Shown: positions 1 to 64,000 of the stretch, in pieces
Layout: every line of letters begins with the position of its first letter
Numbering within the stretch: position 1 is the first letter of the stretch
Assembly (NCBI GenBank): GCA_017545665.1
Contig: JAFWKQ010000039.1
Coordinates: 1-64,000, forward strand
Length of the DNA stretch: 64,000 nt
Direction of reading: 5' to 3'
DNA from: Atopobiaceae bacterium
GTDB lineage: Bacteria > Actinomycetota > Coriobacteriia > Coriobacteriales > Atopobiaceae
Notes under the pieces: generated by a model
The model's input: the letters and a program-made list of their open reading frames with translations, nothing else
The model's database searches: none
What the model was told of the DNA's origin: nothing
Program-made: the position numbers and the translations under genes

Positions 1-1
1 C

Positions 2-73
2 GTAGGTTTGTTGTTGTTAGTTTGCGTTGTTGCCTTTGTCCCGGTTCGAACGTGGGACCGCGGAGATGGCTAA
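2..73 (+). CDS. possible C-terminal tail of an upstream membrane protein
   Basis: The window opens inside a reading frame that encodes a short hydrophobic stretch (VGLLLLVCVVAFVPVR) and stops at TAA 71-73. A strong stem-loop with a T-run follows at 124-154, as expected after the end of a plus-strand gene. The piece is too short to assign and could be chance, so this is a weak call. Confidence 0.25.
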   Translation, partial: VGLLLLVCVVAFVPVRTWDRGDG

Positions 74-123
74 AGGGACCCACTCGAAGAGCCGCACGAG
101 GCGGCAGAGGTTCATAGTTTCTG

Positions 124-154
124 GCGGGCGGCTCGCGCGGGCCGCCCGCTTTTT
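124..154 (+). terminator. Rho-independent terminator
   Basis: A 9-bp GC stem (GCGGGCGGC at 124-132, GCCGCCCGC at 141-149) with an 8-nt loop is followed directly by TTTTT. It probably ends a plus-strand transcript that enters the window from the left. Confidence 0.75.
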
Positions 155-183
155 GGGACAAAGGGGACAGTCCCCTTTGTCCC
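155..183. repeat. palindromic GGGACAAAGGGGACAGTCCCC-type element
   Basis: The 29 bases from 155 to 183 form an almost complete palindrome, GGGACAAAGGGGA and its mirror flanking a short centre. Related palindromes occur at 9770-9800, 9826-9850 and 59264-59336. No coding role is visible; it looks like a REP-type intergenic repeat or a hairpin. Confidence 0.8.
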
Positions 184-226
184 GCTTTGCCAATTGGGGA
201 CAGCCCCCTTTTGCTCGCTTTTTTAT

Positions 227-256
227 CCTGCAGTTTGGTCCACCGCAAACTGCAGG
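227..256. repeat. inverted repeat CCTGCAGTTTG
   Basis: Arms CCTGCAGTTTG (227-237) and CAAACTGCAGG (246-256) are perfect 11-bp inverted repeats with an 8-nt loop. The same TGCAGTT core appears in the larger foldback at 8477-8653. The rest of 184-340 shows nothing recognisable. Confidence 0.6.
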
Positions 257-342
257 GTCGCGGGATTCACCATGCACAGACAAGACCATCAACCGTGCGG
301 AAGGGCGGTCTTATGAACAGTTTCTCTCCCCTTTTGTTCCGC

Positions 343-370
343 TTGCTTGCTCTAGGCAATCTGCTATACT
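343..370 (+). promoter_or_regulatory. tRNA-Glu promoter
   Basis: TTGCTT (343-348) and TATACT (365-370) are separated by 16 nt, and the -10 box lies 10 nt before the first base of tRNA-Glu. This is the expected geometry for a housekeeping sigma factor promoter. Confidence 0.6.
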
Positions 371-380
371 TTGTTCCTGC

Positions 381-455
381 GTCCCCATCGTCTATCGGCT
401 AGGACGGCACCCTTTCAAGGTGCAGAGGCGGGTTCGACTCCCGCTGGGGGCACCA
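381..455 (+). tRNA. tRNA-Glu (anticodon TTC)
   Basis: A complete cloverleaf is visible. The acceptor stem is GTCCCCA/TGGGGGC, the anticodon loop CTTTCAA carries TTC, the T-arm contains GGTTCGACTC, and the 3' CCA is encoded at 453-455. It has its own promoter upstream and a stem-loop terminator just downstream. Confidence 0.95.
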
Positions 456-460
456 TTGCA

Positions 461-494
461 AACAAGACCTCCCCTCGCGGGAGGCCTTCTTGTT
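461..494 (+). terminator. tRNA-Glu terminator hairpin
   Basis: AACAAGA (461-467) pairs with TCTTGTT (488-494), and CCTCCC (468-473) with GGGAGG (479-484), leaving a small bulge. It starts six bases after the tRNA CCA end. The following stretch (about 500-720) holds no gene I can support, apart from a hairpin-prone GGGGAGACCCC/GGGTGTCTCCC region near 690-715. Confidence 0.7.
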
Positions 495-745
495 TGGACG
501 TCTCCCGCTGGAGACAGGACCGTACAGCGTCGTGCTCGGCTTCAACCGCTACCAGACGGTGATGATTCTCAACCGGTCCCCGCCTCTCCCCCAACACCTC
601 TCCTCTTCGGAACCACCCATAAAGAACAGGGGCGCCCACCTGCGCCGGTTCTGTTGTAAAGTAGGTTGGGCTGTTGTCCCAGCATATGGGGAGACCCCTT
701 CTTGCACGGGTGTCTCCCGTATGGCACGCCGTGAAGGAGGCAAAG

Positions 746-1225
746 ATGAGCCAGGATCCCACGCAACATCCGCCACTCTTGCACGACCTGCTCATGCTAG
801 CGGTGAAGATTGCGTCCATAGCGCTGGGCATCGTGGTAATCTTCTCGTTCGTCTTCGGCGTGATGCGCGTGACCGACCCGAGTATGGAACCACGCTTCCA
901 GGACGGTGACCTCGTGCTGTTCTATCGCATAGGCAAACAGTATGACGCACATGACGTGGTGGTGTTCAATCGGGACGGCCTCTTAACATCGGGACGCGTG
1001 GTGGCACAGGGCGGCGACACGGTGAACATCGACTCGCAGGGACTGATCGTTAATGGAGCACATCAACAAGAGCAGGGCATCGTCGACGAGACAACGCAGG
1101 TGGCTGACGGCGTGACGTTCCCGCTCACGGTGCCCGAGGGGTCCGTCTTCCTGCTGGGAGACAACCGCGATGAGGCAGTGGACTCGCGCATGTGCCCAGT
1201 GGCGGACAAGGGACCGACGAGGTGA
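746..1225 (+). CDS. signal peptidase I (S26 family), C-terminally truncated
   Basis: Membrane-bound serine protease of the type I signal peptidase family, which removes signal peptides outside the membrane. The start at ATG 746 is set by GAAGGAGG just upstream. One transmembrane helix lies at about residues 15-36, followed by the catalytic-serine box DPSMEPRF and the late signature GDNRDEAVDSR. Two things are odd. Where family members usually carry the general-base lysine (KRV..PGD), this protein reads SGRVVAQGGD. The protein also stops 12 residues after GDNR, in a tail that overlaps a YdcF-type sequence in another frame, so the normal C-terminus has been lost. It could be inactive. The family assignment is firm; function is doubtful. 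Confidence 0.8.
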   Translation: MSQDPTQHPPLLHDLLMLAVKIASIALGIVVIFSFVFGVMRVTDPSMEPRFQDGDLVLFYRIGKQYDAHDVVVFNRDGLLTSGRVVAQGGDTVNIDSQGLIVNGAHQQEQGIVDETTQVADGVTFPLTVPEGSVFLLGDNRDEAVDSRMCPVADKGPTR

Positions 1226-1641
1226 TTTCCGAGGCCCAAAGCATGCGCGACTACCTCGTGTCGCGCGGCGTGAATCCCAGCCGCATCGTGCTAGAGGACC
1301 GCTTCGCCACCACGAACGAGAACATGGAGTTCTCCAAAAAGGTGATCGAGGAGCATGCGGGCCGCGATGCGAGCGAGCTGCTGGTGGGGTTCTCGACCAC
1401 CAACTATCACGTGTTCCGCGGCTACGTATGCGCCCATCGGGCCGGCATGACCGCCCAAGGCATGGGAAGCCGCACACGCGCCTACTTTTGGCCAAACGCG
1501 TTCCTACGCGAGTTTGCGGGGCTGTTGGCGTCCAGGTGGAAGGGCATCCTCATTACCTACGTGGCCATCGGGTCGATCTACGCCTTGGCAGGGTACGCCC
1601 TCTTCCTAATGGGAGAGTCTTCGGCGGTCTTCGTGGCATAG
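1192..1641 (+). pseudogene. YdcF/ElyC/SanA (DUF218) family protein, N-terminus missing
   Basis: The frame opens directly on the mid-protein DUF218 signature (SGGQGTDEVISEA, then MRDYLVSRGVNPSRI and NENMEFSK). The first half of the domain and the usual N-terminal membrane segments are absent. A hydrophobic helix is present near the C-terminus (ILITYVAIGSIYALAGYALF). The only possible start is a GTG at the junction itself, without a ribosome site of its own. It overlaps the tail of the truncated signal peptidase gene in a different frame. I infer one deletion that fused the front of one gene to the back of the other. Confidence 0.7.
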
Positions 1642-1684
1642 CGGTCGCTGCCCGCCCCCTAAAGACGACTCGTTCCCCCAACGC

Positions 1685-1825
1685 TTAGAGATTGCCTGAG
1701 TTCGTGTCCGGCGGGCAGCTGCCCCAGTACATCTTGCCGCCGCTGACCTCCTCCAGGTCGTCGATGGAAAGCTCGTAACCTTCCGTATGGTCGCGTGCGC
1801 CGCTGCCAGCCTCACAGGCACCGTG
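1685..1825 (-). pseudogene. remnant of a double-glycine leader peptide gene
   Basis: On the minus strand a 46-codon open stretch encodes TEGYELSIDDLEEVSGGK, followed by a 15-residue tail (MYWGSCPPDTNSGNL) and TAA at 1685-1687. The ELSIDDLEEVSGG pattern is typical of leader peptides of secreted bacteriocin-like or Nif11-type precursors cut after Gly-Gly. No start codon is in frame and a stop lies at 1826-1828, so the N-terminal half is missing or frameshifted. No transporter or modification enzyme is adjacent. The remainder of 1642-2004 contains nothing else I recognise. Confidence 0.35.
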
Positions 1826-2004
1826 TTAGCCGCACTCCAACCGGAAATGGCTTCGCGGACCATCTTCTCTTTTGTCCGACAAAAGCCACCAGACTGTGGC
1901 ATATTGGTGGCCATACGACATATATGGCATTTTGCAATCCGCGCTCGGCACACGACTTGGTCCGCGCCGCGCGTACAGCTCGAATAAGTCCAAAGGAGGC
2001 GTCC

Positions 2005-2790
2005 ATGCAGGAGTTCTTTATCAACAGCGACGGCATTGAGATTCACGCGAAGCTCGAGATGCCCAAAGGCGAGCCCAAGAGCTGCCCGCTCTGCATCGTG
2101 CAGCATGGGCTTACCGGCCACATGGAGGAGAACCACATTGTGGCCGTGGCGGCGGCGTTGCGCGAGGTGGGCGTGGCAACGCTTCGCGTGGAGATGTACG
2201 GCCACGGCAAGAGCGGGGGCAGCTTTGGCAAGCATACGCTGCTCAAGTGGATAAACAACATGCTCGACGTGGTGGACTACGCAAAGGGCCTCGACTTCGT
2301 AACGGAGCTTTACCTCTGCGGGCACTCGCAGGGAGGGCTTCTTGCCATGCTGGTGGCGGCGTTGCGCAAGGATGACCTCGCGGCCATCATGCCCCTCTCT
2401 CCCGCCGTGGTCATTGTGGACGCCGCGCGCGAGGGCGCCATGTTTGGCATGCACTTTGACCCCACCCACATACCCGACCGCATCTATATGGAAAGCCCCA
2501 AGCTTGCCGAGGACGGCACCCAGGCGTCCTATTTCTGCGGGGACTACTTTCGTATTGCGCAGCACATCCACGTGGACGAGGCGATTGCCGCCTACCATGG
2601 GCCCGTGCTGCTCGTGCACGGCACGGCCGACGCGGCGGTTCCCGTCCGCTATTCCATTGAGGCGTCCGAGGCATACGAGAACGCGCGCCTCGTTCTTTTG
2701 GAAGGCGACGACCACGGCTACCACAGGCACCTCGATCAGGCCTGCGAGGCGGTGCGGCAGTTCGTGACGTCGCTTCCCGGCAAGCGATAA
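2005..2790 (+). CDS. alpha/beta hydrolase (esterase-like)
   Basis: Cytoplasmic serine hydrolase of about 261 residues, with no signal peptide. The start at ATG 2005 follows AAGGAGG at 7 nt. The fold markers are in order: oxyanion region QHGLTGH, nucleophile elbow GHSQGG, acid in HGTADAAVP and the catalytic histidine in GDDHGYH. The overall layout resembles feruloyl/cinnamoyl esterase-type hydrolases, but the substrate cannot be read from the sequence. It stands alone, between degenerate DNA upstream and a large bidirectional hairpin downstream. Confidence 0.85.
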   Translation: MQEFFINSDGIEIHAKLEMPKGEPKSCPLCIVQHGLTGHMEENHIVAVAAALREVGVATLRVEMYGHGKSGGSFGKHTLLKWINNMLDVVDYAKGLDFVTELYLCGHSQGGLLAMLVAALRKDDLAAIMPLSPAVVIVDAAREGAMFGMHFDPTHIPDRIYMESPKLAEDGTQASYFCGDYFRIAQHIHVDEAIAAYHGPVLLVHGTADAAVPVRYSIEASEAYENARLVLLEGDDHGYHRHLDQACEAVRQFVTSLPGKR

Positions 2791-2832
2791 GGTCGGAGCT
2801 TCGAAAGCGCGGAGGGAGCTGTCCCTTTGGGC

Positions 2833-2914
2833 CCCCTTGGGTTGCAACTGGGGGACTGACCCTTTGTTGTTAGCTAACAACAAAGGGTCAGTCCCCCAGT
2901 CGCAACCCAAGGGG
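2833..2914. terminator. long near-perfect foldback between convergent genes
   Basis: An inverted repeat with 41-nt arms and a single mismatch is centred at 2873/2874 (inner sequence TTGTTAGCTAACAA). It lies between the hydrolase (plus) and the ABC ATPase (minus), so it can form a hairpin in transcripts from either side. No long T-run follows, so termination is inferred from position and shape. Similar foldbacks occur at 23890-23953 and 35547-35604. Confidence 0.7.
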
Positions 2915-2958
2915 CAGGCTCCTCCGTGCCCCCTTCGTCTCGCGACGATTGGCGCTCT

Positions 2959-4074
2959 CTAGTCTTCGAGTCCAACCTTGTAGCGCAGGGTACCGTTCTC
3001 CAGAGAGCCCTCGGAGGTCATGGAACGAATCATGGCGTTCGAGATCTCGTCGCCATACTCGTACGCGTTTTCGAGCGTAATGCCAGCGGCGATGAACGCG
3101 TTGCAGTCCATCTCGAGCTGTGCGCTCCGTCCGCCTTCAGGCACCGATAGCGTAATCGTCAGCTCTGGGTCCGCGAGCCCTTTTTCTCGCGCAAAGGGAA
3201 TGAGGTACTGTTCCACGATCTCCTCTACCACCATCTGGCACGCATTGGCAGTGCGCTTGCCCAAGAACTGCCGCGCGCAGAAGGTCGTGAGAGACCCCAT
3301 CATGGCGTGATAGTCGTAGTCCACGTCGCGAATCTTCCACTCCCAGCTGCGCACGCGGAAGACGAACTCGTAGGTCTCCCTCCGCTGCGGGTGCTGGAAG
3401 ATCTGCTCGGCAGGACCGGCCTCCCAGAGCTCCCCCCGATCCATGTAGAACACGCGCGAGCTCGCATCGCGCGCAAAGCGCATCTCGTGAGTCACCACGA
3501 GCATGGTAAGGCCATGCGAGGCCAAATCCTTCATAACCGAGAGGACCTCGGAGACCATGGAAGGATCCAGCGCGCTCGTGGGCTCGTCAAAGAGCAGGAT
3601 TTGGGGATTCATGGCAAGGCCGCGGGCAATGGCCACGCGCTGCTTTTGTCCGCCGGAGAGCTCGCGCGGATAGTTGAGGGCCTTGTCCTTGAGGCCCACC
3701 TGCTTGAGCAGCTTGAGCGCCTGCTCGTAGGCCTCCTGCTTTCCCATGCCCAAAAGCTTCGTGGGCCCAAGCATGATGTTCTCGGCAACGAGCAGGTGGT
3801 CGAACAGGTTGAAGCTCTGGAACACCATGCCCATCTTGCGGCGCATGGCGTCTAGGTCCACGTCTGGCGCGCACATGTCTTGTCCGTCCACCAGAATCTG
3901 GCCGCTCGTGGGCGTCTCCAGACGGTTGAGGCAACGCAGGAACGTGGACTTGCCCGTGCCGGACGGCCCGATAATGGATATGACCTCGCCGCGGTCCACG
4001 TAGGCATTTACGTCCTTGAGGGGCGTGGCGTTGGGATACTCCTTGCGGAGGTGCTTGACTTCTATGAGGCTCAT
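2959..4074 (-). CDS. polar amino acid ABC transporter ATPase with C-terminal extension (system 1)
   Basis: GlnQ-type ATPase that would power amino acid import with the membrane protein encoded just upstream. Walker A is GPSGTGKST, the signature is [17 protein letters not shown], Walker B is [13 protein letters not shown] and the switch histidine is in VVTHEM. The standard ATPase ends near residue 245. About 120 further residues follow, conserved in the two paralogues in this window, with the segment [15 protein letters not shown]. The start ATG overlaps the permease stop by one base (TAATG), so the pair is translationally coupled. The extra domain is unassigned; a degenerate GHKL-like fold is a guess. 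Confidence 0.9.
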
Positions 4075-5657
4075 TACAGCTTAACCCCCTTAATGGCGCG
4101 CGGACCCTCCTTTGGCTCCAGCTTGCGCACGACGAACTTGTTCAGCAGGAATGCCAGGAGTCGGCACAGCGCGAAGTAGATAATCGCGATGGCGATGAGC
4201 GGGAAGAACGCCTCCATGGTGCGAGAGCGAATGATATCTCCCACGCGGGTGAGGTCTTGGACCGCAATAAAGCCTACGACCGAGGTGTCCTTTACGAGGC
4301 TCACGAACTGCGCCACCAAAAGCGGCGCGAACTGGCGCGCAGCCTGCGGCAGCACCACGAGGAAGAAGGTGTCGCGGTCGCCAAAGCCCAGGGCGCGGCC
4401 CGCCTCGGTCTGCCCCGTATCCACGGCGCGTACGGCGTTCCACATGATCGATCCGCTTGTGGCGGCAAAGATGAGCGTAAAGCCAACGATGGCAACGATG
4501 ATGCCCGGTATGTCGATGCCGCCAAAGAACACGTAGTAGAGCACCATGAGCACCACGACCACGGGAAGCCCGCCCATGAGGCTTTCCAGGCAGCGGATGA
4601 GCTTGTCGGCAATGCCGCCCTCCTTCTTGCGGCGCAGCAGCACGAAGACAAACCCGATCGCAAGCCCAAGGGCGCCCGAGCACGCAGAGATGAGCAGCGT
4701 GACGCCCAGGCCTCCGAGGATGAGCTGCCAGCGGCTCTCGGTAATGAACGTGCGCTCGAAGCTCTTGGCGAGCCCCTCGAAGAACCCTTGGTTCTTGTTG
4801 CCCTCAAATCCCTGGATGCGCGCGACTATGGCCACGCCGCCATCGTAGAAGGAGTCCGTCATGTCTACCATCTGCTTGCGCTCGTCGGTAATGGAGAAGC
4901 TGTAGGCTCCAATGTCCGCCTTGCCTGACTGGATCTCCGGAATAATCGAGCCGGCGTTCGTGTACCGATATTCGATCTCGTACCCGAGATCCTTTGCGGC
5001 CATTTCCAGTATTTCGATGCAGAGGCCGACGCACCCGTTGTTCAGGGAGTAATTTACGGGCTCGTTGTCGGTAGACGTGGCCACGACGAGCGTTCCCTTG
5101 GGAGCGGGCCATCCTCGCGGGGGCATAGTCTTTGCCGCGTCGTCCGCACTGGTCCACTTTTCCCTGAGCCTGTTGAGCGTGCCATCTTTCTTGTATGCCT
5201 CCAGCCGCTCGTTGAGTTCTTGGGTATGGGGGCTTCCCTTTGGCAGCACATAGCCGTACTGGTCCTTTACGATATGCTCCGGGACAACGCCGATCCCCTC
5301 GTTCTTTCTTGCGGCCAACTCCGCTATGGGGGAGTCGGTGACAAAGGCATCGGCCTTTCCCGTAGCAAGCGCGCCAACGGCCTCGGCATTGGTGTTGAAC
5401 CGCAGCAAGTCGCTCTCCTCGATACCCGGCACATGCTGCATTATGAACTCGTCGAACATCGTTCCGCTGAGCACGGCGATCTTCTTGCCCACCAGGTCGC
5501 TGGGCTTGTTGATTTCGAGGGTCGGCGCACCTGCGGATGACGACGAGCTCGTTGCCGACTGCGCCATTGCCCTAGGGACCAGCCCCAACGCAACGAACAG
5601 CAGGGCAGCAACGACAATCACCGCAAGAATGCCTCCCCTTTTTCTGGTGTGATTCAT
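4074..5657 (-). CDS. amino acid ABC transporter fused substrate-binding/permease protein (system 1)
   Basis: Membrane protein that combines capture and translocation of a polar amino acid. After an N-terminal hydrophobic signal/anchor come sequences matching the second lobe of SBP_bac_3 ([13 protein letters not shown] to LNRLREKW). Next comes the first lobe ([16 protein letters not shown] to [11 protein letters not shown]), and then a HisM/GlnP-type permease domain with the loop [20 protein letters not shown]. The lobes are therefore in reversed order compared with ordinary binding proteins. I chose ATG 5657 because AGGGAAAGGG lies just before it; an upstream ATG at 5675 has no clear ribosome site. 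The cognate ATPase follows with a one-base overlap. Confidence 0.88.
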
Positions 5658-5754
5658 AAAGACCCTTTCCCTCATGGCACGCTGACCAAATGCGCTGGGA
5701 AGTATTCTATCGCGAACTTCTTTTATATACTACGTCCTTAGCCACGATCGTCCG

Positions 5755-6303
5755 CTACGGCCTCTGTTTCGCTGCGAAGGTATTCCATGAACTCCTGGGG
5801 CGGCAGGGGCGCGAGAAGTAGTAGCCCTGCTCGTAGTCGCATCCCATTTGCTCGAGGCTCTCCTTCATCTCTTGCGTCTCCACGCCCTCGAGCACCGTCT
5901 TGAGGTTTGCGTTTCGGATCATGTGCGCCATGTCGGGCAGCATGCTGAACTCGCCTTTGAAATAGGAGTGCACCACGCCCACGTCGAGCTTCACCACATG
6001 CACGGACAGCTCCATGAGGCGCGTGAGGTTGGAGACGCCGGTTCCAAAGTCGTCAAGCGAGAACCGCGCGCCATGGCGCTGCAGCCTGAGGAGCTGCGTC
6101 TGGATGGCGCCTTGGTCGGCAAACGACGTCTCGGTGATCTCGAAGTCGAACATGCTCAAGGGGACGCCGTAGGCCGTGGCAATGGTCGTGAGGGTGTGAG
6201 CCAGGCGATCGTCCAGGCACTGCGCCGGCGAGAGGTTGTCGTTTATGCGCTCTATCCCCAGTTGGTCAACGTCGTTCTTGGCCAGGAACAGGCATACAAA
6301 GGG
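5755..6303 (-). pseudogene. EAL-domain (c-di-GMP phosphodiesterase) remnant
   Basis: The minus strand encodes the middle and end of an EAL domain: NLSPAQCLDDRL, FDFEITETSF, SLDDFGTG, VVKLDVGVV, TVLEGVET and GYYFSRP. The N-terminal part with the EAL signature itself is gone. In-frame similarity begins abruptly near 6300 with a stop just upstream. At the same point, a DUF4143 fragment starts on the opposite strand. The longest ATG-initiated frame covers only 5755-6159. I read it as a pseudogene cut by a rearrangement. Confidence 0.75.
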
Positions 6304-7288
6304 CCTTTATATTCTTACCGGGTCATCGTCAACAGATGTCGAAACACCGCACACGGACACTCTGCGTATATCCACACTCCAGATGTTGCCCATGAGCCTC
6401 TGGGAGACACGGGAGTCTAACGGCGAGGTTTCCCTAACCGACCTGTTCTCCCGCCCTGGCGACTTTGAAGGATGTCGCTCGGACCTCACAGTTGAAGGCA
6501 TCATCTACGCAATCTGTCGCGGAGGATGGCCAGGCACGCTTTCTATCGACGATGTCGATATACGGTTGGACATCGCGCGCGACCTCTTTTGGCAGATCAC
6601 ACACGTGGACATCTCGCATGTGGATTCCACACGCCGCAGTCCTCAGCTGGCCGAGGCAATTCTCCGCTCGTATGCACGTAACATATGCACCCCCGCCAAG
6701 ACGGGGACCATACTTGCAGACGTACGGGCAAACCACGAGGTAGGTGAAACGACATTCAGAGAATATGTTAGTGCGCTCGAAAAGCTTCGGATAGTCGACG
6801 ATCTGCCAGCATGGTCACCCGCCATACGCTCAAAGACCGCAATCCGCACCGCGAGAAAACGAAATCTGATTGACCCCTCGCTGGCAGTCGCGGCGCTTGG
6901 CATCACCCCCGAATACTTCAACACAGACTTCAAGACACTTGGCTTCCTGTTCGAGTCACTGTGCATACGGGACCTCAAAGCGTACTCATCGGCGCTCAGT
7001 GGCCAGATGTCCTTCTATAGGGACTGATACAGCCTTGAGGCCGATGGCGTTCTGCACCTTTCGGATGGCCGCTATGCGCTCATTGAGTTCAAGCTCGGGT
7101 CGCACGAAATCGAAGACGGAGCCGCCCACCTGTGCAAGATAGAGAAGCTGGTGCGCGAACACAACGAGCGAGAACAACAGGCGCCGCTGCGCTTGCCCGA
7201 CCTCAAGCTCGTGGTAACCGGAACAGAGTATGGGTATAGGCGCGATGACGGTGTTATTGTTGTTCCCATAGGGTGCCTTGCGCCATGA
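6297..7288 (+). pseudogene. AAA_14/DUF4143 ATPase remnant with in-frame stop
   Basis: Similarity begins in the middle of the ATPase domain (GLYILTGSSS) and runs through the DUF4143 region (RRSPQLAEAILRSYARNIC, ILADVRANHEVGETTFREYV, LGFLFESLCIRDLKAYS). A TGA at 7025-7027 interrupts the frame. The same frame resumes at once with YSLEADGVLHLSDGRYALIEF and ends at TGA 7286-7288. The Walker A half is missing, cut at the same point as the EAL remnant. It has lost its N-terminus and carries a nonsense codon, so it is almost certainly dead. Confidence 0.8.
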
Positions 7289-7975
7289 GCCGATTCGTGG
7301 GGCTCGCCCACTTCTAGGACGGGGGCACCATCGCAAACGAACTTCCCACAACGGCAGGCTGTCCGAAAACACGTGGAGGAGCGAGCTCGACGTGGCAAAG
7401 TTGCCCACCAGCTCCCATATCCTTGCTGTCGTAGACGAACATGTCAATCGACGCGTTGTTATAGAGCGTGACGACTAGGCCGATTTTGAAACGGTTCCCA
7501 GGAGTGCGCAGAACGCCGTTTTTGCCGCGCCGACGACCTGGAAGACCTTGCGGGCGCAAAACGGGCCTCAGAGAGGCTCTGAGAGGTTTGCCCAGCTAGA
7601 CGGGTCGATTTTGCGTGGTCACCCGCAGGGCGGACCACCAGGATGGGCGCAGTGTTCCGCCGGTGGCAAAACGACACCCGCAAAGCCCCAGCTAGACGCC
7701 CTTGAAAACGGGGCAGCTTTTCGCACACGGCGGATACAGCACCGGAAGACGGTGTCCCTGACCTCGGGCTTTGCTGAGGCCAAGTCGCCCGCATGGGCTA
7801 AACCGCACCCGAAATACGTCCCCTTACGTGTATGCTCTTAGCTAAAACACGAGGAATATATTTTAACTATACGAGGATATATGCAATAAGGGGACGGTTT
7901 TTGGAACCCTAAACCGCCATACTTGAATCGTCTTTAGGGTCAGAGGCATATCCCTTTGTCCCGTTTCCCTTTGTC
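7289..7975. other. 687-bp stretch without a recognisable gene
   Basis: A minus-strand open stretch (about 7314-7480) encodes VVTLYNNASIDMFVYDSKDM and similar, which reads like protein but is not recognised. CCCAGCTAGACG occurs twice, near 7592 and 7690. An AT-rich segment around 7845-7890 precedes GGGGACGGTTTTTGG. The region lies between two decayed ATPase genes and is most likely eroded sequence. Confidence 0.4.
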
Positions 7976-8460
7976 TCATTCCACCAACGCACGTGCCACG
8001 TAATCCTTGGGCAGCGGCAGGTCCACGCCTACCACTCCCCTGCGGCGCGTCAATTCCAGCACGCACCCCTCGAACTCACGCCTCGCAATCAGGACCCCGT
8101 CGTGCACGTCGTCGAAGGAGATCGTGTTGCGGTCTGCGCTAAACTCCCAGAGGTGGTACCTCACGAGCTGCATGAGGTAGGGATACCCCAGCGTGGACCG
8201 GGCGGCCGTCAAAAGGTCAGCCTCCCCCATGTCCTTGCCGCTGAACTTGATGGTCCTGCGAAGGGCCACCTCCGCCTCAGCCTGGCTGACGTTGCCTAAC
8301 CTTCTGTGCGAGGCCTTCTCCAGGAACGAGATGCCGTCGTTGCTCGGGAGCGAAGACACGCTGTTTGGCAGTCCCGCCATGAGCAGCGCGATATTTCGCC
8401 GTTCGCGAAAAAGTGCTGGTAGGTGCTTACGAGCGAAACCAGCTCGCCAACCTCCGGGTT
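7976..8460 (-). pseudogene. AAA ATPase C-terminal remnant with frameshift
   Basis: The C-terminal part (ERRNIALLMAGLPNSVSSL to LPLPKDYVARALVE) resembles archaeal-type AAA ATPases found with accessory loci. The preceding piece, VNPEVGELVSLVSTYQHFF, is in a different frame, so a single-base shift has occurred near 8415. The N-terminal nucleotide-binding part is missing, and the remnant ends where the foldback element at 8477 begins. It is non-functional as it stands. Confidence 0.65.
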
Positions 8461-8476
8461 CACCTGTCCACCACCT

Positions 8477-8653
8477 TGCAGTTGGCCCCACCGCCAACTT
8501 CCCATAGGCTCAAATGCACATCTGAGGGAGTGCCAAACTGTAGATTGTGTCTTCGTGAGCCTTCTACCTGCAGCTTTGCAAGGACCTTGCAGTTTGGGTG
8601 TGGGTCAAATGCGCAGTTTGGCCCATAGGAAGTTGGCGGTGGGGCCAACTGCA
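8477..8653. repeat. 177-bp foldback element with 26-bp perfect arms
   Basis: TGCAGTTGGCCCCACCGCCA... at 8477-8502 is repeated exactly in inverse at 8628-8653. Inside lie nested pairs: GCCAAACTG with CAGTTTGGC, and TGCAAGG with CCTTGCA. It has no open reading frame of its own and abuts a truncated ATPase gene. It may be a MITE-like insertion. The remaining sequence to 8773 shows only GGGGCCTTTG-like tandem repeats near 8725-8760. Confidence 0.7.
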
Positions 8654-8773
8654 GGTTCGGAGAGCTTGCCAAGCGCATACAAGACCATGTCCAAGGCAGG
8701 CGACGGTCTTTAGGGGACTGCGTTTGGGGCCTCTGGGGCCTTTGGGGCCTTTGGGGCCTCTGACTCGGCTCGC

Positions 8774-9103
8774 CTACGATTTTTTACTCTGGGCCTTCTT
8801 CGCCGAGGATGCGGTACCCATAAGGGTCCCCATCACTTTGGTACGCTTGAAGAACCCAAGCGCCCCAACCTGCCTATTGAACTCGTCAACGAATTCCTTC
8901 TCGAAGAAGCGGTAGCCCATAACGCGAGCGCCGGCGTTGAGCCATTTGGGAAGCGCGTCTGGGGCGCCCGAGTCGAACTCCCTAGAGTAGCAGAACACCA
9001 AAACCTGGCGCCCGAACTCCTTGTCGTCGATGAGTTTCGTAACGAACTCTTGCGCCGTCATCTTTGGCTTCTGCGCGCCCGACTTCTTCTTTTTCTTTGC
9101 CAT
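8774..9103 (-). CDS. hypothetical small basic protein
   Basis: A 109-residue protein with a lysine-rich start (MAKKKKKSG) and a lysine/serine-rich end, and without signal peptide or membrane helix. The middle reads MTAQEFVTKLIDDKEF, then VLVFCYSREFDSG and MGYRFFEKEFVDEFNRQ. The start at ATG 9103 has GGGAG about 8 nt upstream. It is divergent from luxS across 141 bp. I do not recognise the family. The composition suggests a cytosolic, possibly nucleic-acid-binding protein, which is inference only. Confidence 0.6.
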   Translation of the reverse strand: MAKKKKKSGAQKPKMTAQEFVTKLIDDKEFGRQVLVFCYSREFDSGAPDALPKWLNAGARVMGYRFFEKEFVDEFNRQVGALGFFKRTKVMGTLMGTASSAKKAQSKKS

Positions 9104-9244
9104 CGAATCGTCTCCCGCAATCGCACCCATCCCGCCCGTGGCACCTGAGGGAAATAATACGCCACTTCCGTATGTAACAGGAGCGTAAGGGGAACGCTTG
9201 CATGCGATATACTCCCCTTGTTTGCCGCGCGAGAAAGGTGACCC

Positions 9245-9769
9245 ATGGACTTGATTCCGAGTTTTACCGTTGACCACACAAAAATTGTCCCCGGCATATT
9301 CGAGAGCCGCGTTGACGTCGTTGGTGAAGAGTGCGTTACGACCTTTGACGTGCGCCTGAAGAGGCCCAATAGGGAGCCGTCCATAGACCCCGCAGCCATG
9401 CACACTATGGAGCACATCGTAGCCACATACCTGCGCAATCATCCGGTTTGGAAGAACGAGCTCATCTACTGGGGGCCAATGGGGTGCCTCACGGGGTTCT
9501 ACATAATCGTAAAGGGGCGGCCCGCGGCGCGCGATATGTACCCAATCATCCTCGAGGCCTTCGAGCACATGAGCGCATTCGAGGGCGAGGTTCCCGGCGC
9601 GACGCCACAGAACTGCGGCAAGTACCTCATGCACGACCTGCTCATGGCAAAGTGGGAGGCCAGGAAATACGTGGAATACCTAAAGAGCGCCAACAAGAGC
9701 CGCATTTTTGAGTACCCAAAGGCGGAGAGGCTCACGCTCGATGACGGCCAGGAGTTCTTCGATTCATAG
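9245..9769 (+). CDS. luxS: S-ribosylhomocysteine lyase
   Basis: Splits S-ribosylhomocysteine into homocysteine and DPD, the precursor of autoinducer-2, in the activated methyl cycle. Full length at 174 residues. The metal-binding HTMEH motif is at about residues 54-58, the catalytic cysteine is in MGCLTGFY, and the third metal ligand is in the NCGKYLMHD region. GAGAAAGGTG precedes ATG 9245, and a TATACT -10-like box lies at 9208-9213. No pfs or metabolic partner is adjacent. Palindromic elements follow immediately and may terminate the transcript. Confidence 0.97.
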   Translation: MDLIPSFTVDHTKIVPGIFESRVDVVGEECVTTFDVRLKRPNREPSIDPAAMHTMEHIVATYLRNHPVWKNELIYWGPMGCLTGFYIIVKGRPAARDMYPIILEAFEHMSAFEGEVPGATPQNCGKYLMHDLLMAKWEARKYVEYLKSANKSRIFEYPKAERLTLDDGQEFFDS

Positions 9770-9800
9770 CGTGCAAAAGGGGACAGTCCCCTTTTGCACG
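9770..9800. repeat. palindrome CGTGCAAAAGGGGACAGTCC-type
   Basis: A perfect palindrome except for the centre (CGTGCAAAAGGGGA and its mirror), directly after the luxS stop codon. It belongs to the GGGGACAGTCCCC family seen at 155-183 and 59264-59336, and may serve as a terminator hairpin. Confidence 0.75.
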
Positions 9801-9825
9801 CCTCTACCTTTCAGCTTATTTTGGG

Positions 9826-9850
9826 GCAAAAGGGGACTGTCACCTTTTGC
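9826..9850. repeat. imperfect palindrome GCAAAAGGGGACTGTCACC-type
   Basis: A second copy lies 26 bp after the 9770-9800 element. It has one mismatch in the stem (GGGGACTGTCACC) and precedes the hydrogenase-like sensor gene. Confidence 0.6.
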
Positions 9851-9949
9851 ACGCCGAGCTTTTTCGGGCGTGGCGATAGGATAGAATGGAGTGGGGGTGC
9901 GCGCCGCACGCCGTGCGTTTGTCGCGCAATCATTTGGTGGGAGGGGCTT

Positions 9950-11626
9950 ATGTCTGATTGCTTGCGACTAAAGAAGTCCAACTGCAAGAACTGCTACAAA
10001 TGCATTCGCCATTGTCCCGTAAAGTCAATTCGCTTCTCGGGCAACCAGGCCCATATTATTGCGGACGATTGCATACTTTGCGGCACCTGCTTTGTGGTGT
10101 GTCCGCAGGACGCGAAGGAAATCGTATCGGAACTCGAGAAGGTCAAGCTCATGCTCATGGCTCGCGACCATGTGGTGGTGAGCCTCGCGCCGTCCTTCGC
10201 CGCGCGATTCGAGGGAATCGGCATCGAGGGAATGCGAGCGGCTTTGAGCGCCCTCGGGTTTGCGGAAGTGGAGGAGACGGCAATCGGCGCCACGATGGTG
10301 GCACGCGAATACGACAGGATGCTTGCCCAGGGCACGCAGGACATCGTTATTTCGTCGTGCTGCCACAGCGTAAACCTCCTCATACAAAAGCACTTTCCCG
10401 ACGAGCTCATATACCTCGCCGACGTCATGAGTCCCATGCAGGCGCATTGCGCAGACATAAAGAAGCGCAATCCGCAGGCACGGACCGTCTTCATAGGCCC
10501 GTGCGTGGCAAAGAAGGACGAGGGTCAGGATTCGCGCGACATAGTGGATGCGGTCCTTACCTTCGAAGAGCTTGCGGAGTGGCTCGAGGAAGAGGGAATA
10601 GAGCTTTCTGCCCCGCTCAAGGACGCACCTGGCGGCAGGGCACGTCTGTTCCCAACCACGGGGGGTATCCTAAAGACGATGACCTGCTCCGAGGCGGACT
10701 ACGAGTACATGGCGGTAGACGGCATAGACAACTGCATGGCGGTGCTTGAGGACATAGAGAGCGGGAAGGTAAGCAACTGCTTCATAGAGATGAGCATGTG
10801 CTCCGGCAGCTGCGTGGGCGGTCCCGTAATGGGAAAGCAGCGCCGCAGCCCCGTATGCGACTACCTTGCCGTCGCGCGCTTTGCCGGGAACAAGCAGTTC
10901 GAGGTCCAGCAGCCGAGCGCACAGGAGCTGCAAAAGGGCTTTGAGGTTATGGTGTCCGACAGCCGCATACCGTCCGACGCCGAGATCCAAAGCGTGCTAC
11001 GGCAGATGGGAAAGACCACGGCCGATCAGGAGCTCAACTGCGGCACGTGTGGCTACGACACCTGCCGGGAGAAGGCCATCGCCATCCTGCAGGGCAAGGC
11101 AGAGATCTCCATGTGCCTGCCGTACCTCAAGGACAAGGCCGAGGCGGTCTCCAGCGGCATTGCCGAGTACACGCCCAACGGAATCGTTATCCTTAACGAC
11201 CAGCTGGAGATCCAGCAGGTTAACCCTGCGGCCCTGCGCATCCTCAACCTGCGCGACGAGTCCGTGCTGCTTGGCGAGCACGTGGAAAGCGTGCTTGACA
11301 CCGAGCCCTTCGAGCAGGCCATGGAAGAGGGCAAGAGCGTCCAGCACGAGCGCAAGTACCTCGCGGACTGCGAGCGCTACGTGGACCAAACGATCGTGCC
11401 CACGGAGGACGACCACACGCTCATATGCATAATGCGCGACGTTACCAACAAGGTGGAGGCGCAGGTTGCGCAGGAGGAGCTCAGCAGGCAAACCGCCGAG
11501 ATCGCGGACGAGATGGTAAACAAGCAGATGCGCGTCGTGCAGGAGATCGCCTCGCTTCTGGGCGAGACCACGGCAGAGACGAAGATAGCGCTCACCAAGC
11601 TTAAGGAAACGGTTGTCCATGGCTAA
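9950..11626 (+). CDS. group C (sensory) [FeFe] hydrogenase-like protein with PAS domain
   Basis: Predicted soluble redox or H2 sensor. Two 4Fe-4S ferredoxin motifs (NCKNCYKCIRHCP and CILCGTCFVVCP) are followed by the H-cluster domain. Its three loops read ISSCCHSVN, GPCVAKKDE and IEMSMCSGSCVGG. The catalytic TSCCPxW form is altered (SCCHSV), as in group C enzymes. A further Fe-S domain (NCGTCGYDTCREKA, about residue 364), a PAS domain (about 400-515) and a C-terminal coiled coil follow. GGGAGGGG precedes ATG 9950. The gene overlaps the downstream SpoIIE phosphatase by 8 nt, so the two are likely co-translated. No catalytic hydrogenase genes are in the window. Confidence 0.88.
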   Translation: MSDCLRLKKSNCKNCYKCIRHCPVKSIRFSGNQAHIIADDCILCGTCFVVCPQDAKEIVSELEKVKLMLMARDHVVVSLAPSFAARFEGIGIEGMRAALSALGFAEVEETAIGATMVAREYDRMLAQGTQDIVISSCCHSVNLLIQKHFPDELIYLADVMSPMQAHCADIKKRNPQARTVFIGPCVAKKDEGQDSRDIVDAVLTFEELAEWLEEEGIELSAPLKDAPGGRARLFPTTGGILKTMTCSEADYEYMAVDGIDNCMAVLEDIESGKVSNCFIEMSMCSGSCVGGPVMGKQRRSPVCDYLAVARFAGNKQFEVQQPSAQELQKGFEVMVSDSRIPSDAEIQSVLRQMGKTTADQELNCGTCGYDTCREKAIAILQGKAEISMCLPYLKDKAEAVSSGIAEYTPNGIVILNDQLEIQQVNPAALRILNLRDESVLLGEHVESVLDTEPFEQAMEEGKSVQHERKYLADCERYVDQTIVPTEDDHTLICIMRDVTNKVEAQVAQEELSRQTAEIADEMVNKQMRVVQEIASLLGETTAETKIALTKLKETVVHG

Positions 11627-12791
11627 GCTTTACTACGACATAGGATACAAGAGCGAAAACCACGCCAACGAGGAGTTGTGCGGCGACCACGTGGAGGTTG
11701 CGCACAGGGCAGACGGGACGTCCGTCGTGGTGTTGGCCGACGGGCTGGGCAGTGGGGTTAAGGCGAGCATCCTGTCTACGCTTACCGCAACCATCCTGTC
11801 CACCATGCTCAACGCAAACCTGAGCGTGGAGGATTGCGTGGACACGGTTGCCGCGACGCTTCCCGTTACCTCCGAGCACGGCGTCGCCTACTCCACGTTT
11901 ACCATAATGCTGCTGGATCCGCAGGGCGCGGCAGAGGTTATCCAGTTCGAAAACCCTCCCATGCTCCTTCTGCGAGACGGCAAGTCAATAGAGTATCCCC
12001 ACACCGAGATAAACATTGGCGGCAAGCAGATTTGGCAGTCTCGCCTGCACCTTCGCAAGGGAGACGTCCTCGTTACAATGAGCGACGGATGCCCGTATGC
12101 GGGGCCAGACAACACGTACAACTACGACTGGAAGCTCGAGGACATAGCCGCCTACCTCGAAGGTCTTGTCCCCCGCGGGCTGAGCTCGCGCAACCTCGCC
12201 TCGCACCTTGTGGAGGAATGCGTACGATTGTATGCGTACGAGCCCAAGGACGACACGACGTCCTGCATCGTGCAGGCGCACCCCCACTGCGCCGTCAACG
12301 TGCTGTTTGGCCCACCGGCCGATCGCAATGACACCAACCGCATGCTCAACCTCTTCTTTGCCAAGCGGGGCAAGCATGCGGTATGTGGCGGCACCACGGC
12401 GTCGCTGGCCGCCGCGTTCCTTGGCACGGAGGTGGAGGCCATTGGCCAAAAGGTAACGGACGGCATACCGCCCATATCCAAGATCGAGGGCGTGGAGCTC
12501 ACCTGCGAGGGAATGATTACCATGCAGCGCGTGGTTGAGTATGCGCAGGACTACTTGGGAGAGAACTTGCGCCACGACGAGTGGACGCGCGGGACGGACG
12601 GCGCCTCGCAGCTCACGCACCTACTCTTTGAGGAGGCGACGGACGTCAACCTGTTTGTGGGCCGGGCAGAGAACCCCGCCTACCGGGAGCTCGGGCTCGC
12701 GTTTGGCTACGGAGCAAAGATTGGCCTTGCAAAGGAGCTGGCAAAGCTGCTGGAACAGGCAAACAAGCACGTAAAGGTGAGCTACTTCTAG
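11619..12791 (+). CDS. SpoIIE/PP2C-type serine phosphatase
   Basis: Protein phosphatase predicted to act downstream of the hydrogenase-like sensor. The PP2C core is visible: VVVLADGLGSGVKAS, then YSTFTIMLLD, GDVLVTMSDGCPY and PKDDTTSCIVQ, with metal-binding aspartates in place. The last 150 or so residues form an extra domain rich in Gly/Thr (CGGTTASLAAAFLG). No membrane segment is seen. ATG 11619 is preferred; a TTG two codons earlier would also work. Its target is unknown. Phosphatases of this kind usually act on serine-phosphorylated regulators, such as anti-sigma antagonists, but none is nearby. Confidence 0.85.
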   Translation: MAKLYYDIGYKSENHANEELCGDHVEVAHRADGTSVVVLADGLGSGVKASILSTLTATILSTMLNANLSVEDCVDTVAATLPVTSEHGVAYSTFTIMLLDPQGAAEVIQFENPPMLLLRDGKSIEYPHTEINIGGKQIWQSRLHLRKGDVLVTMSDGCPYAGPDNTYNYDWKLEDIAAYLEGLVPRGLSSRNLASHLVEECVRLYAYEPKDDTTSCIVQAHPHCAVNVLFGPPADRNDTNRMLNLFFAKRGKHAVCGGTTASLAAAFLGTEVEAIGQKVTDGIPPISKIEGVELTCEGMITMQRVVEYAQDYLGENLRHDEWTRGTDGASQLTHLLFEEATDVNLFVGRAENPAYRELGLAFGYGAKIGLAKELAKLLEQANKHVKVSYF

Positions 12792-12801
12792 AGTGCGCCG
12801 C

Positions 12802-12840
12802 AAAAAGCTGACAAGGGGACAGGTCACTTGTCAGCTTTTT
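12802..12840. repeat. GACAAGGGGACAGGTCACTTGTC palindrome, copy 1
   Basis: AAAAAGCTGACAAG and CTTGTCAGCTTTTT form a perfect 14-bp stem around GGGACAGGTCA. It sits between the convergent phosphatase and YccF genes, and the flanking A/T-runs would make a bidirectional terminator. This is the first of at least twelve copies in the window. Confidence 0.85.
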
Positions 12841-12843
12841 TAC

Positions 12844-13203
12844 TCACCTTACTGTGGCGCCAAAGGGCGAAAGGGAGAGCTTTGCGATCTTGAAGAACTG
12901 CTTTCCAAAGGGGATGCCAACAATCGTAATGCACCATAGGCAGCCGGTGAGAAAGTTGCCCAGCGCCATCCACCAGCCATTAAGGAAGAACCAGATGACG
13001 TTTACCACAAACGACACCGCGCCTCCGCCGTACTCGATCTCGTGTCCAAAGGGAGTAAAGGACACCTTGGCAAACTTGAAGCACTGCAAGCCGTACGGAA
13101 TGCCAATAATGGATATGCACCACATAACGCCCGACAACAGCCAACCCAAGCCGCTAAAAAAACCGCCAAGGATGAACCAAAGAATGTTCCCTATTAAACG
13201 CAT
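12844..13203 (-). CDS. YccF domain inner-membrane protein
   Basis: A 119-residue membrane protein made of two YccF repeats, each with two hydrophobic helices and the conserved pattern MWCISIIGIPYG / LWCITIVGIPFG followed by FK.AK.S..PFG. Length and arrangement are normal for the family, whose function is unknown. ATG 13203 follows GGGGGAGCGCA; an in-frame start 14 codons upstream has no such site. The gene is flanked on both sides by copies of the GACAAGGGGAC palindrome. Confidence 0.88.
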   Translation of the reverse strand: MRLIGNILWFILGGFFSGLGWLLSGVMWCISIIGIPYGLQCFKFAKVSFTPFGHEIEYGGGAVSFVVNVIWFFLNGWWMALGNFLTGCLWCITIVGIPFGKQFFKIAKLSLSPFGATVR

Positions 13204-13243
13204 TGCGCTCCCCCGCTCCTTTGTGCCGAACGTCCTTGTCACC

Positions 13244-13277
13244 AAAAGCTGACAAGGGAACAGGTCACTTGTCAGCT
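13244..13277. repeat. GACAAGGGAACAGGTCACTTGTC palindrome, copy 2
   Basis: Stem AAAAGCTGACAAG/CTTGTCAGCT with the centre GGAACAGGTCA, a one-base variant of the common form. It lies upstream of both yccF (minus) and the nitroreductase gene (plus). Confidence 0.8.
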
Positions 13278-13369
13278 ATACCAAGTATAAGCATGCCATG
13301 CCATTACGCTCGTCTGATATCCTTGCTTTATTATCGCTTTTTAGACCCAAGCCGCAAGGAGGCATTAAC

Positions 13370-14056
13370 GTGGACATATTCGAGGCCATGAAACAGCGCC
13401 GTTCCGTGCGCACATACACCGATCGCCCCATTGAAGGCGAGGTACTCTCGTCGCTTAAGGCCGAAATCGACGCCTGCAACATGGAGGGCGGGCTGCACAT
13501 CCAGCTCGTTCTTGACGAGCCCGAGGCCTTTGGGACGGGCATCTTCAAGTACGGCCAGTTCAAGGGCGTACGCAACTACTTGTGCTTCGTAGGTCCCAAC
13601 AATGACTCGCTGGACGAGAAGATTGGCTACTACGGCGAGCGCATAATTCTTCGCGCGCAGCAACTGGGACTCAGCTCGTGCTGGGTGGCACTCACGTTCA
13701 ACAAGAGGCGCACGCGCTACGAGCTTGCACCTGGTGAGAAGCTCGCCCTCGTTGCTTCCATTGGCTACGGCACGGCGCCGAGCAAGCCGCGCAAGTCGAA
13801 GTCGATCGCGGACGTGAGCAATGCCCCTGCCAATGCGCCGGATTGGTTTATGCAGGGCGTGGCGGCCGCGCTCCTTGCTCCCACCGCCGTAAACCAGCAG
13901 AAGTTCCGGTTTGAATACATGCCACCTGCAGACGACGGCAAGCCACGTGTGCGTGCGACAACCAAGCGCGGCACCCAGACGCATGTGGACTTGGGGATAG
14001 CCAAATACCACTTTGAGCTCGCCGCTGGCAAAGAGAACTTCGACTGGGCCGAATAG
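13370..14056 (+). CDS. nitroreductase family protein
   Basis: Predicted FMN-dependent oxidoreductase of 228 residues. The N-terminus (MKQRRSVRTYTDRPIE) carries the RRSVR phosphate-binding pattern. AQQLGLSSCWVALTF and the LLAPTAVNQQKFRF segment are further family landmarks, with TKRGTQTHVDLGIAKYHF at the C-terminus. The start is GTG 13370, fixed by AAGGAGG seven bases upstream; an upstream in-frame ATG (13298) lacks a ribosome site. It is followed after 50 bp by an aldo/keto reductase with iron-sulfur clusters, which suggests a small redox operon. Confidence 0.88.
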   Translation: MDIFEAMKQRRSVRTYTDRPIEGEVLSSLKAEIDACNMEGGLHIQLVLDEPEAFGTGIFKYGQFKGVRNYLCFVGPNNDSLDEKIGYYGERIILRAQQLGLSSCWVALTFNKRRTRYELAPGEKLALVASIGYGTAPSKPRKSKSIADVSNAPANAPDWFMQGVAAALLAPTAVNQQKFRFEYMPPADDGKPRVRATTKRGTQTHVDLGIAKYHFELAAGKENFDWAE

Positions 14057-14106
14057 GCTCTGTTTATGATGGTTGTAATCGTCCATACACGCCGCAAGGA
14101 GACCCC

Positions 14107-15144
14107 ATGAACACCGTTACCCTTGGCTCTACCGGAATCGTCACGCCGCAGAACGCCTTTGGCGCCCTGCCCATACAACGCACGGATACGGACGAGGCCG
14201 TCCGCATCCTACGCCGCGCATACGAGGGCGGCATGTGCTACTTCGACACGGCACGCGCCTATTCGAATAGCGAGGAGAAGCTCGGCCTCGCCTTTGGCGA
14301 AGGTTTTGTTAACCGCGACAAAATCTTCCTGGCCACGAAGACAACCTCAACCGACCCCAAGAAATTCCGCGAGGACTTGGAGACTTCCCTCGCCATGCTA
14401 AAGACCGACTACGTGGACGTCTACCAGTTCCACATGGCGACGCAGGTATGGCAACCAAACGATGGGACCGGAATGTATGAGGCCATGCTCGAGGCCAAGG
14501 CGGAGGGCAAGATCCGCCACATTGGCATTACGGCGCACAAAATCGGTGTGGCAGAGGAGGCGGTTGCGTCGGGGCTTTACGAGACGCTGCAGTTCCCCTT
14601 CTCGTACTTGGCCGGCCAGCGCGAAATCGATCTGGTGAGAAGCTGCCAGGAACACAACGTGGGCTTCGTGTGCATGAAGGGCCTGGCAGGCGGCCTTATT
14701 ACCAACTCGCGCGCGGCAATGGCCTTTATGTCCCAGCATCCCTGGGCGCTGCCGATTTGGGGCATCCAGCGCATGGAGGAACTGGAGGAGTGGCTCGCCT
14801 TCATGGACCAGACGCCCGCCTACGACGATGACGTTAGGTCCTTCGTTGAGGGCGAACGCGAAGAGCTGATGGGCGAGTTCTGTCGCGGCTGCGGATACTG
14901 CATGCCGTGCCCCATGGGCATCCAGATCAACAACTGTGCGCGCATGTCGCTCATGCTACGACGCGCACCCTCCGCCAATTGGCTCAGCGACCACTGGCAG
15001 GCCGAGATGGCCAAGATACCCAGCTGCCTGCATTGCGGCCAATGCGCACGGCAGTGTCCCTATGAGCTCGACACGCCCGCGCTGCTGCAGAAGAACTACG
15101 CCGACTACCAGCGCGTACTCGCCGGTGAGGTAAAGGTGGGCTAG
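14107..15144 (+). CDS. aldo/keto reductase with C-terminal 2x[4Fe-4S] ferredoxin domain
   Basis: 345-residue oxidoreductase. The TIM-barrel part has the catalytic residues in order: FDTARAYSNSEEKLG (Asp, Tyr), KTTST (Lys) and DVYQFHMA (His). The C-terminal domain carries two cysteine clusters, CRGCGYCMPCPMGI and CLHCGQCARQCPYELD, typical of the iron-sulfur AKR subgroup in anaerobes. The substrate is unknown. The GCAAGGAGACCCC ribosome site precedes ATG 14107, and a perfect stem-loop (15151-15179) follows the stop. Confidence 0.92.
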   Translation: MNTVTLGSTGIVTPQNAFGALPIQRTDTDEAVRILRRAYEGGMCYFDTARAYSNSEEKLGLAFGEGFVNRDKIFLATKTTSTDPKKFREDLETSLAMLKTDYVDVYQFHMATQVWQPNDGTGMYEAMLEAKAEGKIRHIGITAHKIGVAEEAVASGLYETLQFPFSYLAGQREIDLVRSCQEHNVGFVCMKGLAGGLITNSRAAMAFMSQHPWALPIWGIQRMEELEEWLAFMDQTPAYDDDVRSFVEGEREELMGEFCRGCGYCMPCPMGIQINNCARMSLMLRRAPSANWLSDHWQAEMAKIPSCLHCGQCARQCPYELDTPALLQKNYADYQRVLAGEVKVG

Positions 15145-15150
15145 GGTTTT

Positions 15151-15179
15151 GGCACACTTATACCTGGTATAAGTGTGCC
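15151..15179 (+). terminator. stem-loop after the aldo/keto reductase
   Basis: GGCACACTTATACC (15151-15164) and GGTATAAGTGTGCC (15166-15179) form a perfect 14-bp stem with a one-base loop. It starts seven bases after the stop codon. Confidence 0.65.
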
Positions 15180-15194
15180 ATTCGGCGGATTCTT

Positions 15195-15443
15195 TTGGTT
15201 CTTGCCATTTTGCTGGTATTGGCGGTCACTCGCTCGGGGCATAATGGCGGCGGACTACCTAGGGACAAGTACGAGCAGTCCCGCGACTTGCTGCCTGCCA
15301 ACGTTACCGAGCTGACCATAGAGGGCGGCAATCACGCGCAGTTTGGCAACTATGGCCCGCAGGCAGGCGACGGCGAGGCGTCCATTCCCGCATCCGAGCA
15401 ACAGCAGGCTATCGCCCAGGCAATGCGCGACATGCTGGCATAG
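15195..15443 (+). pseudogene. alpha/beta hydrolase remnant (core deleted)
   Basis: The C-terminal part reads YEQSRDLLPANVTELTIEG, then GNHAQFGNYG and the final helix QQQAIAQAMRDML. This matches the catalytic-histidine end of a membrane-anchored alpha/beta hydrolase family. It is joined in frame to a hydrophobic N-terminal segment (RRILLVLAILLVLAVT) like the anchor of the same family. The barrel with the nucleophile Ser is missing, so a large internal deletion is likely. There is no ribosome site or ATG. Confidence 0.6.
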
Positions 15444-15480
15444 GCTTTGGAGCGGCCCCTGAATCGAGCTGCTTCTCGGT

Positions 15481-15945
15481 TTACGTAAGCGCCTCACGCA
15501 ACTGCGCGATGAGCATGCGCTCGCCCTTCTCGGCAACTCCATCGCTCAGCGACACAATCCGGCATGCCTCCAAGAGAAGCTTCCTGTAGGTCTCCGCCAA
15601 ATCGGCGTCCAGGCCTTTGAGCAGCGTGAGCGCATCGTCGGACTCCTCGTTGAGGTAGGCTCGCAACGTCGGTTTGAGCGAGTGGTACATGTCGCTCAGC
15701 TGACGGGGAGAGTACTGCGTGTCGAACATGGCGTTGAGCACCTCCGCCTCCGCGTGCTCGAACACCCCGTCGGCAGACATCACCTGTAGGATCGCACCGA
15801 ATGCGTCGGCCTCGAAGTACGTAGCGGCGGGACCAAGCTCGCCCGCGTCCCAGCGTCCCGATTCCTCGAGGTCGTTGCAAGCTACAAGAAATGCTTCGTA
15901 ATCCTTCTTGAAGTCGACCAATGCTATTTCTGCTTGCGTGTTCAT
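15481..15945 (-). CDS. TerB-like helical protein, function unknown
   Basis: A 154-residue, acidic, all-helical protein without membrane segments. The central segment ILQVMSADGVFEHAEAEVLNAMF and the late RIVSLSDGVAEKGERMLI resemble the paired Asp-Gly-x-x-x-x-x-E motifs of TerB-like (tellurite-resistance/DjlA-like) domains. That assignment is tentative. ATG 15945 is chosen for GAGAGGAGCGAGC; nine extra codons upstream lack a ribosome site. It lies downstream of ABC system 2, separated by two copies of the GACAAGGGGAC palindrome. Confidence 0.6.
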   Translation of the reverse strand: MNTQAEIALVDFKKDYEAFLVACNDLEESGRWDAGELGPAATYFEADAFGAILQVMSADGVFEHAEAEVLNAMFDTQYSPRQLSDMYHSLKPTLRAYLNEESDDALTLLKGLDADLAETYRKLLLEACRIVSLSDGVAEKGERMLIAQLREALT

Positions 15946-15958
15946 GCTCGCTCCTCTC

Positions 15959-16052
15959 CAAAAAGCCAACAAGGGGACAGGTCGCTTGTTAGCCTTTGTG
16001 ACTACTCCTTGATTCCGGAGCTGACAAGGGGACAGGTCACTTGTCAGCTTTT
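15959..16052. repeat. GACAAGGGGACAGGTC palindromes, copies 3 and 4
   Basis: Copy 3 (15959-15997) is a variant, AGCCAACAAG/CTTGTTAGCC. One base pair has changed on both arms (G-C to A-T), and there is one mismatch. Copy 4 (16019-16052) is the common form. Each is followed by GTGACTACTCCTTGATTCC (15997-16015 and 16053-16071). The second of these is the tail end of the ABC ATPase gene, so repeat plus flank was duplicated as a unit. Confidence 0.8.
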
Positions 16053-16056
16053 GTGA

Positions 16057-17166
16057 CTACTCCTTGATTCCAACCGAACAGCGCAGGATTCCATCTTCAA
16101 ACGAGCTGCCGTAGGCCATCCGCTCAATGATGGAGAACGAAACCTCGTTGGCCTGCTCGTCTTCAAGCGATATGCCAGCGGCGCCATATGCGCGGCAGTC
16201 CACCTCAATATTAGCGGTCTTGCCACCTTCGGCCACCGAAAGCGTGATCGAGAGATTCGGATCCCTAAGTCCGTTCCTCTCTGCGATGGGTATGAGCTGT
16301 TGCGCCACAAGCTCCTCCACCAACAGCTGACAGGCGTTGACCATGCGATCCTGAAGGAACTGACGCATGCAGAAGGACTCGAGCGATCCCGACATGGCGA
16401 AGAAGTCGAAGTCCACGTCGTGAATCTCCCACTCCCAGCTGCGCACGCGGAAAATAAAATCGTGGGTCTCCTTGCGCTTAGGATGCTCGAAGATCTGTTC
16501 GGGAGAACCCGCCTCCCATACCTCGCCACGGTCCATGTAGAACACCCGCGAGCTCACGTCGCGCGCAAAGCGCATCTCGTGGGTTACCACCAGCATGGTG
16601 AGGCCCCTCGACGCAAGGCCCTTCATCACCGAGAGAACTTCCGACACCATGGAAGGGTCCAGAGCGCTCGTGGGCTCGTCGAAGAGCAGGATGTCGGGTT
16701 CCATGGCCAAGCCGCGAGCTATGGCCACGCGCTGCTTTTGTCCGCCCGAGAGCTCGCGCGGGTAGTTGAGCGCCTTGTCCTTGAGGCCAACCTGCTTGAG
16801 CAGCTCGAGCGCACGTTCGTAGGCCTCCTGCTTCCCTATGCCCAGAAGACGCGTGGGTCCGAGCATAATATTCTCGGCTACGAGCAAGTGCTCGAACAGA
16901 TTGAAGCTCTGGAACACCATGCCCATCTTACGACGCACGAGATCGAGGTCCGCGTCCGGCGCGCACACGTCCCGCCCGTCGACCACGATCTGGCCGCTCG
17001 TGGGCGTCTCCAGGCGGTTGAGACAGCGGAGGAACGTCGACTTCCCCGTGCCAGAAGGACCAATGATGGATATGACCTCCCCACGTTCCACCTTTGCATT
17101 TACGTCCTTGAGGGGCGTAACGTTGGGATACTCCTTGCGGAGGTGCTTTACTTCTATGAGGCTCAT
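16057..17166 (-). CDS. polar amino acid ABC transporter ATPase with C-terminal extension (system 2)
   Basis: Close paralogue of the ATPase at 2959-4074, with Walker [10 protein letters not shown], signature [17 protein letters not shown] and Walker [14 protein letters not shown]. The same extra C-terminal domain follows ([16 protein letters not shown], then [15 protein letters not shown]). It starts at ATG 17166, where ATGA overlaps the stop codon of the permease gene by four bases, so the two are coupled. A longer upstream reading frame exists but runs through the permease gene. Substrate specificity cannot be read. Confidence 0.9.
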
Positions 17167-18749
17167 TGCAGATCGACCCCCTTGATCGTGCGCGGGCCGT
17201 CCTTGGGCTCGAACCTGCGCACCGCAAACCTGTTCAGCAGCCACGCCATGAGCCGGCACAGCACGAAGTAGATGACCGCTATGGCAATCAGTGGGAAGAA
17301 GGCCTCCATAGTGCGGGAGCGAATGATGTCGCCCACGCGCGTGAGGTCCTGCACCGTAATGTAGCCCACGATGGAGGTGTCCTTTACCAGGCTAACGAAC
17401 TGCCCCACGAGAAGCGGCGCGAACTGACGCGCGGCCTGTGGCAGCACCACGAGGAAGAAAGTGTCGCGGTCTCCGAATCCCAGGGCCCGCCCCGCCTCGG
17501 TCTGGCCCACGTCCACAGCCTGTATGGCGTTCCACATGATCGAGCCGCACGTCGCGCCAAACAGGAGCGTGAACGCCAGGATGGCCACGACGGCACCCGG
17601 AACGTCTATAGCCCCGAAGACCACGTAATAGAGCAGCATGAGCACCACGACCACCGGCAGGCCGCCCAAGAGGTTCTCTAGCAGACGAATGAGCTTGCTT
17701 GCAATGCCGTCCTCCTTCTTGTGACGCAGCAGCACGAAGACAAACCCAAGGCCAAGGCCTAGGACGCCCGACGACACCGAGATAATCAGCGTGACGCCCA
17801 AGCCGTCGAGGATGAGTTGCCAGCGGTTCTCAACTATGAAGGTACGTTCGAAGCTCCTGGCGAGATTCTCGAAGAATCCCCCGCTCTCGCCTGCCCCGTT
17901 TCCTTTCGTGCGTACGACCGCCACCACGCCGCCGTCGTAGTACGGCTCGGTCATGTCCATCATCTTCTTGCGCTCTTCGGTGATGGAGAAGCTGTCCGCC
18001 CCAATGTCCGACTTGCCGGACTGAACCTCGGCCAGCACCGCATTCACGTTCGTATTCCGATACTGGACATCGTATCCCAGGTCGCGCGCGGCCGTCTCCA
18101 GTATCTCGATGCACAGACCGCAGATCCTGTTGCCCACGATGTAGTTCACGGGCTCGTTGTCGGGAGATATGGCCACGGTAAGAGTCCCCTTGGGCGCCGG
18201 CCAATCCTGATCAGGCATGGTCTTCTTCGAGTCGTCAGAGCCCATCCATTTTTTCTTGAGCCTGTCGAGCGTGCCATCCTCCTTGTACGCCTTCAGCCGT
18301 TCGTTGAGCTCCTGCGTATGGGGGCTGTTCTTTGGCAATACGAAGCCGTACTGGTCTTTTTTGATTTTCTCAGGCATAACGCCAATGCCTTCGTTCTTTC
18401 CTGTGGCAAGCTGCGCAATGGGTAAATCGGATATAAAGGCATCGACCTTTCCTGCCTGAAGCGCGCCAACGCACTCGGCGTTGCTGTTGAAGTACAGAAT
18501 ATCATCCTTCGAAACGCCTTTGACATCCTCCAACACGATTTGGTCGAACACCGTTCCGGTTACGACTCCGATTTTCTTGCCCGCAAGCTCTTTAACGCTG
18601 TTGATCTCGACATCGGGCGACTCAGCCGCGCTTACCTTTTGGTCGTTGGCTTCTGCCAAGGCATTGGGTGCCAGTCCCAGCGCAATAAATAGCAAGGCTG
18701 CGGCAGCAAGCAACACAAGAACGCCGCCCTTCCTACAAACATTCCTCAT
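17163..18749 (-). CDS. amino acid ABC transporter fused substrate-binding/permease protein (system 2)
   Basis: 528-residue paralogue of the protein at 4074-5657 with the same architecture. A signal/anchor helix ([17 protein letters not shown]) is followed by the second binding lobe ([13 protein letters not shown] to LDRLKKKW). Next come the first lobe ([16 protein letters not shown] to [11 protein letters not shown]) and the permease with [30 protein letters not shown] precedes ATG 18749. The differences from copy 1 are concentrated in the binding lobes, consistent with a different amino acid substrate. The region 18750-19018 upstream holds no further gene. Confidence 0.88.
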
Positions 18750-19018
18750 GAAGATGTCCTCACCTCGCTATGCATTTGGTTCATTGACGTAATAGGCATT
18801 TTACCGTTCAAATTTGCCATACGCCACACCACTACGACAAACGCGCCGCTAAATAGGTGTTTATGCCAACCCGAAGTGAGGGTGATCGAAGCGTTTGGGT
18901 GGCTTCCATACAAATCTATATTGGGTTTTGGAATATCGGGCTGCTGGGCTTTGGGCTATTTCAAAACCTGCTGTATGCTTCTTATCCACGCCTTTGCTCA
19001 GACACGATGGGAGGAACC

Positions 19019-20155
19019 ATGGGAATAACGCTCTCGAATCTATCGGCACTCGATGTTTTGCGAAAGCTCCGGCTTGATGGAGCAAACCTGCAGGAAATGG
19101 ATACCATTCCCCTCTTACCTCCCTCTCCTTTGTCTGGCAAGCGCTGGACAACGGGTGACTTCTATCCGTCGGTTTGGGCATGGGACCCGCCGTCGAAGAA
19201 CAATCCTTTGCACATAATCGTCCCCGCGCAAGGCGGGCGCAGGAACGTACGCATGAGCAACGTCGTCGTCCACGAGCAGTTTTGCAATATGCCCGCACGA
19301 TCCATCATCTGGCTGAATGAGCGCTCGTCGATGGTTTGTCCGGAGCTGCTCTTTTTACAAATTGCGTGCTCCTTTACGTTGCCCAGGCTCGTTATGTTGG
19401 GTTACGAGCTGTGCGGACACTTTTCCCGCTCGCCAAGCGCACCCCTTGAGGGCCCCGTAATTACGGACGTACCTGCTGCCACCACCACGGAAAGGCTGGC
19501 GGATTACCTTGGGATGTTTCACCGCGTGTCAGGTATCGCAAAGGCAAGAAAGGCCTTGAGTTATGTCTCCGACCATGCGCTTAGCGCGCCTGAGGCAGTG
19601 CTCGGTACCATATATTCTCTTCCTCCGATAGAGGGTGGCTATGGCATGGGGCCGGTGACGCTCAACGAGCGAGTTTCGACGCCGGGTAGCTGTGAACCAG
19701 GCGATGCCCAGGCGCGATATCCCGACCTCTCCTTTCCCTTTGCTCCCGTTGGCATGAACTACGACGGAGACGAACACCTGAATCTTGACGCGATAGCACG
19801 TGCCGCCCAAAAAGTCTTGCTCGTAACCGAGGACCTGCGCGAATCTGCGCAGAACGAACTCATCGAGACCACGCAGGGCGTTCGCGCGAAGGTGGTGGAC
19901 GACAATATGCGTAATCGCCAGCTGGCAGCACAAGGCAGAATCGTGTTCCCCGTCACCAAGGAGGACCTTTCCAGTTCTACCGACCTTGACCGACTGACAC
20001 GGCAAATCCTTAGCTGTGCACATACAATCTTTGGTGCAGACGTAAGCGCCTATGAAAACGCGCTCAACAATACCGAGGCAGCGCGCGAACGCGAAAATCT
20101 GTTGGATTCGCTGACTCCTGGCGGCGCATGGGGCACAAGCCATGGCCTGGCGTAA
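19019..20155 (+). CDS. hypothetical protein, possible PDDEXK/DUF559-like C-terminal domain
   Basis: A 378-residue cytosolic protein of unknown function. ATG 19019 follows GGGAGG at the right distance, and the longer frame upstream lacks one. The N-terminal half contains ARSIIWLNERSSMVCPELLF, LVMLGYELCG and an alanine/threonine linker. The C-terminal half has FPFAPVGMNYDGDEHLNLD and KVVDDNMRNRQLAAQG. This spacing (D-G-x-x-H followed by D..R...L...G) resembles restriction-like nucleases of the DUF559 or Vsr type and AbiEi-related proteins. I cannot confirm a full catalytic set. It stands alone between ABC system 2 and a repeat region. Confidence 0.6.
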   Translation: MGITLSNLSALDVLRKLRLDGANLQEMDTIPLLPPSPLSGKRWTTGDFYPSVWAWDPPSKNNPLHIIVPAQGGRRNVRMSNVVVHEQFCNMPARSIIWLNERSSMVCPELLFLQIACSFTLPRLVMLGYELCGHFSRSPSAPLEGPVITDVPAATTTERLADYLGMFHRVSGIAKARKALSYVSDHALSAPEAVLGTIYSLPPIEGGYGMGPVTLNERVSTPGSCEPGDAQARYPDLSFPFAPVGMNYDGDEHLNLDAIARAAQKVLLVTEDLRESAQNELIETTQGVRAKVVDDNMRNRQLAAQGRIVFPVTKEDLSSSTDLDRLTRQILSCAHTIFGADVSAYENALNNTEAARERENLLDSLTPGGAWGTSHGLA

Positions 20156-20180
20156 ACAAGGTATTCAGTTACCTGTAGGA

Positions 20181-20341
20181 TTAATGGGAAATGAATCACG
20201 GCCCGTCGCATCAATCCTGCGGTTTTGCATTTTTGAACCGATTCATTTCCCGTTGGCTAAAATATGCAATGGGAAATGGTCACTCGGTTTTTTTGCGAAT
20301 CCTGGGCTTTTACGTTTTTGAACCGATTCATTTCCCATTAA
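20181..20341. repeat. 161-bp inverted-repeat element with internal copies
   Basis: TTAATGGGAAATGAATC (20181-20197) and its exact inverse (20325-20341) bound the element. TTTTTGAACCGATTCATTTCC occurs twice in direct orientation (near 20230 and 20316), and a further AATGGGAAATGG lies near 20268. No coding content is seen. It fills most of the gap between the unknown protein and the metal-binding protein gene. Confidence 0.65.
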
Positions 20342-20355
20342 TTTATAACGCATAA

Positions 20356-20393
20356 GCATGTAGGAGGAGAGACTTGCCTCTCCTCCTACATGC
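20356..20393. terminator. 16-bp perfect stem-loop
   Basis: GCATGTAGGAGGAGAG (20356-20371) pairs exactly with 20378-20393 around ACTTGC. It lies between convergent genes and may stop transcripts from both sides, although no T-run follows. Confidence 0.55.
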
Positions 20394-20491
20394 ACGACGC
20401 TTTTCACACCCTTAGTCACCCATCCGAATGGAATACCAATTATTCGTACGTTATTTTTTGCATACGATGTATGTCGGTCACTAAGATATGC

Positions 20492-20746
20492 CTACCCAAA
20501 GAGGCCAAATCGCTTGCGCTGATAAGGTTCGGACGCAATTGACGTCAACTCGTAGCCTGTATTCGCCACAACGTCCGCAATGCGATCCCGATCGAGCTCC
20601 TGTTCCGAAACGATTACGCATTGGCGCTTCTTGCGATTGCTCTTAACGCTCACAACATCGAAGCCCTTTCTTATGGCTTCGTTCACGTGAGCCTCGCACA
20701 TCTGGCACGCCATGCCCTCGATTCCCAATACGGTTCGAATCGCCAT
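20492..20746 (-). CDS. heavy-metal-associated (HMA) domain protein
   Basis: An 84-residue soluble protein with the CopZ/HMA fold pattern: IEGMACQMCEAHVNEAI carries the CxxC metal-binding pair, followed by VKSNRKKRQCVIV and the terminal helix-strand. It is the last gene of the feo operon, its ATG overlapping the stop of the Cys-rich protein gene by one base (TGATG). Copper-type chaperones share this motif. In this setting it may handle iron-linked or other metals in the cytoplasm; the metal is not known. Confidence 0.85.
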   Translation of the reverse strand: MAIRTVLGIEGMACQMCEAHVNEAIRKGFDVVSVKSNRKKRQCVIVSEQELDRDRIADVVANTGYELTSIASEPYQRKRFGLFG

Positions 20747-20958
20747 CACAGCTCACCGGCCTTCTTGGACAGCTCGCGAAGCTCTCGCCGCTGCGCGGCG
20801 CTCAGGCGCAGACGCGTGACGCCACAGCCGCCGGCACACCCAGCGCACGAACCGCCGCAGCTAGCCGAATCGCAGGTGCGGATCCTTCCTTTTAGCATGC
20901 CACGCACAATGAGCGTAACAATCCCCACGATCAAGGCAATTACGAGCACGTCCGCCAT
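20746..20958 (-). CDS. FeoB-associated Cys-rich membrane protein
   Basis: A 70-residue protein with an N-terminal membrane helix (VLVIALIVGIVTLIVRGML) and a cysteine-rich stretch (CDSASCGGSCAGCAGGCG) followed by a basic helical tail. This matches the small FeoB-associated Cys-rich membrane protein found behind feoB in many anaerobes, thought to help ferrous iron transport. It lies 61 bp downstream of feoB and overlaps the HMA gene by one base. Confidence 0.88.
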   Translation of the reverse strand: MADVLVIALIVGIVTLIVRGMLKGRIRTCDSASCGGSCAGCAGGCGVTRLRLSAAQRRELRELSKKAGEL

Positions 20959-21019
20959 GGCATCCTCCTTTCAAAGGCAATGCGCCCGCCATGCCGCGGT
21001 CGGCATGGCGGGACACGCA

Positions 21020-23293
21020 TCACGCAAGGGAACTCTCAACAGTAAGCTGCTCTGGCTGCTGGTACTTCTTCACGAAGAGCATGTAGCCCACAAAGCCCAG
21101 TACAACCACCGCGGCGGCCAGACCCAACGGGTTCGCGGCGCCAGCAACGGCCAAGCCGATCTGATACACCACGAGCCCGGCGCCGTAGGCAAAGACGCAC
21201 ATGTAGCCAATGGCGAAGGCGGTCCACTTGCCGTTGTTCATCTCGCGCTTGATGGCGCCCATGGCCGCAAAGCACGGTGCGCACAGAAGGTTAAAGATCA
21301 TGAACGCAAAGGCCGCAAGCTGCCCATGGCCAGCAGAGAAGGACTCGAAGTCGGCAGCAACGTTGGCCCACACAGGCGAACCCTCGTCGTCCCATTCCTC
21401 GGACTCGGTGTCGTAGTTGTACAGAATGCCAAAGGTTGAGACGACTTCCTCCTTGGCCACCAGCCCGGTAACCGTGGTGACGGCAGGCTTCCAAGAGCCA
21501 AAGCCAAGCGGCGCAAACACGGGGGCAACGACGTTGCCAACGGAAGCGAGCAGCGAATCGTCCATGGGGTTGACCTCTTCAACGGCTATGCCATTGCGAG
21601 CGGCAACCTTTTGGATGTACTCCTCGGTCACGACCTTTTCGTTTTCGTACAGCTCGCCAACCATGCCAAATGTGCCGTTAACAAAGCCAAAGTTCGTAAG
21701 ACCCCAAATGACGATGGACGAGAGTAGGATGACCGTACCGGCCTTCTTGATAAACGACCAGCCGCGCTCCCACGTGCTGCGCAACACGTTTACGGCAGCG
21801 GGCAGATGGTAGGCGGGAAGCTCCATAACGAAGGGCGCCGGGTCGCCCGCAAACATCTTCGTCTTCTTGAGCATGATGCCCGAAATGATGATGGCCGCAA
21901 CCCCAATAAAGTAGGCCGAAGTAGCCACCCACGGCGAGCCGCCAAACAGCGCGCCAGCAATAAGGCCGATGATGGGCATCTTTGCGCCGCAGGGAATAAA
22001 GGTCGTGGTCATAATGGTCATGCGGCGGTCGCGCTCGTTCTCGATTGTGCGCGATGCCATAATGCCAGGCACGCCGCAGCCAGTGCCAACAAGCATGGGG
22101 ATGAACGACTTGCCCGAAAGCCCAAAGCGGCGGAAGATGCGGTCCATAATAAAGGCGATGCGCGCCATGTAGCCACAGTCCTCCAGAATCGCCAGCAGGA
22201 AAAAGAGGACTAGCATCTGGGGCACGAATCCCAGTACCGCACCCACGCCGGCAAAGATGCCGTCGGAAAGAAGGCTCACGAGCCAGCCAGAGAGGCCAAT
22301 GCTCTCGAAGAACGCGCGAGAGCCCTCAACCAACCACTCGCCGCCAAGCACGTCGTTCGTCCAGTCGGTTAGGAACGTGCCAAACGGTCCCATGGCCAGC
22401 CAGTAAACGCCATACATGATCGCGGCAAATATCGGCAGCGCCGCGATGCGGTTGGTCACGACGCGGTCGATCTTGTCGGATACGGTAAGCTCGCCACGGT
22501 TCGCACGTCGCAAGCAGCTGTCTATAATCGAGGTTATGTAGTCGTAGCGCTGCGAGGTAATGATCGACTCGGCATCGTCGTCGAGCTCGGTCTCGCACGC
22601 CTTGATGTCGCCTTCAATATGGGCGATGGTCTCCTCCGAGAGGTCGAGCTTTTTCTGGACCTTCTCGTCGCGCTCAAAGAGCTTGATAGCAAACCAGCGC
22701 TGCTGCTCTTCGGGCAGGTCGTGAACCGTGACCTCCTCAATGTGCGCGATGGCATGCTCTACGCTACCCGTGAAGCGGTGCTGCGGAATGGGCTTCTTGC
22801 CGCTCGTTGCTAGGGCCACCACGGCGTCAGTGGCCTCCTTTATGCCAGTGCCTTTGAGGGCCGAGATGGCCACGACTTTGCAGTCGAGCGCCTTGGCAAG
22901 CGCAACAAGATCCACCACGTCACCGTTCTTCTCGACGATGTCCATCATGTTTATGGCAACGAGCGTGGGTATGCCCAGCTCAACGAGCTGCGTGGTGAGG
23001 TAGAGATTGCGCTCCAGGTTGGTGCCATCCACGATGTTGAGGATGGCGTCGGGACGGTGGTCGGTGAGGTAGTCGCGTGCCACGACCTCTTCTAGGGTAT
23101 ACGGCGAAAGCGAATAGATGCCGGGGAGGTCTGCGACGGTAACCTCGGGATGACCCTTGAGCTTGCCGTGCTTCTCTTCCACCGTAACGCCAGGCCAGTT
23201 GCCCACGTATTGGTTGGAGCCTGTGAGGGCGTTGAAGAGCGTGGTCTTTCCGCAGTTGGGATTGCCCGCGAGGGCAATGGTTATGTCTGCCAT
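21020..23293 (-). CDS. feoB: ferrous iron transport protein B
   Basis: 757-residue inner-membrane Fe(II) transporter. The N-terminal GTPase carries G1 GNPNCGKTT, the G2 threonine in PGVTVEE, G3 DLPG and G4 NMMD, followed by a helical GDI-like region. Two gate motifs lie in the membrane part (LVGTGCGVPGIMASR and LLCAPCFAAM), with the usual set of helices. GTGCGVPG and CAPCF place the Cys residues proposed in the iron path. It follows feoA by 6 bp in an operon of feoA, feoA, feoB, Cys-rich protein and HMA protein. Confidence 0.97.
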   Translation of the reverse strand: MADITIALAGNPNCGKTTLFNALTGSNQYVGNWPGVTVEEKHGKLKGHPEVTVADLPGIYSLSPYTLEEVVARDYLTDHRPDAILNIVDGTNLERNLYLTTQLVELGIPTLVAINMMDIVEKNGDVVDLVALAKALDCKVVAISALKGTGIKEATDAVVALATSGKKPIPQHRFTGSVEHAIAHIEEVTVHDLPEEQQRWFAIKLFERDEKVQKKLDLSEETIAHIEGDIKACETELDDDAESIITSQRYDYITSIIDSCLRRANRGELTVSDKIDRVVTNRIAALPIFAAIMYGVYWLAMGPFGTFLTDWTNDVLGGEWLVEGSRAFFESIGLSGWLVSLLSDGIFAGVGAVLGFVPQMLVLFFLLAILEDCGYMARIAFIMDRIFRRFGLSGKSFIPMLVGTGCGVPGIMASRTIENERDRRMTIMTTTFIPCGAKMPIIGLIAGALFGGSPWVATSAYFIGVAAIIISGIMLKKTKMFAGDPAPFVMELPAYHLPAAVNVLRSTWERGWSFIKKAGTVILLSSIVIWGLTNFGFVNGTFGMVGELYENEKVVTEEYIQKVAARNGIAVEEVNPMDDSLLASVGNVVAPVFAPLGFGSWKPAVTTVTGLVAKEEVVSTFGILYNYDTESEEWDDEGSPVWANVAADFESFSAGHGQLAAFAFMIFNLLCAPCFAAMGAIKREMNNGKWTAFAIGYMCVFAYGAGLVVYQIGLAVAGAANPLGLAAAVVVLGFVGYMLFVKKYQQPEQLTVESSLA

Positions 23294-23299
23294 GTTACG

Positions 23300-23530
23300 T
23301 TATGCCTCCACCTTCTGTACGTCGATCATCTGGCAATCGGCTTTGCGAACCGAAAGCTCGTAGTTGCGCACGGTAATCTCGATGGGATCTCCCAGCGGCG
23401 CGACCTTGCGCACGTAGATGACCTGTCCCTTGGTAATGCCCATGTCCATGATTCGGCGCTTGACGGGACCCGTTCCATTGAGCTTTACGACCTGTACGGT
23501 ATCGCCCACACGCGCGTCCTTGAGTGTCAT
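23300..23530 (-). CDS. feoA: FeoA domain protein (second)
   Basis: 76 residues with an SH3-like FeoA fold: LKDARVGDTVQVVKLNG, MDMGITKGQVIYVRKVAPLGDPIEI and VRKADCQMIDV. It is a cytoplasmic partner of FeoB and is directly upstream of it (6-bp gap). The line-up RRIMDMGITKG is the family hallmark. Confidence 0.93.
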   Translation of the reverse strand: MTLKDARVGDTVQVVKLNGTGPVKRRIMDMGITKGQVIYVRKVAPLGDPIEITVRNYELSVRKADCQMIDVQKVEA

Positions 23531-23563
23531 CTTGTCTTCCTTCCCTTGCGTTCGCCAAAGAGC

Positions 23564-23773
23564 CTAAACGTAGATCTTTGCCGCCATTTGCTTGCTAATG
23601 GCAACGCGTGTGTCCTTTATGGAGCAGATCACATTGCCATCGGTGCTGGAAATAACGGTTACGGGCGCGCCCACCACAAAACCCAGCCCCTCGAGAAACT
23701 TGCGCGTTTGGGGATTTCCTCCTAAGCGCGTGATGATGCTGCTCTCTCCCGGCTTGAGCAATGTGAGTGGCAT
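23564..23773 (-). CDS. feoA: FeoA domain protein (first)
   Basis: 69 residues, first gene of the feo operon. The FeoA pattern is visible in KFLEGLGFVVGAPVTVISS and VAISKQMAAKIYV. ATG 23773 follows GGAGGAGGACGTAGC, whereas the longer frame upstream has no such site. Two feoA genes before feoB are common in anaerobes. A promoter with a palindrome lies 30-80 bp upstream. Confidence 0.9.
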   Translation of the reverse strand: MPLTLLKPGESSIITRLGGNPQTRKFLEGLGFVVGAPVTVISSTDGNVICSIKDTRVAISKQMAAKIYV

Positions 23774-23805
23774 GCTACGTCCTCCTCCGTTCGGCCTGAC
23801 CACTA

Positions 23806-23854
23806 AAGTTAGCCATAGCATACTACAAAGTCAACCTTTTCTAACAAATTTGTT
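23806..23854 (-). promoter_or_regulatory. probable feo operon promoter with palindrome
   Basis: Reading the minus strand, TTGACT (23829-23834) is followed after 17 nt by TAACTT (23806-23811). Just upstream lies AACAAATTTGTT, a perfect 12-bp palindrome (23843-23854), and GGCTAAC overlaps the -10 region. The palindrome could be bound by an iron regulator. It does not match the classic IdeR/DtxR box well, so the regulator is not named. Confidence 0.4.
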
Positions 23855-23889
23855 TTAATTGGTTAACTTTTAAAGTGCCTCGAGACAGG

Positions 23890-23953
23890 GGGGGGTGCTC
23901 CCTATTGTCTGATGTTATTGCCCAATAACATCAGACAATAGGGAGCACCCCCC
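23890..23953. terminator. 31-bp perfect foldback
   Basis: GGGGGGTGCTCCCTATTG... at 23890-23920 pairs without mismatch with 23923-23953 around a 2-nt loop. It separates the AAA-CYTH gene from the feo promoter on the same strand and probably ends the AAA-CYTH transcript. Confidence 0.7.
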
Positions 23954-23979
23954 TTTGCCTGCCCCTTTGCCTGGGCTCG

Positions 23980-25083
23980 CTAGTGCGTGGCTCCGCGCGG
24001 CTTGGACGCAATGACGGCGTTCCTATAGGTAGGGTCGCCCGTAATCTCGCGAATGACCTTTAGTTCCGGAGGGAAGATCACGGGCGTGTTTTCGCTGGTA
24101 AGCTCAATTTCTGCGATGGCCTGATCGTCCCAGCAGGGAAACAGGTCAATCTCGAAGTATTGACCCTCATAGGTAAGGCAGTAGCGCGTCTTGCTTATTT
24201 GCCGCAGGTTTGGGTCGGCTTGCATTTTGAGCATATGATACTCGCCCGAGGTCAGGCGACGCTGCGTGCGCATGAGCTTGCGATTTCCCACATAGCGCTT
24301 CTCGGTAAAGTAGTACATGCTCTGGTCACCCGTACCGCGCTGGCGAATACGAATCTCGTCGTTGGGATCCGAACGCAGGTAGATTTGCGTTATCTCCACG
24401 CGACTGCAGTTGGGCAGCGATTCGAGCCAGTCAACGTTGGGATACGACACCAAGAACTTGCGCTCAATCTCGTATGGTGAGGCCTCACCCAAGAAGTATG
24501 TAATCTCGCGCATAAGATAGCGCATCTTCTCCTCAAAGTCGGAGCGGTTGTCTATAACCCTAAAGTAAGGGTGGCCCGTCCACGCCGCAATGAACTTATC
24601 GTCGAGCGCCGCAGCCTCCTCCAACGACTCGTAGCGCGCGCCGTTGTTCTCGAGCGTATAGAATTCCTCGGCCCCTTTGGCAGCCGTAACCAAATGGAAG
24701 ACGGCGTCGTAGCTCTCGCGCAGCTCGATTTCGCTCATGCCCAGGTAGTCGAGCACGTTAGCGAACTCCTCGTCGTTCATATACGCCTTGTTGTCCAGCT
24801 CTCCGCGGTCGCACACGATTACGATCTTGGGGTCGCTCATGGTGGACGCCGCTTGCTCAAAGGCACGTTCCTTGTCTAGCTGCAGGCGCATCTGGCACTT
24901 TTGGTACTCCTCATTCGAGCCGCACGTCCACGGTGCCACGCCGCCCGCAATAAGGGCGGTTGCAGTTTCGGGCACGATGAGAACGGTGTATCCCAGATGC
25001 GACAGGTCGCGCTGAATGCGGCTGAGCGCCGTGGTCTTTCCGCCACACGGCCCTCCGGTTACCACGATTTTTGCAATAGACAA
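23980..25083 (-). CDS. AAA (AAA_28) ATPase fused to CYTH domain
   Basis: 367-residue protein with an N-terminal P-loop kinase-like domain (TGGPCGGKTT at residues 8-17; later VIVCDRGELDNKAYM) and a C-terminal CYTH triphosphate tunnel domain. The CYTH domain opens with the EIERKFLV hallmark and has further charged strands (EIRIRQRG, YFTEKRYV, EIDLFPCWDDQAIAEIEL). CYTH domains bind triphosphates or polyphosphate; the natural substrate of this fusion type is not established. The start is TTG 25083, decided by AAAGGAGG seven bases upstream. No ATG fits. Confidence 0.85.
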   Translation of the reverse strand: MSIAKIVVTGGPCGGKTTALSRIQRDLSHLGYTVLIVPETATALIAGGVAPWTCGSNEEYQKCQMRLQLDKERAFEQAASTMSDPKIVIVCDRGELDNKAYMNDEEFANVLDYLGMSEIELRESYDAVFHLVTAAKGAEEFYTLENNGARYESLEEAAALDDKFIAAWTGHPYFRVIDNRSDFEEKMRYLMREITYFLGEASPYEIERKFLVSYPNVDWLESLPNCSRVEITQIYLRSDPNDEIRIRQRGTGDQSMYYFTEKRYVGNRKLMRTQRRLTSGEYHMLKMQADPNLRQISKTRYCLTYEGQYFEIDLFPCWDDQAIAEIELTSENTPVIFPPELKVIREITGDPTYRNAVIASKPRGATH

Positions 25084-25201
25084 GGGCGACCTCCTTTCGC
25101 CGTTTCCATTGTACGCAAAACCGCGTGATGCCTGCCGCCAAAGGTGCACCTTACGCTAAACGACATCCATTACAATTGTGCCAGCGACGGAAGGATGCGC
25201 C

Positions 25202-26203
25202 ATGTTTGAAGACTCGCCCCTCATAGATCCGCTCCCCAATGTTCCATTGAACCAGTTTCCCCAAAGCGACGAGCTTCCCGAGGGATGCAAAGTGCTCGAT
25301 GGTCTTGTTGACAACGGCCTTTGCCAAGTGGAGTACCGCGAGGCAACCTACGTGGTGCGCGACACGCCATCTGGCCCCGTTGCGCGCAAACTCTACGTAC
25401 TCGTGCCGTCGCCTGCCGATCCGCTTGTGGCACGCTATCCCGAAGGCGGCTATCCCTGCGTGGTGTTTTGTCAGGGCTCCGCTTGGCACGAGCAACACCT
25501 CTACAATCACTTTGCCGATCACGTGTGGCTCGCGCAGCGAGGCTACGTTGTGGCGAGCGTGCAGTATCGCGAGAGCGACATCGCGCCCTTCCCGGCGCAG
25601 ATGCAGGACTTCAAGACGGCCATCCGCTATTTACGCCTGCACGCGGACGAGCTTTGCCTCGACCCCGAGCGCATAGGGGCATGGGGCGACTCGTCGGGCG
25701 CTCACACGGTTCTTTTGGCTGCCTATACGGCCACAGGCCCCACAACAACCACGGCAGAGGGCACCGTGGTTGAGCTGGATACGCCCACCTACGCCGGCAC
25801 GAGCGCCGAGGTTCGCTGTGTGGTGGACTGGTATGGCCCCACCGTATTCGACCAAATGAACCGCTATCCCAGCGCACAGGACCACACGGCGCCAACGAGC
25901 CCTGAGGGCTTTGTGCTAGGCAAGCGCGACGTGTTGGGCCATCCGGACTGGGTGGCGGCCGCAAGCCCCATCTCGTACGTCATGCCCCTCGACAACTTGG
26001 TCTTGCCGCCAACCCTCATCATGCATGGCGACCGCGATCAGCTGGTGAGCTTCAATCAGTCGGTACGTCTGTACCGAGCCCTGCGCGATGCCGGGCAGAA
26101 CGTAACGTTTTACAAGGTCGCAGGCGCCAATCACGGACGCGCGGGCTTCCGTTGCGCCAGAGCGCTTGAGGTGGTTGAGCAGTTCTTACGCGCTTATCTG
26201 TAA
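25202..26203 (+). CDS. alpha/beta hydrolase (BD-FAE/acetylesterase-like)
   Basis: 333-residue cytoplasmic esterase. VVFCQGSAW corresponds to the oxyanion-hole strand. GAWGDSSGAHTVLLA contains the catalytic serine in GDSSG, the acid is in MHGDRDQLV, and the histidine is in AGANHGRAGF. It resembles esterase/lipase proteins related to acetylxylan and hormone-sensitive lipases. The start at ATG 25202 follows GGAAGGATGCGCC. It is divergent from the AAA-CYTH gene. The native substrate is unknown. Confidence 0.85.
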   Translation: MFEDSPLIDPLPNVPLNQFPQSDELPEGCKVLDGLVDNGLCQVEYREATYVVRDTPSGPVARKLYVLVPSPADPLVARYPEGGYPCVVFCQGSAWHEQHLYNHFADHVWLAQRGYVVASVQYRESDIAPFPAQMQDFKTAIRYLRLHADELCLDPERIGAWGDSSGAHTVLLAAYTATGPTTTTAEGTVVELDTPTYAGTSAEVRCVVDWYGPTVFDQMNRYPSAQDHTAPTSPEGFVLGKRDVLGHPDWVAAASPISYVMPLDNLVLPPTLIMHGDRDQLVSFNQSVRLYRALRDAGQNVTFYKVAGANHGRAGFRCARALEVVEQFLRAYL

Positions 26204-26211
26204 CAGACCAG

Positions 26212-26307
26212 AAAAGCTGACAAGGGGACATGACAAGGGGACAGGTCACTTGTCAGCTTTTCTTCCTCTGCATGACAAGGGGACAGGTCACTTGTCAGCT
26301 TTTCTTC
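26212..26307. repeat. GACAAGGGGACAGGTCACTTGTC palindromes, tandem copies 5 and 6 plus a half copy
   Basis: A left half copy (GCTGACAAGGGGACA) is fused to a full copy, which is followed by a second full copy. Each full copy ends in CAGCTTTTCTTCCTC. The junctions read CATGACAAGG, as in the arrays near 51.7 and 53.9 kb, which points to expansion by a repeated unit. Confidence 0.85.
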
Positions 26308-26331
26308 CTCAAGCGGTGGGCCCATCGTTGC

Positions 26332-27867
26332 CTATTCCCTTACTTGGGCGCCCATTTCCTTGAGTTCAGCCTTTCGTGCATACATACGCTGGTCCGCTCG
26401 ATGGAACGCAACGAAGAGCCGCTCGTCTTTCGGCTCAAGGTCTGCCATGCCCGCCGCAACTACAACCTCTCCGCCCTCCATGTTCTTCTCGACGCGTTGA
26501 TTGAGGTAGTTAAGCAGTTCGTTGCGGCGTTCGAAGTCTTCGTCACGCACCAGAACGGCGAACTCATCCCCTCCAACCCTAAATACCGGACTGCTGGCAT
26601 ACACCTCGCAAATGAGCTTATAGGCCGATCGTATGTACTCGTCGCCCTCCGCATGCCCGCGAGTGTCGTTTATGTGCTTAAGCCCGTTGACGTCGCACAC
26701 AACCACGGCAAGACTGAGGGCCTTGCCCTGCGCAATCGCCTCGTCTATGACGGCCTCTTCTTCGGTGTATGCATATTTGCTCTTCGCTCCCGTGAGCGCG
26801 TCCTTATAGGCGATCTGCTTAACCTCGCCAAGTTCCTGCTCGCTCTTTTGAGCGCGCTCGCCCGCGTTCCTTGTGTTCTGCCGCTCGATTGCGAGCATGG
26901 CCGCAGACGTCTTACGCGTCCTCGCAATAATAGCCCCAAAGTATATGAGCAACGCAGCGGCCGTTACCAGGATCTGGATGTTACTGCGCACAGCCATCTC
27001 GTCGCCGATGCTGCGCACCTGGCTTTGAATCATATCGTCGGCAACAAGCACCGTTAGCATCCAGTTCGTATCGGGAATCGGCGAGTAGTAGAGCGTCTGA
27101 CGGACACCGTTGTAGCTAAACTCGACTCCACCTTGTCTTCCCTCGTAAAAGTCCTTTTGAAGCGCGTCCCAAGTGTTAGCGTCAAGACTGCCACGCATCG
27201 CCTCCAAAAGGTTCTCGTCTGCCACAAAGGGCCCAAAGTCCAGTTCGGTGAGGTTCTCGCCATTGCCATAGTAAAGCCCAAAGAACGTTTTGCCCTCGTC
27301 CGAATCGAGCGCAAGGCCAGCAACGATGCTTTCGATGTCTACCTGCACAAAGCATGCCTTTAGCTCTTTTCCCATAAAGGACAAGCCCGACACGGGTATT
27401 GCCAAGCATACCTGCTTGCTGGCGCCATACAGGTCGGTTGCGCTCACAACCTCGCCACGCTGCAACATGCCGCCCGAAAGGAAGTCGTACCTGCTTCCGC
27501 CGCTATAGGTGGCATACCTTGTGTAGACCACGTCATCCTCATCGACAATCGCAAACCTGCCAGTACCGTAGGCCGTCTCGACCTTTGCAAGAAACTTACG
27601 CAGCGTCTCCTGCGAGGTGAGGTCGTGCGGGTCAATAATCTGGAGCGCACGGTGCATTTGATCGAATTCCTCGTCGATGGCCGCAGATACCATTTGCGAC
27701 CGACGCCCGGCAAACTCCTGCAAATAGAACTCGGTGACCTTGTTGGCGGCGTCGTTTGCGGCCGAGCGCGCGCCGTTGGTTACCCACATTGTGGTGATGC
27801 CAACAATCGCCGTAACGAGCAACGCTCCGATAATAATTTGAGTGGAAAACGATGGCGCTCTTCGCAT
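26332..27867 (-). CDS. membrane diguanylate cyclase with extracellular Cache-type sensor
   Basis: 511-residue sensor enzyme that would make cyclic di-GMP. A first membrane helix (IIIGALLVTAIVGITTMWV) is followed by a long extracellular region of double-Cache type (FAIVDEDDVVYTRY, YYSPIPDTNWMLTVLV). A second helix lies near residue 310, then a coiled coil and the GGDEF domain with RVGGDEFAVL intact at about residue 430. It is 12 bp downstream of a periplasmic sugar-binding-type protein gene, implying joint expression. The only c-di-GMP phosphodiesterase in the window is a decayed EAL gene at 5755. Confidence 0.9.
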   Translation of the reverse strand: MRRAPSFSTQIIIGALLVTAIVGITTMWVTNGARSAANDAANKVTEFYLQEFAGRRSQMVSAAIDEEFDQMHRALQIIDPHDLTSQETLRKFLAKVETAYGTGRFAIVDEDDVVYTRYATYSGGSRYDFLSGGMLQRGEVVSATDLYGASKQVCLAIPVSGLSFMGKELKACFVQVDIESIVAGLALDSDEGKTFFGLYYGNGENLTELDFGPFVADENLLEAMRGSLDANTWDALQKDFYEGRQGGVEFSYNGVRQTLYYSPIPDTNWMLTVLVADDMIQSQVRSIGDEMAVRSNIQILVTAAALLIYFGAIIARTRKTSAAMLAIERQNTRNAGERAQKSEQELGEVKQIAYKDALTGAKSKYAYTEEEAVIDEAIAQGKALSLAVVVCDVNGLKHINDTRGHAEGDEYIRSAYKLICEVYASSPVFRVGGDEFAVLVRDEDFERRNELLNYLNQRVEKNMEGGEVVVAAGMADLEPKDERLFVAFHRADQRMYARKAELKEMGAQVRE

Positions 27868-27879
27868 GGCCGCATCGCC

Positions 27880-29001
27880 CTACCTTAGCTCGCCATACAA
27901 CATGCCAAGCATGTCGGACGCATCGTCTTGGTAAATAATGGTTGTTTTCTCGTCCGCCGCCTCGGGATACAGCTTGCCCGGCCTCTCGCCATCGGCAATC
28001 TTTACGGCAGTTTGGATGGTGTCGAAACCAATCGAATAGCAGTCCTGTACACCCAGGCAATATATAACGCCATCGCGCAAATAGCGCAAGGCCTCGCGGT
28101 CGTGGTCCATGCCAACGATGGCAACGTTTCGATGCGCACTAGCAACCGCGCGGGCCGCGCCCACAGGATTGCTCATGTTGCAGCAGACAATACCTGCCAG
28201 GTCCTTGTACTTGTTCAAAAACTCATCAGTGAGCTCACGTGCGTGGTTTACGGAGTCGTGGTCGTATGCCACATCCACGACTTCCATGTTTTCGTATTTG
28301 GCAATGGTATCTTGTACGCCTCGTGCGCGATCCTCATGGCAAGGCGCACCCTCGGTACCCACCAGAATTGCAACCTTACCTTTGTAGCCCAGCTTTTTGC
28401 AGAGCGCCTCGGCAAGTAGGGCGCCATCCTCGTAGTTGTGGGTGTTCCCCACATAGGCAATCCGCTTGCAACCCTTGGCCGCGTCGGAGCTCGAAAAGGT
28501 CATGACCTTCTTGCCCTCGGCCACAAGCTCGTCTATAACGGGAGTAATAACTGCCTCGTCCGCCACATCCACGCCAATTACGTCGTATGGCCCTTTGGCA
28601 GCCTGCAAGAGTCGCTGCCTTTGGTCCTCTGCAGACGGCTCCGTAGGCGCAAGGTACTCATAGGTAACCGTAATGCCCTTTTCCAGGTATTGGCGTTGAG
28701 CGTCTTCCATACCCAGCGCCACCGCATCCCACCAGGGATGCACGATTTTGTAGGTGAGGTAGAAGTTGTAGTGGTTCTTCTTCGGGGCATAGCCATCGAG
28801 CTCGTGCTCGAAGTCCACAGCAGAGTTTGCGGCCTTTTCGGCGGGCGCGTCCTGCGGAGTGCTATTGGTATCCGCAATCGCAGACGAGACGCCACCGCGT
28901 TGAAAAACCACAAGCAGGACAACGGCTGCCATAAGGCCAGCGAGGACGCGCACCGCTACGCCGTTCCGCAGCAAGTTTTTTCCGCCTCCTCGACCGTGCA
29001 T
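27880..29001 (-). CDS. periplasmic-type sugar-binding protein (Peripla_BP_4), membrane anchored
   Basis: 373 residues with an N-terminal hydrophobic anchor (VLAGLMAAVVLLVVF) but no lipobox cysteine. The rest is a RbsB/LacI-type binding protein: YLTYKIVHPWWDAVALGMEDA, VIGVDVADEAVITPVIDE, VAILVGTEGAPCHEDRARG and VAIVGMDHDREALRYLRDG. No ABC ATPase or permease adjoins it. Instead it sits 12 bp before a Cache-GGDEF gene, so it probably presents a ligand to that sensor, as LuxP does for LuxQ. The ligand is unknown. GGGAGGCTCTC precedes ATG 29001. Confidence 0.87.
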   Translation of the reverse strand: MHGRGGGKNLLRNGVAVRVLAGLMAAVVLLVVFQRGGVSSAIADTNSTPQDAPAEKAANSAVDFEHELDGYAPKKNHYNFYLTYKIVHPWWDAVALGMEDAQRQYLEKGITVTYEYLAPTEPSAEDQRQRLLQAAKGPYDVIGVDVADEAVITPVIDELVAEGKKVMTFSSSDAAKGCKRIAYVGNTHNYEDGALLAEALCKKLGYKGKVAILVGTEGAPCHEDRARGVQDTIAKYENMEVVDVAYDHDSVNHARELTDEFLNKYKDLAGIVCCNMSNPVGAARAVASAHRNVAIVGMDHDREALRYLRDGVIYCLGVQDCYSIGFDTIQTAVKIADGERPGKLYPEAADEKTTIIYQDDASDMLGMLYGELR

Positions 29002-29086
29002 GAGAGCCTCCCGCCCTTATCGATTATTCGATAATTCATAGACTATCACTTTGGCGCCGCGCCTGCACAGCGATGCGACCCGAACG

Positions 29087-29638
29087 CTACATCCCCGCCA
29101 CCACGCGACCAAAGTCGAATGCGAACCCGGGAAAGATATTTGATGGCACGGGATCGGAGAAGGCATACGCTTGCACAACGGACTCGGAGTCGAACACGTA
29201 TGCCAGGACCCGCTTCTGCTGGGGGTCGCAAACCCAGTATTCGCGCACACCAGCCTCCCTATAGAGATTGAGCTTGGACACGTAGTCCATGCCGGGATTG
29301 GAAGGCAATACGACCTCGGCAACGAAGTCTGGCGCGCCCTCGCAACCACGCTCCGAAAGCTTGCTGTGGTCGCAGATCACCGATACGTCCGGTTCCACAA
29401 ACGTGGTGTCGTCGGCAAAGAGGTTTACGGCAAACGGCGCAGGGTAGACCTCACACGCACCGTCGTGCGCCTCGATGTGGTTGGTTAGCTGCGTGGTTAG
29501 CGCGGAAACTATTTTTTGGTGCACGCGGCTTGGCGACGCCAGGTCCCACAGTTCGCCGTCAATCAGCTCTGCGCGCACACCGTCGGGCAGGTTCCAATAG
29601 TCATTGGCGGCATGGGGCTCGTCCTTAGGCAATGGCAT
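29087..29638 (-). CDS. Uma2 family (DUF820) putative endonuclease
   Basis: 183 residues of the Uma2 restriction-like fold: RAELIDGELWDLASPSRVHQ, FVEPDVSVICD, GAPDFVAEVVLPSNPGMDYVSKLNLYREAGVREYWVCD and a conserved C-terminus. The E..PD...E.(x)..K pattern of PDDEXK enzymes is present (EPDVSVI, VAEVV, K). These proteins are common in cyanobacteria and scattered elsewhere, and their role is unproven. It stands alone upstream of the sugar-binding protein gene. Confidence 0.85.
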   Translation of the reverse strand: MPLPKDEPHAANDYWNLPDGVRAELIDGELWDLASPSRVHQKIVSALTTQLTNHIEAHDGACEVYPAPFAVNLFADDTTFVEPDVSVICDHSKLSERGCEGAPDFVAEVVLPSNPGMDYVSKLNLYREAGVREYWVCDPQQKRVLAYVFDSESVVQAYAFSDPVPSNIFPGFAFDFGRVVAGM

Positions 29639-29754
29639 ATGTACCCCCTTTGTCGTGCGGCAGCGTTTTGCATACGTTTAGTATACCCCGCCAGCTACAC
29701 CAACAGCTTTGGCAAAGGACGGCCTGCGCGAAGATGCGCGCGGCAACGCCCTCA

Positions 29755-30324
29755 CTACGAAGGCCGGACGCTCAGCCATCTTTCGAGCCATCGCATATCG
29801 TCCGACGCATCTTGCGTGGCAGGGGTCCCCTTGGCAAGTCCCAATCGTATGAGTTCCAACATCTGAAGAGGAGTTCGCGCGTCTATTGACGCGTGCGCCA
29901 GCAGCTTTCGGTCGTTCGTAACCAGATAATTCGCATGTGCCCGCTCGCAGGCAGCCATTACGAGGTCGTCCTCAAAGTCGTTATGCAGATCCCGGAGCTT
30001 CCCCATAAGATAAAGGTCGCTCGAGTCCATGGGAACGGCCGTTGCAAGCTCACGCATCTCGTTCACGCACTCCCACGCAAGGCGCTTGACGGCAATGGCG
30101 GCAGACTCGTTTAGGCGACCCTGCTCTCGCAGCCATCGTTTGTTGTCAATAGCCACGCGCTGATACACGTCGAGCGCCGAATGTGCGGCAAACGCAAGAG
30201 AAAGCTGGCGATTGCATGCTTCGCGCATCAAATCGCACGCCATCGCTCGCTCAGGACGATGTGGTAGATAGAGATCCAGCCATACGTTGGTGTCAACCAA
30301 GAGAATGGGTGGATTATGCGTCAT
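29755..30324 (-). CDS. PIN domain toxin (VapC-like)
   Basis: 189-residue PIN-domain ribonuclease candidate. The first acidic residue is in LLVDTNVWLDLYL. FEDDLVMAACERAHANYLVTNDRKL supplies the central acidic residues and the ND pair. The gene starts inside the upstream RHH-like gene (11-bp overlap), the usual arrangement for a toxin-antitoxin pair. Confidence 0.85.
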   Translation of the reverse strand: MTHNPPILLVDTNVWLDLYLPHRPERAMACDLMREACNRQLSLAFAAHSALDVYQRVAIDNKRWLREQGRLNESAAIAVKRLAWECVNEMRELATAVPMDSSDLYLMGKLRDLHNDFEDDLVMAACERAHANYLVTNDRKLLAHASIDARTPLQMLELIRLGLAKGTPATQDASDDMRWLERWLSVRPS

Positions 30325-30703
30325 GCCATACCATCCTCTCGTGCTCGCGTTCGGCTAGCTCTTCCACAAGGAGACTTTCAAACGCTTCGTCCGAGAGAGG
30401 GGCATAGGTTGTCGCGTCAAGACCGCATGCTTGCTCGAAGGCTTCCTGGCGCAAATCTATGCGCTCTATGAGCAGATCACCCTGCCGTAGCCCATCGTTC
30501 GTTGGGCACTCCTGTGGTGACGGACTTTTTACAAGCGCCTCCATAATTTGATCGAACGCCTCTGTACCCAGGGCGAGTTTTGCCCAAATGGCACGTACCA
30601 GTTGCGTAGGCGTAACACTTACCCGTTCGAGCGTGGCATCTCCAGCCCTTTTGGTCTCCGCCAGCATACGTATGTTTACTTGAGCCATTGTCGACGTGCT
30701 CAT
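30314..30703 (-). CDS. antitoxin, RelB/DinJ-like ribbon-helix-helix
   Basis: 129 residues. The N-terminus (MAQVNIRMLAETKRAGD, then SVTPTQLVRAIWAKLA) matches a ribbon-helix-helix DNA-binding domain of the RelB/DinJ type, with an acidic C-terminal tail that would wrap the toxin. AGAAGGAGGCG precedes the start. A second ATG six codons later (MAQVNIRM) is also possible. It probably represses its own operon. Confidence 0.75.
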   Translation of the reverse strand: MSTSTMAQVNIRMLAETKRAGDATLERVSVTPTQLVRAIWAKLALGTEAFDQIMEALVKSPSPQECPTNDGLRQGDLLIERIDLRQEAFEQACGLDATTYAPLSDEAFESLLVEELAEREHERMVWHDA

Positions 30704-30800
30704 AAGTAACGCCTCCTTCTATAGATAGCTCATGCTAGCAATGTTTGTATAACCATTCAATCTAGCAGATGTTTGTGTTACGGGTGTGCCGTGAGGACGG

Positions 30801-30897
30801 GGGGCGCTGACACACAAAGTCGGTGGTGTCGCGGGGACGTTGACACACCGCCCCTGGCACAACCGTGTCACGGGGGCGTTGACACCCCCCTGACACC
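30801..30897. repeat. three GGGGNCGTTGACAC repeats and a hairpin
   Basis: Copies at 30801-30814, 30833-30847 and 30873-30885 share GGGG(A)CG(T/C)TGACAC. The last lies in a stem formed by GTGTCACGGGGG and CCCCCCTGACAC (about 30865-30897), just after the end of the AAA ATPase gene on the minus strand. Confidence 0.55.
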
Positions 30898-30902
30898 GTG
30901 GT

Positions 30903-32273
30903 TCACCATGTTGGTGGTTGGGCAACCACCCCATCCAGCGAACCCCTCGAGAGCTCTTTCGCCACCAAGGGGAGCATGTACAGGGGAAGGTATCGGACCG
31001 GCTTCCCCTCTCGATTCTCTTCAGAGACATTTCCCTCGCAGAGCACGTAGGCGCGCGGAATGCCGTACTCCTCGGAGCGGAGCAGGTTGTTGAGGGCGAC
31101 GTGACGCCGATAGGCTTTGCCCGACTTCACCTCGACGGGGAGGACGGCGCCCGATGACTCGCCCATGAAGTCGATTTCGCCGAGCCTCGTGTGGTGGTAG
31201 TAGTGCAGCGGGACCTTCCACATGGCCAGCTCCTGCGCCACAACGTTCTCGTAGACCCCACCGAAGTTCACGCTCCGCTCCCCAGCGAGAGCTGCGAGCG
31301 CAACGTCCGTATGGTACTGGGACATGAGCATCCCCACGTCGGAGAAGTACAGCTTGAAGCGGTTCTGCTCTTCGCTGCGTTCGAGCATGGGACGGGGGTC
31401 CCTTACGCAGGTCGTCTTGAGCGCGGCGCAGGCTCCGGTCAGCCATGCGAAATCGTTGGCATAGCGTGCGAACTTGGCGTCCGCCTTGATTTGCTTGAGG
31501 ACGAACCGCTTGTTCTCCTTATCCAGCTGGGCAGGAAGCGAGTCGTAGATGGCCCTCACCTGCAGCGACCTGTCGCGTGCATGCTTGGCGATGTCGTCCC
31601 GGTAGAGCGTGACGAGCCCCTCCTGGGTCTGGCGTGCCGCCCCAAGGTCGAACCCGTGGTCCAGGTAGCTCTGTACGGCACGGGGCATGCCCCCGATGAC
31701 CACATAGAGCCTGAACACGCGAAGCAGTCGCTGGTGGACCTGCTCCCCCACGGGGATGGCGTGCTCATAGCATTCCTCGAGCGTCTCCCACACACTCGCG
31801 GGCACGCCTAGCGCGTCGCAAAACTCGTGGAAGCCAAGCGGGTACATGCGCTCCTCTCTCAGAAATCCCACGGGAAAGGACTTGACGTGCGAGAGCTCAA
31901 CTCCCAGCATCGACCCGCTCATCACGAGGGGGAAGCGCCCATCCTGCACGAGGTACTTGGAAAGTGTGACGAGGTTCTGCGCCTCTTGTACCTCGTCGAG
32001 GAAGACGAGCGTCTGACCTGGAACGGCCGTCTTCCCTGAGGCGAGCGTAAGCGCCTCCAGGACCTGCCGTGCGCTCGTTGCCGCCGCGAGGGTGCTTGCA
32101 AGCTGGAAGTCCTCTATGAAGTCGACCTTGATGTAGGACGGGTACTCGCGCCTCGCGAACTCCTCGATGAGGTACGTCTTCCCAATCTGTCGCGCCCCGT
32201 CCACGAGGAGCGCGCTACCCTGGCCCTCGCGCATCCACGAGGCCAGCATCCCGTATGCCGTACGCTCAAGCAT
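30903..32273 (-). CDS. AAA_14/DUF4143 ATPase (intact copy)
   Basis: 456-residue predicted ATPase of the AAA_14 plus DUF4143 family. Walker A is DGARQIGKTYL, Walker B is LVFLDEVQEAQ, and a sensor-like segment reads PLVMSGSMLG. The DUF4143 half follows, with the nuclease-like strand GEIDFMGESSGAVLPVEVKSG. ATG 32273 follows CAGGAGGTGCAC. These ATPases are abundant in anaerobic bacteria and have no settled function; mobile or selfish behaviour has been suggested from their distribution. Three direct repeats spaced 33 bp lie just upstream. Confidence 0.88.
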   Translation of the reverse strand: MLERTAYGMLASWMREGQGSALLVDGARQIGKTYLIEEFARREYPSYIKVDFIEDFQLASTLAAATSARQVLEALTLASGKTAVPGQTLVFLDEVQEAQNLVTLSKYLVQDGRFPLVMSGSMLGVELSHVKSFPVGFLREERMYPLGFHEFCDALGVPASVWETLEECYEHAIPVGEQVHQRLLRVFRLYVVIGGMPRAVQSYLDHGFDLGAARQTQEGLVTLYRDDIAKHARDRSLQVRAIYDSLPAQLDKENKRFVLKQIKADAKFARYANDFAWLTGACAALKTTCVRDPRPMLERSEEQNRFKLYFSDVGMLMSQYHTDVALAALAGERSVNFGGVYENVVAQELAMWKVPLHYYHHTRLGEIDFMGESSGAVLPVEVKSGKAYRRHVALNNLLRSEEYGIPRAYVLCEGNVSEENREGKPVRYLPLYMLPLVAKELSRGSLDGVVAQPPTW

Positions 32274-32287
32274 GTGCACCTCCTGCT

Positions 32288-32370
32288 TGCCGCTAACACA
32301 ACACCATAATAGGGTGAATATGCCGCTAACACAACACAATTAGTGGTCGATTTTGCCGCTAACACAACAC
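32288..32370. repeat. three TGCCGCTAACACAACAC direct repeats, 33-bp spacing
   Basis: Identical 17-bp copies occur at 32288-32304, 32321-32337 and 32354-32370. Start-to-start spacing is exactly 33 bp, about three helical turns. The first lies 15 bp before the ATPase start codon. The remaining sequence to 32528 contains nothing else I can name. The array looks like a protein-binding iteron or operator set. Confidence 0.8.
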
Positions 32371-32528
32371 AAGAGAAATCCGCGAGCCCTTGTGCACACG
32401 GTGTCTGTAGACTCGGCGCATGCGGGTGTCGTTGCGCAATCAGATGTGGGCTCTAACATGAAGGCGTTTGCCCGCCAGAGAACGCGACGGAGATTGCCGA
32501 CCTGGTCTTAGGGTTGCCGCACACGAGT

Positions 32529-33230
32529 CTATAGCTCCTCCAGTGCCTCCGCGGGAATCCGATGCTCGTTGATGCTGTTCTGTATGACTCTGCCGTCCCT
32601 CATTGCGATGTTTTGCCGCATCATCTGCGGAATCACCTGGTTGTGCGTCACCATAAGTATGGTGGTTCCAAAGGTTGCGTTGATCTTTTCCAGCAGGATG
32701 AGCGTATCCTTAGCCGTCGTCGAGTCCAGGGCACCCGTCGGCTCGTCGCAGAGCAGCAACCGCGGGTTCTTAGCAAGCGCTCGTGCAATCGCCACGCGTT
32801 GCTGCTGTCCGCCGGAGAGCTGACTGGGAAACTTCTTCTCGATTCCGACAAGTCCAAGCTGGTCGAGCAACACCGCATAGTCTATGGGCTCGTCGGTCAG
32901 TCGCTCGGCCACACGGATGTTGTCACGCACGTTAAGGTCGGCCAGCAGGTTAAAGAACTGGAAGACATAGCCGATGTTCTCGCGTCTATATCGCTCGCGC
33001 TCCTGCTTGCCCAGACCCTTGAGGGACTTGCCATCAATCCGCACGTCACCTTCGTCGATGACCTCAAGCGCACCTATGCAGTTGAGGAGCGTGGACTTGC
33101 CACAACCAGACGACCCAACGATGGAGGCCATCGTGCCCCGCTCCATGGTAAGGTCCACGCCTCGCAGAACCTCCTGGCGCCCCTCTCCCGTTCCGTAGCT
33201 CTTCCTGAGGCCCGTCACTTCCAGATACAT
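32529..33230 (-). CDS. MacB/LolD-type ABC transporter ATPase
   Basis: 233-residue ATPase for a FtsX-like permease. Walker A is GSSGCGKST, signature LSGGQQQRVAIARALAK, Walker B LLLCDEPTGALD, and the switch region MVTHN. The type exports peptides or lipids, or acts mechanically, rather than importing solutes. It lies 7 bp downstream of the permease gene in a two-gene operon. No adjacent two-component or peptide-export partner is visible. Confidence 0.92.
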   Translation of the reverse strand: MYLEVTGLRKSYGTGEGRQEVLRGVDLTMERGTMASIVGSSGCGKSTLLNCIGALEVIDEGDVRIDGKSLKGLGKQERERYRRENIGYVFQFFNLLADLNVRDNIRVAERLTDEPIDYAVLLDQLGLVGIEKKFPSQLSGGQQQRVAIARALAKNPRLLLCDEPTGALDSTTAKDTLILLEKINATFGTTILMVTHNQVIPQMMRQNIAMRDGRVIQNSINEHRIPAEALEEL

Positions 33231-33237
33231 GACCTTA

Positions 33238-35418
33238 TCACTCCCTGTTTCTCAAATAATAGAGGTTGTCCGTGCGTGCGATTCGAATCCAGCCAAAGAG
33301 CACGGAGAGCAGAATGATTGCAACAGCACCCGTAAGGTGCAATAAAAACTCTGGCAGGCTGTAGTCGAGCAGAAGCCCGATGGGCGTCGATGCAACGAGC
33401 ACGGGCATCATCAGCAAGGAGATGCGGTATCCCACGTACAGACTGACGGCCGCACTCACGCAGGCCAAGGCTGCGAGCTTACTCGTTACCATCCACGTCA
33501 GCTCGCCGCTTGTGTAGCCAAGAGCCGACAGGCAGGCGATGTCACGCCGCTTTCGCACCACCGCAAACTGGATAAGATAGACCACCATGACGCCGTAGAA
33601 CAAGATGGCGAGCGCCCACAAGACGTTCCTGCTCGGTTCCACCTCGTCCTCCAGCTTGCTCACTGAGGCAGTCAGCCCCTCCTTAGTGGTTACGCCAAGC
33701 AACTGGTCCCCGGAGAAGTCGAGCGGCACGTCCGAATACACCGTGTTAAACGCGACGTCATCCCGCCCAAGATGCGAACGTAGGTCGCCGATGTCCATAA
33801 ACACTGCGAGCTGCACGTTGTAGTCCGTCACGCCTTTGATGTTAAACGCATGCTTCTTTCCGGTAAGCGGGTCGAACACCAACAGCTCGTCACCAGCCTG
33901 CAATCCGTTTCTGCTTGCCACGGCAGAACTAATAATCACGCCTCCGTCGAGGTTCGCCACAGGCACATCGAAGTAGGTGTTGTTGGGCTCTATACCAATG
34001 AACGGTATGTCGCGAACATAGCCGTAGTTCTCGATCGCAAACGTATACGTAAACGCCCCCTGTGCACCTGCGGGAACCTTCGTCTGCTCCTCCGCAAGTG
34101 CGTAGGCGTACTCGTATTTGACCTCGACTGGAATGCGTTCGGCCACGGTTGTGCTGTAGCTCCCCACACCGCGCCCCATCATAAACACCAGTACGGCCAG
34201 CAGGCTGCCGATGACTATGGACAAGGCGATGCCGCCAAGCCCGTTCGTGCTCTCGCGGGACGACGTGAGCAACGACCCCGCAGACTGTGCCATCTTCTTG
34301 CGCATGAGGAGCAGGTTGATCAGGGTACATATAAACGGCGGCACAAGCGCGCTATACGCAAAAATAAGCGGATGCGTAACCATGGGAATCTGGGGGACGG
34401 AATAGAAGCCTTCGCCTTCCACCAGCTCGGACAACGGAAAGACGCAGCTCAGGATAAAACCGGCAAGGCCGCCTACCAAGGCCACCATGGCAAAGGGGAG
34501 AAGCAGCATGGGGTAGATGTCACGCTTTCTTACTCCCATGGCCAGCAGGGCACCGATGGACGGGCTCTGCTTGTCGAGCGAAAACTGGACGCGAATAAAG
34601 AAGACCACGGAAATCAGAATCATGAGGCCAATGCCCACGATCATTCCTGCAAAGGCATAGACGGAATTGTCGTTCTTACCGGTGTCCATGCGGTTGTTGT
34701 TCTCTGCGGGTACGAAGGTCCTCAGGCGCGAGAGAAGCCCGAGGTCATCCACGAGTAGACGTCTGAGGTCTGCGTCCGACGCGTTCTCCGCCAGCTTGTA
34801 GGAGTACACATGCGATTCCCTGGCGTTGTTCCCAAGAGCCGAGAGAAGCCCTTGGTAGCAGTCTTCGGTAACGAAGACAAGGCCAAAGGCCTCGCTGTCG
34901 GAATTGAAGTCGGCCATTCTTTCGGAGGGCATGTCGTAATCCGTTACGGAGCCGATACCAGCAATGTGCAGGCTCTTGTCTGCCACGCGCACGCTGTCGG
35001 ACACACCGAGCTCGTGAAAGTGCGCATAGCATTTTTCCAGAACCGCCTCCGTATCCGTTTGCGGAAGCGTTCCTTTGTCCAACACGATGCGGTCAATCGA
35101 CTGTCTGGGTTTCATAACGCGCAACACCGATCCGTCGTCTAGGACGGCATCAAAACAGAATGCCCGCTCAAGCATGTATCCCCGTTGCCTAATCGCCTGT
35201 TCCTCTTGCGCGCTAAGCGGCTCCGTCACCTCGAACTGCCCGTCCTCGCTGTTCGAGACGCGGCCATTCTCCTCGTAGGCCATATAGTAGGAGTAGGTAA
35301 AGCCCGCACTCGCAGCCGCGATGTACATGCCAACCGCAACGAGAAATCCCATGAGGATGTAGGTCCCCATGTCGCGCCTGAGGTTTACCGGAACCGTCTT
35401 TAACAGTATTCTCCACAT
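33238..35418 (-). CDS. FtsX-like ABC transporter permease
   Basis: 726 residues with two FtsX domains. An N-terminal helix (YILMGFLVAVGMYIAAAS) is followed by a large extracellular MacB-like domain, three helices around residues 270-400, a second extracellular domain and three terminal helices. Partner of the ATPase directly downstream. GAAAGGAAA precedes ATG 35418. Substrate unknown; antimicrobial peptide or lipoprotein export are the usual guesses for this class. Confidence 0.9.
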   Translation of the reverse strand: MWRILLKTVPVNLRRDMGTYILMGFLVAVGMYIAAASAGFTYSYYMAYEENGRVSNSEDGQFEVTEPLSAQEEQAIRQRGYMLERAFCFDAVLDDGSVLRVMKPRQSIDRIVLDKGTLPQTDTEAVLEKCYAHFHELGVSDSVRVADKSLHIAGIGSVTDYDMPSERMADFNSDSEAFGLVFVTEDCYQGLLSALGNNARESHVYSYKLAENASDADLRRLLVDDLGLLSRLRTFVPAENNNRMDTGKNDNSVYAFAGMIVGIGLMILISVVFFIRVQFSLDKQSPSIGALLAMGVRKRDIYPMLLLPFAMVALVGGLAGFILSCVFPLSELVEGEGFYSVPQIPMVTHPLIFAYSALVPPFICTLINLLLMRKKMAQSAGSLLTSSRESTNGLGGIALSIVIGSLLAVLVFMMGRGVGSYSTTVAERIPVEVKYEYAYALAEEQTKVPAGAQGAFTYTFAIENYGYVRDIPFIGIEPNNTYFDVPVANLDGGVIISSAVASRNGLQAGDELLVFDPLTGKKHAFNIKGVTDYNVQLAVFMDIGDLRSHLGRDDVAFNTVYSDVPLDFSGDQLLGVTTKEGLTASVSKLEDEVEPSRNVLWALAILFYGVMVVYLIQFAVVRKRRDIACLSALGYTSGELTWMVTSKLAALACVSAAVSLYVGYRISLLMMPVLVASTPIGLLLDYSLPEFLLHLTGAVAIILLSVLFGWIRIARTDNLYYLRNRE

Positions 35419-35546
35419 ACCAGGGCGTTTCCTTTCGCGCAGATGGAGTCACAAGGCGCAGGCTCGTTTCCGGACGCCTTCAGCTATATGGTTCGGATAT
35501 TTTTCTCCACTATAGCATCGCAAGTCGGAGACATATTCCATTCCTT

Positions 35547-35604
35547 GAAAGGCGACCTATCAAAAGTGGCAAAAGTGGCACTCCCTTTTGATAGGTCGCC
35601 TTTC
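35547..35604. terminator. 20-bp perfect foldback
   Basis: GAAAGGCGACCTATCAAAAG (35547-35566) pairs exactly with 35585-35604. The 18-nt loop carries two GTGGCA repeats. It starts four bases after the end of the decayed ATPase gene and probably terminates it. Confidence 0.65.
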
Positions 35605-35607
35605 ACC

Positions 35608-36461
35608 TTACCGATAGAGGTCCCCGACGGTAACCAGATGCCACTCAGGCATGCCCTCGGTCTTCTCGACAGTGCCCTTCGACAGGGCATTCTTCGAGAA
35701 GAGGTAGAAGGATTTGGGCTCGTACCCCCTAACGAGTGCCGCACAACGCTCGAGCTCGCGCATCGCCTCGGTCTCGTCGAACGACTCACGATACTTGCAC
35801 TCCCCCACAAGCATCTCCTTGCTCTGGGTGTTTGCAGCCACGACGTCTACGTCCGTCGTCGTCCGCCTGTCGGGGTCCGGACCCCACCACGAGCCGAAGG
35901 TGTCAATCCTTAGGGGGAGCCGCCCCTCGATGGCCTGAGACAAGAGCCACTCACGGCAGACCCGCTCGAAACGCAGACCAAGATAGGCATCGAGGTCACC
36001 ATCGCTTATGGCGGCGAGGGCGAGCGTGCCGGCACCGTTCTCGACCTGCGTGACCCTCGGCATGACGAAGCGGTACCAAAAGGCAAATGCCGCCTCCCGG
36101 ATGCGATATATTCCTCGTTTGCTGCGTTCCATGCTCTCGCCAAAGGGAACCGCCCGCTCGAGTATGCCGAGAGACACGAGGGTGGTAAGATAGCCCGCCA
36201 GGGAATTGCGCTCGATCTGTCGAAGCGCACGCCTCCAGGCAGTCCGAAGAACTCGGCCAACGCGCGGGTAAAGTCTGCGAGATTGTCTGCATCCGCCTGT
36301 TCGAGCGCCGTGAAGAAGAGCGCCCGTTTGTTGCGCGCGAACTCCGAGATGAGGGTCGTCTTACCCACACGCCTGCGTCCGTATACGACCGCCATCTGGA
36401 ACATCCCCGTGTTGTAGGCGTCCTCTAGCCGCCTCAGCTCATCGTTCCTACCAACAAACAT
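35608..36461 (-). pseudogene. AAA ATPase/DUF234 gene with internal deletion and frame change
   Basis: The N-terminal 75 codons (MFVGRNDELRRLEDAY, with Walker A YGRRRVGKTTL) and the C-terminal DUF234 part (RNSLAGYLTTLVSLGIL to TVGDLYR, including DVDVVAANTQSKEMLVGECKY) are present. The central part of the ATPase, with Walker B and the lid, is missing. The two parts meet near 36232 in different frames. The intact family is about 460 residues, so roughly 190 codons are lost. It cannot make a working ATPase. Confidence 0.75.
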
Positions 36462-36648
36462 GGCTCATCCAGTAATGGTTGTTCTAACAAAGGTTTTTCT
36501 GACAACTTTTTTAGGCCTCGCAGAATGCTGGGATAAGGCATCGAGAGCCATAAGACAGCGGCGGTCATCTTGATCGCCGCAAAAGAGGCTTCGTAAAATC
36601 CAAGATCACTTCGGACACCCTGAGGCGGGAACGTCCGCCGCACACCCG

Positions 36649-36890
36649 CTACTTGTCCCCGTATCTGGAGACGTAGCGGCACGCGTTCCACTGCGTGACG
36701 CCCTTGTAGGTCGCGCCGGGCACCTTGCCCCCTTGGCGACGAGGACAATCTGGATGCCCTCCAGGCGGAGTCCCCTGCCCGTGGTCCCGCTCATGGCACC
36801 GTCCCTCACATACTTCTGCCAGCCGAAGTTCTGCACGTGCGCGCGGTAGCTGACGGACGGAACGTGCGCACGCCACTTCGCGTAGACGGC
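36649..36890 (-). pseudogene. ChW-repeat (clostridial hydrophobic W) protein fragment
   Basis: The minus strand encodes YRAHVQNFGWQKYVRDGAMS followed by GTTGRGLRLEGIQIVL, a clear ChW repeat of secreted cell-wall or adhesion proteins. The next piece, KVPGATYKGVTQWNACRYVS, is in another frame, implying a frameshift near 36720, and it ends at a stop at 36649-36651. No signal peptide or rest of the gene is present. The stretch 36891-36955 and 36462-36648 shows nothing further. Confidence 0.6.
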
Positions 36891-36955
36891 TTTGTGCTGA
36901 ATCGTCCGCTGCTTTCTCAGTCGCCGGAGTCACAACGAGAGTCACAGGACCGCTC

Positions 36956-37072
36956 TTATTGTATGGCGACTAGCAACACGTAATCGCAGTCGGTCCTCTT
37001 GGCGAGGAACTTGGCCCATGCGAGGATGTCCTCGGATTCTTGGATCTCATCAAAGAATCCGAGTGTGCTCCC
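36956..37072 (-). pseudogene. AAA_14 ATPase fragment
   Basis: A 38-codon stretch reads STLGFFDEIQESEDILAWAK and continues FLAKRTDCDYVLLVAIQ before TAA 36956-36958. FFDEIQE is the Walker B signature of AAA_14 ATPases. No other part of the gene is present. It is the fifth ATPase of this broad type in the window. Confidence 0.6.
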
Positions 37073-37154
37073 GCTGACTAACTCCTTGCTGCCCAGCTTC
37101 CAAGACTAAGCTATCATAAGCACAAGCATAGCTGTTTACCAGCAATTTTATAAA

Positions 37155-37269
37155 TGGTAGGGGCGGCGGGACTCCCGCGCCGCGCTGCGCGCGGCGCTCG
37201 TGGGCCTCGTCGCTTCGCTCCTCGGCCCGCGACGCTCGCGCGTCGCGACCTTGCGGTTCGAGTCCCGCC
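37155..37269. repeat. tRNA-Leu 3'-end duplicate with GC-rich foldback
   Basis: TGGTAGGGGCGGCGGGACTC (37155-37174) exactly repeats the 3' end of tRNA-Leu (37292-37311), including its CCA. It is part of an inverted pair with GAGTCCCGCC (37260-37269). Inside are GC-rich hairpins (CGCCGCGC.GCGCGGCG, GCGACGC.GCGTCGC). The unit lies directly downstream of the tRNA on the same strand. Confidence 0.75.
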
Positions 37270-37291
37270 AAATCGGCCTCTGTAAAGTCAT

Positions 37292-37376
37292 TGGTAGGGG
37301 CGGCGGGACTCGAACCCGCACGCCTTGCGGCGAGAGATTTTAAGTCTCCTGCGTCTGCCAATTCCGCCACGCCCCC
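37292..37376 (-). tRNA. tRNA-Leu (anticodon TAA)
   Basis: An 85-nt class II tRNA on the minus strand. The acceptor starts GGGGGCG, the anticodon loop CTTAAAA carries TAA, a variable arm follows (CGCCGCAAGGCG), the T-arm is GGGTTCGAGTCCC, and CCA is encoded (37292-37294). A copy of its 3' end lies 137 bp further along. Confidence 0.95.
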
Positions 37377-37426
37377 AAGGAGCCTTAAGTCTAACAGTTT
37401 TTGGCAATGCCGTGCGCGTCGGTCTT

Positions 37427-38053
37427 TTATGCGCCAATCCTAAACAAAGCGGTATCCAGATATTGGGTCGTTCCCATATACACACGCACACGCACAGACT
37501 TGCAAAAGTACATGGTCATAAGCACGAGCCCAATAATGCCACCCAAAACTGTGCCTACTGCTGTACCCATCATCGAGACGGGCGCCGAACCGACTCTAAT
37601 TACAAGCGAGATGCCCGAAATCAGCGAAACGGCCAGGTTCACAATCGCAAGCACTTGGTACAGACGTAAAAACGTGGGCATGCGCTGAACGATGGCAACA
37701 ATCATGACTATGCACACGACCGTGGGTATTAGGTTCGAAAGCAGTGGTATTAGGAGGGATCTAATGAATGCGATGTTAAAGTGCGGAAACATCGACAAGG
37801 TCCTCACGATGCTGCCGACGCCTACCAAAGCACCCAAGCCCCAGCAAATAACGAAGAAAAGCAGCCAACCGCCAAGTGACTTGTACTTTTGCTCGTCGTT
37901 CGTCTGGTAGAACTGCTGCTGAGCCGGCTGCTGGTACGGCTGCCGAGATCCTGAAGCCGTTGGGTTTGGCACTGCCTGCGTTGGCGCCCCGCACGCCGTG
38001 CAAAACCGAGCGCCCTCGTTTATCTTTGCGCCGCAATTCGAACAAAAAGCCAT
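37427..38053 (-). CDS. zinc-ribbon membrane protein (DUF2569-like)
   Basis: 208 residues. An N-terminal zinc ribbon (FCSNCGAKINEGARFCTACG) and a Gln-rich linker precede four hydrophobic helices beginning WLLFFVICWGLGALVGVG. This combination is typical of zinc_ribbon_2/DUF2569 proteins of unknown function. ATG 38053 follows GCGAGGAGAT; the longer frame has no ribosome site. It lies between tRNA-Leu and the Ppx/GppA gene. Confidence 0.75.
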   Translation of the reverse strand: MAFCSNCGAKINEGARFCTACGAPTQAVPNPTASGSRQPYQQPAQQQFYQTNDEQKYKSLGGWLLFFVICWGLGALVGVGSIVRTLSMFPHFNIAFIRSLLIPLLSNLIPTVVCIVMIVAIVQRMPTFLRLYQVLAIVNLAVSLISGISLVIRVGSAPVSMMGTAVGTVLGGIIGLVLMTMYFCKSVRVRVYMGTTQYLDTALFRIGA

Positions 38054-38114
38054 CTTGGGATCTCCTCGCCTTAAATCGTATGGGGGAGACGTCCCCCGCC
38101 TATACACCCACTCC

Positions 38115-39092
38115 TCAAAGCTCGGGCGCCCAGCCAACGGGAGACGGACGCCCCTCCACCGCCGCGGCAACCGTAAGAGACAAGCCATACAACAGGTCGC
38201 TCTCGCTCACCGTAAGCTCCCCAAAGCCTGCCGCGCGCAGGATCTCGCTTACGGCAACGACTCCACCCAATATAACGGGTGCACGCTTGGGCTGAATGCC
38301 GTCAAACTTGGCCCGCTCGGCAGCGGTAACGCCCGCCAGGCGCCGCTCCTGCTCATCCACCACCTCACGCGAAATTGTTGCCAGATGCACCTGTGAGGAG
38401 TCATACGGCACGAGCGCCTTGGCAAGCGCCACAATGGTAGTGGACGTGCCGCCTGTTACCACCAGGCGATTGGGTTTGGCAACGCCCGTACGCTCCCAGC
38501 TAAGCACCGGCTCGAAGGCCTCCGCCGCAAACTCATGCGCGGCCGCCAAGTCTTCGCTGGTAGGCGGGTCGGCGCGACTCAGGAACTTCTCGGTAACGCG
38601 GCGGCAGCCCACGTCGATGGAACGGACGAAATCCAGGCTCAGCGTTCGACCGGCCTCGAGGCTTCCCACGGCAAATTCCGTGGATCCACCGCCATTATCG
38701 GCAACCAACAGTCGTGACGTGGGAAAGTCCTGCGCCACGCCCAAAAACGTGAGCCTGCCCTCCACCTCGCCGGGAATCACCTGCGCTTTAAGGCCACGTG
38801 CCGCAAGCTCGTCGAGCAGCTGCGCGGAGTTCTTTGCGTCACGAGCGGCGCTGGTAAGCGTGCAGCATAGGGCATCAACTGAATCGCCCCTCACCTCGGC
38901 CAAATAGTCATCGATGCACGACAAGAGCCTGTTGCAGGCAGACTCCAGCAATATGCCCGAATGATCGACGCCCTCTCCCAGGTTTACGATGGTGGAACGG
39001 CGGGTCATGCTGGTTACGCGTTCGGCCTCAACGCTTGAGATGGCCAAGCGTGCCGTAACCGTGCCCACGTCTATAACGGCAACGCGCGTCAT
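38115..39092 (-). CDS. Ppx/GppA family phosphatase
   Basis: 325-residue member of the exopolyphosphatase/guanosine pentaphosphatase family of the actin-like ATPase fold. The phosphate-1 loop is VAVIDVGTVTARLAI, the catalytic-region motif LVADNGGGSTEF, and the adenosine-like motif LVVTGGTSTT. Length matches short actinobacterial Ppx proteins, which lack the C-terminal HD-like domain. It is expected to degrade polyphosphate or (p)ppGpp precursors. GAGGGGAGAAGCGC precedes ATG 39092. The FtsB-like gene is upstream on the same strand. Confidence 0.9.
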   Translation of the reverse strand: MTRVAVIDVGTVTARLAISSVEAERVTSMTRRSTIVNLGEGVDHSGILLESACNRLLSCIDDYLAEVRGDSVDALCCTLTSAARDAKNSAQLLDELAARGLKAQVIPGEVEGRLTFLGVAQDFPTSRLLVADNGGGSTEFAVGSLEAGRTLSLDFVRSIDVGCRRVTEKFLSRADPPTSEDLAAAHEFAAEAFEPVLSWERTGVAKPNRLVVTGGTSTTIVALAKALVPYDSSQVHLATISREVVDEQERRLAGVTAAERAKFDGIQPKRAPVILGGVVAVSEILRAAGFGELTVSESDLLYGLSLTVAAAVEGRPSPVGWAPEL

Positions 39093-39211
39093 GTGCGCTT
39101 CTCCCCTCTTCTAGGTGCAAGCACAAAACGAATGCGAATGCAGATGCAAGCGCAAGCAGCCCTTTTGCTAACGCTTAACGCTCATGATAGCAGTACTTTA
39201 GCAGCGAGAGC

Positions 39212-39991
39212 CTACTCACGCGTATAGCCAAAAAGCATATCCAGTAAGCCAATATACCACGGAAGGCTCTTCTCGTGCTCGGCCACAGCGGCGTCCACCA
39301 GTGCGGGGTCGGCCACCTGCTTGGGCTCCATGCCCTCCACCACCAGCGCCTCCTCGTCGGGGTATACGTATCCACGATTGCGCGCCTCATCCTCTATGCC
39401 CTGACGCGTCTGCAGGCGCTCGATCTCGTGATTGAGCTCCTCGTTTTGCGAGGCCAACGCCGCATATTCCGCGTCCAAAACGCCCGCCTCTCGCCATGCC
39501 ACGTAGTACGTGCGCGCCGGCCCAAACACCACCACTGCCACGATGACCAAGGCCAAAAACGCCACAAGGGGAATCGGTATGGACGTAACGCTAAGGCTGG
39601 GCATGTGGAACTCAGGCAAGCGAAGGCGACTCAGGCCGAGGCGGCTGACAAGCCCTTCCTTTGGCGCGTCTGCCGTATATACCGCAGGCCTAGAAACCGA
39701 TTGCCCCTCTTTGCCTCGCGTATCGAGCTCGTCGTTGCCTTTGCGACGCAACCTGTCGGAAGCCGCTGACCTATGCCGCTCCTCCACGCGACGGGCGGTG
39801 GTGCCACGCCCATATGCGCGACCTATGTTGCTTGGCGTAAGGCCGATGTTGCGCGCGCCCGACGCCGAGATAGTCGTAGCCCCCACGGAACGTCTGCTGC
39901 TGCCAGCGCGCTTGCGCTGAGAGCGCGGCTGTTCTGGACGCTGCCGACTTTGGGAGCGGCGTCTATTTTGTGCGGATTCATACTTACTCAT
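39212..39991 (-). CDS. FtsB/DivIC-family septum protein with long basic N-terminus
   Basis: 259 residues. The first 130 are basic and low in complexity (RRRSQSRQRPEQPRSQRKR) and probably cytosolic. One membrane helix follows (LVAFLALVIVAVVVFG), then a coiled coil (YAALASQNEELNHEIERLQTRQGIEDEARNRGYV) typical of the DivIC/FtsB family that bridges FtsL and FtsQ in division. The eno and ppx neighbourhood is typical in Actinomycetota, and ppx is indeed next here. The long tail is also usual in actinobacterial homologues. Confidence 0.85.
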   Translation of the reverse strand: MSKYESAQNRRRSQSRQRPEQPRSQRKRAGSSRRSVGATTISASGARNIGLTPSNIGRAYGRGTTARRVEERHRSAASDRLRRKGNDELDTRGKEGQSVSRPAVYTADAPKEGLVSRLGLSRLRLPEFHMPSLSVTSIPIPLVAFLALVIVAVVVFGPARTYYVAWREAGVLDAEYAALASQNEELNHEIERLQTRQGIEDEARNRGYVYPDEEALVVEGMEPKQVADPALVDAAVAEHEKSLPWYIGLLDMLFGYTRE

Positions 39992-40122
39992 GCCACGGCT
40001 TCGTTTGAGGTTCGTTTATGGGAGCGCGCTTATGGCGCGGATAAATTATTATGGCACAATCCTCGCAGGAGTCAAAAGGGCAGCACCCCTTCAACACAAG
40101 CACTATACGACAACTGCAGAAG

Positions 40123-42120
40123 CTACTCATGGGATTTGACCTCACACCATAGTCGATTGAGCTCTTCGGTGCTCGCCCCTTCCAAGTCCTGCATCTGCTC
40201 CATGGCCTTCCACCTGCGGCGGAACTTGGCATTGGATGCCGCCAGCGCCTCCTCGGCGTCTATGCCACAGCGTCGTGCCACGTTAACCAAGGCAAACAGG
40301 ATGTCTCCAAATTCCTCAACCGCACGATCGGTTCCAGGCTCCTCTCGCTCGAACTCCGCCCGCTCTTCCGCAACCTGATCCCACACATCGTCCACGGTAT
40401 CCCACTCGAAGCCCGCCTTGGCGGCTCGGCTGGATATTTTTTGCGCCTGCATGAGCGCAGGCAGCGAGCGTGGCACCGAATCCAACAAACCCCGCGCGGC
40501 ACCATCCTGGGTCCCACGTTGCTCGCGCTCCGAGCGCTTGACCTCGTCCCATCTGTCCAGCGCCTCCTCTGCGCTTTGGGCAGTCGCCGCACTGGCACCC
40601 GCCCCGCCCAGGTCGCCAAACACGTGGGGGTGGCGTCGCACGAGCTTTTGGTTGAGCCCATGGCATATGTCGTCAATGTTGAACGCATCCCGATCGTCGG
40701 CTATCTGCGCATGCAACAGCACCTGCTCAAGCACGTCGCCCAACTCTTCGCACAGGTGCTCGTCGTCCTGCTGCGCTATGGCATCCACGGCTTCGTAGGC
40801 CTCTTCCACCATATTCTTGGTAATGGACTGATGGGTCTGCTCCCTATCCCACGGACAGCCATCCGGCTGACGCAGGCGCCAGATGGTCCGCACGAGCCTG
40901 TCGAACTCGGGATGCTCTTCGGGAGAGTGGTCACGCAGCGATATGAGCCGATCGACCTGCTCCTCGGGTGAGAAGAACTCGCTGGTATCCTTGCCGGCAC
41001 CACCCAGCGTACGCTTGGCCACACGCTTGGCAATGTGAAGGTCCATGCTGTCGGAGCACATAGCCTCAAGCAGAAGGTCGGCCACCAGTCCCATGCAGGC
41101 GGGGCCGGGATGCAGCACGTCGTCGGCAAAGAGTGCGGGATCCTTGGGAATGCCGTGATACCCATCCACAACGTGCATGTTGTGATGGCGCGAGCATATG
41201 CGACCGATCATTTGGTGCATCCACGTAAGCGGGCGACCACACGGCTTTGCATCGTGTTCGTCCGCGCGCCACAAAGGAGAGAGCACGTAGATAGGCACTT
41301 TGGGAAAATACCAGCTAACGCGGTCCAAGTAGGCCGATGCCGCGCCCTCTATCTCATCGGAGGACCGCCTGTGCGACCAGTCGTTGGTACCATAGGCCAC
41401 CACAATGAGCTCGGGCTGCTCACCACGCCAAAGAGAGAAGCCGCCCAAGGCATCCTCGTCGAACACGTGCCCGGCAACCGCTTGGTTTACCAAGTCCAGC
41501 CCCATGGTATTGGCCACTTGGGCTGGATAGGCAAACGAGGGCTTGCCGCATATGAAACCTTGGGTAATGGAGTCACCCAAGGCAAGCAAATACCCATGCG
41601 AAGGCACCGGCTTAAGGGTTCCGTTAGTACGCAGGTTGCCTATTGCCACTTGCATGATGCTGGGTAAGTATATGCGCACTTCGAGTTCTTCTCGCGCGTC
41701 GTTTTGGAAGGCAAAGCGCAGCTCGCCGTCCACCGGGGCAACCGTGGCAACCAATCTGCCATCCACCACCAAGTCGATGCCGTCCACGTTGCCTTCCTCG
41801 GCAGCACCAAACGGAACCATGCCCTCATTGGTGCTTCCCGCCATTACCGCACGGTACAGAACGTGTTTGCGATTGAGAGGCCTCACAATACGACAGCCCA
41901 GCGAGATCTCGGTGCCATTGGTCACAAAGTCCAGCACTACGCCCGAGGTAGCAACGGCACGATCTTGTCTGCCAATGTTGGAGAAGTGCTCCATCTGCTC
42001 GGGGAAAAACCGATAGGGAACAACAAACCCATCCGGCAGCTCTTCCAGACGAACCGCCCCACGCACATACGGGGCAAGCGGATGGGTGGTACGCATGGCA
42101 ACAACATTTGCGACGGGCAT
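40123..42120 (-). CDS. SGNH/GDSL hydrolase fused to MazG nucleotide pyrophosphohydrolase
   Basis: 665-residue two-enzyme fusion. The N-terminal 150 residues form a GxDLY-like beta domain (GIDLVVDGRLVATV). They are followed by a GDSL esterase with block I ALGDSITQG, block III AYGTNDW and block V DDVLHPG. After a linker near residue 395 comes MazG: RLRQPDGCPWDREQTHQSI, EEAYEAVDAI, EELGDVLEQVLLHAQ, RRHPHVFGD, and a second EEFGDILFALVNVAR. MazG hydrolyses NTPs. The two activities have no obvious metabolic link. ATG 42120 follows ACGGAGGATTATC. Confidence 0.9.
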   Translation of the reverse strand: MPVANVVAMRTTHPLAPYVRGAVRLEELPDGFVVPYRFFPEQMEHFSNIGRQDRAVATSGVVLDFVTNGTEISLGCRIVRPLNRKHVLYRAVMAGSTNEGMVPFGAAEEGNVDGIDLVVDGRLVATVAPVDGELRFAFQNDAREELEVRIYLPSIMQVAIGNLRTNGTLKPVPSHGYLLALGDSITQGFICGKPSFAYPAQVANTMGLDLVNQAVAGHVFDEDALGGFSLWRGEQPELIVVAYGTNDWSHRRSSDEIEGAASAYLDRVSWYFPKVPIYVLSPLWRADEHDAKPCGRPLTWMHQMIGRICSRHHNMHVVDGYHGIPKDPALFADDVLHPGPACMGLVADLLLEAMCSDSMDLHIAKRVAKRTLGGAGKDTSEFFSPEEQVDRLISLRDHSPEEHPEFDRLVRTIWRLRQPDGCPWDREQTHQSITKNMVEEAYEAVDAIAQQDDEHLCEELGDVLEQVLLHAQIADDRDAFNIDDICHGLNQKLVRRHPHVFGDLGGAGASAATAQSAEEALDRWDEVKRSEREQRGTQDGAARGLLDSVPRSLPALMQAQKISSRAAKAGFEWDTVDDVWDQVAEERAEFEREEPGTDRAVEEFGDILFALVNVARRCGIDAEEALAASNAKFRRRWKAMEQMQDLEGASTEELNRLWCEVKSHE

Positions 42121-42224
42121 GATAATCCTCCGTTTTAGGCGCATAGCTACCTTTATGCTACCGCGATTTGCCTCGTCGCAGCACCTCGCACTCGCCAGTG
42201 GTAAGCAAGAGCCATGGGGCCAAG

Positions 42225-44069
42225 CTACACGAGCGGCTTCGCCTGATAGAGTCCGGCGTCACAAAAGCCCAAAGAGCGATAGTACTCGCGCGTGCCAACC
42301 GAGCTTATGACGTTAATGGTGACGTAGCCAGCCTCATGCGCAAGGCGACAAGCCTCCTCCACCAATCGTCTTCCCAAACCGGCATGCTGCGCCGCGCCAG
42401 TTTGCGTGGCATGGATGGCGGCGACCCTACCGTACACGTGCACCTCGCGAATCATGGCTTCGGACTTCCGCGGGGCGAGGTCTTCCGCCGCGTCTGGCCC
42501 CGTTGCGTCCACACACGAAGCATGCGCATCGATCGCATCCGCATGGGGCAGCGAGAGGCGCAGAAATCCTGCAATTCTGTTGTCGCTGGTAACCCACTGC
42601 AAAAAGCGCTCTTCGGATACTGTGGTGGTATATTCCACGCAATCCAAGCGCAAGTCCTCCAAAACCACGTCGTCCGTGGCAACCTCGCGCTGGCGAATCT
42701 CCTGCACTTGGACTCCGTTGCGCGCGAGGTGCGCCTCCACCATTTGCCTGAGGTTCGTCTTCTTGTTACCGGCCACGATGTCGGTTGTGGATATGTCACG
42801 AATCATACGCGAGATGCGCGTGTATGGCGGGGTTGCCAGGGCATCTGCCGCCAGCAAATCCGTGAGCTCGTCCTCCTCGTAGGGGTGCCACTCCCCCACC
42901 GCATAGCGCTCTCCCAAGTGCGAGCTCTCCACCAAACAACAGGGATAGAGCTTAACCTCGTCGGGCAGGAAGCGCTCGTCCGTAACGAGCCGCAGGTAGT
43001 CGGCCGCATCTGCCTCGGGCGTGGCGCCCAGCAGGTTTGCCATGAAGTGGATCTGGATCTTGAAGCCAGCCAGACGAAGCGCGCGAAAGGCTCCCTCAAT
43101 CTGCGCAAGCGACACGTTGCGATGGTTAGCCGCAAGGATGCGCTCGTCCAGGCTCTGAATGCCCATTTGAACCTTAGTGCACCCAAGACGCCGCATGTAG
43201 CGCGCAGTCGTGGGAGTTATGAGGTCGGGACGAGTCTCTATGGTAAGGCCAACCACGCGGTGCTTGGCCTTCTCGTTTACCGCATGCTCGCACAGCAGCT
43301 CGTCCATGGTGGCCTGCTGCCACGCGCTCACCGCTTGCCAGCCCGAGCCCGCATTGATTGCGGCAATCGCCTGATTGTACGTGCACGTGCCCTTGTTGAC
43401 CTCTTGCTGGAGCGATTCGGTTCGACGCGCCAGCTCGTCGGTGTTATAGGTAAGCCCTGCGGCACGATATTGGCGATCGCGCTCCTCTGGCGACGCAACG
43501 ATGCCAAACTCGTTTGCCGCACGAAACATCTCGCGCACGAACCAAATCTGATACGCCTCGGGATAGTCGTTCCACGTGCCGCCCAATACGATGAGCTCGA
43601 TCTTGTCGGTAACGTGACCCATTTGGCTAAGCGCCACCAACCGCGAGCGCACCTGCAAATATGGGTCGAAGTAGTTGCGCTCAGCCCGTTGACAGGCTGG
43701 CTCATTGGCCAAGTAGCTCTTTGGCATGCGGATGTCGTTTGGGCAGTACAGACAGTCGCTGGAGCATGGCCACGGCTTCGTGATAACGGTTATGGTTGCC
43801 ACGCCCGACGCCGTGCGACGCGGCTTCATCCTGAGCAACTGGACGAGCGCGCGCTCGGTGCCATCGTCGATACCCCACGACTCCCAACGGTCGGGTTCGC
43901 TTTCCTTAACGCGCAGGTAAAACGGCAGCAAGCGTCGCTTGGCAACGCGCCGCATCGCATCGTGGGAGGCACGGTTATGCCGACGCACCAGCTTGTCGAG
44001 CCATGCGGCATCCAGCGTGCGATCGCCCGCCTTTATGGCGGCGACTATTTCCAGAAGAGCCTTTTCCAT
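42225..44069 (-). CDS. Elp3-family tRNA uridine(34) modification radical SAM/acetyltransferase
   Basis: 614-residue Elp3 homologue. The radical SAM cluster is at about residues 101-108 (CSSDCLYCPNDI), with SQMGHVTDKIELIVLGGTW and the later TIETRPDLITP in the TIM-barrel part. The C-terminal acetyltransferase domain has GLGRRLVEEACRLAHEAGY. Elp3 makes the carboxymethyl (cm5) group on wobble uridine. No Shine-Dalgarno sequence is visible. TATACT ends 7 nt before the ATG, so the mRNA may be leaderless. A methyltransferase gene is divergent across 130 bp. Confidence 0.93.
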   Translation of the reverse strand: MEKALLEIVAAIKAGDRTLDAAWLDKLVRRHNRASHDAMRRVAKRRLLPFYLRVKESEPDRWESWGIDDGTERALVQLLRMKPRRTASGVATITVITKPWPCSSDCLYCPNDIRMPKSYLANEPACQRAERNYFDPYLQVRSRLVALSQMGHVTDKIELIVLGGTWNDYPEAYQIWFVREMFRAANEFGIVASPEERDRQYRAAGLTYNTDELARRTESLQQEVNKGTCTYNQAIAAINAGSGWQAVSAWQQATMDELLCEHAVNEKAKHRVVGLTIETRPDLITPTTARYMRRLGCTKVQMGIQSLDERILAANHRNVSLAQIEGAFRALRLAGFKIQIHFMANLLGATPEADAADYLRLVTDERFLPDEVKLYPCCLVESSHLGERYAVGEWHPYEEDELTDLLAADALATPPYTRISRMIRDISTTDIVAGNKKTNLRQMVEAHLARNGVQVQEIRQREVATDDVVLEDLRLDCVEYTTTVSEERFLQWVTSDNRIAGFLRLSLPHADAIDAHASCVDATGPDAAEDLAPRKSEAMIREVHVYGRVAAIHATQTGAAQHAGLGRRLVEEACRLAHEAGYVTINVISSVGTREYYRSLGFCDAGLYQAKPLV

Positions 44070-44199
44070 GCATCACAGTATAAAACAGCTTGCCTTTGCC
44101 TGCTGCAACGGCGTAGGGCTTATGGCCATGCGAGCCAGCTTCGAGCAATAGCCGCCAGCGGCCTGACCGACCTTGGGAGCCATCTGATAGAATCACAAC

Positions 44200-44994
44200 A
44201 TGGACCTGCAAACCGCCCGTCGGCTCAACGACTTGAATACTGCCTTCTACGCCCACGCATACGCGTCGTTTGACGCCACGCGCCAGGCCCCATGGCCAGG
44301 CTGGGAGCGCGTGCACGACGCCATGCGCACGCAAGGCATGCCGGAGGGCGAACGCGAGCTTCGCGTGCTCGACCTCGCCTGCGGCAACCTGCGCTTCGCG
44401 CGTTTTTTGGCAGACCGCTACCCACGCCTGCGCGTATGGGGCGTCGACAACTGCGCGCCTCTCGCGCTCGCAAGCGTGCCACACAACTCCTGCGACGTTA
44501 GCGTACAAGACCTCGACATCACGGGCGCGTTGTTTGACAACCGCGACCTCGCGAGCGAAATCGAGGCGCCGCCGTGCGACCTGAGCGTCTGCTTTGGCTT
44601 TTTGCATCACGTGGCGATGCCCTGTCATCGCCTCCAGGTGGTTCGGGCGCTCGTGCGGCACACATGTCCGGGCGGTTTGGTTGCCGTGAGCCTGTGGCAG
44701 TTGGAAAAGAGCCCGCGCATCCTCGCGAAGGCCCAGCCGCTCGACGATCCCGGCGACTACCTGCTGGGTTGGCAAAACGACCCAGGCGCCCAGCGCTATT
44801 GTCACAGTTTTAGCGAGGACGAGGTGGACGAGCTTGCCAAGGCGAGCAGCCATGCCACCGAAATAGCCCGTTACTCCGCCGATGGCAAAAGCGGCGACCT
44901 CAACCGTTACCTTGTGCTACAAGTTCATACGGACGCCCAGCCTCATTGCAGGACAACCCAGCTGGACCCGGTCCCATTCGCACGCAAACCCTAA
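44200..44994 (+). CDS. SAM-dependent methyltransferase, Trm9-like
   Basis: 264-residue class I methyltransferase. Motif I is [15 protein letters not shown] and the acidic motif II region is [31 protein letters not shown], then [16 protein letters not shown], and later [10 protein letters not shown] and [14 protein letters not shown], recall the layout of Trm9/ALKBH8 methyltransferases that convert cm5U to mcm5U in tRNA. Divergent pairing with Elp3, which makes cm5U, supports this reading. TAGAAT lies 6 nt before the ATG with no ribosome site, again suggesting a leaderless mRNA. Its stop overlaps the stop of the convergent ABC ATPase. Confidence 0.75.
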
Positions 44995-46094
44995 CGCAGG
45001 CGGAACTGCATGATACCAGGCTCTATCTCCGTTATTTCGCGCGTATGGCCTCGTATCATCGCATACGAAAGCTCATCTCGGTACTCGGGACTCAACGGAT
45101 CGCCACCATCCAGCAGCTTGCGGAAATCCACCCTCAGCACTACGTCCACGCCGCCTTCACCAGAAAAGAGCTCCACGTGAAGATCGGGATCCTCCACGCC
45201 TCTCTTGCGAGCTTCCTCCACCAAGAGGTTGACTACGAGCTCTTCCACCAGCAACTCGCAGGAGTTTGCCGTACGAATGCCCATAAACAGATGCGCACAG
45301 TACGTGTCGAGCGACGCCATCATGCCAGGCATGTCGAATGCCAGGGAGTTGATATGGTACTCCCAGCCACGCACGCGGAATATGAAGTCGTGCGTCTCTG
45401 GCCTCTGGGGATTCTCGAAAATCTGCCTCGGCGTGCCTTCCTCCCAAATGACCCCCCGATCCATATAGAGCACGCGCGAGGAGGCCTTGCGGGCAAAGCT
45501 CATCTCATGCGTAACCACGAGCATGGTGTGCCCACGCTCGGCAAGGTCGCGCATTACAGAGAGGACTTCCGACACCATGGTGGGATCAAGCGCCGACGTG
45601 GGCTCGTCAAACAGCAGTATTTGGGGATCCATGGTAAGGCTACGCGCAATGGCCGCGCGCTGCCTCTGCCCGCCGCTCAGATCGCGCGGCCACGCATTGG
45701 CCTTGTCTTTGAGGCCAACAAGGTCAAGCAGCTCCAGAGCGCGCTCCTTGGCCTCCTGTTGACTCTTGCCCAAGAGGTCCATGGGACCCATCATGAGGTT
45801 CTCAACCACGCGACGGTGATCAAAGAGGTTGTAGCTTTGAAAAACCATGCCCATCTTGCGACGCATGGCCGGTAGGTCGGTGGACGGATCGCACATGTCA
45901 ATGCCGTCAACCATAATGTGTCCCGACGTGGGCGTCTCCAAGCGATTTATGCAGCGCAACAACGTGGACTTACCCGTGCCGGAGGGGCCGATTATGGATA
46001 TTACCTCGCCCGCATCTATGGTGGCGTTGATGTCCTCAAGGGGCACGACGTCTTTGAATTCCTTGCGAAGGTGCTGTATCTCAATAAGGCTCAT
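44991..46094 (-). CDS. polar amino acid ABC transporter ATPase with C-terminal extension (system 3)
   Basis: 367-residue paralogue of the ATPases at 2959 and 16057, more diverged. Walker A is GPSGTGKST, signature [17 protein letters not shown], and Walker [14 protein letters not shown]. The extra C-terminal domain is kept ([31 protein letters not shown]). ATG 46094 overlaps the permease stop by four bases (ATGA). Its own stop codon overlaps that of the convergent methyltransferase gene. Confidence 0.9.
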
Positions 46095-47653
46095 TGCGGC
46101 TCCTCCCCCACCTCGCGTCTGCGCGCACGCTCTAAAAGACGCGTGCCGAACTTGTTTAGGACCACGCCCAGCAGACGACAGATCACGAAATACATAAGGG
46201 CGGTAACTACGAGCGGGAAGAACGCATCCATCGTGCGGGCGCGAATGAAGTCGGTCGCTCGCGTGAGGTCTTGCACCGCAATATAGCCAACGACGGCGGT
46301 TTCCTTGACGACGGTCACATACATGCCAACAAGCCGCGGCCTGGTTTTTGCTACGGCCTGCGGAAAGAGGATTCTGGAATACACCTGGCCTGGCGTATAG
46401 CCCATGGCTATGGCCCCTTCCTCCTGGCTCTTGTCGATTCCGTCTATTGCGTCCCACAAAACGCCGCTCGCCCTTCCCGCAAACACCAGAACGAATGCAA
46501 TGATGGCGACCAGCTCGCCTGCTATGTCTATGGCGCCAAACAGCACGTAGTACAGCAGCATTATGACAACCACAATCGGAAGGCCACTCATAAGAGATTG
46601 AAAAAGGCCAATGGGCCGGGAGAGCCACTTTCCGCGGCGATAGCGCATCCTCACGAGCCAGAGCGCAAGGGGCGTCCCCACCACTGCCGTAACGATGGAG
46701 ATAGTTGCCGTAACCCCCAAACCGTCCAAGATGACCTTCCAGCGACTTTCGTCCATAAAGGTCCGTCTGAAGGAGCGCGCTATACCGCCAGCAAGGTCAA
46801 TGCCCTTTGGCTTGTTGCTTGCGCGCGTAACCAAAACGATGTTGCCGCTATAGTCTGGTATTGTCATATCAAAGCGTTGCTGGCGCTCGGGGGTCACCGT
46901 AATGTTGCCGATGCCCACGTCCGCCTTGCCGCTTTCTACGTCGCTCAGCACACTCATGAAGGGCGCGTTGTAGAACGTTGCCGTATAGCCAAGTTCGTGT
47001 GCAACCGTTTGTACGATTTCGACCTCATAGCCCACCACGGCGTTGTTGTCCTGCACGTACGCCATAGGCGCTATGGTTGCGCATGCGACGCGCAGAATGC
47101 CGTTGGGGCTGTTCTTTTCCGCTGGCGGCATGGCCTTTGTTTCGTCAGACGCAACCAACCACTTTGCGCGAAGCGTATCCATGGTGCCATCGAGGCTAAG
47201 TTCCAGCAGGCGCTCATTGAACTTAGCGGTAAGGGGACTGTTCTTATGCAAAGCAATGCCCACTTCCTCTTCTCCCAGATCACTGGACATCAGCGCCATA
47301 TCGCTGCGGCCTGCCACCGCCATGTTTGCTACCGCCTTACCTTCCACGAAGGCGTCTATCTCTTGTTTCTGCAAGGCCTCCACCATTTCGTCCACGCTTG
47401 CATAGGGGCGAATGTTCTCGGGAGATACCTCGGGCAGCTCTTTGGTCGCGATGTTCGCATATATCGAGCCGGCAATGGTGCCCACGCGCTTGCCCGCGAG
47501 CTCCTTGAGCTCTGTGTACACTGGCGCTGCATCGCCCGCTCCGCTTCGCGCGAACACAAGAGCAAAAACGACGACCAACATGCCAGCAAAGACGAGGATA
47601 ACGCCAACGCGCCAAAACGTTGCAAATCGAGCTTTGCTCTGAAGGCGCTTCAT
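46091..47653 (-). CDS. amino acid ABC transporter fused substrate-binding/permease protein (system 3)
   Basis: 520 residues with the same reversed-lobe plan as systems 1 and 2. A signal/anchor helix precedes the second binding lobe ([13 protein letters not shown] to MDTLRAKW). The first lobe ([16 protein letters not shown] to [12 protein letters not shown]) and a permease domain with the [21 protein letters not shown] loop follow. The start at ATG 47653 follows AGAGAGGATTCC; twenty more codons upstream lack a clear site. It is more distant from the other two, so the substrate probably differs. Confidence 0.87.
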
Positions 47654-47846
47654 CCGAATGGAATCCTCTCTCTTCTTCCGCGTGACGCATCCTGTATTAT
47701 CACATAGTTGCAAGATTGTACGGGCTTGCTTTGCTCCCCAATCGAGGAGCCTTGTCTTCTCGTAGCCAGCAAGGGACGGCTGGACCTGAGGGACATGGCT
47801 GGGCAGGACTTGGTGGCTGCGCCTGAGCAGGCTCGGGACTGCCGCC

Positions 47847-48509
47847 CTAGCTTAAACCCAGCAGGCCCACCGCCATAAGCACGCCCTCCACCACAAGCAA
47901 GCCACCGCACACCTTGTTTATGATGTCGTAGTTCCGCCTTATCCACGCAAAGGCCGATTCCAGCTGGTTGATAAGTACTGCCGAAAGGACGAATGGCAGC
48001 CCGAGCCCAGCCGAGTAGCACAGCAACAGGCCAACGCCCCTTAGCGCGTTGGCCGACGACGCGGCCAGGCCAAGCGCCGACGCCAAGAACGTCCCCACGC
48101 AAGGTGACCATCCAACGGCAAACACCAGGCCAAACAACACGCAGCCCCAAAACCCGTGCGTGGAGGAACGTGGGCCCGCACGCCATGTTCGATTGAGAAA
48201 TCCAATGCGAAAGACGCCCAGGTAGTTGAGGCCAAGCACCACCATAATGGCCCCGCACACCACGTTGACCGTCTGTCGATGACGCACGAGCACCGACCCA
48301 ACGGCACCAGCGCCCGCACCCAAAATCGCAAAGAGCACCGAGAAGCCCAGCACAAAGCCCAAGGCGCAGATCACGGTGTGACGAAGGTCGGAGGTCTTCT
48401 CCACGCCTGTGCCGCCGGCAAAGAACGCCAAGTACACCGGCAACAGCGGCAGCAGGCATGGCGACACAAACGTGACGACACCCTCTAAAAACGTGAGCAA
48501 GTAGTCCAT
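47847..48509 (-). CDS. ccdA: cytochrome c biogenesis protein CcdA family
   Basis: 220-residue membrane protein with six predicted helices. The family hallmark FVSPCLLPLLPVYLAFFAGG contains the first redox cysteine, and FAVGWSPCVGTFLASALG contains the second. It passes electrons from cytoplasmic thioredoxin to an extracytoplasmic thioredoxin-like protein, encoded 18 bp upstream. ATG 48509 follows GGAAGGGCGC; a TTG four codons earlier is an alternative. Confidence 0.93.
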   Translation of the reverse strand: MDYLLTFLEGVVTFVSPCLLPLLPVYLAFFAGGTGVEKTSDLRHTVICALGFVLGFSVLFAILGAGAGAVGSVLVRHRQTVNVVCGAIMVVLGLNYLGVFRIGFLNRTWRAGPRSSTHGFWGCVLFGLVFAVGWSPCVGTFLASALGLAASSANALRGVGLLLCYSAGLGLPFVLSAVLINQLESAFAWIRRNYDIINKVCGGLLVVEGVLMAVGLLGLS

Positions 48510-48527
48510 GCGCCCTTCCAATCCGCG

Positions 48528-49148
48528 CTATCCCTCGTGGGTGAGCGTATACAGCGCGTTGCGCATGCGCTGCAGGTCTATGGCACCTGCCGAGGCGCCC
48601 TGAATCTCTCCGTTTGCGGCCACGACCACCGTGGTGGGCAAAGAGCGGGCGCCAAAGTTGCTGGACGCCTCCAAGTCGTTGTCGTAGTAGGCGGGAAACT
48701 CCTCAAACCCGTTTTGCGCCAGCCAGTCCTGCGCTTTTTGGACCGTCTCTCCCTTGCTGCCAGGCGCATCCACAAACGCAAAGCTCACGCTGTCGCCGTA
48801 TTCGGAAAGGAGCGTTTTGTAGTCGGGAAACTCCTGCACGCAGTAGGGACACCACGTCGCCCAAAAGTTGATGACCAACGGCTTTCCGTTGGCTATCTCC
48901 GAAAGCTTTTTTGCCTCCCCATCGGCGGTATACACGGTGGCGTCGTAGTCGCCAAGCTGTGGGGCGGCCTTGTTGGCGCTCGACGAGGAGGCGACGGTAG
49001 ATGCGGAGACCGAGCTCGACACGGAGCTGGAGCTGGCGGACGACCTTTGACCTGATAAAACCACGTATGCCGCACCAGCGCCCACCAACACCAATACCAG
49101 TGCGACGGCCGCAATAATCGCGCCACGCTTGTTGCCGTTGTTGCTCAT
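48528..49148 (-). CDS. TlpA/ResA-like extracytoplasmic thioredoxin
   Basis: 206 residues. The N-terminal membrane anchor is IIAAVALVLVLVGAGAAYVVL. A serine-rich linker and a redoxin domain follow, with the CxxC active site in INFWATWCPYCVQEF and the cis-Pro region SLPTTVVVAANG. It would be kept reduced by CcdA, whose gene follows. The target could be extracellular protein disulfides or methionine sulfoxide reductases; neither is in the window. GGGGAGGGACC precedes ATG 49148. Confidence 0.92.
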   Translation of the reverse strand: MSNNGNKRGAIIAAVALVLVLVGAGAAYVVLSGQRSSASSSSVSSSVSASTVASSSSANKAAPQLGDYDATVYTADGEAKKLSEIANGKPLVINFWATWCPYCVQEFPDYKTLLSEYGDSVSFAFVDAPGSKGETVQKAQDWLAQNGFEEFPAYYDNDLEASSNFGARSLPTTVVVAANGEIQGASAGAIDLQRMRNALYTLTHEG

Positions 49149-49338
49149 GGTCCCTCCCCGCATCTCTTTTATACGTCTCCATTATACGTGAGGTGCTATT
49201 TGCCGCGCTGATGCGTATGCGGAGGAGCACGCAACTGGTCGTGTCTATGAACGGTAAATATATGGTACGCCCCACGCGTTTTTGGGTACATTAGTGGTGG
49301 TACCCTCGATAGACTGGCGCCGGACGGAAGGAATGCCC

Positions 49339-50868
49339 ATGCGCTGCCCATCCTGCGGACGAGAGAACAGCGATCTGGCCACGCGCTGCGCTTCATGCGG
49401 TGCCGTCCTTTCGGACGAGCCGCCCACAAGCGCAGCCAGTCCCTCCGCTCAGCCTCCCGCAAGCAACGACGCCCCAACCGCGAACGACGAAGCTCAGTCA
49501 TCTGCGGCCGATACCGAGCGGCTGCATCATCCCGCCTCGCCTGGCGGCACGGCAGAGCAGCCCCAACCGGCCGTCGTTGCTCCCAGCTCCTCCGCCGACG
49601 ACGACCCCAACCTCCGCGAAGTCGCCGGTACCGCGGGCAAGTACGTTGCTTCCAAACGCCAGAGCATTGGCACGTTTTTGTCCAACCACCAGCGGGGGCT
49701 CGGCATAGGCCTTGCGATTGGCGTTATTGCCGTACTGGGCATTGTGTGGTTCGCCCTCAACATGTTGGACGCTCCCACCTACCAAAAGATTGAGCAGGAT
49801 TTGGCCAGCCGTCTTCCCACGCTCGACTATGCAGGCGGCACATACGGCCCCGACCTGCAGATTCCCTTGTCAAACGTGGCCGTAACCGAACGGTCTGCCA
49901 CAAAGACACCGGAGGGAATGGAGGCCGGCGAGGGTATTGGCTCGGCCGCATACGGCGTGGAAGCAGAAGCCACATACGACGACGGCGTAATACGAGCGGT
50001 TCACGACGTTGGTACCACCTACGTGCGCAACAACGGCGAATGGGCAATGATGGGCGAGCTCGTGGAGCGGGGCTTGTCTTACACCGCTCGTTCCGGCGTG
50101 GACGAGAAGAAGGTGCTGGACAACGCGAGTACCATCCTGGAAGCTGCCAGCGCAAGCGGCGGTACCTCCCTGGCCGACATCTATTCCGACGGCTCCTTCT
50201 CTGTAGTGGGCAACGTGTTTAAGGAGGCCGCCGACAAAAACACGGCCACCAACGACGTAACCCTGCACTGCAAGAAGGAGGGCGGCTTCTATGCCTACGA
50301 GGGCAACGTAATCGCGCACTTTGCCTTTGAGTCGGGCGCTTGGACGCTGCGTAGTGCCGAGGCCAGCGAGCAAGCGACGACGCGCACCTTCAGCCCGCTG
50401 GTTGGCACCTGGCAGGGCGAGCTCTCCTCCACAACCAGCAACGGCGCCACCTGCTACGGAGCGCGCGACAAGGCCTTCCAGATAACCATCGAAACCGTGG
50501 GCGATCCCACGGGCGGGCGAGGCCAAGTGCAAGGAACCGTTACGACGCTGGCGCACTATCACAAAAAGCTCGAGAAGAGCGCAGACAATAACTCTGGTGA
50601 TACCATGTTGGAGCGCGTGAGCTTTACCGGCACCATTTGGGCAGAGCGTGACGAGGGCATGGGATCCAACCTCACCGTTGAGTGCAAAACCACTGGAAAC
50701 GCCCAAGGCGACGTTGAGTTTACCTTGGTGTTTGGCACCGACGAAGACCCTTCCGCCGTGCTTGCGCGCGTTACCAGCACGCATTCGTACGACGAGCCCA
50801 TCCTCATGTTCGTGCCACACCAAACGACCGTCAAGTTTATCGACACCTATACGCTGTCGCGCTCATAG
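49339..50868 (+). CDS. zinc-ribbon membrane-anchored protein of unknown function
   Basis: 509 residues. A zinc ribbon (MRCPSCGRENSDLATRCASCG) is followed by a Ser/Ala/Pro-rich linker and one membrane helix (GLGIGLAIGVIAVLGIVWFAL). A large extracellular region of about 360 residues follows, with WTLRSAEASEQATTRTFSPL and other beta-rich segments. No enzyme motif is recognised. ATG 49339 is preferred because GGAAGGA lies six bases ahead of it. It precedes the trigger-factor-like gene by 36 bp, so the two may be co-transcribed. Confidence 0.75.
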   Translation: MRCPSCGRENSDLATRCASCGAVLSDEPPTSAASPSAQPPASNDAPTANDEAQSSAADTERLHHPASPGGTAEQPQPAVVAPSSSADDDPNLREVAGTAGKYVASKRQSIGTFLSNHQRGLGIGLAIGVIAVLGIVWFALNMLDAPTYQKIEQDLASRLPTLDYAGGTYGPDLQIPLSNVAVTERSATKTPEGMEAGEGIGSAAYGVEAEATYDDGVIRAVHDVGTTYVRNNGEWAMMGELVERGLSYTARSGVDEKKVLDNASTILEAASASGGTSLADIYSDGSFSVVGNVFKEAADKNTATNDVTLHCKKEGGFYAYEGNVIAHFAFESGAWTLRSAEASEQATTRTFSPLVGTWQGELSSTTSNGATCYGARDKAFQITIETVGDPTGGRGQVQGTVTTLAHYHKKLEKSADNNSGDTMLERVSFTGTIWAERDEGMGSNLTVECKTTGNAQGDVEFTLVFGTDEDPSAVLARVTSTHSYDEPILMFVPHQTTVKFIDTYTLSRS

Positions 50869-50904
50869 GTCGCGCGACAGCTCATACAAGATAAGGAGAA
50901 GACC

Positions 50905-51660
50905 ATGGAACTCATAAAGCCAGAACCACTCGTAATCGGGGGACGCGCGCACTATACGCTTTCTTCCTACGAGCCCGTTACCGTAACGGTACCGGTTCAC
51001 GACCTCACGAATGAGGACGTAGAGGAGTCCGTCCGCGCAGCCATTGCCCAGATGGGCGGAGGCCCCGAGCGCCTAAACGACGACGCGTGGATCCGAGACC
51101 ACTTTGACGGCCTGCATGGCGCCGCGGAGCTGCGCTCCATAATGCGAGAGGAGCTTGAGGCCGCAAACCAGGACGTGACGGAGCGACAGAAGGCCGCTGC
51201 CTGCGCCAACGAGCTGGCCAAGCGTTTGGAGCAGCGCGTATCGCGCGAGTCCATTGCGGAGGCGCGACGTGCCATAGAGGAGAACTTCACCATGATGCTG
51301 TCGCAGCAGGGCCTTTCGCTGGACCTGTTCCTTGCCCAATCCGGTATGCGTAAGGCAGACGTCGACACGATGTTTGACGAGCAGGCTCGCGAGTCAGCGC
51401 GCCAACAGGCGGCCGTGAGCGCCTGGGCCGACAAGAAGGGCGTCACCGTAACGGACGACGAGATTCCGCAAATGCTGGGCCTTCCGCCCGAGGAGACCGA
51501 GCAGTTTATACAGAATGCCACGGCTAGCGGTCAGCTCGAGCAGTTGCGCAAGAGCTTGGCAGACACCAAGGCGCTGCGCATGATTGTGGACGAGTGCTCG
51601 TGCACCTACGCCCACGACGGGGCAAGCGGCAATGAGCCGCCGCACCTCAAGCTGGTGTAA
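50905..51660 (+). CDS. trigger factor C-terminal-like chaperone protein
   Basis: 251 residues, mostly helical. The arrangement of a short beta N-terminus, then EEVLR-like helices (AANELAKRLEQRVSRESI, NFTMMLSQQGLSLDLFLAQSGM) and EQARESARQQAAVSAWADKK resembles the ribosome-binding-free C-terminal part of trigger factor. No peptidyl-prolyl isomerase domain is present. ATAAGGAGAAGACC precedes ATG 50905. It could be a chaperone for the membrane-anchored protein encoded upstream; this is inferred only from adjacency. Confidence 0.6.
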   Translation: MELIKPEPLVIGGRAHYTLSSYEPVTVTVPVHDLTNEDVEESVRAAIAQMGGGPERLNDDAWIRDHFDGLHGAAELRSIMREELEAANQDVTERQKAAACANELAKRLEQRVSRESIAEARRAIEENFTMMLSQQGLSLDLFLAQSGMRKADVDTMFDEQARESARQQAAVSAWADKKGVTVTDDEIPQMLGLPPEETEQFIQNATASGQLEQLRKSLADTKALRMIVDECSCTYAHDGASGNEPPHLKLV

Positions 51661-51675
51661 CGTCGCGCCCCCTGC

Positions 51676-51834
51676 GAAAAGCTGACAAGGTGACAGGTCA
51701 CTTGTCAGCTTTTCGCGAAAGAAAGCTGACAAGGGGACAGGTCACTTGTCAGCTTTTCGTCATGACAAGGGGACAGGTCACTTGTCAGCTTTTCGTCATG
51801 ACAAGGGGACAGGTCACTTGTCAGCTTTTCGCTA
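51676..51834. repeat. GACAAGGGGACAGGTCACTTGTC array, copies 7-10
   Basis: Four palindromes in tandem start near 51679, 51724, 51764 and 51801. The first is a variant (GACAAGGTGACAGG). The last three are linked by TTTTCGTCATGACAAGG, so the unit is about 37 bp. Flanks GCGAAAAGCTG and CAGCTTTTCGC extend the stem in some copies. The array fills the gap after the trigger-factor-like gene. Confidence 0.88.
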
Positions 51835-51840
51835 AAGAAG

Positions 51841-51872
51841 GCGCCCCGATGCCGAGCCGGTCATCGGGGCGC
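51841..51872. terminator. bidirectional terminator hairpin
   Basis: GCGCCCCGAT (51841-51850) pairs with ATCGGGGCGC (51863-51872), followed by CTCCCTTTT. It lies between the converging trigger-factor-like and L31 genes. Confidence 0.65.
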
Positions 51873-51899
51873 TCCCTTTTCCTGCTTTTGTTATACCGA

Positions 51900-52319
51900 T
51901 TACTCGGCGGGTGCCTCCTCAGCAGGAGCTTCGGCGGCTGCGGCCTCTTCGGCGGCTTTCTTGGCAGCCTCAGCCTCGGCCTTCTTTGCGTACTCAGCGG
52001 CACGCTTGGCCTTTGCGGCGGCCTTAGCCTCGGCAGCGGCCTTCTTGGCGGCGGCAGCCTCGGCAGCCTTCTTTGCGCGAGCCTCCTTGGCTGCGGCAGC
52101 GGCGGCAAGCTGAGCGGCAGCGGCGCCACCGAACTTGTCGGCAAAGCGCTGTACGCGTCCGCCGGTGTCTACGAGCTTTTGGGTACCAGTGTAGAAGGGG
52201 TGGCACTTGTCGCAGAGGTCGAGCCTCATACTAGGCACCGTGGCACGCGTGGTCCACGCGTTGCCGCAGGAGCAGCGAACCGTGCACTCCATGTAGTCGG
52301 GATGGATTCCTTGCTTCAT
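51900..52319 (-). CDS. rpmE: ribosomal protein L31 with long Ala/Lys/Glu tail
   Basis: The first 65 residues are a normal zinc-type L31 ([20 protein letters not shown], with a [10 protein letters not shown] zinc knuckle). They are followed by about 70 residues made almost only of Ala, Lys and Glu ([20 protein letters not shown]), so the protein is 139 rather than about 70 residues long. The tail probably forms a charged helix on the ribosome surface. The start at 52319 is clear from the conserved N-terminus; a longer in-frame extension is spurious. Confidence 0.92.
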
Positions 52320-52536
52320 ATAGAACTCCTCACGTAGGTCCTGGTTTCCGACCAGAACTGGGTTTATCGTCAAGGCACAGGGCAGGACGCCTGCCACCTC
52401 GACGGTCAAGCTTTCAAAGTATAGCGCGATTTGCAAGGCGATAATACCCCTCGCAGCAAATTTTCCACACGGGGACAAAAGCTAGAGGTCTGAGGTCTGA
52501 CAGGAGCGGATGGGCGTGTGTCACGGGGACACACGC

Positions 52537-52731
52537 AAAGTCTGTAGCCGCGTTCGCAAAGTCTGTAGCCGCGTTCGCAAAGTCTGTAGCCATGCGCATA
52601 AAGTCTGTAGCCATTTTATGTCCTTGTCGACAAAACCGCAGCTCACGGGTTTGTCTGTTTTGAATGGCATTCGAATACCTACAGACTTTGCGCCAGGGAC
52701 TACAGACTTTGCGCCAGGGACTACAGACTTT
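52537..52731. repeat. AAAGTCTGTAG repeats with 21-bp period, four direct and three inverted
   Basis: Copies lie at 52537, 52558, 52579 and 52600, and as CTACAGACTTT at 52679, 52700 and 52721. Within each set the spacing is exactly 21 bp. The unique centre is 52611-52678. The two sets can pair into a long stem. Nothing else is seen between the L31 start (52319) and manA (52838), apart from the likely L31 leader. Confidence 0.85.
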
Positions 52732-52837
52732 GTCCTTGGGTGGTTGCGAAGGCGGCAGCGACGAAAGTAACAACAGGCGCGCAAATCAAACCGTGGGCGG
52801 GCAGTCGCCGCACGCACCCGCCCGTGCCAAGCGAGCG

Positions 52838-53788
52838 TTACACATGTGAGACGATGAGCTCCATAGCACCCTCAAACGCAAGGTCGCCACAGCCGGCAGG
52901 TGCGATGAAGTGCGTGCCCAGAGGCAGATCGTACCTCGCGCCGTCCACCACGACGGCGCCGGAGCCGCGCACCACACTCACGTTGAGGAACGGCCAGTCC
53001 TGCGCATAGGTTACGGGCGCATCGTCCGCCACGCGAATCCGGTCCACCGCGTAGTTGGGTGTGGTTACCAAATGCGTCACGCCATCTACCTCAGCAGCAG
53101 TCACCCTGCCAGACTCGGGAGCCTTCATGCTGTAGTCCACGACGTCGAGCGACTGCGCAATGTGAAGCTCGCGCAGGCTGCCATCGGGCTGCTTGCGATC
53201 GAAGTCGTACACGCGATAGGTCACGTCCGACGACTGCTGCGTCTCAAGCACGAGCGTGCCGCCCAAGATGGCGTGCACGGTGCCTGGGTCAATCTGGAAA
53301 AAGTCGCCGCGCGCGATGGGCACCTTGTTTAGAAGGTCGTTCCAGCGGCCCTCTTCCACCATCTGCGCAAACTCCTCGCGATTGGCCGCACGCTGGCCCA
53401 CCACAATGTCGCCACCCTCGCGAGCGTCCAGGATATACCAGCACTCCCGCTTGCCCAAAGAGCCGTTCTCGTGCTCGTTGGCATATGCGTCGTCGGGGTG
53501 CACCTGAATCGACAGGTCGTCCTGCGCGTCTAGAATCTTTATGAGCAAGGGGAACTGGTCGCCCTCCAGATTGCCAAAGAGCTCACGATGCTCGTCCCAC
53601 AGCGCCGACAAATACTTGCCATCCCAAGCGCCGCCCACAACCTTGCAGTCGCCGTTGGGATGCGCGCTGATTGCCCAGCACTCCCCCACCGGGCCGTCAG
53701 GCAGCTCGTAGCCGTAGTCCTCTTCCAAACGACGGCCGCCCCACAGCTTGCCATGGAAAACTGGTTGTAAAAAGATAAGCTCGCTCAT
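52838..53788 (-). CDS. manA: mannose-6-phosphate isomerase, class I
   Basis: 316-residue cupin-type isomerase that interconverts mannose-6-P and fructose-6-P. Zinc and substrate motifs are visible: GECWAISAHPNGDC, PLLIKILDAQDDLSIQVHPDD (the QVHPDD ligands) and KRECWYILDA. GDFFQIDPGTVHAILGG carries the GTVHA signature. Length is typical of the short Gram-positive form. It is next to the MupG/PTS locus but has its own strand-matched gap with palindromes, so joint regulation is uncertain. Confidence 0.93.
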   Translation of the reverse strand: MSELIFLQPVFHGKLWGGRRLEEDYGYELPDGPVGECWAISAHPNGDCKVVGGAWDGKYLSALWDEHRELFGNLEGDQFPLLIKILDAQDDLSIQVHPDDAYANEHENGSLGKRECWYILDAREGGDIVVGQRAANREEFAQMVEEGRWNDLLNKVPIARGDFFQIDPGTVHAILGGTLVLETQQSSDVTYRVYDFDRKQPDGSLRELHIAQSLDVVDYSMKAPESGRVTAAEVDGVTHLVTTPNYAVDRIRVADDAPVTYAQDWPFLNVSVVRGSGAVVVDGARYDLPLGTHFIAPAGCGDLAFEGAMELIVSHV

Positions 53789-53892
53789 GCTCTTCTCTCC
53801 TCAAAGCTCGCGTTCCTTTTGATGGACTTGTCTTTTATAGCAAAATTGGTACCACAAATGCGCCTTACTCCTCGGCACGTTCGGCCAGCGCA

Positions 53893-53960
53893 TAAAAGCT
53901 GACAAGGGGACAGGTCACTTGTCAGCTGACATGACAAGGGGACAGGTCACTTGTCAGCTT
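53893..53960. repeat. GACAAGGGGACAGGTCACTTGTC palindromes, copies 11 and 12
   Basis: Two palindromes linked by CAGCTGACATGACAAGG lie between the end of the MupG-like gene and the start of manA. The second ends against the MupG stop codon and may terminate that transcript. Confidence 0.85.
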
Positions 53961-55151
53961 TTATCCGCGCGCGGGGATAAAAACGATGATGTCGCTCTTG
54001 TCAATAACATCGAACAGCGTGAATTCCTGCGGATCAATGCGACCCACCAAGTTTCGCGTTCCGTCGTTGTTCACTGGCCTCAGCACTACCTGCACCTCGC
54101 CCGCATAATGCTTGTAGTTGTCGTTTACCATAACCACATCGCCCGGTTGGAACTCGCGCAACGGATAACGTCGCGGAGCAATGGCCTCCTCTTGGAAGAA
54201 CTGACGCGGCATGCGTGAGCGCCAAATCCATTCCGACGAGTCTCCCATGTCCACATGGGGAAAGAAGTCAAACAGAATGGCCTTCTCTACGTCAGAGAGG
54301 TCGTACAGCGGTTCCACGCGTACTTTGACTTGCCGCGATAGGTCCAGGTCGCGGCCAGCGTAGGAGGCAAAGCTGTTCACCATAATGCGATGCATATCGC
54401 TTATGTAATGAGGCTCTGTGGGCGTAAGCGCCTGCCGCACGGCCGCCAGCTCCTCATCGCTTGCGTAGGCGTTGCCAAAGAAGACGTCCGTTGTGCCGGC
54501 CGCCACGAGTATGCGCGCCTGCAAATCCGCCGGATAGTCACGCAGCTGCTCCACCGTGGGAAGTCCGCAGGCAGCATCCCATACGCCATGGGTATTCGGC
54601 GCATGCGATGCCACGAATGCCCCCACGCGCACGCCCGCCGCACGAAGCCTGGCGTTTACCTGGCAAAACTTGTCCCATCTAAAACCTGAGTAGCGCTGTG
54701 GGTAAAAGTTGTGGCAAGCGAGGATGCGCTCCCTCGGTGCCCCACGCTCCACCAACGCAGCGATGAGCTCTGGTTCCAAGGCCGAAGCGTTGTACTCTAT
54801 GCTCATGCCAAAGGGATTCTTGAGCATAAGCAGATTGTCGTCTTCGCCGTAGGCACCATCCATACGCAGAATATCGGCTCCAATGTTAGCAAATACGCTT
54901 AGATCCGAGGGGGTGGCTCCCAAACGTTGCATGCAGTCGGGGTTAATGTCGAGCGACACCTTCATACCATGCCTATGTGCGGCATCGTTTAGCTGCGCAA
55001 AGGTATTAAGCACTTCCTCGCGCGTGCCTGGCATAGAAAACATGGACGAGAACACCCTTGTTACGCCATGCTTGGCAGCAACAAACAGGTGCTCGCAAAT
55101 TTGATCCATGGGTCGCATTTCGGGATATACAGAAACTCCAAGCGTTGCCAT
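53961..55151 (-). CDS. DUF871/MupG-like 6-phospho-glycosidase
   Basis: 396 residues. The N-terminal TIM barrel (LGVSVYPEMRPMDQICEHLF, then RVFSSMFS, VSLDINP, LRMDGAYGED and NPFGMSIEYNAS) and the C-terminal cyclophilin-like domain match DUF871. The characterised member, MupG, cleaves MurNAc-6-P-GlcNAc inside the cell. The clustered lactose/cellobiose-type PTS would bring in the phosphorylated disaccharide. ATG 55151 follows AAGGAGGGAAGC. A TATAAT box lies at 55218-55223 and a terminator precedes it, so it may have its own promoter. Confidence 0.82.
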   Translation of the reverse strand: MATLGVSVYPEMRPMDQICEHLFVAAKHGVTRVFSSMFSMPGTREEVLNTFAQLNDAAHRHGMKVSLDINPDCMQRLGATPSDLSVFANIGADILRMDGAYGEDDNLLMLKNPFGMSIEYNASALEPELIAALVERGAPRERILACHNFYPQRYSGFRWDKFCQVNARLRAAGVRVGAFVASHAPNTHGVWDAACGLPTVEQLRDYPADLQARILVAAGTTDVFFGNAYASDEELAAVRQALTPTEPHYISDMHRIMVNSFASYAGRDLDLSRQVKVRVEPLYDLSDVEKAILFDFFPHVDMGDSSEWIWRSRMPRQFFQEEAIAPRRYPLREFQPGDVVMVNDNYKHYAGEVQVVLRPVNNDGTRNLVGRIDPQEFTLFDVIDKSDIIVFIPARG

Positions 55152-55168
55152 GCTTCCCTCCTTAACCC

Positions 55169-55194
55169 AGGCGATGGGGTACTCCCCATCGCCT
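55169..55194 (-). promoter_or_regulatory. hairpin in the mupG leader
   Basis: AGGCGATGGGG and CCCCATCGCCT form an 11-bp perfect stem with a 4-nt loop. It ends a few bases before the ribosome site of the DUF871 gene, where it could affect translation or mRNA stability. Confidence 0.5.
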
Positions 55195-55217
55195 GATGTT
55201 ATTGCCTTGCGTGTCTC

Positions 55218-55252
55218 ATTATAGAAAAAAAGGGCACGCCAACGGCGCACCC
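55218..55252 (-). terminator. terminator after PTS IIA, with a -10 box for the next gene
   Basis: On the minus strand GGGTGCGCC pairs with GGCGTGCCC (two G-U pairs), followed by seven T residues, a classic Rho-independent terminator 47 bp after the IIA stop. TATAAT (55218-55223) follows directly and may start transcription of the DUF871 gene; no good -35 box is visible. Confidence 0.7.
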
Positions 55253-55298
55253 TCCAGTAGTTCGTTCGCTCTCAACAGGCAAACGATAAGATCTGACG

Positions 55299-55628
55299 CT
55301 AGTCCAGCTTCTTGTAGAGCTCAATGAACTCCACGGCCATCTGCTTGAAGACTTCGCAGCTCATCATCTGATCCTCAGCGTGGATGAGCAGCAGGCACAC
55401 CATATCGGCAGAGTTCTTGCCCTCAACGGCAAGCTGAGCCTCCTGCGCAAGAAGCTTTGCGTGAGGATCGTGAGCCTGTGCGAGGAACTCATCGCCGTCC
55501 TTGATGAGCTGCTCAGCCTCGTCGAACTTGCCCTCCTTGGCAACCTGAATGGCGCCGATGTAGTTAGACTTGGACCCACCAGCGGCGGTAATGATCTGGA
55601 ACAGTGTGAGCTCGAGCTCTTCGGTCAT
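55299..55628 (-). CDS. PTS lactose/cellobiose family EIIA
   Basis: 109-residue phosphocarrier. The phosphorylated histidine is in VCLLLIHAEDQMMSCE, and the three-helix bundle pattern (LTLFQIITAAGGSKSNYIGA, AKEGKFDEAEQLIKDGDEFL) is typical of the lac/cel IIA family. It hands phosphate to the IIB protein. AGGAGG precedes ATG 55628. The order on the strand is IIB, IIC, IIA. Confidence 0.93.
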   Translation of the reverse strand: MTEELELTLFQIITAAGGSKSNYIGAIQVAKEGKFDEAEQLIKDGDEFLAQAHDPHAKLLAQEAQLAVEGKNSADMVCLLLIHAEDQMMSCEVFKQMAVEFIELYKKLD

Positions 55629-55677
55629 GCTTTTTCCTCCTCTTTCGAGTTATACCAAACAAACTAATCTACAAAAG

Positions 55678-55703
55678 TGCCGGCGACACAAGTGTCGCCG
55701 GCA
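55678..55703 (-). terminator. stem-loop between IIC and IIA genes
   Basis: TGCCGGCGACAC and GTGTCGCCGGCA form a 12-bp perfect stem with a 2-nt loop, followed on the minus strand by CTTTTGT. It may attenuate transcription into the IIA gene. Confidence 0.6.
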
Positions 55704-55721
55704 GCCATAGGTCATATGCGC

Positions 55722-57503
55722 TTACGCCGCATCTCCCGCAGCCGCGGAAGGATCCTGACCTTCCTCCATGGCAAGGTAGTCATTGTCGACGGAACGCGCG
55801 AACGGCAAGTAGATGAAGAACGATGCCGCGAGCGTTATCGCCTGCCAAGCAGCGGCCTGCCAACCAATGCACAGGAGACCCGACAGAATGGGAGGCGTGG
55901 TCCAAGGAACCGTAACACCCATGGTGTAGGGAATGAAGCCAATCTGCGTAAGGATGTAGGCGCCGCCGTTGGACACGATAGGAGCCAACACGAAGGGCAA
56001 CAGCAGCTTGGGGTTAAGGACGATCGGCGTACCAAAGAGCACAGGCTCGTTGATGTTGAAGATGCCGCAGCCAAGACCCAGCTTACCAACCTGCTTCATC
56101 TGAGCAGACTTGGCGAAGAACACCATGAAGATTACGAGGCCGATGGTAATGCCAGAGCCGGTGATGGCCTGGAAGCAGTTGCAGAAGGCCTCGGTGAAGA
56201 TGTGGCCACCATTCTGGGGCAGCGCGGCGATTGCGTCGGCGCGGCTCATGCCACCGTCGACGAGCCTCTGGAAGATGGCCGCGTTCTCGGCCTGGTTGGC
56301 CAGCTCGATGGGCTGGGCAACGGAGCCAACGACCGTGGCGCCATGGACGCCGAAGAACCAAAGCAGCGGGATGAGCGTCTCGAACAGGAGGACGCCAGGC
56401 AGCGTGTCGCCCACGCCCTGGAGCGGCGCCTGGATGAACTTGTAGATAAGCTCAATCGGGGTAACGCCGCCAAAGCCCATGCAGAGACCGTATACCACAA
56501 CACCACCGGTGAGGATAACGGCTGCAGGAATAAGGCCGGTGAATGCGGCTGCAACGCCATCGGGCACGCCCTCGGGCATCTTGATGCGGATGTCCTTCTT
56601 CATGAACGCGCTGTAGATGAGGCCGGAAAGCATACCAGCAATCATGGCGCCAATCATACCCTGACCAGCCAGCCACGTCTTGTTGAGGCCGCCCGTGCCA
56701 CCAGGAGCATAGACGTTAACCGCGCCCTGGCCACCTGCGACGGCACCAGCATTGGCAGCGGCAGCCAGCTCGTCGGCGTTGATTGCCGAGGCGTCCGTGG
56801 TTTCGATAGTGGACTTTGCCACCGCCGCGGCACCAGACGCAGCGGCCTCTGTGACTGCCGTTTTGATCTCGGCGTTATCGGCTGGATCGGGAAGCATCTC
56901 TGCAGCGGCCTTAACGGCATTAACGATGTGCTCGCTAACCTTATCCGCCCTGTCTTCCTTGTTCTGGATGTCGGCGTACTTGGTAAGAGCCTCGGAGGTG
57001 GCTGCGCCGGCCGCCTCGCCAAGTGTCTCGAACTCGCCGCTCAACACGTATTTGCTGAGCGTTTCTACCGTTGCGGGTCCAGCACCCTGGGCAGCGGTCT
57101 CGCTGTCGAGCGCCGTAATCGTACCGGCAGCGTTAAAGGTGGATCCCACGTAATCGGGGATGAAGATGAGGAACAGGGCAAGGGCGATGATGCCCGCGGA
57201 CAGCGGCTCCCAGCCGTCGTTCTTTGCCCAGGTGTAGCCAACGCCAATGGCGGCAACCATTGCGATGATCTGGAACGAGGAGGTGTATCCGTGTGACAGG
57301 TAGGAAACTACTGCGCCGTTGCCCAGGCTTGACACGAAATCGGCGGCTGCCTGAATTGGCAGCTGGAACAACAACAGGTACACAGCACCTACGATGATGA
57401 GCGGCATGGTAAACATCATGCCGTCCTTGATTGCGCGGACGCCACGCGTGTTCACAAATCTCATGAACAGCGGGAGGACTTTAGTCTGAATAAAATCGCC
57501 CAC
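55722..57503 (-). CDS. PTS lactose/cellobiose family EIIC with large central insertion
   Basis: 593-residue sugar channel; family members are usually 430-450 residues. The N-terminal helices (MMFTMPLIIVGAVYLLLF) and the C-terminal part with GIFNINEPVLFGTPIVLNP and HGATVVGSV are standard. About 147 extra residues (about 125-272) rich in Ala, Thr, Asp and Glu interrupt it after the third helix. The start is GTG 57503, set by AAAGGAGTTGAC. It transports and, with IIA/IIB, phosphorylates a beta-linked disaccharide or amino sugar. Confidence 0.9.
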   Translation of the reverse strand: MGDFIQTKVLPLFMRFVNTRGVRAIKDGMMFTMPLIIVGAVYLLLFQLPIQAAADFVSSLGNGAVVSYLSHGYTSSFQIIAMVAAIGVGYTWAKNDGWEPLSAGIIALALFLIFIPDYVGSTFNAAGTITALDSETAAQGAGPATVETLSKYVLSGEFETLGEAAGAATSEALTKYADIQNKEDRADKVSEHIVNAVKAAAEMLPDPADNAEIKTAVTEAAASGAAAVAKSTIETTDASAINADELAAAANAGAVAGGQGAVNVYAPGGTGGLNKTWLAGQGMIGAMIAGMLSGLIYSAFMKKDIRIKMPEGVPDGVAAAFTGLIPAAVILTGGVVVYGLCMGFGGVTPIELIYKFIQAPLQGVGDTLPGVLLFETLIPLLWFFGVHGATVVGSVAQPIELANQAENAAIFQRLVDGGMSRADAIAALPQNGGHIFTEAFCNCFQAITGSGITIGLVIFMVFFAKSAQMKQVGKLGLGCGIFNINEPVLFGTPIVLNPKLLLPFVLAPIVSNGGAYILTQIGFIPYTMGVTVPWTTPPILSGLLCIGWQAAAWQAITLAASFFIYLPFARSVDNDYLAMEEGQDPSAAAGDAA

Positions 57504-57589
57504 GTCAACTCCTTTCCTTCTTTTCCTTCTACTCTTTCCTTGGCAGGCCAGTCGATGGCCAGATCGATTGGCCTACCTTGCTTGGCTGA

Positions 57590-57898
57590 TTAAGCGTTGG
57601 CGAGCTTCTTTGCGAAAGCGAGAACGTTCTTGCCGTTTACCATGCCGTAGTCGGCCATGGGGATAACGTCGCAAGGAACGCCCTTGGCAGCGGCGGTAGC
57701 CTGCATTTGAGCCTTCATGTAGCCAACCTGGGGCCCGAGCAGCGCGACGTCGACGCCGTCGAGATGCTGCTCCATCTCGCCCACGGGATATGCGATGATG
57801 TCGACCTCGGTGCCCTCGGCAGCAGCGGCCTCTTCCATCTTCCTAACCAGAAGGCTGGTGGACATGCCAGCGGCGCAGAACAGACGAATGGTGAGCAT
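57590..57898 (-). CDS. PTS lactose/cellobiose family EIIB
   Basis: 102 residues, first gene of the operon. The phosphocysteine is in IRLFCAAGMSTSLLVRKM, with VDVALLGPQVGYM as the second landmark of the family. It accepts phosphate from IIA and gives it to the sugar in IIC. GGAAAGGAAG precedes ATG 57898; the longer upstream frame has no site. The leader from the predicted promoter is about 190 nt. Confidence 0.93.
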   Translation of the reverse strand: MLTIRLFCAAGMSTSLLVRKMEEAAAAEGTEVDIIAYPVGEMEQHLDGVDVALLGPQVGYMKAQMQATAAAKGVPCDVIPMADYGMVNGKNVLAFAKKLANA

Positions 57899-58082
57899 AA
57901 TTGTACTTCCTTTCCCTTGCGTTTTGCCCGGGCACCTGTTGCTCGGACGGCCTACATAAGAACATGTCTTTTTCTCTGCTATGACATGCCTTATTACCAA
58001 TGTACATCAATTCGACACAATTGCAACAGTTAATCGCCAAAATCGGTAATCAACGGTCACTCGCTATGGTGTGGTTGAATTG

Positions 58083-58108
58083 ACAAAATGCAATTATAAG
58101 CATTTTGT
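58083..58108 (-). promoter_or_regulatory. promoter with flanking inverted repeat, probable regulator operator
   Basis: On the minus strand ACAAAATGC and GCATTTTGT (9-bp arms) bracket TTATAATT, which contains a perfect TATAAT -10 box (58094-58099). This arrangement fits an operator for the divergent GntR/UTRA regulator over the PTS operon promoter. No convincing -35 box is seen. The rest of the 593-bp AT-rich gap (57899-58491) holds no gene; GGACATGTACTATTGTCATG near 58393 may be a second site. Confidence 0.5.
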
Positions 58109-58491
58109 TGGTTTAGCATGACTACAATCTGTAATGCGCCCTATTTGGCGGGCGAGTGGTGATTTACGTATTAAATGGTGCGTTCCTACCTCCTTTTTAT
58201 GCGATTTCTTCCTTTGTTTTGAAAGCGAACGCGGAACGAAGTACCGCTGGCCCAGAAATCTCGACGTCTTTTGAATTCAAATGACCAAAAAATAGTTAAT
58301 CAGTGGGCAACTAAGTCTTTTTTGTACTTATTTGCATGAGCCGTATACCTACTTTTTCGCGCATTCACAAAATACATGACTAATTTTCTTTTGGACATGT
58401 ACTATTGTCATGTTGGGGTTATTTGTTTCATTCTTTGCTCAAGCGCCTTTGGTAACAAATCTTTTCTACAGGCCGTCACAAGAAGAAAACG

Positions 58492-59205
58492 ATGGACAAG
58501 TACGAAAACATAGTTCAGAGTCTCCGGCAGCAAATTGCCCGCGGCGCATACGGCCCAGGCGATCGGCTTCCCACCATCCCCCAACTCTGCGACACCTATG
58601 GCGTGAGTAAGATAACGGTAAAGCGCGCCATGGACAAGCTGGAGCTGCAGGGCCTGGTAACACGGAGGCGCGGTTCGGGCACCTATGTTACGGGCTTGCC
58701 GCAGGGAATGGACGGTTCGGGCGGTGTAACGGGCAAGCTGCGCGGCTTTACTGCCGAGCGAGAGGCACGCGGCGAACGCGTAGACACCTTGGTGAGGAAG
58801 TTCGACGTTACCCCCGCCAAGGCTGGCATCGCGCGCGATCTGAGCTTGCAACCAGGCGAGCTCTGCTACCACATAGAGCGCACCCTGTATGCCGACGGCA
58901 TCCCCGTCCAGGACCAGACGCTCCACATTCCCTTGCAGGTTGTGCCGAACTTGCTCAGGCGCCACGCCGAGGGCTCCATCTACAAGTACATAGAGGAAGA
59001 GCTGGGACTCCGCATTGCCAGCGCCCATCGTCGCGTTATTGCAATTCGTCCTAGCGAGGACGCAGCCGAGCACCTGCAAATAGATACGAGCGACGCCATT
59101 CTTAAGATCTTTCAGACAACCTACTTGGACGACGGGCGCCCCTGCGAGAGGTCTGTGAGCCTGCATGTTCCAAGCTACGAGTACCTTAGCATTAGCACGC
59201 GCTAG
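58492..59205 (+). CDS. GntR family regulator with UTRA ligand domain (HutC-type)
   Basis: 237 residues. The winged-helix domain reads IVQSLRQQIARGAYGPGDRL, then SKITVKRAMDKLELQGLV and RGSGTYV. The C-terminal UTRA domain (LQPGELCYHIERTLYADGIP, GSIYKYIEEELGLRI, ILKIFQTTYLDDGRPCERSV) binds phosphorylated sugars in NagR-like regulators. It is divergent from the PTS/MupG operon and probably represses it until the phosphorylated disaccharide or its product binds. AGAAG precedes ATG 58492. Confidence 0.92.
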   Translation: MDKYENIVQSLRQQIARGAYGPGDRLPTIPQLCDTYGVSKITVKRAMDKLELQGLVTRRRGSGTYVTGLPQGMDGSGGVTGKLRGFTAEREARGERVDTLVRKFDVTPAKAGIARDLSLQPGELCYHIERTLYADGIPVQDQTLHIPLQVVPNLLRRHAEGSIYKYIEEELGLRIASAHRRVIAIRPSEDAAEHLQIDTSDAILKIFQTTYLDDGRPCERSVSLHVPSYEYLSISTR

Positions 59206-59263
59206 CTAGGAAAACGCGAAAGGAACGCACGTGTCATCCAGCAATATAAGCCGCATCGAAGTT

Positions 59264-59336
59264 GGGTACAAAGGGGACTGTCCCCTTTGTCCCGCTTTTA
59301 CGTTTTGGGTACAAAGGGGACTGTCCCCTTTGTGCC
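59264..59336. repeat. two ACAAAGGGGACTGTCCCCTTTGT palindromes in tandem
   Basis: Copies at about 59264-59293 and 59308-59336, each preceded by TTGGGT and followed by CCGCTTTT. They sit between the GntR gene and coaX and belong to the same family as 155-183. Confidence 0.8.
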
Positions 59337-59361
59337 GCTTTTTTCGCAACGAGGAGGAGCC

Positions 59362-60144
59362 ATGCTTCTGACCATAGACGTCGGTAACACGCAAACGACC
59401 ATTGGGCTGTTTGAGGATGACGGCACCAGTACCACGGGATGGCGCATGCCCACACTGCACACCGACACGTCCGACAGCCTGCGCTCCCGCCTGCACGGCT
59501 ACTTTGCCATGGACGGCCTTGCGCTCGATGCCGTAACCGATGCCGCCGTCGCAAGCGTGGTGCCAGTCCTTACCCGCGCATGGCTGCGTTGCTTCCAGCG
59601 CATGCTCGGCCACGACCCACTGCTGGTAGGGCCAGGCGCAAGCTGCGGAATGCCCATTGACCTCAAAAATCCCAGACGGGTGGGCGCCGACCGCATAGCC
59701 AATGCCGTTGCCGCCAAGCAACGCTATGGCTCGCCCGTTATCGTAGTGGACTTTGGCACGGCGACGAACATAGACGTCGTTGATGAGAAGGGCGCATATA
59801 GGGGCGGGACCATTGGCCCAGGCCTGATCTTGTCGGCAGATGCGCTGTTTGCTCGCGCTGCCAAGCTTTCCAGCGTGCCCATAGAGATGCCACCGCACGC
59901 TCTGGGCGATTCCACCGAGACCGCATTGCAGTCGGGTCTGGTCATTGGCGCAGCCGCGCAGGCAGAGGGGTTGGTGTCGCGCATTAAGGACGAGCTGGGT
60001 CTTGCGGACGCCACCGTGGTGGGCACCGGAGGGCTCGCTCGTACCGTAAGCGCAGCCACGGACCTGTTTGACGTAATAGACCCCAACCTCACGCTTCGTG
60101 GCATTCGCGAAATCTGGCGCTGGCAGCGCGAACACGGCGCATAG
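59362..60144 (+). CDS. coaX: type III pantothenate kinase
   Basis: 260-residue first enzyme of coenzyme A synthesis, of the ASKHA fold. The phosphate loop is LLTIDVGNTQTTIGLF, the signature RVGADRIANAVAA, VVDFGTATNID carries the metal/ATP aspartate, and YRGGTIGPGL the pantothenate region. GAGGAGGAGCC precedes ATG 59362. The gene is followed by folate genes on the same strand after 125 bp, a common vitamin-gene cluster arrangement. Confidence 0.96.
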   Translation: MLLTIDVGNTQTTIGLFEDDGTSTTGWRMPTLHTDTSDSLRSRLHGYFAMDGLALDAVTDAAVASVVPVLTRAWLRCFQRMLGHDPLLVGPGASCGMPIDLKNPRRVGADRIANAVAAKQRYGSPVIVVDFGTATNIDVVDEKGAYRGGTIGPGLILSADALFARAAKLSSVPIEMPPHALGDSTETALQSGLVIGAAAQAEGLVSRIKDELGLADATVVGTGGLARTVSAATDLFDVIDPNLTLRGIREIWRWQREHGA

Positions 60145-60269
60145 TTGACCACAGCCGCAAGAACACATTATCCGTTTGTTATATAATTCCACCGTCCAGG
60201 CGTGCCACGTGTGGCTTTTTCCAAAACGGCTACAATGAGTGCATTGCTGTGTTGACGAAGGATGTAGAA

Positions 60270-61691
60270 ATGCTGCGAGATAACTATGCTACCTGGCAAT
60301 GCGGATCGCACAGCCTGTCGCTGGCACGCCCCCGCGTTATGGGCATCCTCAACGTGATACCCGACTCCTTTTCCGACGGCGGCGAGAACGAGGATCCCGA
60401 CGACGCCATTGGCACAGCCATGCGCATGTTGGACGAGGGCGCCGACATAATAGATGTGGGCGGTGAATCCACTCGCCCCGGTGCCGAGCCGGTTTCTCCC
60501 GATGACGAGATGGACCGCGTGGCACCCGTAGTGGAGGCACTCTGCGATCGCGGGGCCATCGTTTCCATAGACACGCGCCATGCGGAAGTGGCTCGCACAT
60601 GCGTCGAGCTGGGCGCCTCCATTATTAACGACGTGTCGGGATTCACCGACCCCGCCATGGTGGAGGTTGCCCAAGAATACGAATGCGGCCTGGTGGTGGT
60701 GCACTGGAATCGCAAGTCCGGCGCAAGCACACGCAAGTCGGTGCAGCTCTATTCCAACCATCCAGCACGTCGCGTCATGCCCAGCGCACGACGCTTTACC
60801 CTACCCGACGAGGCGCCGCTCATGCGCGAGGTAATGGGCTTTTTGGGCGACCGCGCGCGCATCCTCATGCGCGCAGGCGTAGCCCACGACCGCATCTGCG
60901 TCGATCCAGGCCCAGGGTTCAACAAAGGCGCCGACGATGATGTTATTATTCAGCGCAACACCAAGCTGCTCTCTTCCATGGGGTATCCAGTTCTTACGGC
61001 CGTGTCGCGCAAGCGCTGCGTGGGCGCGGTTACCGGAGTCGAGGACCCCAAGGGCCGCGAGGCAGGCACGCTGGGCATGTGTCTGAGCGCCATCGTAAGC
61101 GGCTCTCGCATACTGCGCGTGCACAACGTTTCGGCGGCATTTCAGGCCATAAGCTCATACTGGGCGGTATCGCACCCGGACTCCAGACAGGGATTCGTAT
61201 CGCTGGGATCCAACGTGGGCAACAGGCTGGAATACCTGGCACAAGCCGCCAAGCTCATAGACAAGCTCCCGCTTACGTGCGTAACGGCAGTAAGCAAGGC
61301 CTACGAGACGGAACCGGCCTATGGCATAGCCACACCGGTGGCAAACGCCGTTGCCGAGATTCACACGGAGCTGCATCCGCTGGTGCTTTTGGACAAGCTC
61401 TTGGACATCGAGAATCAACTCGGCCGCGTGCGCGATCCGCAAACGGCTGGCCACGGGCCGCGCACCATAGACTGTGACCTGTGCTGGATCGAGGGCGAGG
61501 AGCATCACGGCAAGCGTCTTGAGCTGCCGCATCCTGGCCTAGGCGAACGCGACTACGTGCTTGTGCCCATGGAAGACCTCATGGCCGACCCCGTGCGCTT
61601 TCTCACGCATTCCGGCATTGCCGTAAAGGACGTGGAGGACCGCGTGGGCAAGGTCATCGCCGAACTGGGTCCCATAGCCTGGGAGAGCTAG
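60270..61691 (+). CDS. folP: dihydropteroate synthase fused to HPPK (FolP-FolK)
   Basis: 473-residue bifunctional folate enzyme. The FolP part has MGILNVIPDSFSDGG (Ile in place of the usual Thr in NVTPDSF), GGESTRPGAEPV, SIDTRHAEVA, INDVSG, DPGPGFNKG, SRKRCVG and RVHNV. A 40-residue insertion rich in Arg/Ser follows VVVHW. The FolK part (after residue 312) has SLGSNVGNRLEYL, GRVRDP, GPRTIDCDL and LPHPGLGERDYVL. ATG 60270 follows GAAGGATGTAGA; a TTG at 60249 lacks a site. The next gene begins three bases after its stop. Confidence 0.93.
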   Translation: MLRDNYATWQCGSHSLSLARPRVMGILNVIPDSFSDGGENEDPDDAIGTAMRMLDEGADIIDVGGESTRPGAEPVSPDDEMDRVAPVVEALCDRGAIVSIDTRHAEVARTCVELGASIINDVSGFTDPAMVEVAQEYECGLVVVHWNRKSGASTRKSVQLYSNHPARRVMPSARRFTLPDEAPLMREVMGFLGDRARILMRAGVAHDRICVDPGPGFNKGADDDVIIQRNTKLLSSMGYPVLTAVSRKRCVGAVTGVEDPKGREAGTLGMCLSAIVSGSRILRVHNVSAAFQAISSYWAVSHPDSRQGFVSLGSNVGNRLEYLAQAAKLIDKLPLTCVTAVSKAYETEPAYGIATPVANAVAEIHTELHPLVLLDKLLDIENQLGRVRDPQTAGHGPRTIDCDLCWIEGEEHHGKRLELPHPGLGERDYVLVPMEDLMADPVRFLTHSGIAVKDVEDRVGKVIAELGPIAWES

Positions 61692-61694
61692 CAT

Positions 61695-62213
61695 ATGGCC
61701 CCGGACGACGCCATGCAACAAATTACGCTTCGCCCCGCCGTTGGCATGGGGCAAATGATGGCGATTCCTTACGTCGTGGCACTCGGCGTGTGCGACGCGT
61801 TGCCAAACGCAGGTATCGCCTGGCCCTACGACGTGGTGGATGCCGCCACGGGCGCGCCCGTTACCGGCGTGCAGACGCGTGGCGGATACGACAACGAGGG
61901 CATGTTCGTGCGCGTGGAGCTAACGCTTGGTGAAGAGGTGGCCCAGGACGCGCTCGCCGCGGTGGAAAGTCGCGTTGAGTCGTGGGCACGGGGCTCTTCC
62001 GTGGCTCCGCTGGCCTCGATCCTGGGACCATACGCAAACAAACTTGTCGATCTGGGCGCAGAGGTGGACGTTCTCTTTCCCAACGGCAACGTGCATGCGC
62101 ACGGAACGTTTGTGGGCGTAGACGTGTGGGGCCGCGCCACGGTACGCCTTGCTTCGGGAGAGGATCTTGAGTTTGCGCCCGAGAAGTATCGGATTGCAAG
62201 GTCGCAGACATAG
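61695..62213 (+). CDS. biotin-protein-ligase-like protein lacking the biotin-binding motif
   Basis: 172 residues with the tail of a BPL_LplA_LipB fold. MMAIPYVVALGVCDAL and GIAWPYDVVDAATGAPV correspond to the LKWPND region of BirA, and RGGYDNEGMFVRVELTL to the GxGxN strand. GTFVGVDVWGRATVRLASGEDL matches the SH3-like C-terminal domain. The N-terminal GRGR.GR...S biotin-binding segment is missing. It follows folP-folK by three bases, so the genes are coupled. It may be a non-catalytic relative or regulator; the family is known beside folK in related genomes only by my inference. Confidence 0.6.
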   Translation: MAPDDAMQQITLRPAVGMGQMMAIPYVVALGVCDALPNAGIAWPYDVVDAATGAPVTGVQTRGGYDNEGMFVRVELTLGEEVAQDALAAVESRVESWARGSSVAPLASILGPYANKLVDLGAEVDVLFPNGNVHAHGTFVGVDVWGRATVRLASGEDLEFAPEKYRIARSQT

Positions 62214-62219
62214 GGCGGA

Positions 62220-62360
62220 AGCCTACTCCCAGAGAGCGGTCAGGTCCGCGAGGGGGTGCTGGAAAGCAAGCCGTGCGAGTTTCCACGCGAAGCGTGGACT
62301 GTTTGAGCACGGCGCTTTCCACACCGCCGGAAGGGCCTGACCGCTCTCTGGGAGTAGGCT
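62220..62360. repeat. 141-bp multi-stem foldback element
   Basis: Outer arms of 25 bp (62220-62244 and 62336-62360) are perfect. Inside are nested pairs GGAAAGC/GCTTTCC (62261-62267, 62314-62320), CCGTGC/GCACGG (62271-62276, 62307-62312) and an apical CCACGC-GAA-GCGTGG hairpin (62283-62297). It lies between convergent genes, starting seven bases after the ligase-like stop and ending 42 bp before the Sir2 stop codon. It may act as terminator for both. Confidence 0.8.
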
Positions 62361-62401
62361 CCCATGCATCGCCATACCAAGTGGGCAAAGGTACCGTTTC
62401 G

Positions 62402-63139
62402 TTACCAGTCGAAGGCCTTGGCTATGTTGCACGCCAACACGACGTCTGCCATTGAGTCTTGCGGGGTGGGCTGCAGATTGCAAATGACGATCTTGTCTCC
62501 ACGGAAGTACTGCACCAAGCCGGCGGCAGGATATACCACCAAAGACGTTCCGCCAATTATGAGCAGGTCGGCCGAGGCAATGGAGCGCACGGCACCCTGG
62601 ATTACCCGCTCGTCCAAGCCCTCCTCGTACAGCACGACGTCGGGCTTAACCTCGCCGCCGCACTTCTGGCAGTGCGGCACGCCCGTGGTGCCAAGCACCC
62701 ACTCGGCGGAATACACCTCGCCACAGCGCCGACAGATGTTGCGATGCACGGACCCATGCAGCTCCCATACACGCTTGGAGCCGGCCATCTGGTGCAGTCC
62801 GTCAATGTTTTGCGTAACCACCGCGCTCACCTTGCCCTGCTGCTCCAACTCGGCAAGCTTGGTGTGCGCGCGACACGGCTTGGCATCCACCGCAACCATA
62901 CACGCGCGATAGAAATCGAAGAACTCCTTGGTATGCGTCTTATAGAAGGTGTGCGAGAGCATGGTTTCGGGCGGATACGAGAACTTCTGGCTATACAAAC
63001 CGTTTGGCGAGCGGAAGTCGGGTATGCCGCTGGCCGTGCTCACGCCCGCTCCGCCGAAGAATACCACGTTGTTGGCTGCCTCCACACACGCTTTCAGCTC
63101 GAGGGCTGCCTCCTGCTCGTTGGAAATTGTCTTTCCCAT
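62402..63139 (-). CDS. Sir2 family NAD-dependent protein deacylase
   Basis: 245 residues, a compact bacterial sirtuin (CobB/SrtN type). NAD-binding motifs are FFGGAGVSTASGIPDFRS and TQNIDGLHQMAG. The catalytic His is in WELHGSVHRNICRRCGEVY, where the first zinc pair begins; the second pair is CQKCGG. GGTSLVVYPAAGL closes the NAD site. ATG 63139 fits the conserved start (EAANNVVFFGGAGVS). The gene is divergent from the patatin-like gene. Confidence 0.95.
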   Translation of the reverse strand: MGKTISNEQEAALELKACVEAANNVVFFGGAGVSTASGIPDFRSPNGLYSQKFSYPPETMLSHTFYKTHTKEFFDFYRACMVAVDAKPCRAHTKLAELEQQGKVSAVVTQNIDGLHQMAGSKRVWELHGSVHRNICRRCGEVYSAEWVLGTTGVPHCQKCGGEVKPDVVLYEEGLDERVIQGAVRSIASADLLIIGGTSLVVYPAAGLVQYFRGDKIVICNLQPTPQDSMADVVLACNIAKAFDW

Positions 63140-63248
63140 ACGCCGCTCCCCTTTCCGGTTCCAAGGCACCCTCTTGCGGCGGGCCGACAAAGGACGCCTC
63201 TGTGGTAAATTGTTGCACTTGAATACTATCGTACGACGGAGGGCAACC

Positions 63249-64000
63249 ATGGAGCTCACCACAAACGTAGACGGCTGCGCATTGGTGTTTGAGGGCGGCG
63301 GATATCGAGCGGGATACACCGCAGGCATGGCAAACGTGCTGCTGGAGGAAGGCATCTACTTCCCCTTTGTGTGCGGTCTTTCGGCTGGGGCGTCCAATAC
63401 CGTTGACTACCTCTCGCGCGACCAATGGCGTACGCATTGGGCTTTTACGAGCCTTGCGGGAGACCCGCAGGCAGGCGGAAGCCGCAGTGTGCTTACGGGA
63501 AACGGCTACATTAACGGCGACTACTGCTACCGCGGGATAATCGAGCAGGGTGTTGCGCCGTTCGATTGGACGACGTTTATGAGCAATCCCGCCGACTTTC
63601 GCATCCAGTCGTTCCAACGCGACACGGGCCTCACCGTAACCTGGGGCAAGGAGGACGTCTCGAGCATTTTTGACCTCATTGACCGCGTACGAGCCAGCTC
63701 CACGCTTCCCTGGCTCATGAATCCCATTGAGGTAGACGGACAGGTTATGCTCGACGGTGGCTTGGGCCGCGGTGCAGGACTCCCCCTCTGGATGGCCGAG
63801 GATGCCGGATTCGAGAAGTTTCTCTTTTTAACAACGCGCCCAGTGGGATATCGCAAGGAGCCCTTTGAAGGAGCGGCGCGTCAGGCCATCCTGCGACTTA
63901 CCTCGCATTACCCGCATATGAGAAAAGCCCTGCTCACTCGTGCCGAGCGTTATAACGAGGAGCAGAAGCGCATAGAGCGCCTGGCGGAGGAGGGGCGTTG
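63249..64000 (+). CDS. patatin-like phospholipase (runs off the window)
   Basis: The first 250 residues of a patatin-family lipid acyl hydrolase. The oxyanion loop is VFEGGGYRAGYTAGM, the catalytic serine is in CGLSAGASNTVDYLS, and the catalytic aspartate in VMLDGGLGRGAGLPL (the DGG motif). No signal peptide is present. ATG 63249 follows GACGGAGGGCAACC. The C-terminal end lies beyond base 64000. The substrate is expected to be phospholipid or another acyl ester. Confidence 0.93.
   Translation, partial: MELTTNVDGCALVFEGGGYRAGYTAGMANVLLEEGIYFPFVCGLSAGASNTVDYLSRDQWRTHWAFTSLAGDPQAGGSRSVLTGNGYINGDYCYRGIIEQGVAPFDWTTFMSNPADFRIQSFQRDTGLTVTWGKEDVSSIFDLIDRVRASSTLPWLMNPIEVDGQVMLDGGLGRGAGLPLWMAEDAGFEKFLFLTTRPVGYRKEPFEGAARQAILRLTSHYPHMRKALLTRAERYNEEQKRIERLAEEGR

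Follow-up and report, generated by a model that had tools for sequence, protein, structure and literature searches.

When the two lobes of an amino acid-binding protein are encoded in the reverse of their usual order directly ahead of a permease, it must be asked whether they still make up one binding domain and, if so, how such an arrangement arose. The question is raised by three proteins (4074-5657, 17163-18749, and 46091-47653, all on the minus strand; hereafter copies 1, 2, and 3) encoded in the window, i.e., the whole stretch of 64,000 nucleotides analysed here. A preliminary description made from the sequence had read each of them as the second half of SBP_bac_3 followed by the first half and a HisM-type permease, and had suggested profile alignment of each half, structure prediction, and a survey of lobe order as checks. 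In what follows, lobe A is the first part of SBP_bac_3 and lobe B the second part, the latter taken to include the C-terminal helices, which in ordinary structures turn back onto lobe A. Comparison with Pfam, NCBIfam, and the PDB places lobe B before lobe A in all three proteins, followed by the HisM-type permease and then by a translationally coupled ATPase gene (Table 1), and the order had thus been read correctly in three of three cases.

The family assignment itself is clear, since the whole proteins match SBP_bac_3 (PF00497) with 82-93 bits against a cut-off of 26.4 (E = 4e-23, 2e-26, and 4e-26 for copies 1, 2, and 3). The parts of the profile are, nonetheless, displaced. Pfam positions 1-91, 1-95, and 7-98 match residues 190-280, 190-284, and 192-307 of copies 1, 2, and 3, respectively, whereas the second half of known binding proteins matches upstream of lobe A (GlnH 122-245 at residues 48-171 and GlnH 120-246 at residues 46-172 in two copies; LAO-BP 121-250 at residues 44-166 of one copy). 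Likewise, in 5tuj, a solved ancestral amino acid-binding protein, chain positions 11-107 correspond to residues 187-282 of copy 1 (E = 1e-11) and positions 118-233 to residues 49-168 (E = 1e-14). The BPD_transp_1 match of Pfam lies downstream of both lobes. Lobe A and lobe B each occur once per protein, and neither two complete domains nor the normal order, the two outcomes that the preliminary description had named as speaking against it, is seen in the window copies. These proteins are members of SBP_bac_3 by descent and permutants by topology, their lobes departing from the A-then-B order of the family. All three of the paralogues described earlier are indeed present in the window, although the count falls short for the genome as a whole, which contains eight full-length fused copies.

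Table 1. Features of the three importer loci (positions within the window; residues of the permease-fused proteins).
Feature	Residues	Positions	Strand	Remarks
ATPase gene, copy 1		2959..4074	minus	GlnQ-like, 371 aa; one-base overlap with permease stop codon (TAATG)
C-terminal extension of ATPase 1		2962..3354	minus	~130 aa; probably degenerate HATPase_c_2 (GHKL-like); Pfam match only in relatives
Copy 1, permease domain	294-513	4119..4778	minus	HisM/GlnP type; Pfam, 4yms_C superposition
Copy 1, lobe A	187-281	4815..5099	minus	Encoded second; ends in hinge strand 271-281; Pfam, PDB, AlphaFold2, A-B model
Copy 1, lobe B	49-171	5145..5513	minus	Encoded first after signal sequence; PDB and A-B model matches
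ATPase gene, copy 2		16057..17166	minus	Start overlaps permease stop (ATGA); extension ~16060-16446
Copy 2, permease domain		17220..17822	minus	Profile matches
Copy 2, lobe A	190-284	17898..18182	minus	Pfam, A-B model
Copy 2, lobe B	46-172	18234..18614	minus	Sequence match, A-B model
ATPase gene, copy 3		44991..46094	minus	Start overlaps permease stop (ATGA); extension ~44994-45374
Copy 3, permease domain		46121..46735	minus	Profile matches
Copy 3, lobe A	186-280	46814..47098	minus	Pfam, A-B model
Copy 3, lobe B	39-166	47156..47539	minus	Sequence match, A-B model

A model of the A-B order built from 43 ordinary binding proteins served as a control: it gave a single collinear match in each of the 43, whereas permuted proteins give two swapped matches. 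Copies 1 and 2 begin at position 93-100 of this model and end at 96-98, so that the cut falls where, in ordinary proteins, the strand leading across from lobe A into lobe B ends. The window genome also encodes proteins with the usual A-B order (e.g., C116 and L016).

An AlphaFold2 model of copy 1, built with 59 relatives, shows a single, confidently predicted bilobed domain (pLDDT mostly ≥90 over residues 50-280). Without any change of sequence order, residues 56-285 can be superposed on OpuAC (2b4m; Z 13.2, rmsd 3.9, 205 residues), a result to which the pseudo-symmetry of the lobes contributes, and the lobe A part superposes on ArgBP (4prs_A; 92 residues, 1.9 Å, 28% identity). With one of each lobe, swapped and folded into one bilobed domain, copy 1 would be a circular permutant of a type II binding protein, as judged from this predicted structure. 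The permease superposes on the amino acid importer 4yms (chain C; Z 18.4, rmsd 3.6 Å, 207 residues) and, by this fold and its BPD_transp_1 match, belongs to the PAAT/HisMQ type. In the model, the strand at 271-281 is followed by a helix at 292-306 and by transmembrane helices from 309 onwards, in keeping with the earlier proposal that the first lobe is wired straight into the permease.

Ligand-binding residues can be traced through the permutation. On the basis of HisJ and LAO, we take the conserved Arg (HisJ R77) to hold the carboxylate of the ligand and the Asp (HisJ D161) to hold its amino group. Of 60 single-module proteins, 57 retain the Arg but only 25 the Asp of lobe B. Both are present in copies 1 and 2, which are probably ordinary amino acid importers; copy 3 retains the Arg and has Gly at the D161 equivalent, and it may bind something other than standard amino acids. 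Given this substitution and the low frequency of the Asp, the binding of standard amino acids need not be common to all copies.

The ATPases of the fused clan carry an additional C-terminal domain of ~120-130 residues. The ATPases of the ordinary A-B systems in this data set, with 240 residues, lack it, as do those of two fused but divergent systems (L157 and L166). In Pfam, the best match of this extension to HATPase_c_2 (PF13581), found in the relative L169 (25.1 bits, E = 1.8e-5), falls just below the cut-off of 27.4, and the ATPases of the window give no match to this family; a search for a matching solved structure found none. On the strength of the near-threshold match in that one relative, the extension is probably a degenerate GHKL-type domain.

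Relatives of the window proteins were sought in 84,980 named species, which yielded 397, and the best 80 of these were read. The best 80 come from Coriobacteriia (Atopobiaceae, Olsenella, and others), Lachnospiraceae, Oscillospiraceae, Phascolarctobacterium, Mogibacterium, and a Riflebacteria MAG, nearly all of rumen or gut origin, so that the family extends over Coriobacteriia and gut lineages of Clostridia and Negativicutes. Every intact protein among them has the composition (BA)n-permease, with n = 1, 2, or 3, the sole exception being cut by a contig end. The surveyed order is thus invariant in the fused family, and it recurs in stand-alone proteins (see below). According to the permease tree, the number of modules has changed many times, whereas the lobe order has not. 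In an AlphaFold2 model of a tandem BABA protein, A1-B2 follows GlnBP in sequence (23-25% identity) with an rmsd of 14-15 Å, whereas B2-A2 superposes on OpuAC at 4.4 Å. Furthermore, in 29 BABA-permease (BABAT) proteins, the distances of lobes B and A correlate at 0.95 when paired as B-A and at 0.85 when swapped, and their divergences correlate at 0.89 for B1-A1 and B2-A2 vs. -0.26 for A1-B2. Since B2-A2 superposes as a domain and the two lobes diverge together module by module, B-A is the unit of inheritance and, in the model, also that of folding.

The fused form is patchy in its distribution. It occurs in three of 80 genomes of the same taxonomic order, the window's own included, and the idea that the lobe arrangement is a general trait of that order was rejected because most of these genomes lack the fused form. 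A search with a B-A profile covered 398 Bacillota genomes (one of them the sample centre) and 396 genomes of the window's phylum, with verification confined to the loci that were fetched; a permuted protein, fused or not, is present in at least 18 of the 398 and at least 7 of the 396. Various architectures occur among these systems. One 928-residue protein of the window genome (L007, G000:C114 from 18516 on) combines the permuted domain, the permease, the ATPase, and the extra domain, and similar proteins of ~1,150 residues are found in Oscillospiraceae and other clostridia (L115, L122, L132, L136, and L137). In another protein (L111, from 402 on; 1,283 residues), the order BABA-permease-BA-permease unites both importer permease halves in one chain. 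The window genome also encodes a stand-alone permuted lipoprotein without a permease (L014, G000:C18:25181-25912), a broken permuted copy that ends before the permease and is followed by an intact ATPase gene (L012, G000:C114:28884-29504), and a fused-clan permease whose binding domain has been lost and whose gene comes immediately after one for an invertase-like glycoside hydrolase (L009, G000:C98:9954-10697). On plasmid pSRC1 of Selenomonas ruminantium, a divergent permuted binding protein (L147, WP_014431151.1) is separate from its permease and extended ATPase; perhaps it is a secondary split of the fused form.

Stand-alone permuted proteins, mostly lipoproteins encoded beside ordinary permeases, form several groups (L145/L153-L156, L158, L161/L162/L164, L033/L181-L184, L169, L171, and L179/L180). 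Their cut points differ, and each is nearly exactly complementary: ~97/98 in L033 and L181-L183, 108/108 in the L145 group, and 128/129 in the L161 group (L161, L162, and L164), where the cut falls within lobe B, past the first strand-helix unit of that lobe, and thus at a point different from that of all the others. The B-A protein L145 shares 61% identity in lobe A and 41% in lobe B with L057, which has the ordinary A-B order. Placing all permuted binding domains in one clade was rejected (p = 1e-12; 8e-6 without long branches; 6e-31 with the permease added), and the combined tree of binding domain and permease needs five order changes, with five forced by well-supported branches. Uniting the fused clan with each other lineage in turn was also rejected on the combined data (p from 9e-73 to 7e-4). 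On the binding domain alone, its union with L145 or L158 gives non-significant values (p = 0.14 and 0.56), whereas adding the permease lowers these to p <0.001 on the assumption that both genes share one history. The reversed order thus has more than one origin, and about five origins are likely; besides the fused clan, it arose independently in at least two, and probably four, other lineages, which consist of stand-alone lipoproteins.

As for the fused proteins themselves, a single clade of their permeases is not rejected (p = 0.12), and the combined tree gives the fused clan as its sister a binding protein of ordinary A-B order whose permease is encoded separately (support 100). This places permutation and fusion within that lineage and not inside GlnPQ-like tandems; hence, descent from fused A-B-A-B permeases, which was also considered, is not favoured. 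The permutation itself probably began with a tandem duplication of the binding domain, after which the first lobe A and the last lobe B were lost, leaving B-A. Tandem A-B genes commonly adjoin one another (e.g., L165, L167, and L176). Moreover, the fused permuted protein L166 (G384:C3) contains a relic of a second lobe B start (~23 residues) between lobe A and the permease, which fits an origin by duplication and deletion but may instead record a later BABAT-to-BAT deletion and not the original event.

Several other explanations of the reversed order have to be weighed. In the tandem forms, a normal A-B domain might be inserted within an outer permuted pair, B-[A-B]-A, as the collinear match of the ordinary A-B model to A1-B2 would suggest (129-151 bits in L098 and L139). 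Such nesting seems improbable, since AlphaFold2 parts A1 from B2 by a disordered link (residues 249-254), the fit of A1-B2 to GlnBP has the high rmsd given above, co-divergence favours B1A1 and B2A2, and the idea is inapplicable to the single-module window copies. Alternatively, lobes B and A might pair with those of the second permease in the dimer; two B-A segments would come to lie close to each other in a dimeric transporter, and constructs of ribose-binding protein provide known cases of domain-swapped halves (PMC10601554). Nonetheless, complementation between chains is quite improbable given that AlphaFold2 folds a single chain into one bilobed domain with high confidence, that stand-alone permuted lipoproteins exist without fusion to a permease, and that odd numbers of BA modules occur.

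It is also conceivable that the proteins are remnants of a GlnPQ-like A-B-A-B-permease whose outer lobes were lost, leaving B1 and A2 as non-cognate fragments without a working site. Loss of outer lobes is a plausible route, and the B1-A2 part of a normal tandem (A-B-A-B-T in Enterococcus; GlnPQ, 6h30) would look locally alike. However, degenerate fragments are hardly expected to form a large family with eight copies in one genome, to conserve the ligand Arg so widely, or to duplicate as tandem BA modules with cognate co-divergence, and the sister of the permease is associated with a separate A-B protein and not with a fused tandem, which makes this explanation very improbable. An artefact of assembly or a frameshift might be suspected because the draft genome consists of 134 contigs, but the chance of this is practically nil: intact frames of 520-530 codons in eight paralogues and the identical order in dozens of independent assemblies and isolates (e.g., Olsenella intestinalis KCTC 25379) already refute it.

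Circular permutation is therefore the best-supported reading, ahead of two broken or two complete domains, as judged from the single copy of each lobe, the AlphaFold2 model, the family-wide order, the co-divergence of BA modules, and the complementary cuts of the stand-alone permutants. The preliminary proposal of a permuted or rearranged binding protein is borne out by the same evidence; neither the wide and recurrent occurrence of the order nor the accompanying extension of the ATPase had been noticed there. Thus, the window proteins are very probably subunits of type I ABC amino acid importers, whose extracellular binding domain derives from an SBP_bac_3 (cluster F) protein by natural circular permutation and is fused to the permease. 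In such a protein, the two lobes would fold into the usual Venus-flytrap domain, with the old N- and C-termini joined by a ~20-residue linker and the new termini at the first hinge crossing, so that the strand normally crossing from lobe A to lobe B would tether the domain to the first membrane helix. By analogy with GlnPQ and OpuA, the permease would homodimerise and carry two or more binding domains per transporter, and closure of the domain around an amino acid would lead to docking and the start of transport. The importer would thus be of the GlnPQ/OpuA type, with the hinge strand, and not the C-terminal helices, as the point from which the tether departs, and this exit from the hinge would be its functional novelty. 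OpuABC differs from the window proteins in that an anchoring helix at the opposite side of the chain links its binding domain to the permease. A further idea, which we consider doubtful, is that selection has repeatedly favoured permutation at the first hinge crossing in binding proteins tethered to the membrane; in these, the hinge strand would serve as the tether and lobe closure would be transmitted mechanically to the first membrane helix of the permease, a mode of coupling absent from ordinary binding proteins.

Most natural circular permutations have been inferred from comparisons of distant families, whereas here close homologues differ, as the identities of L145 and L057 illustrate. 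Whole importer systems can be compared before and after permutation, and the material includes several independent events that differ in cut point, which makes it directly testable how permutations arise and whether topology matters for docking to ABC importers. It should also be noted for annotation that matches to 'substrate-binding protein/permease' profiles hide the B-A order and that, in tandem forms, an apparently normal A-B domain spans two modules. Permuted binding proteins and permease-fused binding proteins were each known before; their combination and its recurrence appear to be new within the open-access literature, in which no description of permuted amino acid-binding proteins fused to permeases, or of their recurrence, was found (subscription journals lay outside the scope of the search).

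Among known systems, GlnPQ has tandem binding domains of the SBP_bac_3 family fused to its permease (PMC8025302, PDB 6h30) and resembles the window systems in Pfam family, in one or more binding modules N-terminal to the permease, and in a separate ATPase. However, GlnP and its Enterococcus relative are A-B-A-B-permeases, whereas all window-type modules are B-A; despite the N-terminal fusion, the window proteins thus fall outside the GlnPQ type, and their permease lies on a different branch and their ATPase has the extra domain. OpuA of Lactococcus, in which the binding domain is covalently linked to the permease (PMC11065425), likewise has a tethered domain on a short linker on each importer half, but its ligand is glycine betaine. 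The glycine betaine-binding proteins OpuAC and ProX were identified as a circular permutation pair by CPSARST (PMC2395249), which is a permutation within type II binding proteins, and OpuAC can be superposed on the B-A module without reordering of the chain; nonetheless, they belong to PF04069, bind compatible solutes, represent a structural link between distant families, and show no BA-permease fusion. Finally, TpMglB-2 (Tp0684) of Treponema is a 'Type Ic' circularly permuted glucose-binding lipoprotein (PMC4990184), i.e., a natural, membrane-tethered permutant that is functional in ligand binding and closure. It differs in its Type I sugar-binding fold, its stand-alone form, its restriction to one family, and its cut inside the N lobe with a fourth crossing, and the window proteins, which match type II amino acid and betaine binders by sequence and fold, are not of the 'Type Ic' kind; its authors suggested a link between permutation and membrane tethering (PMC4990184).
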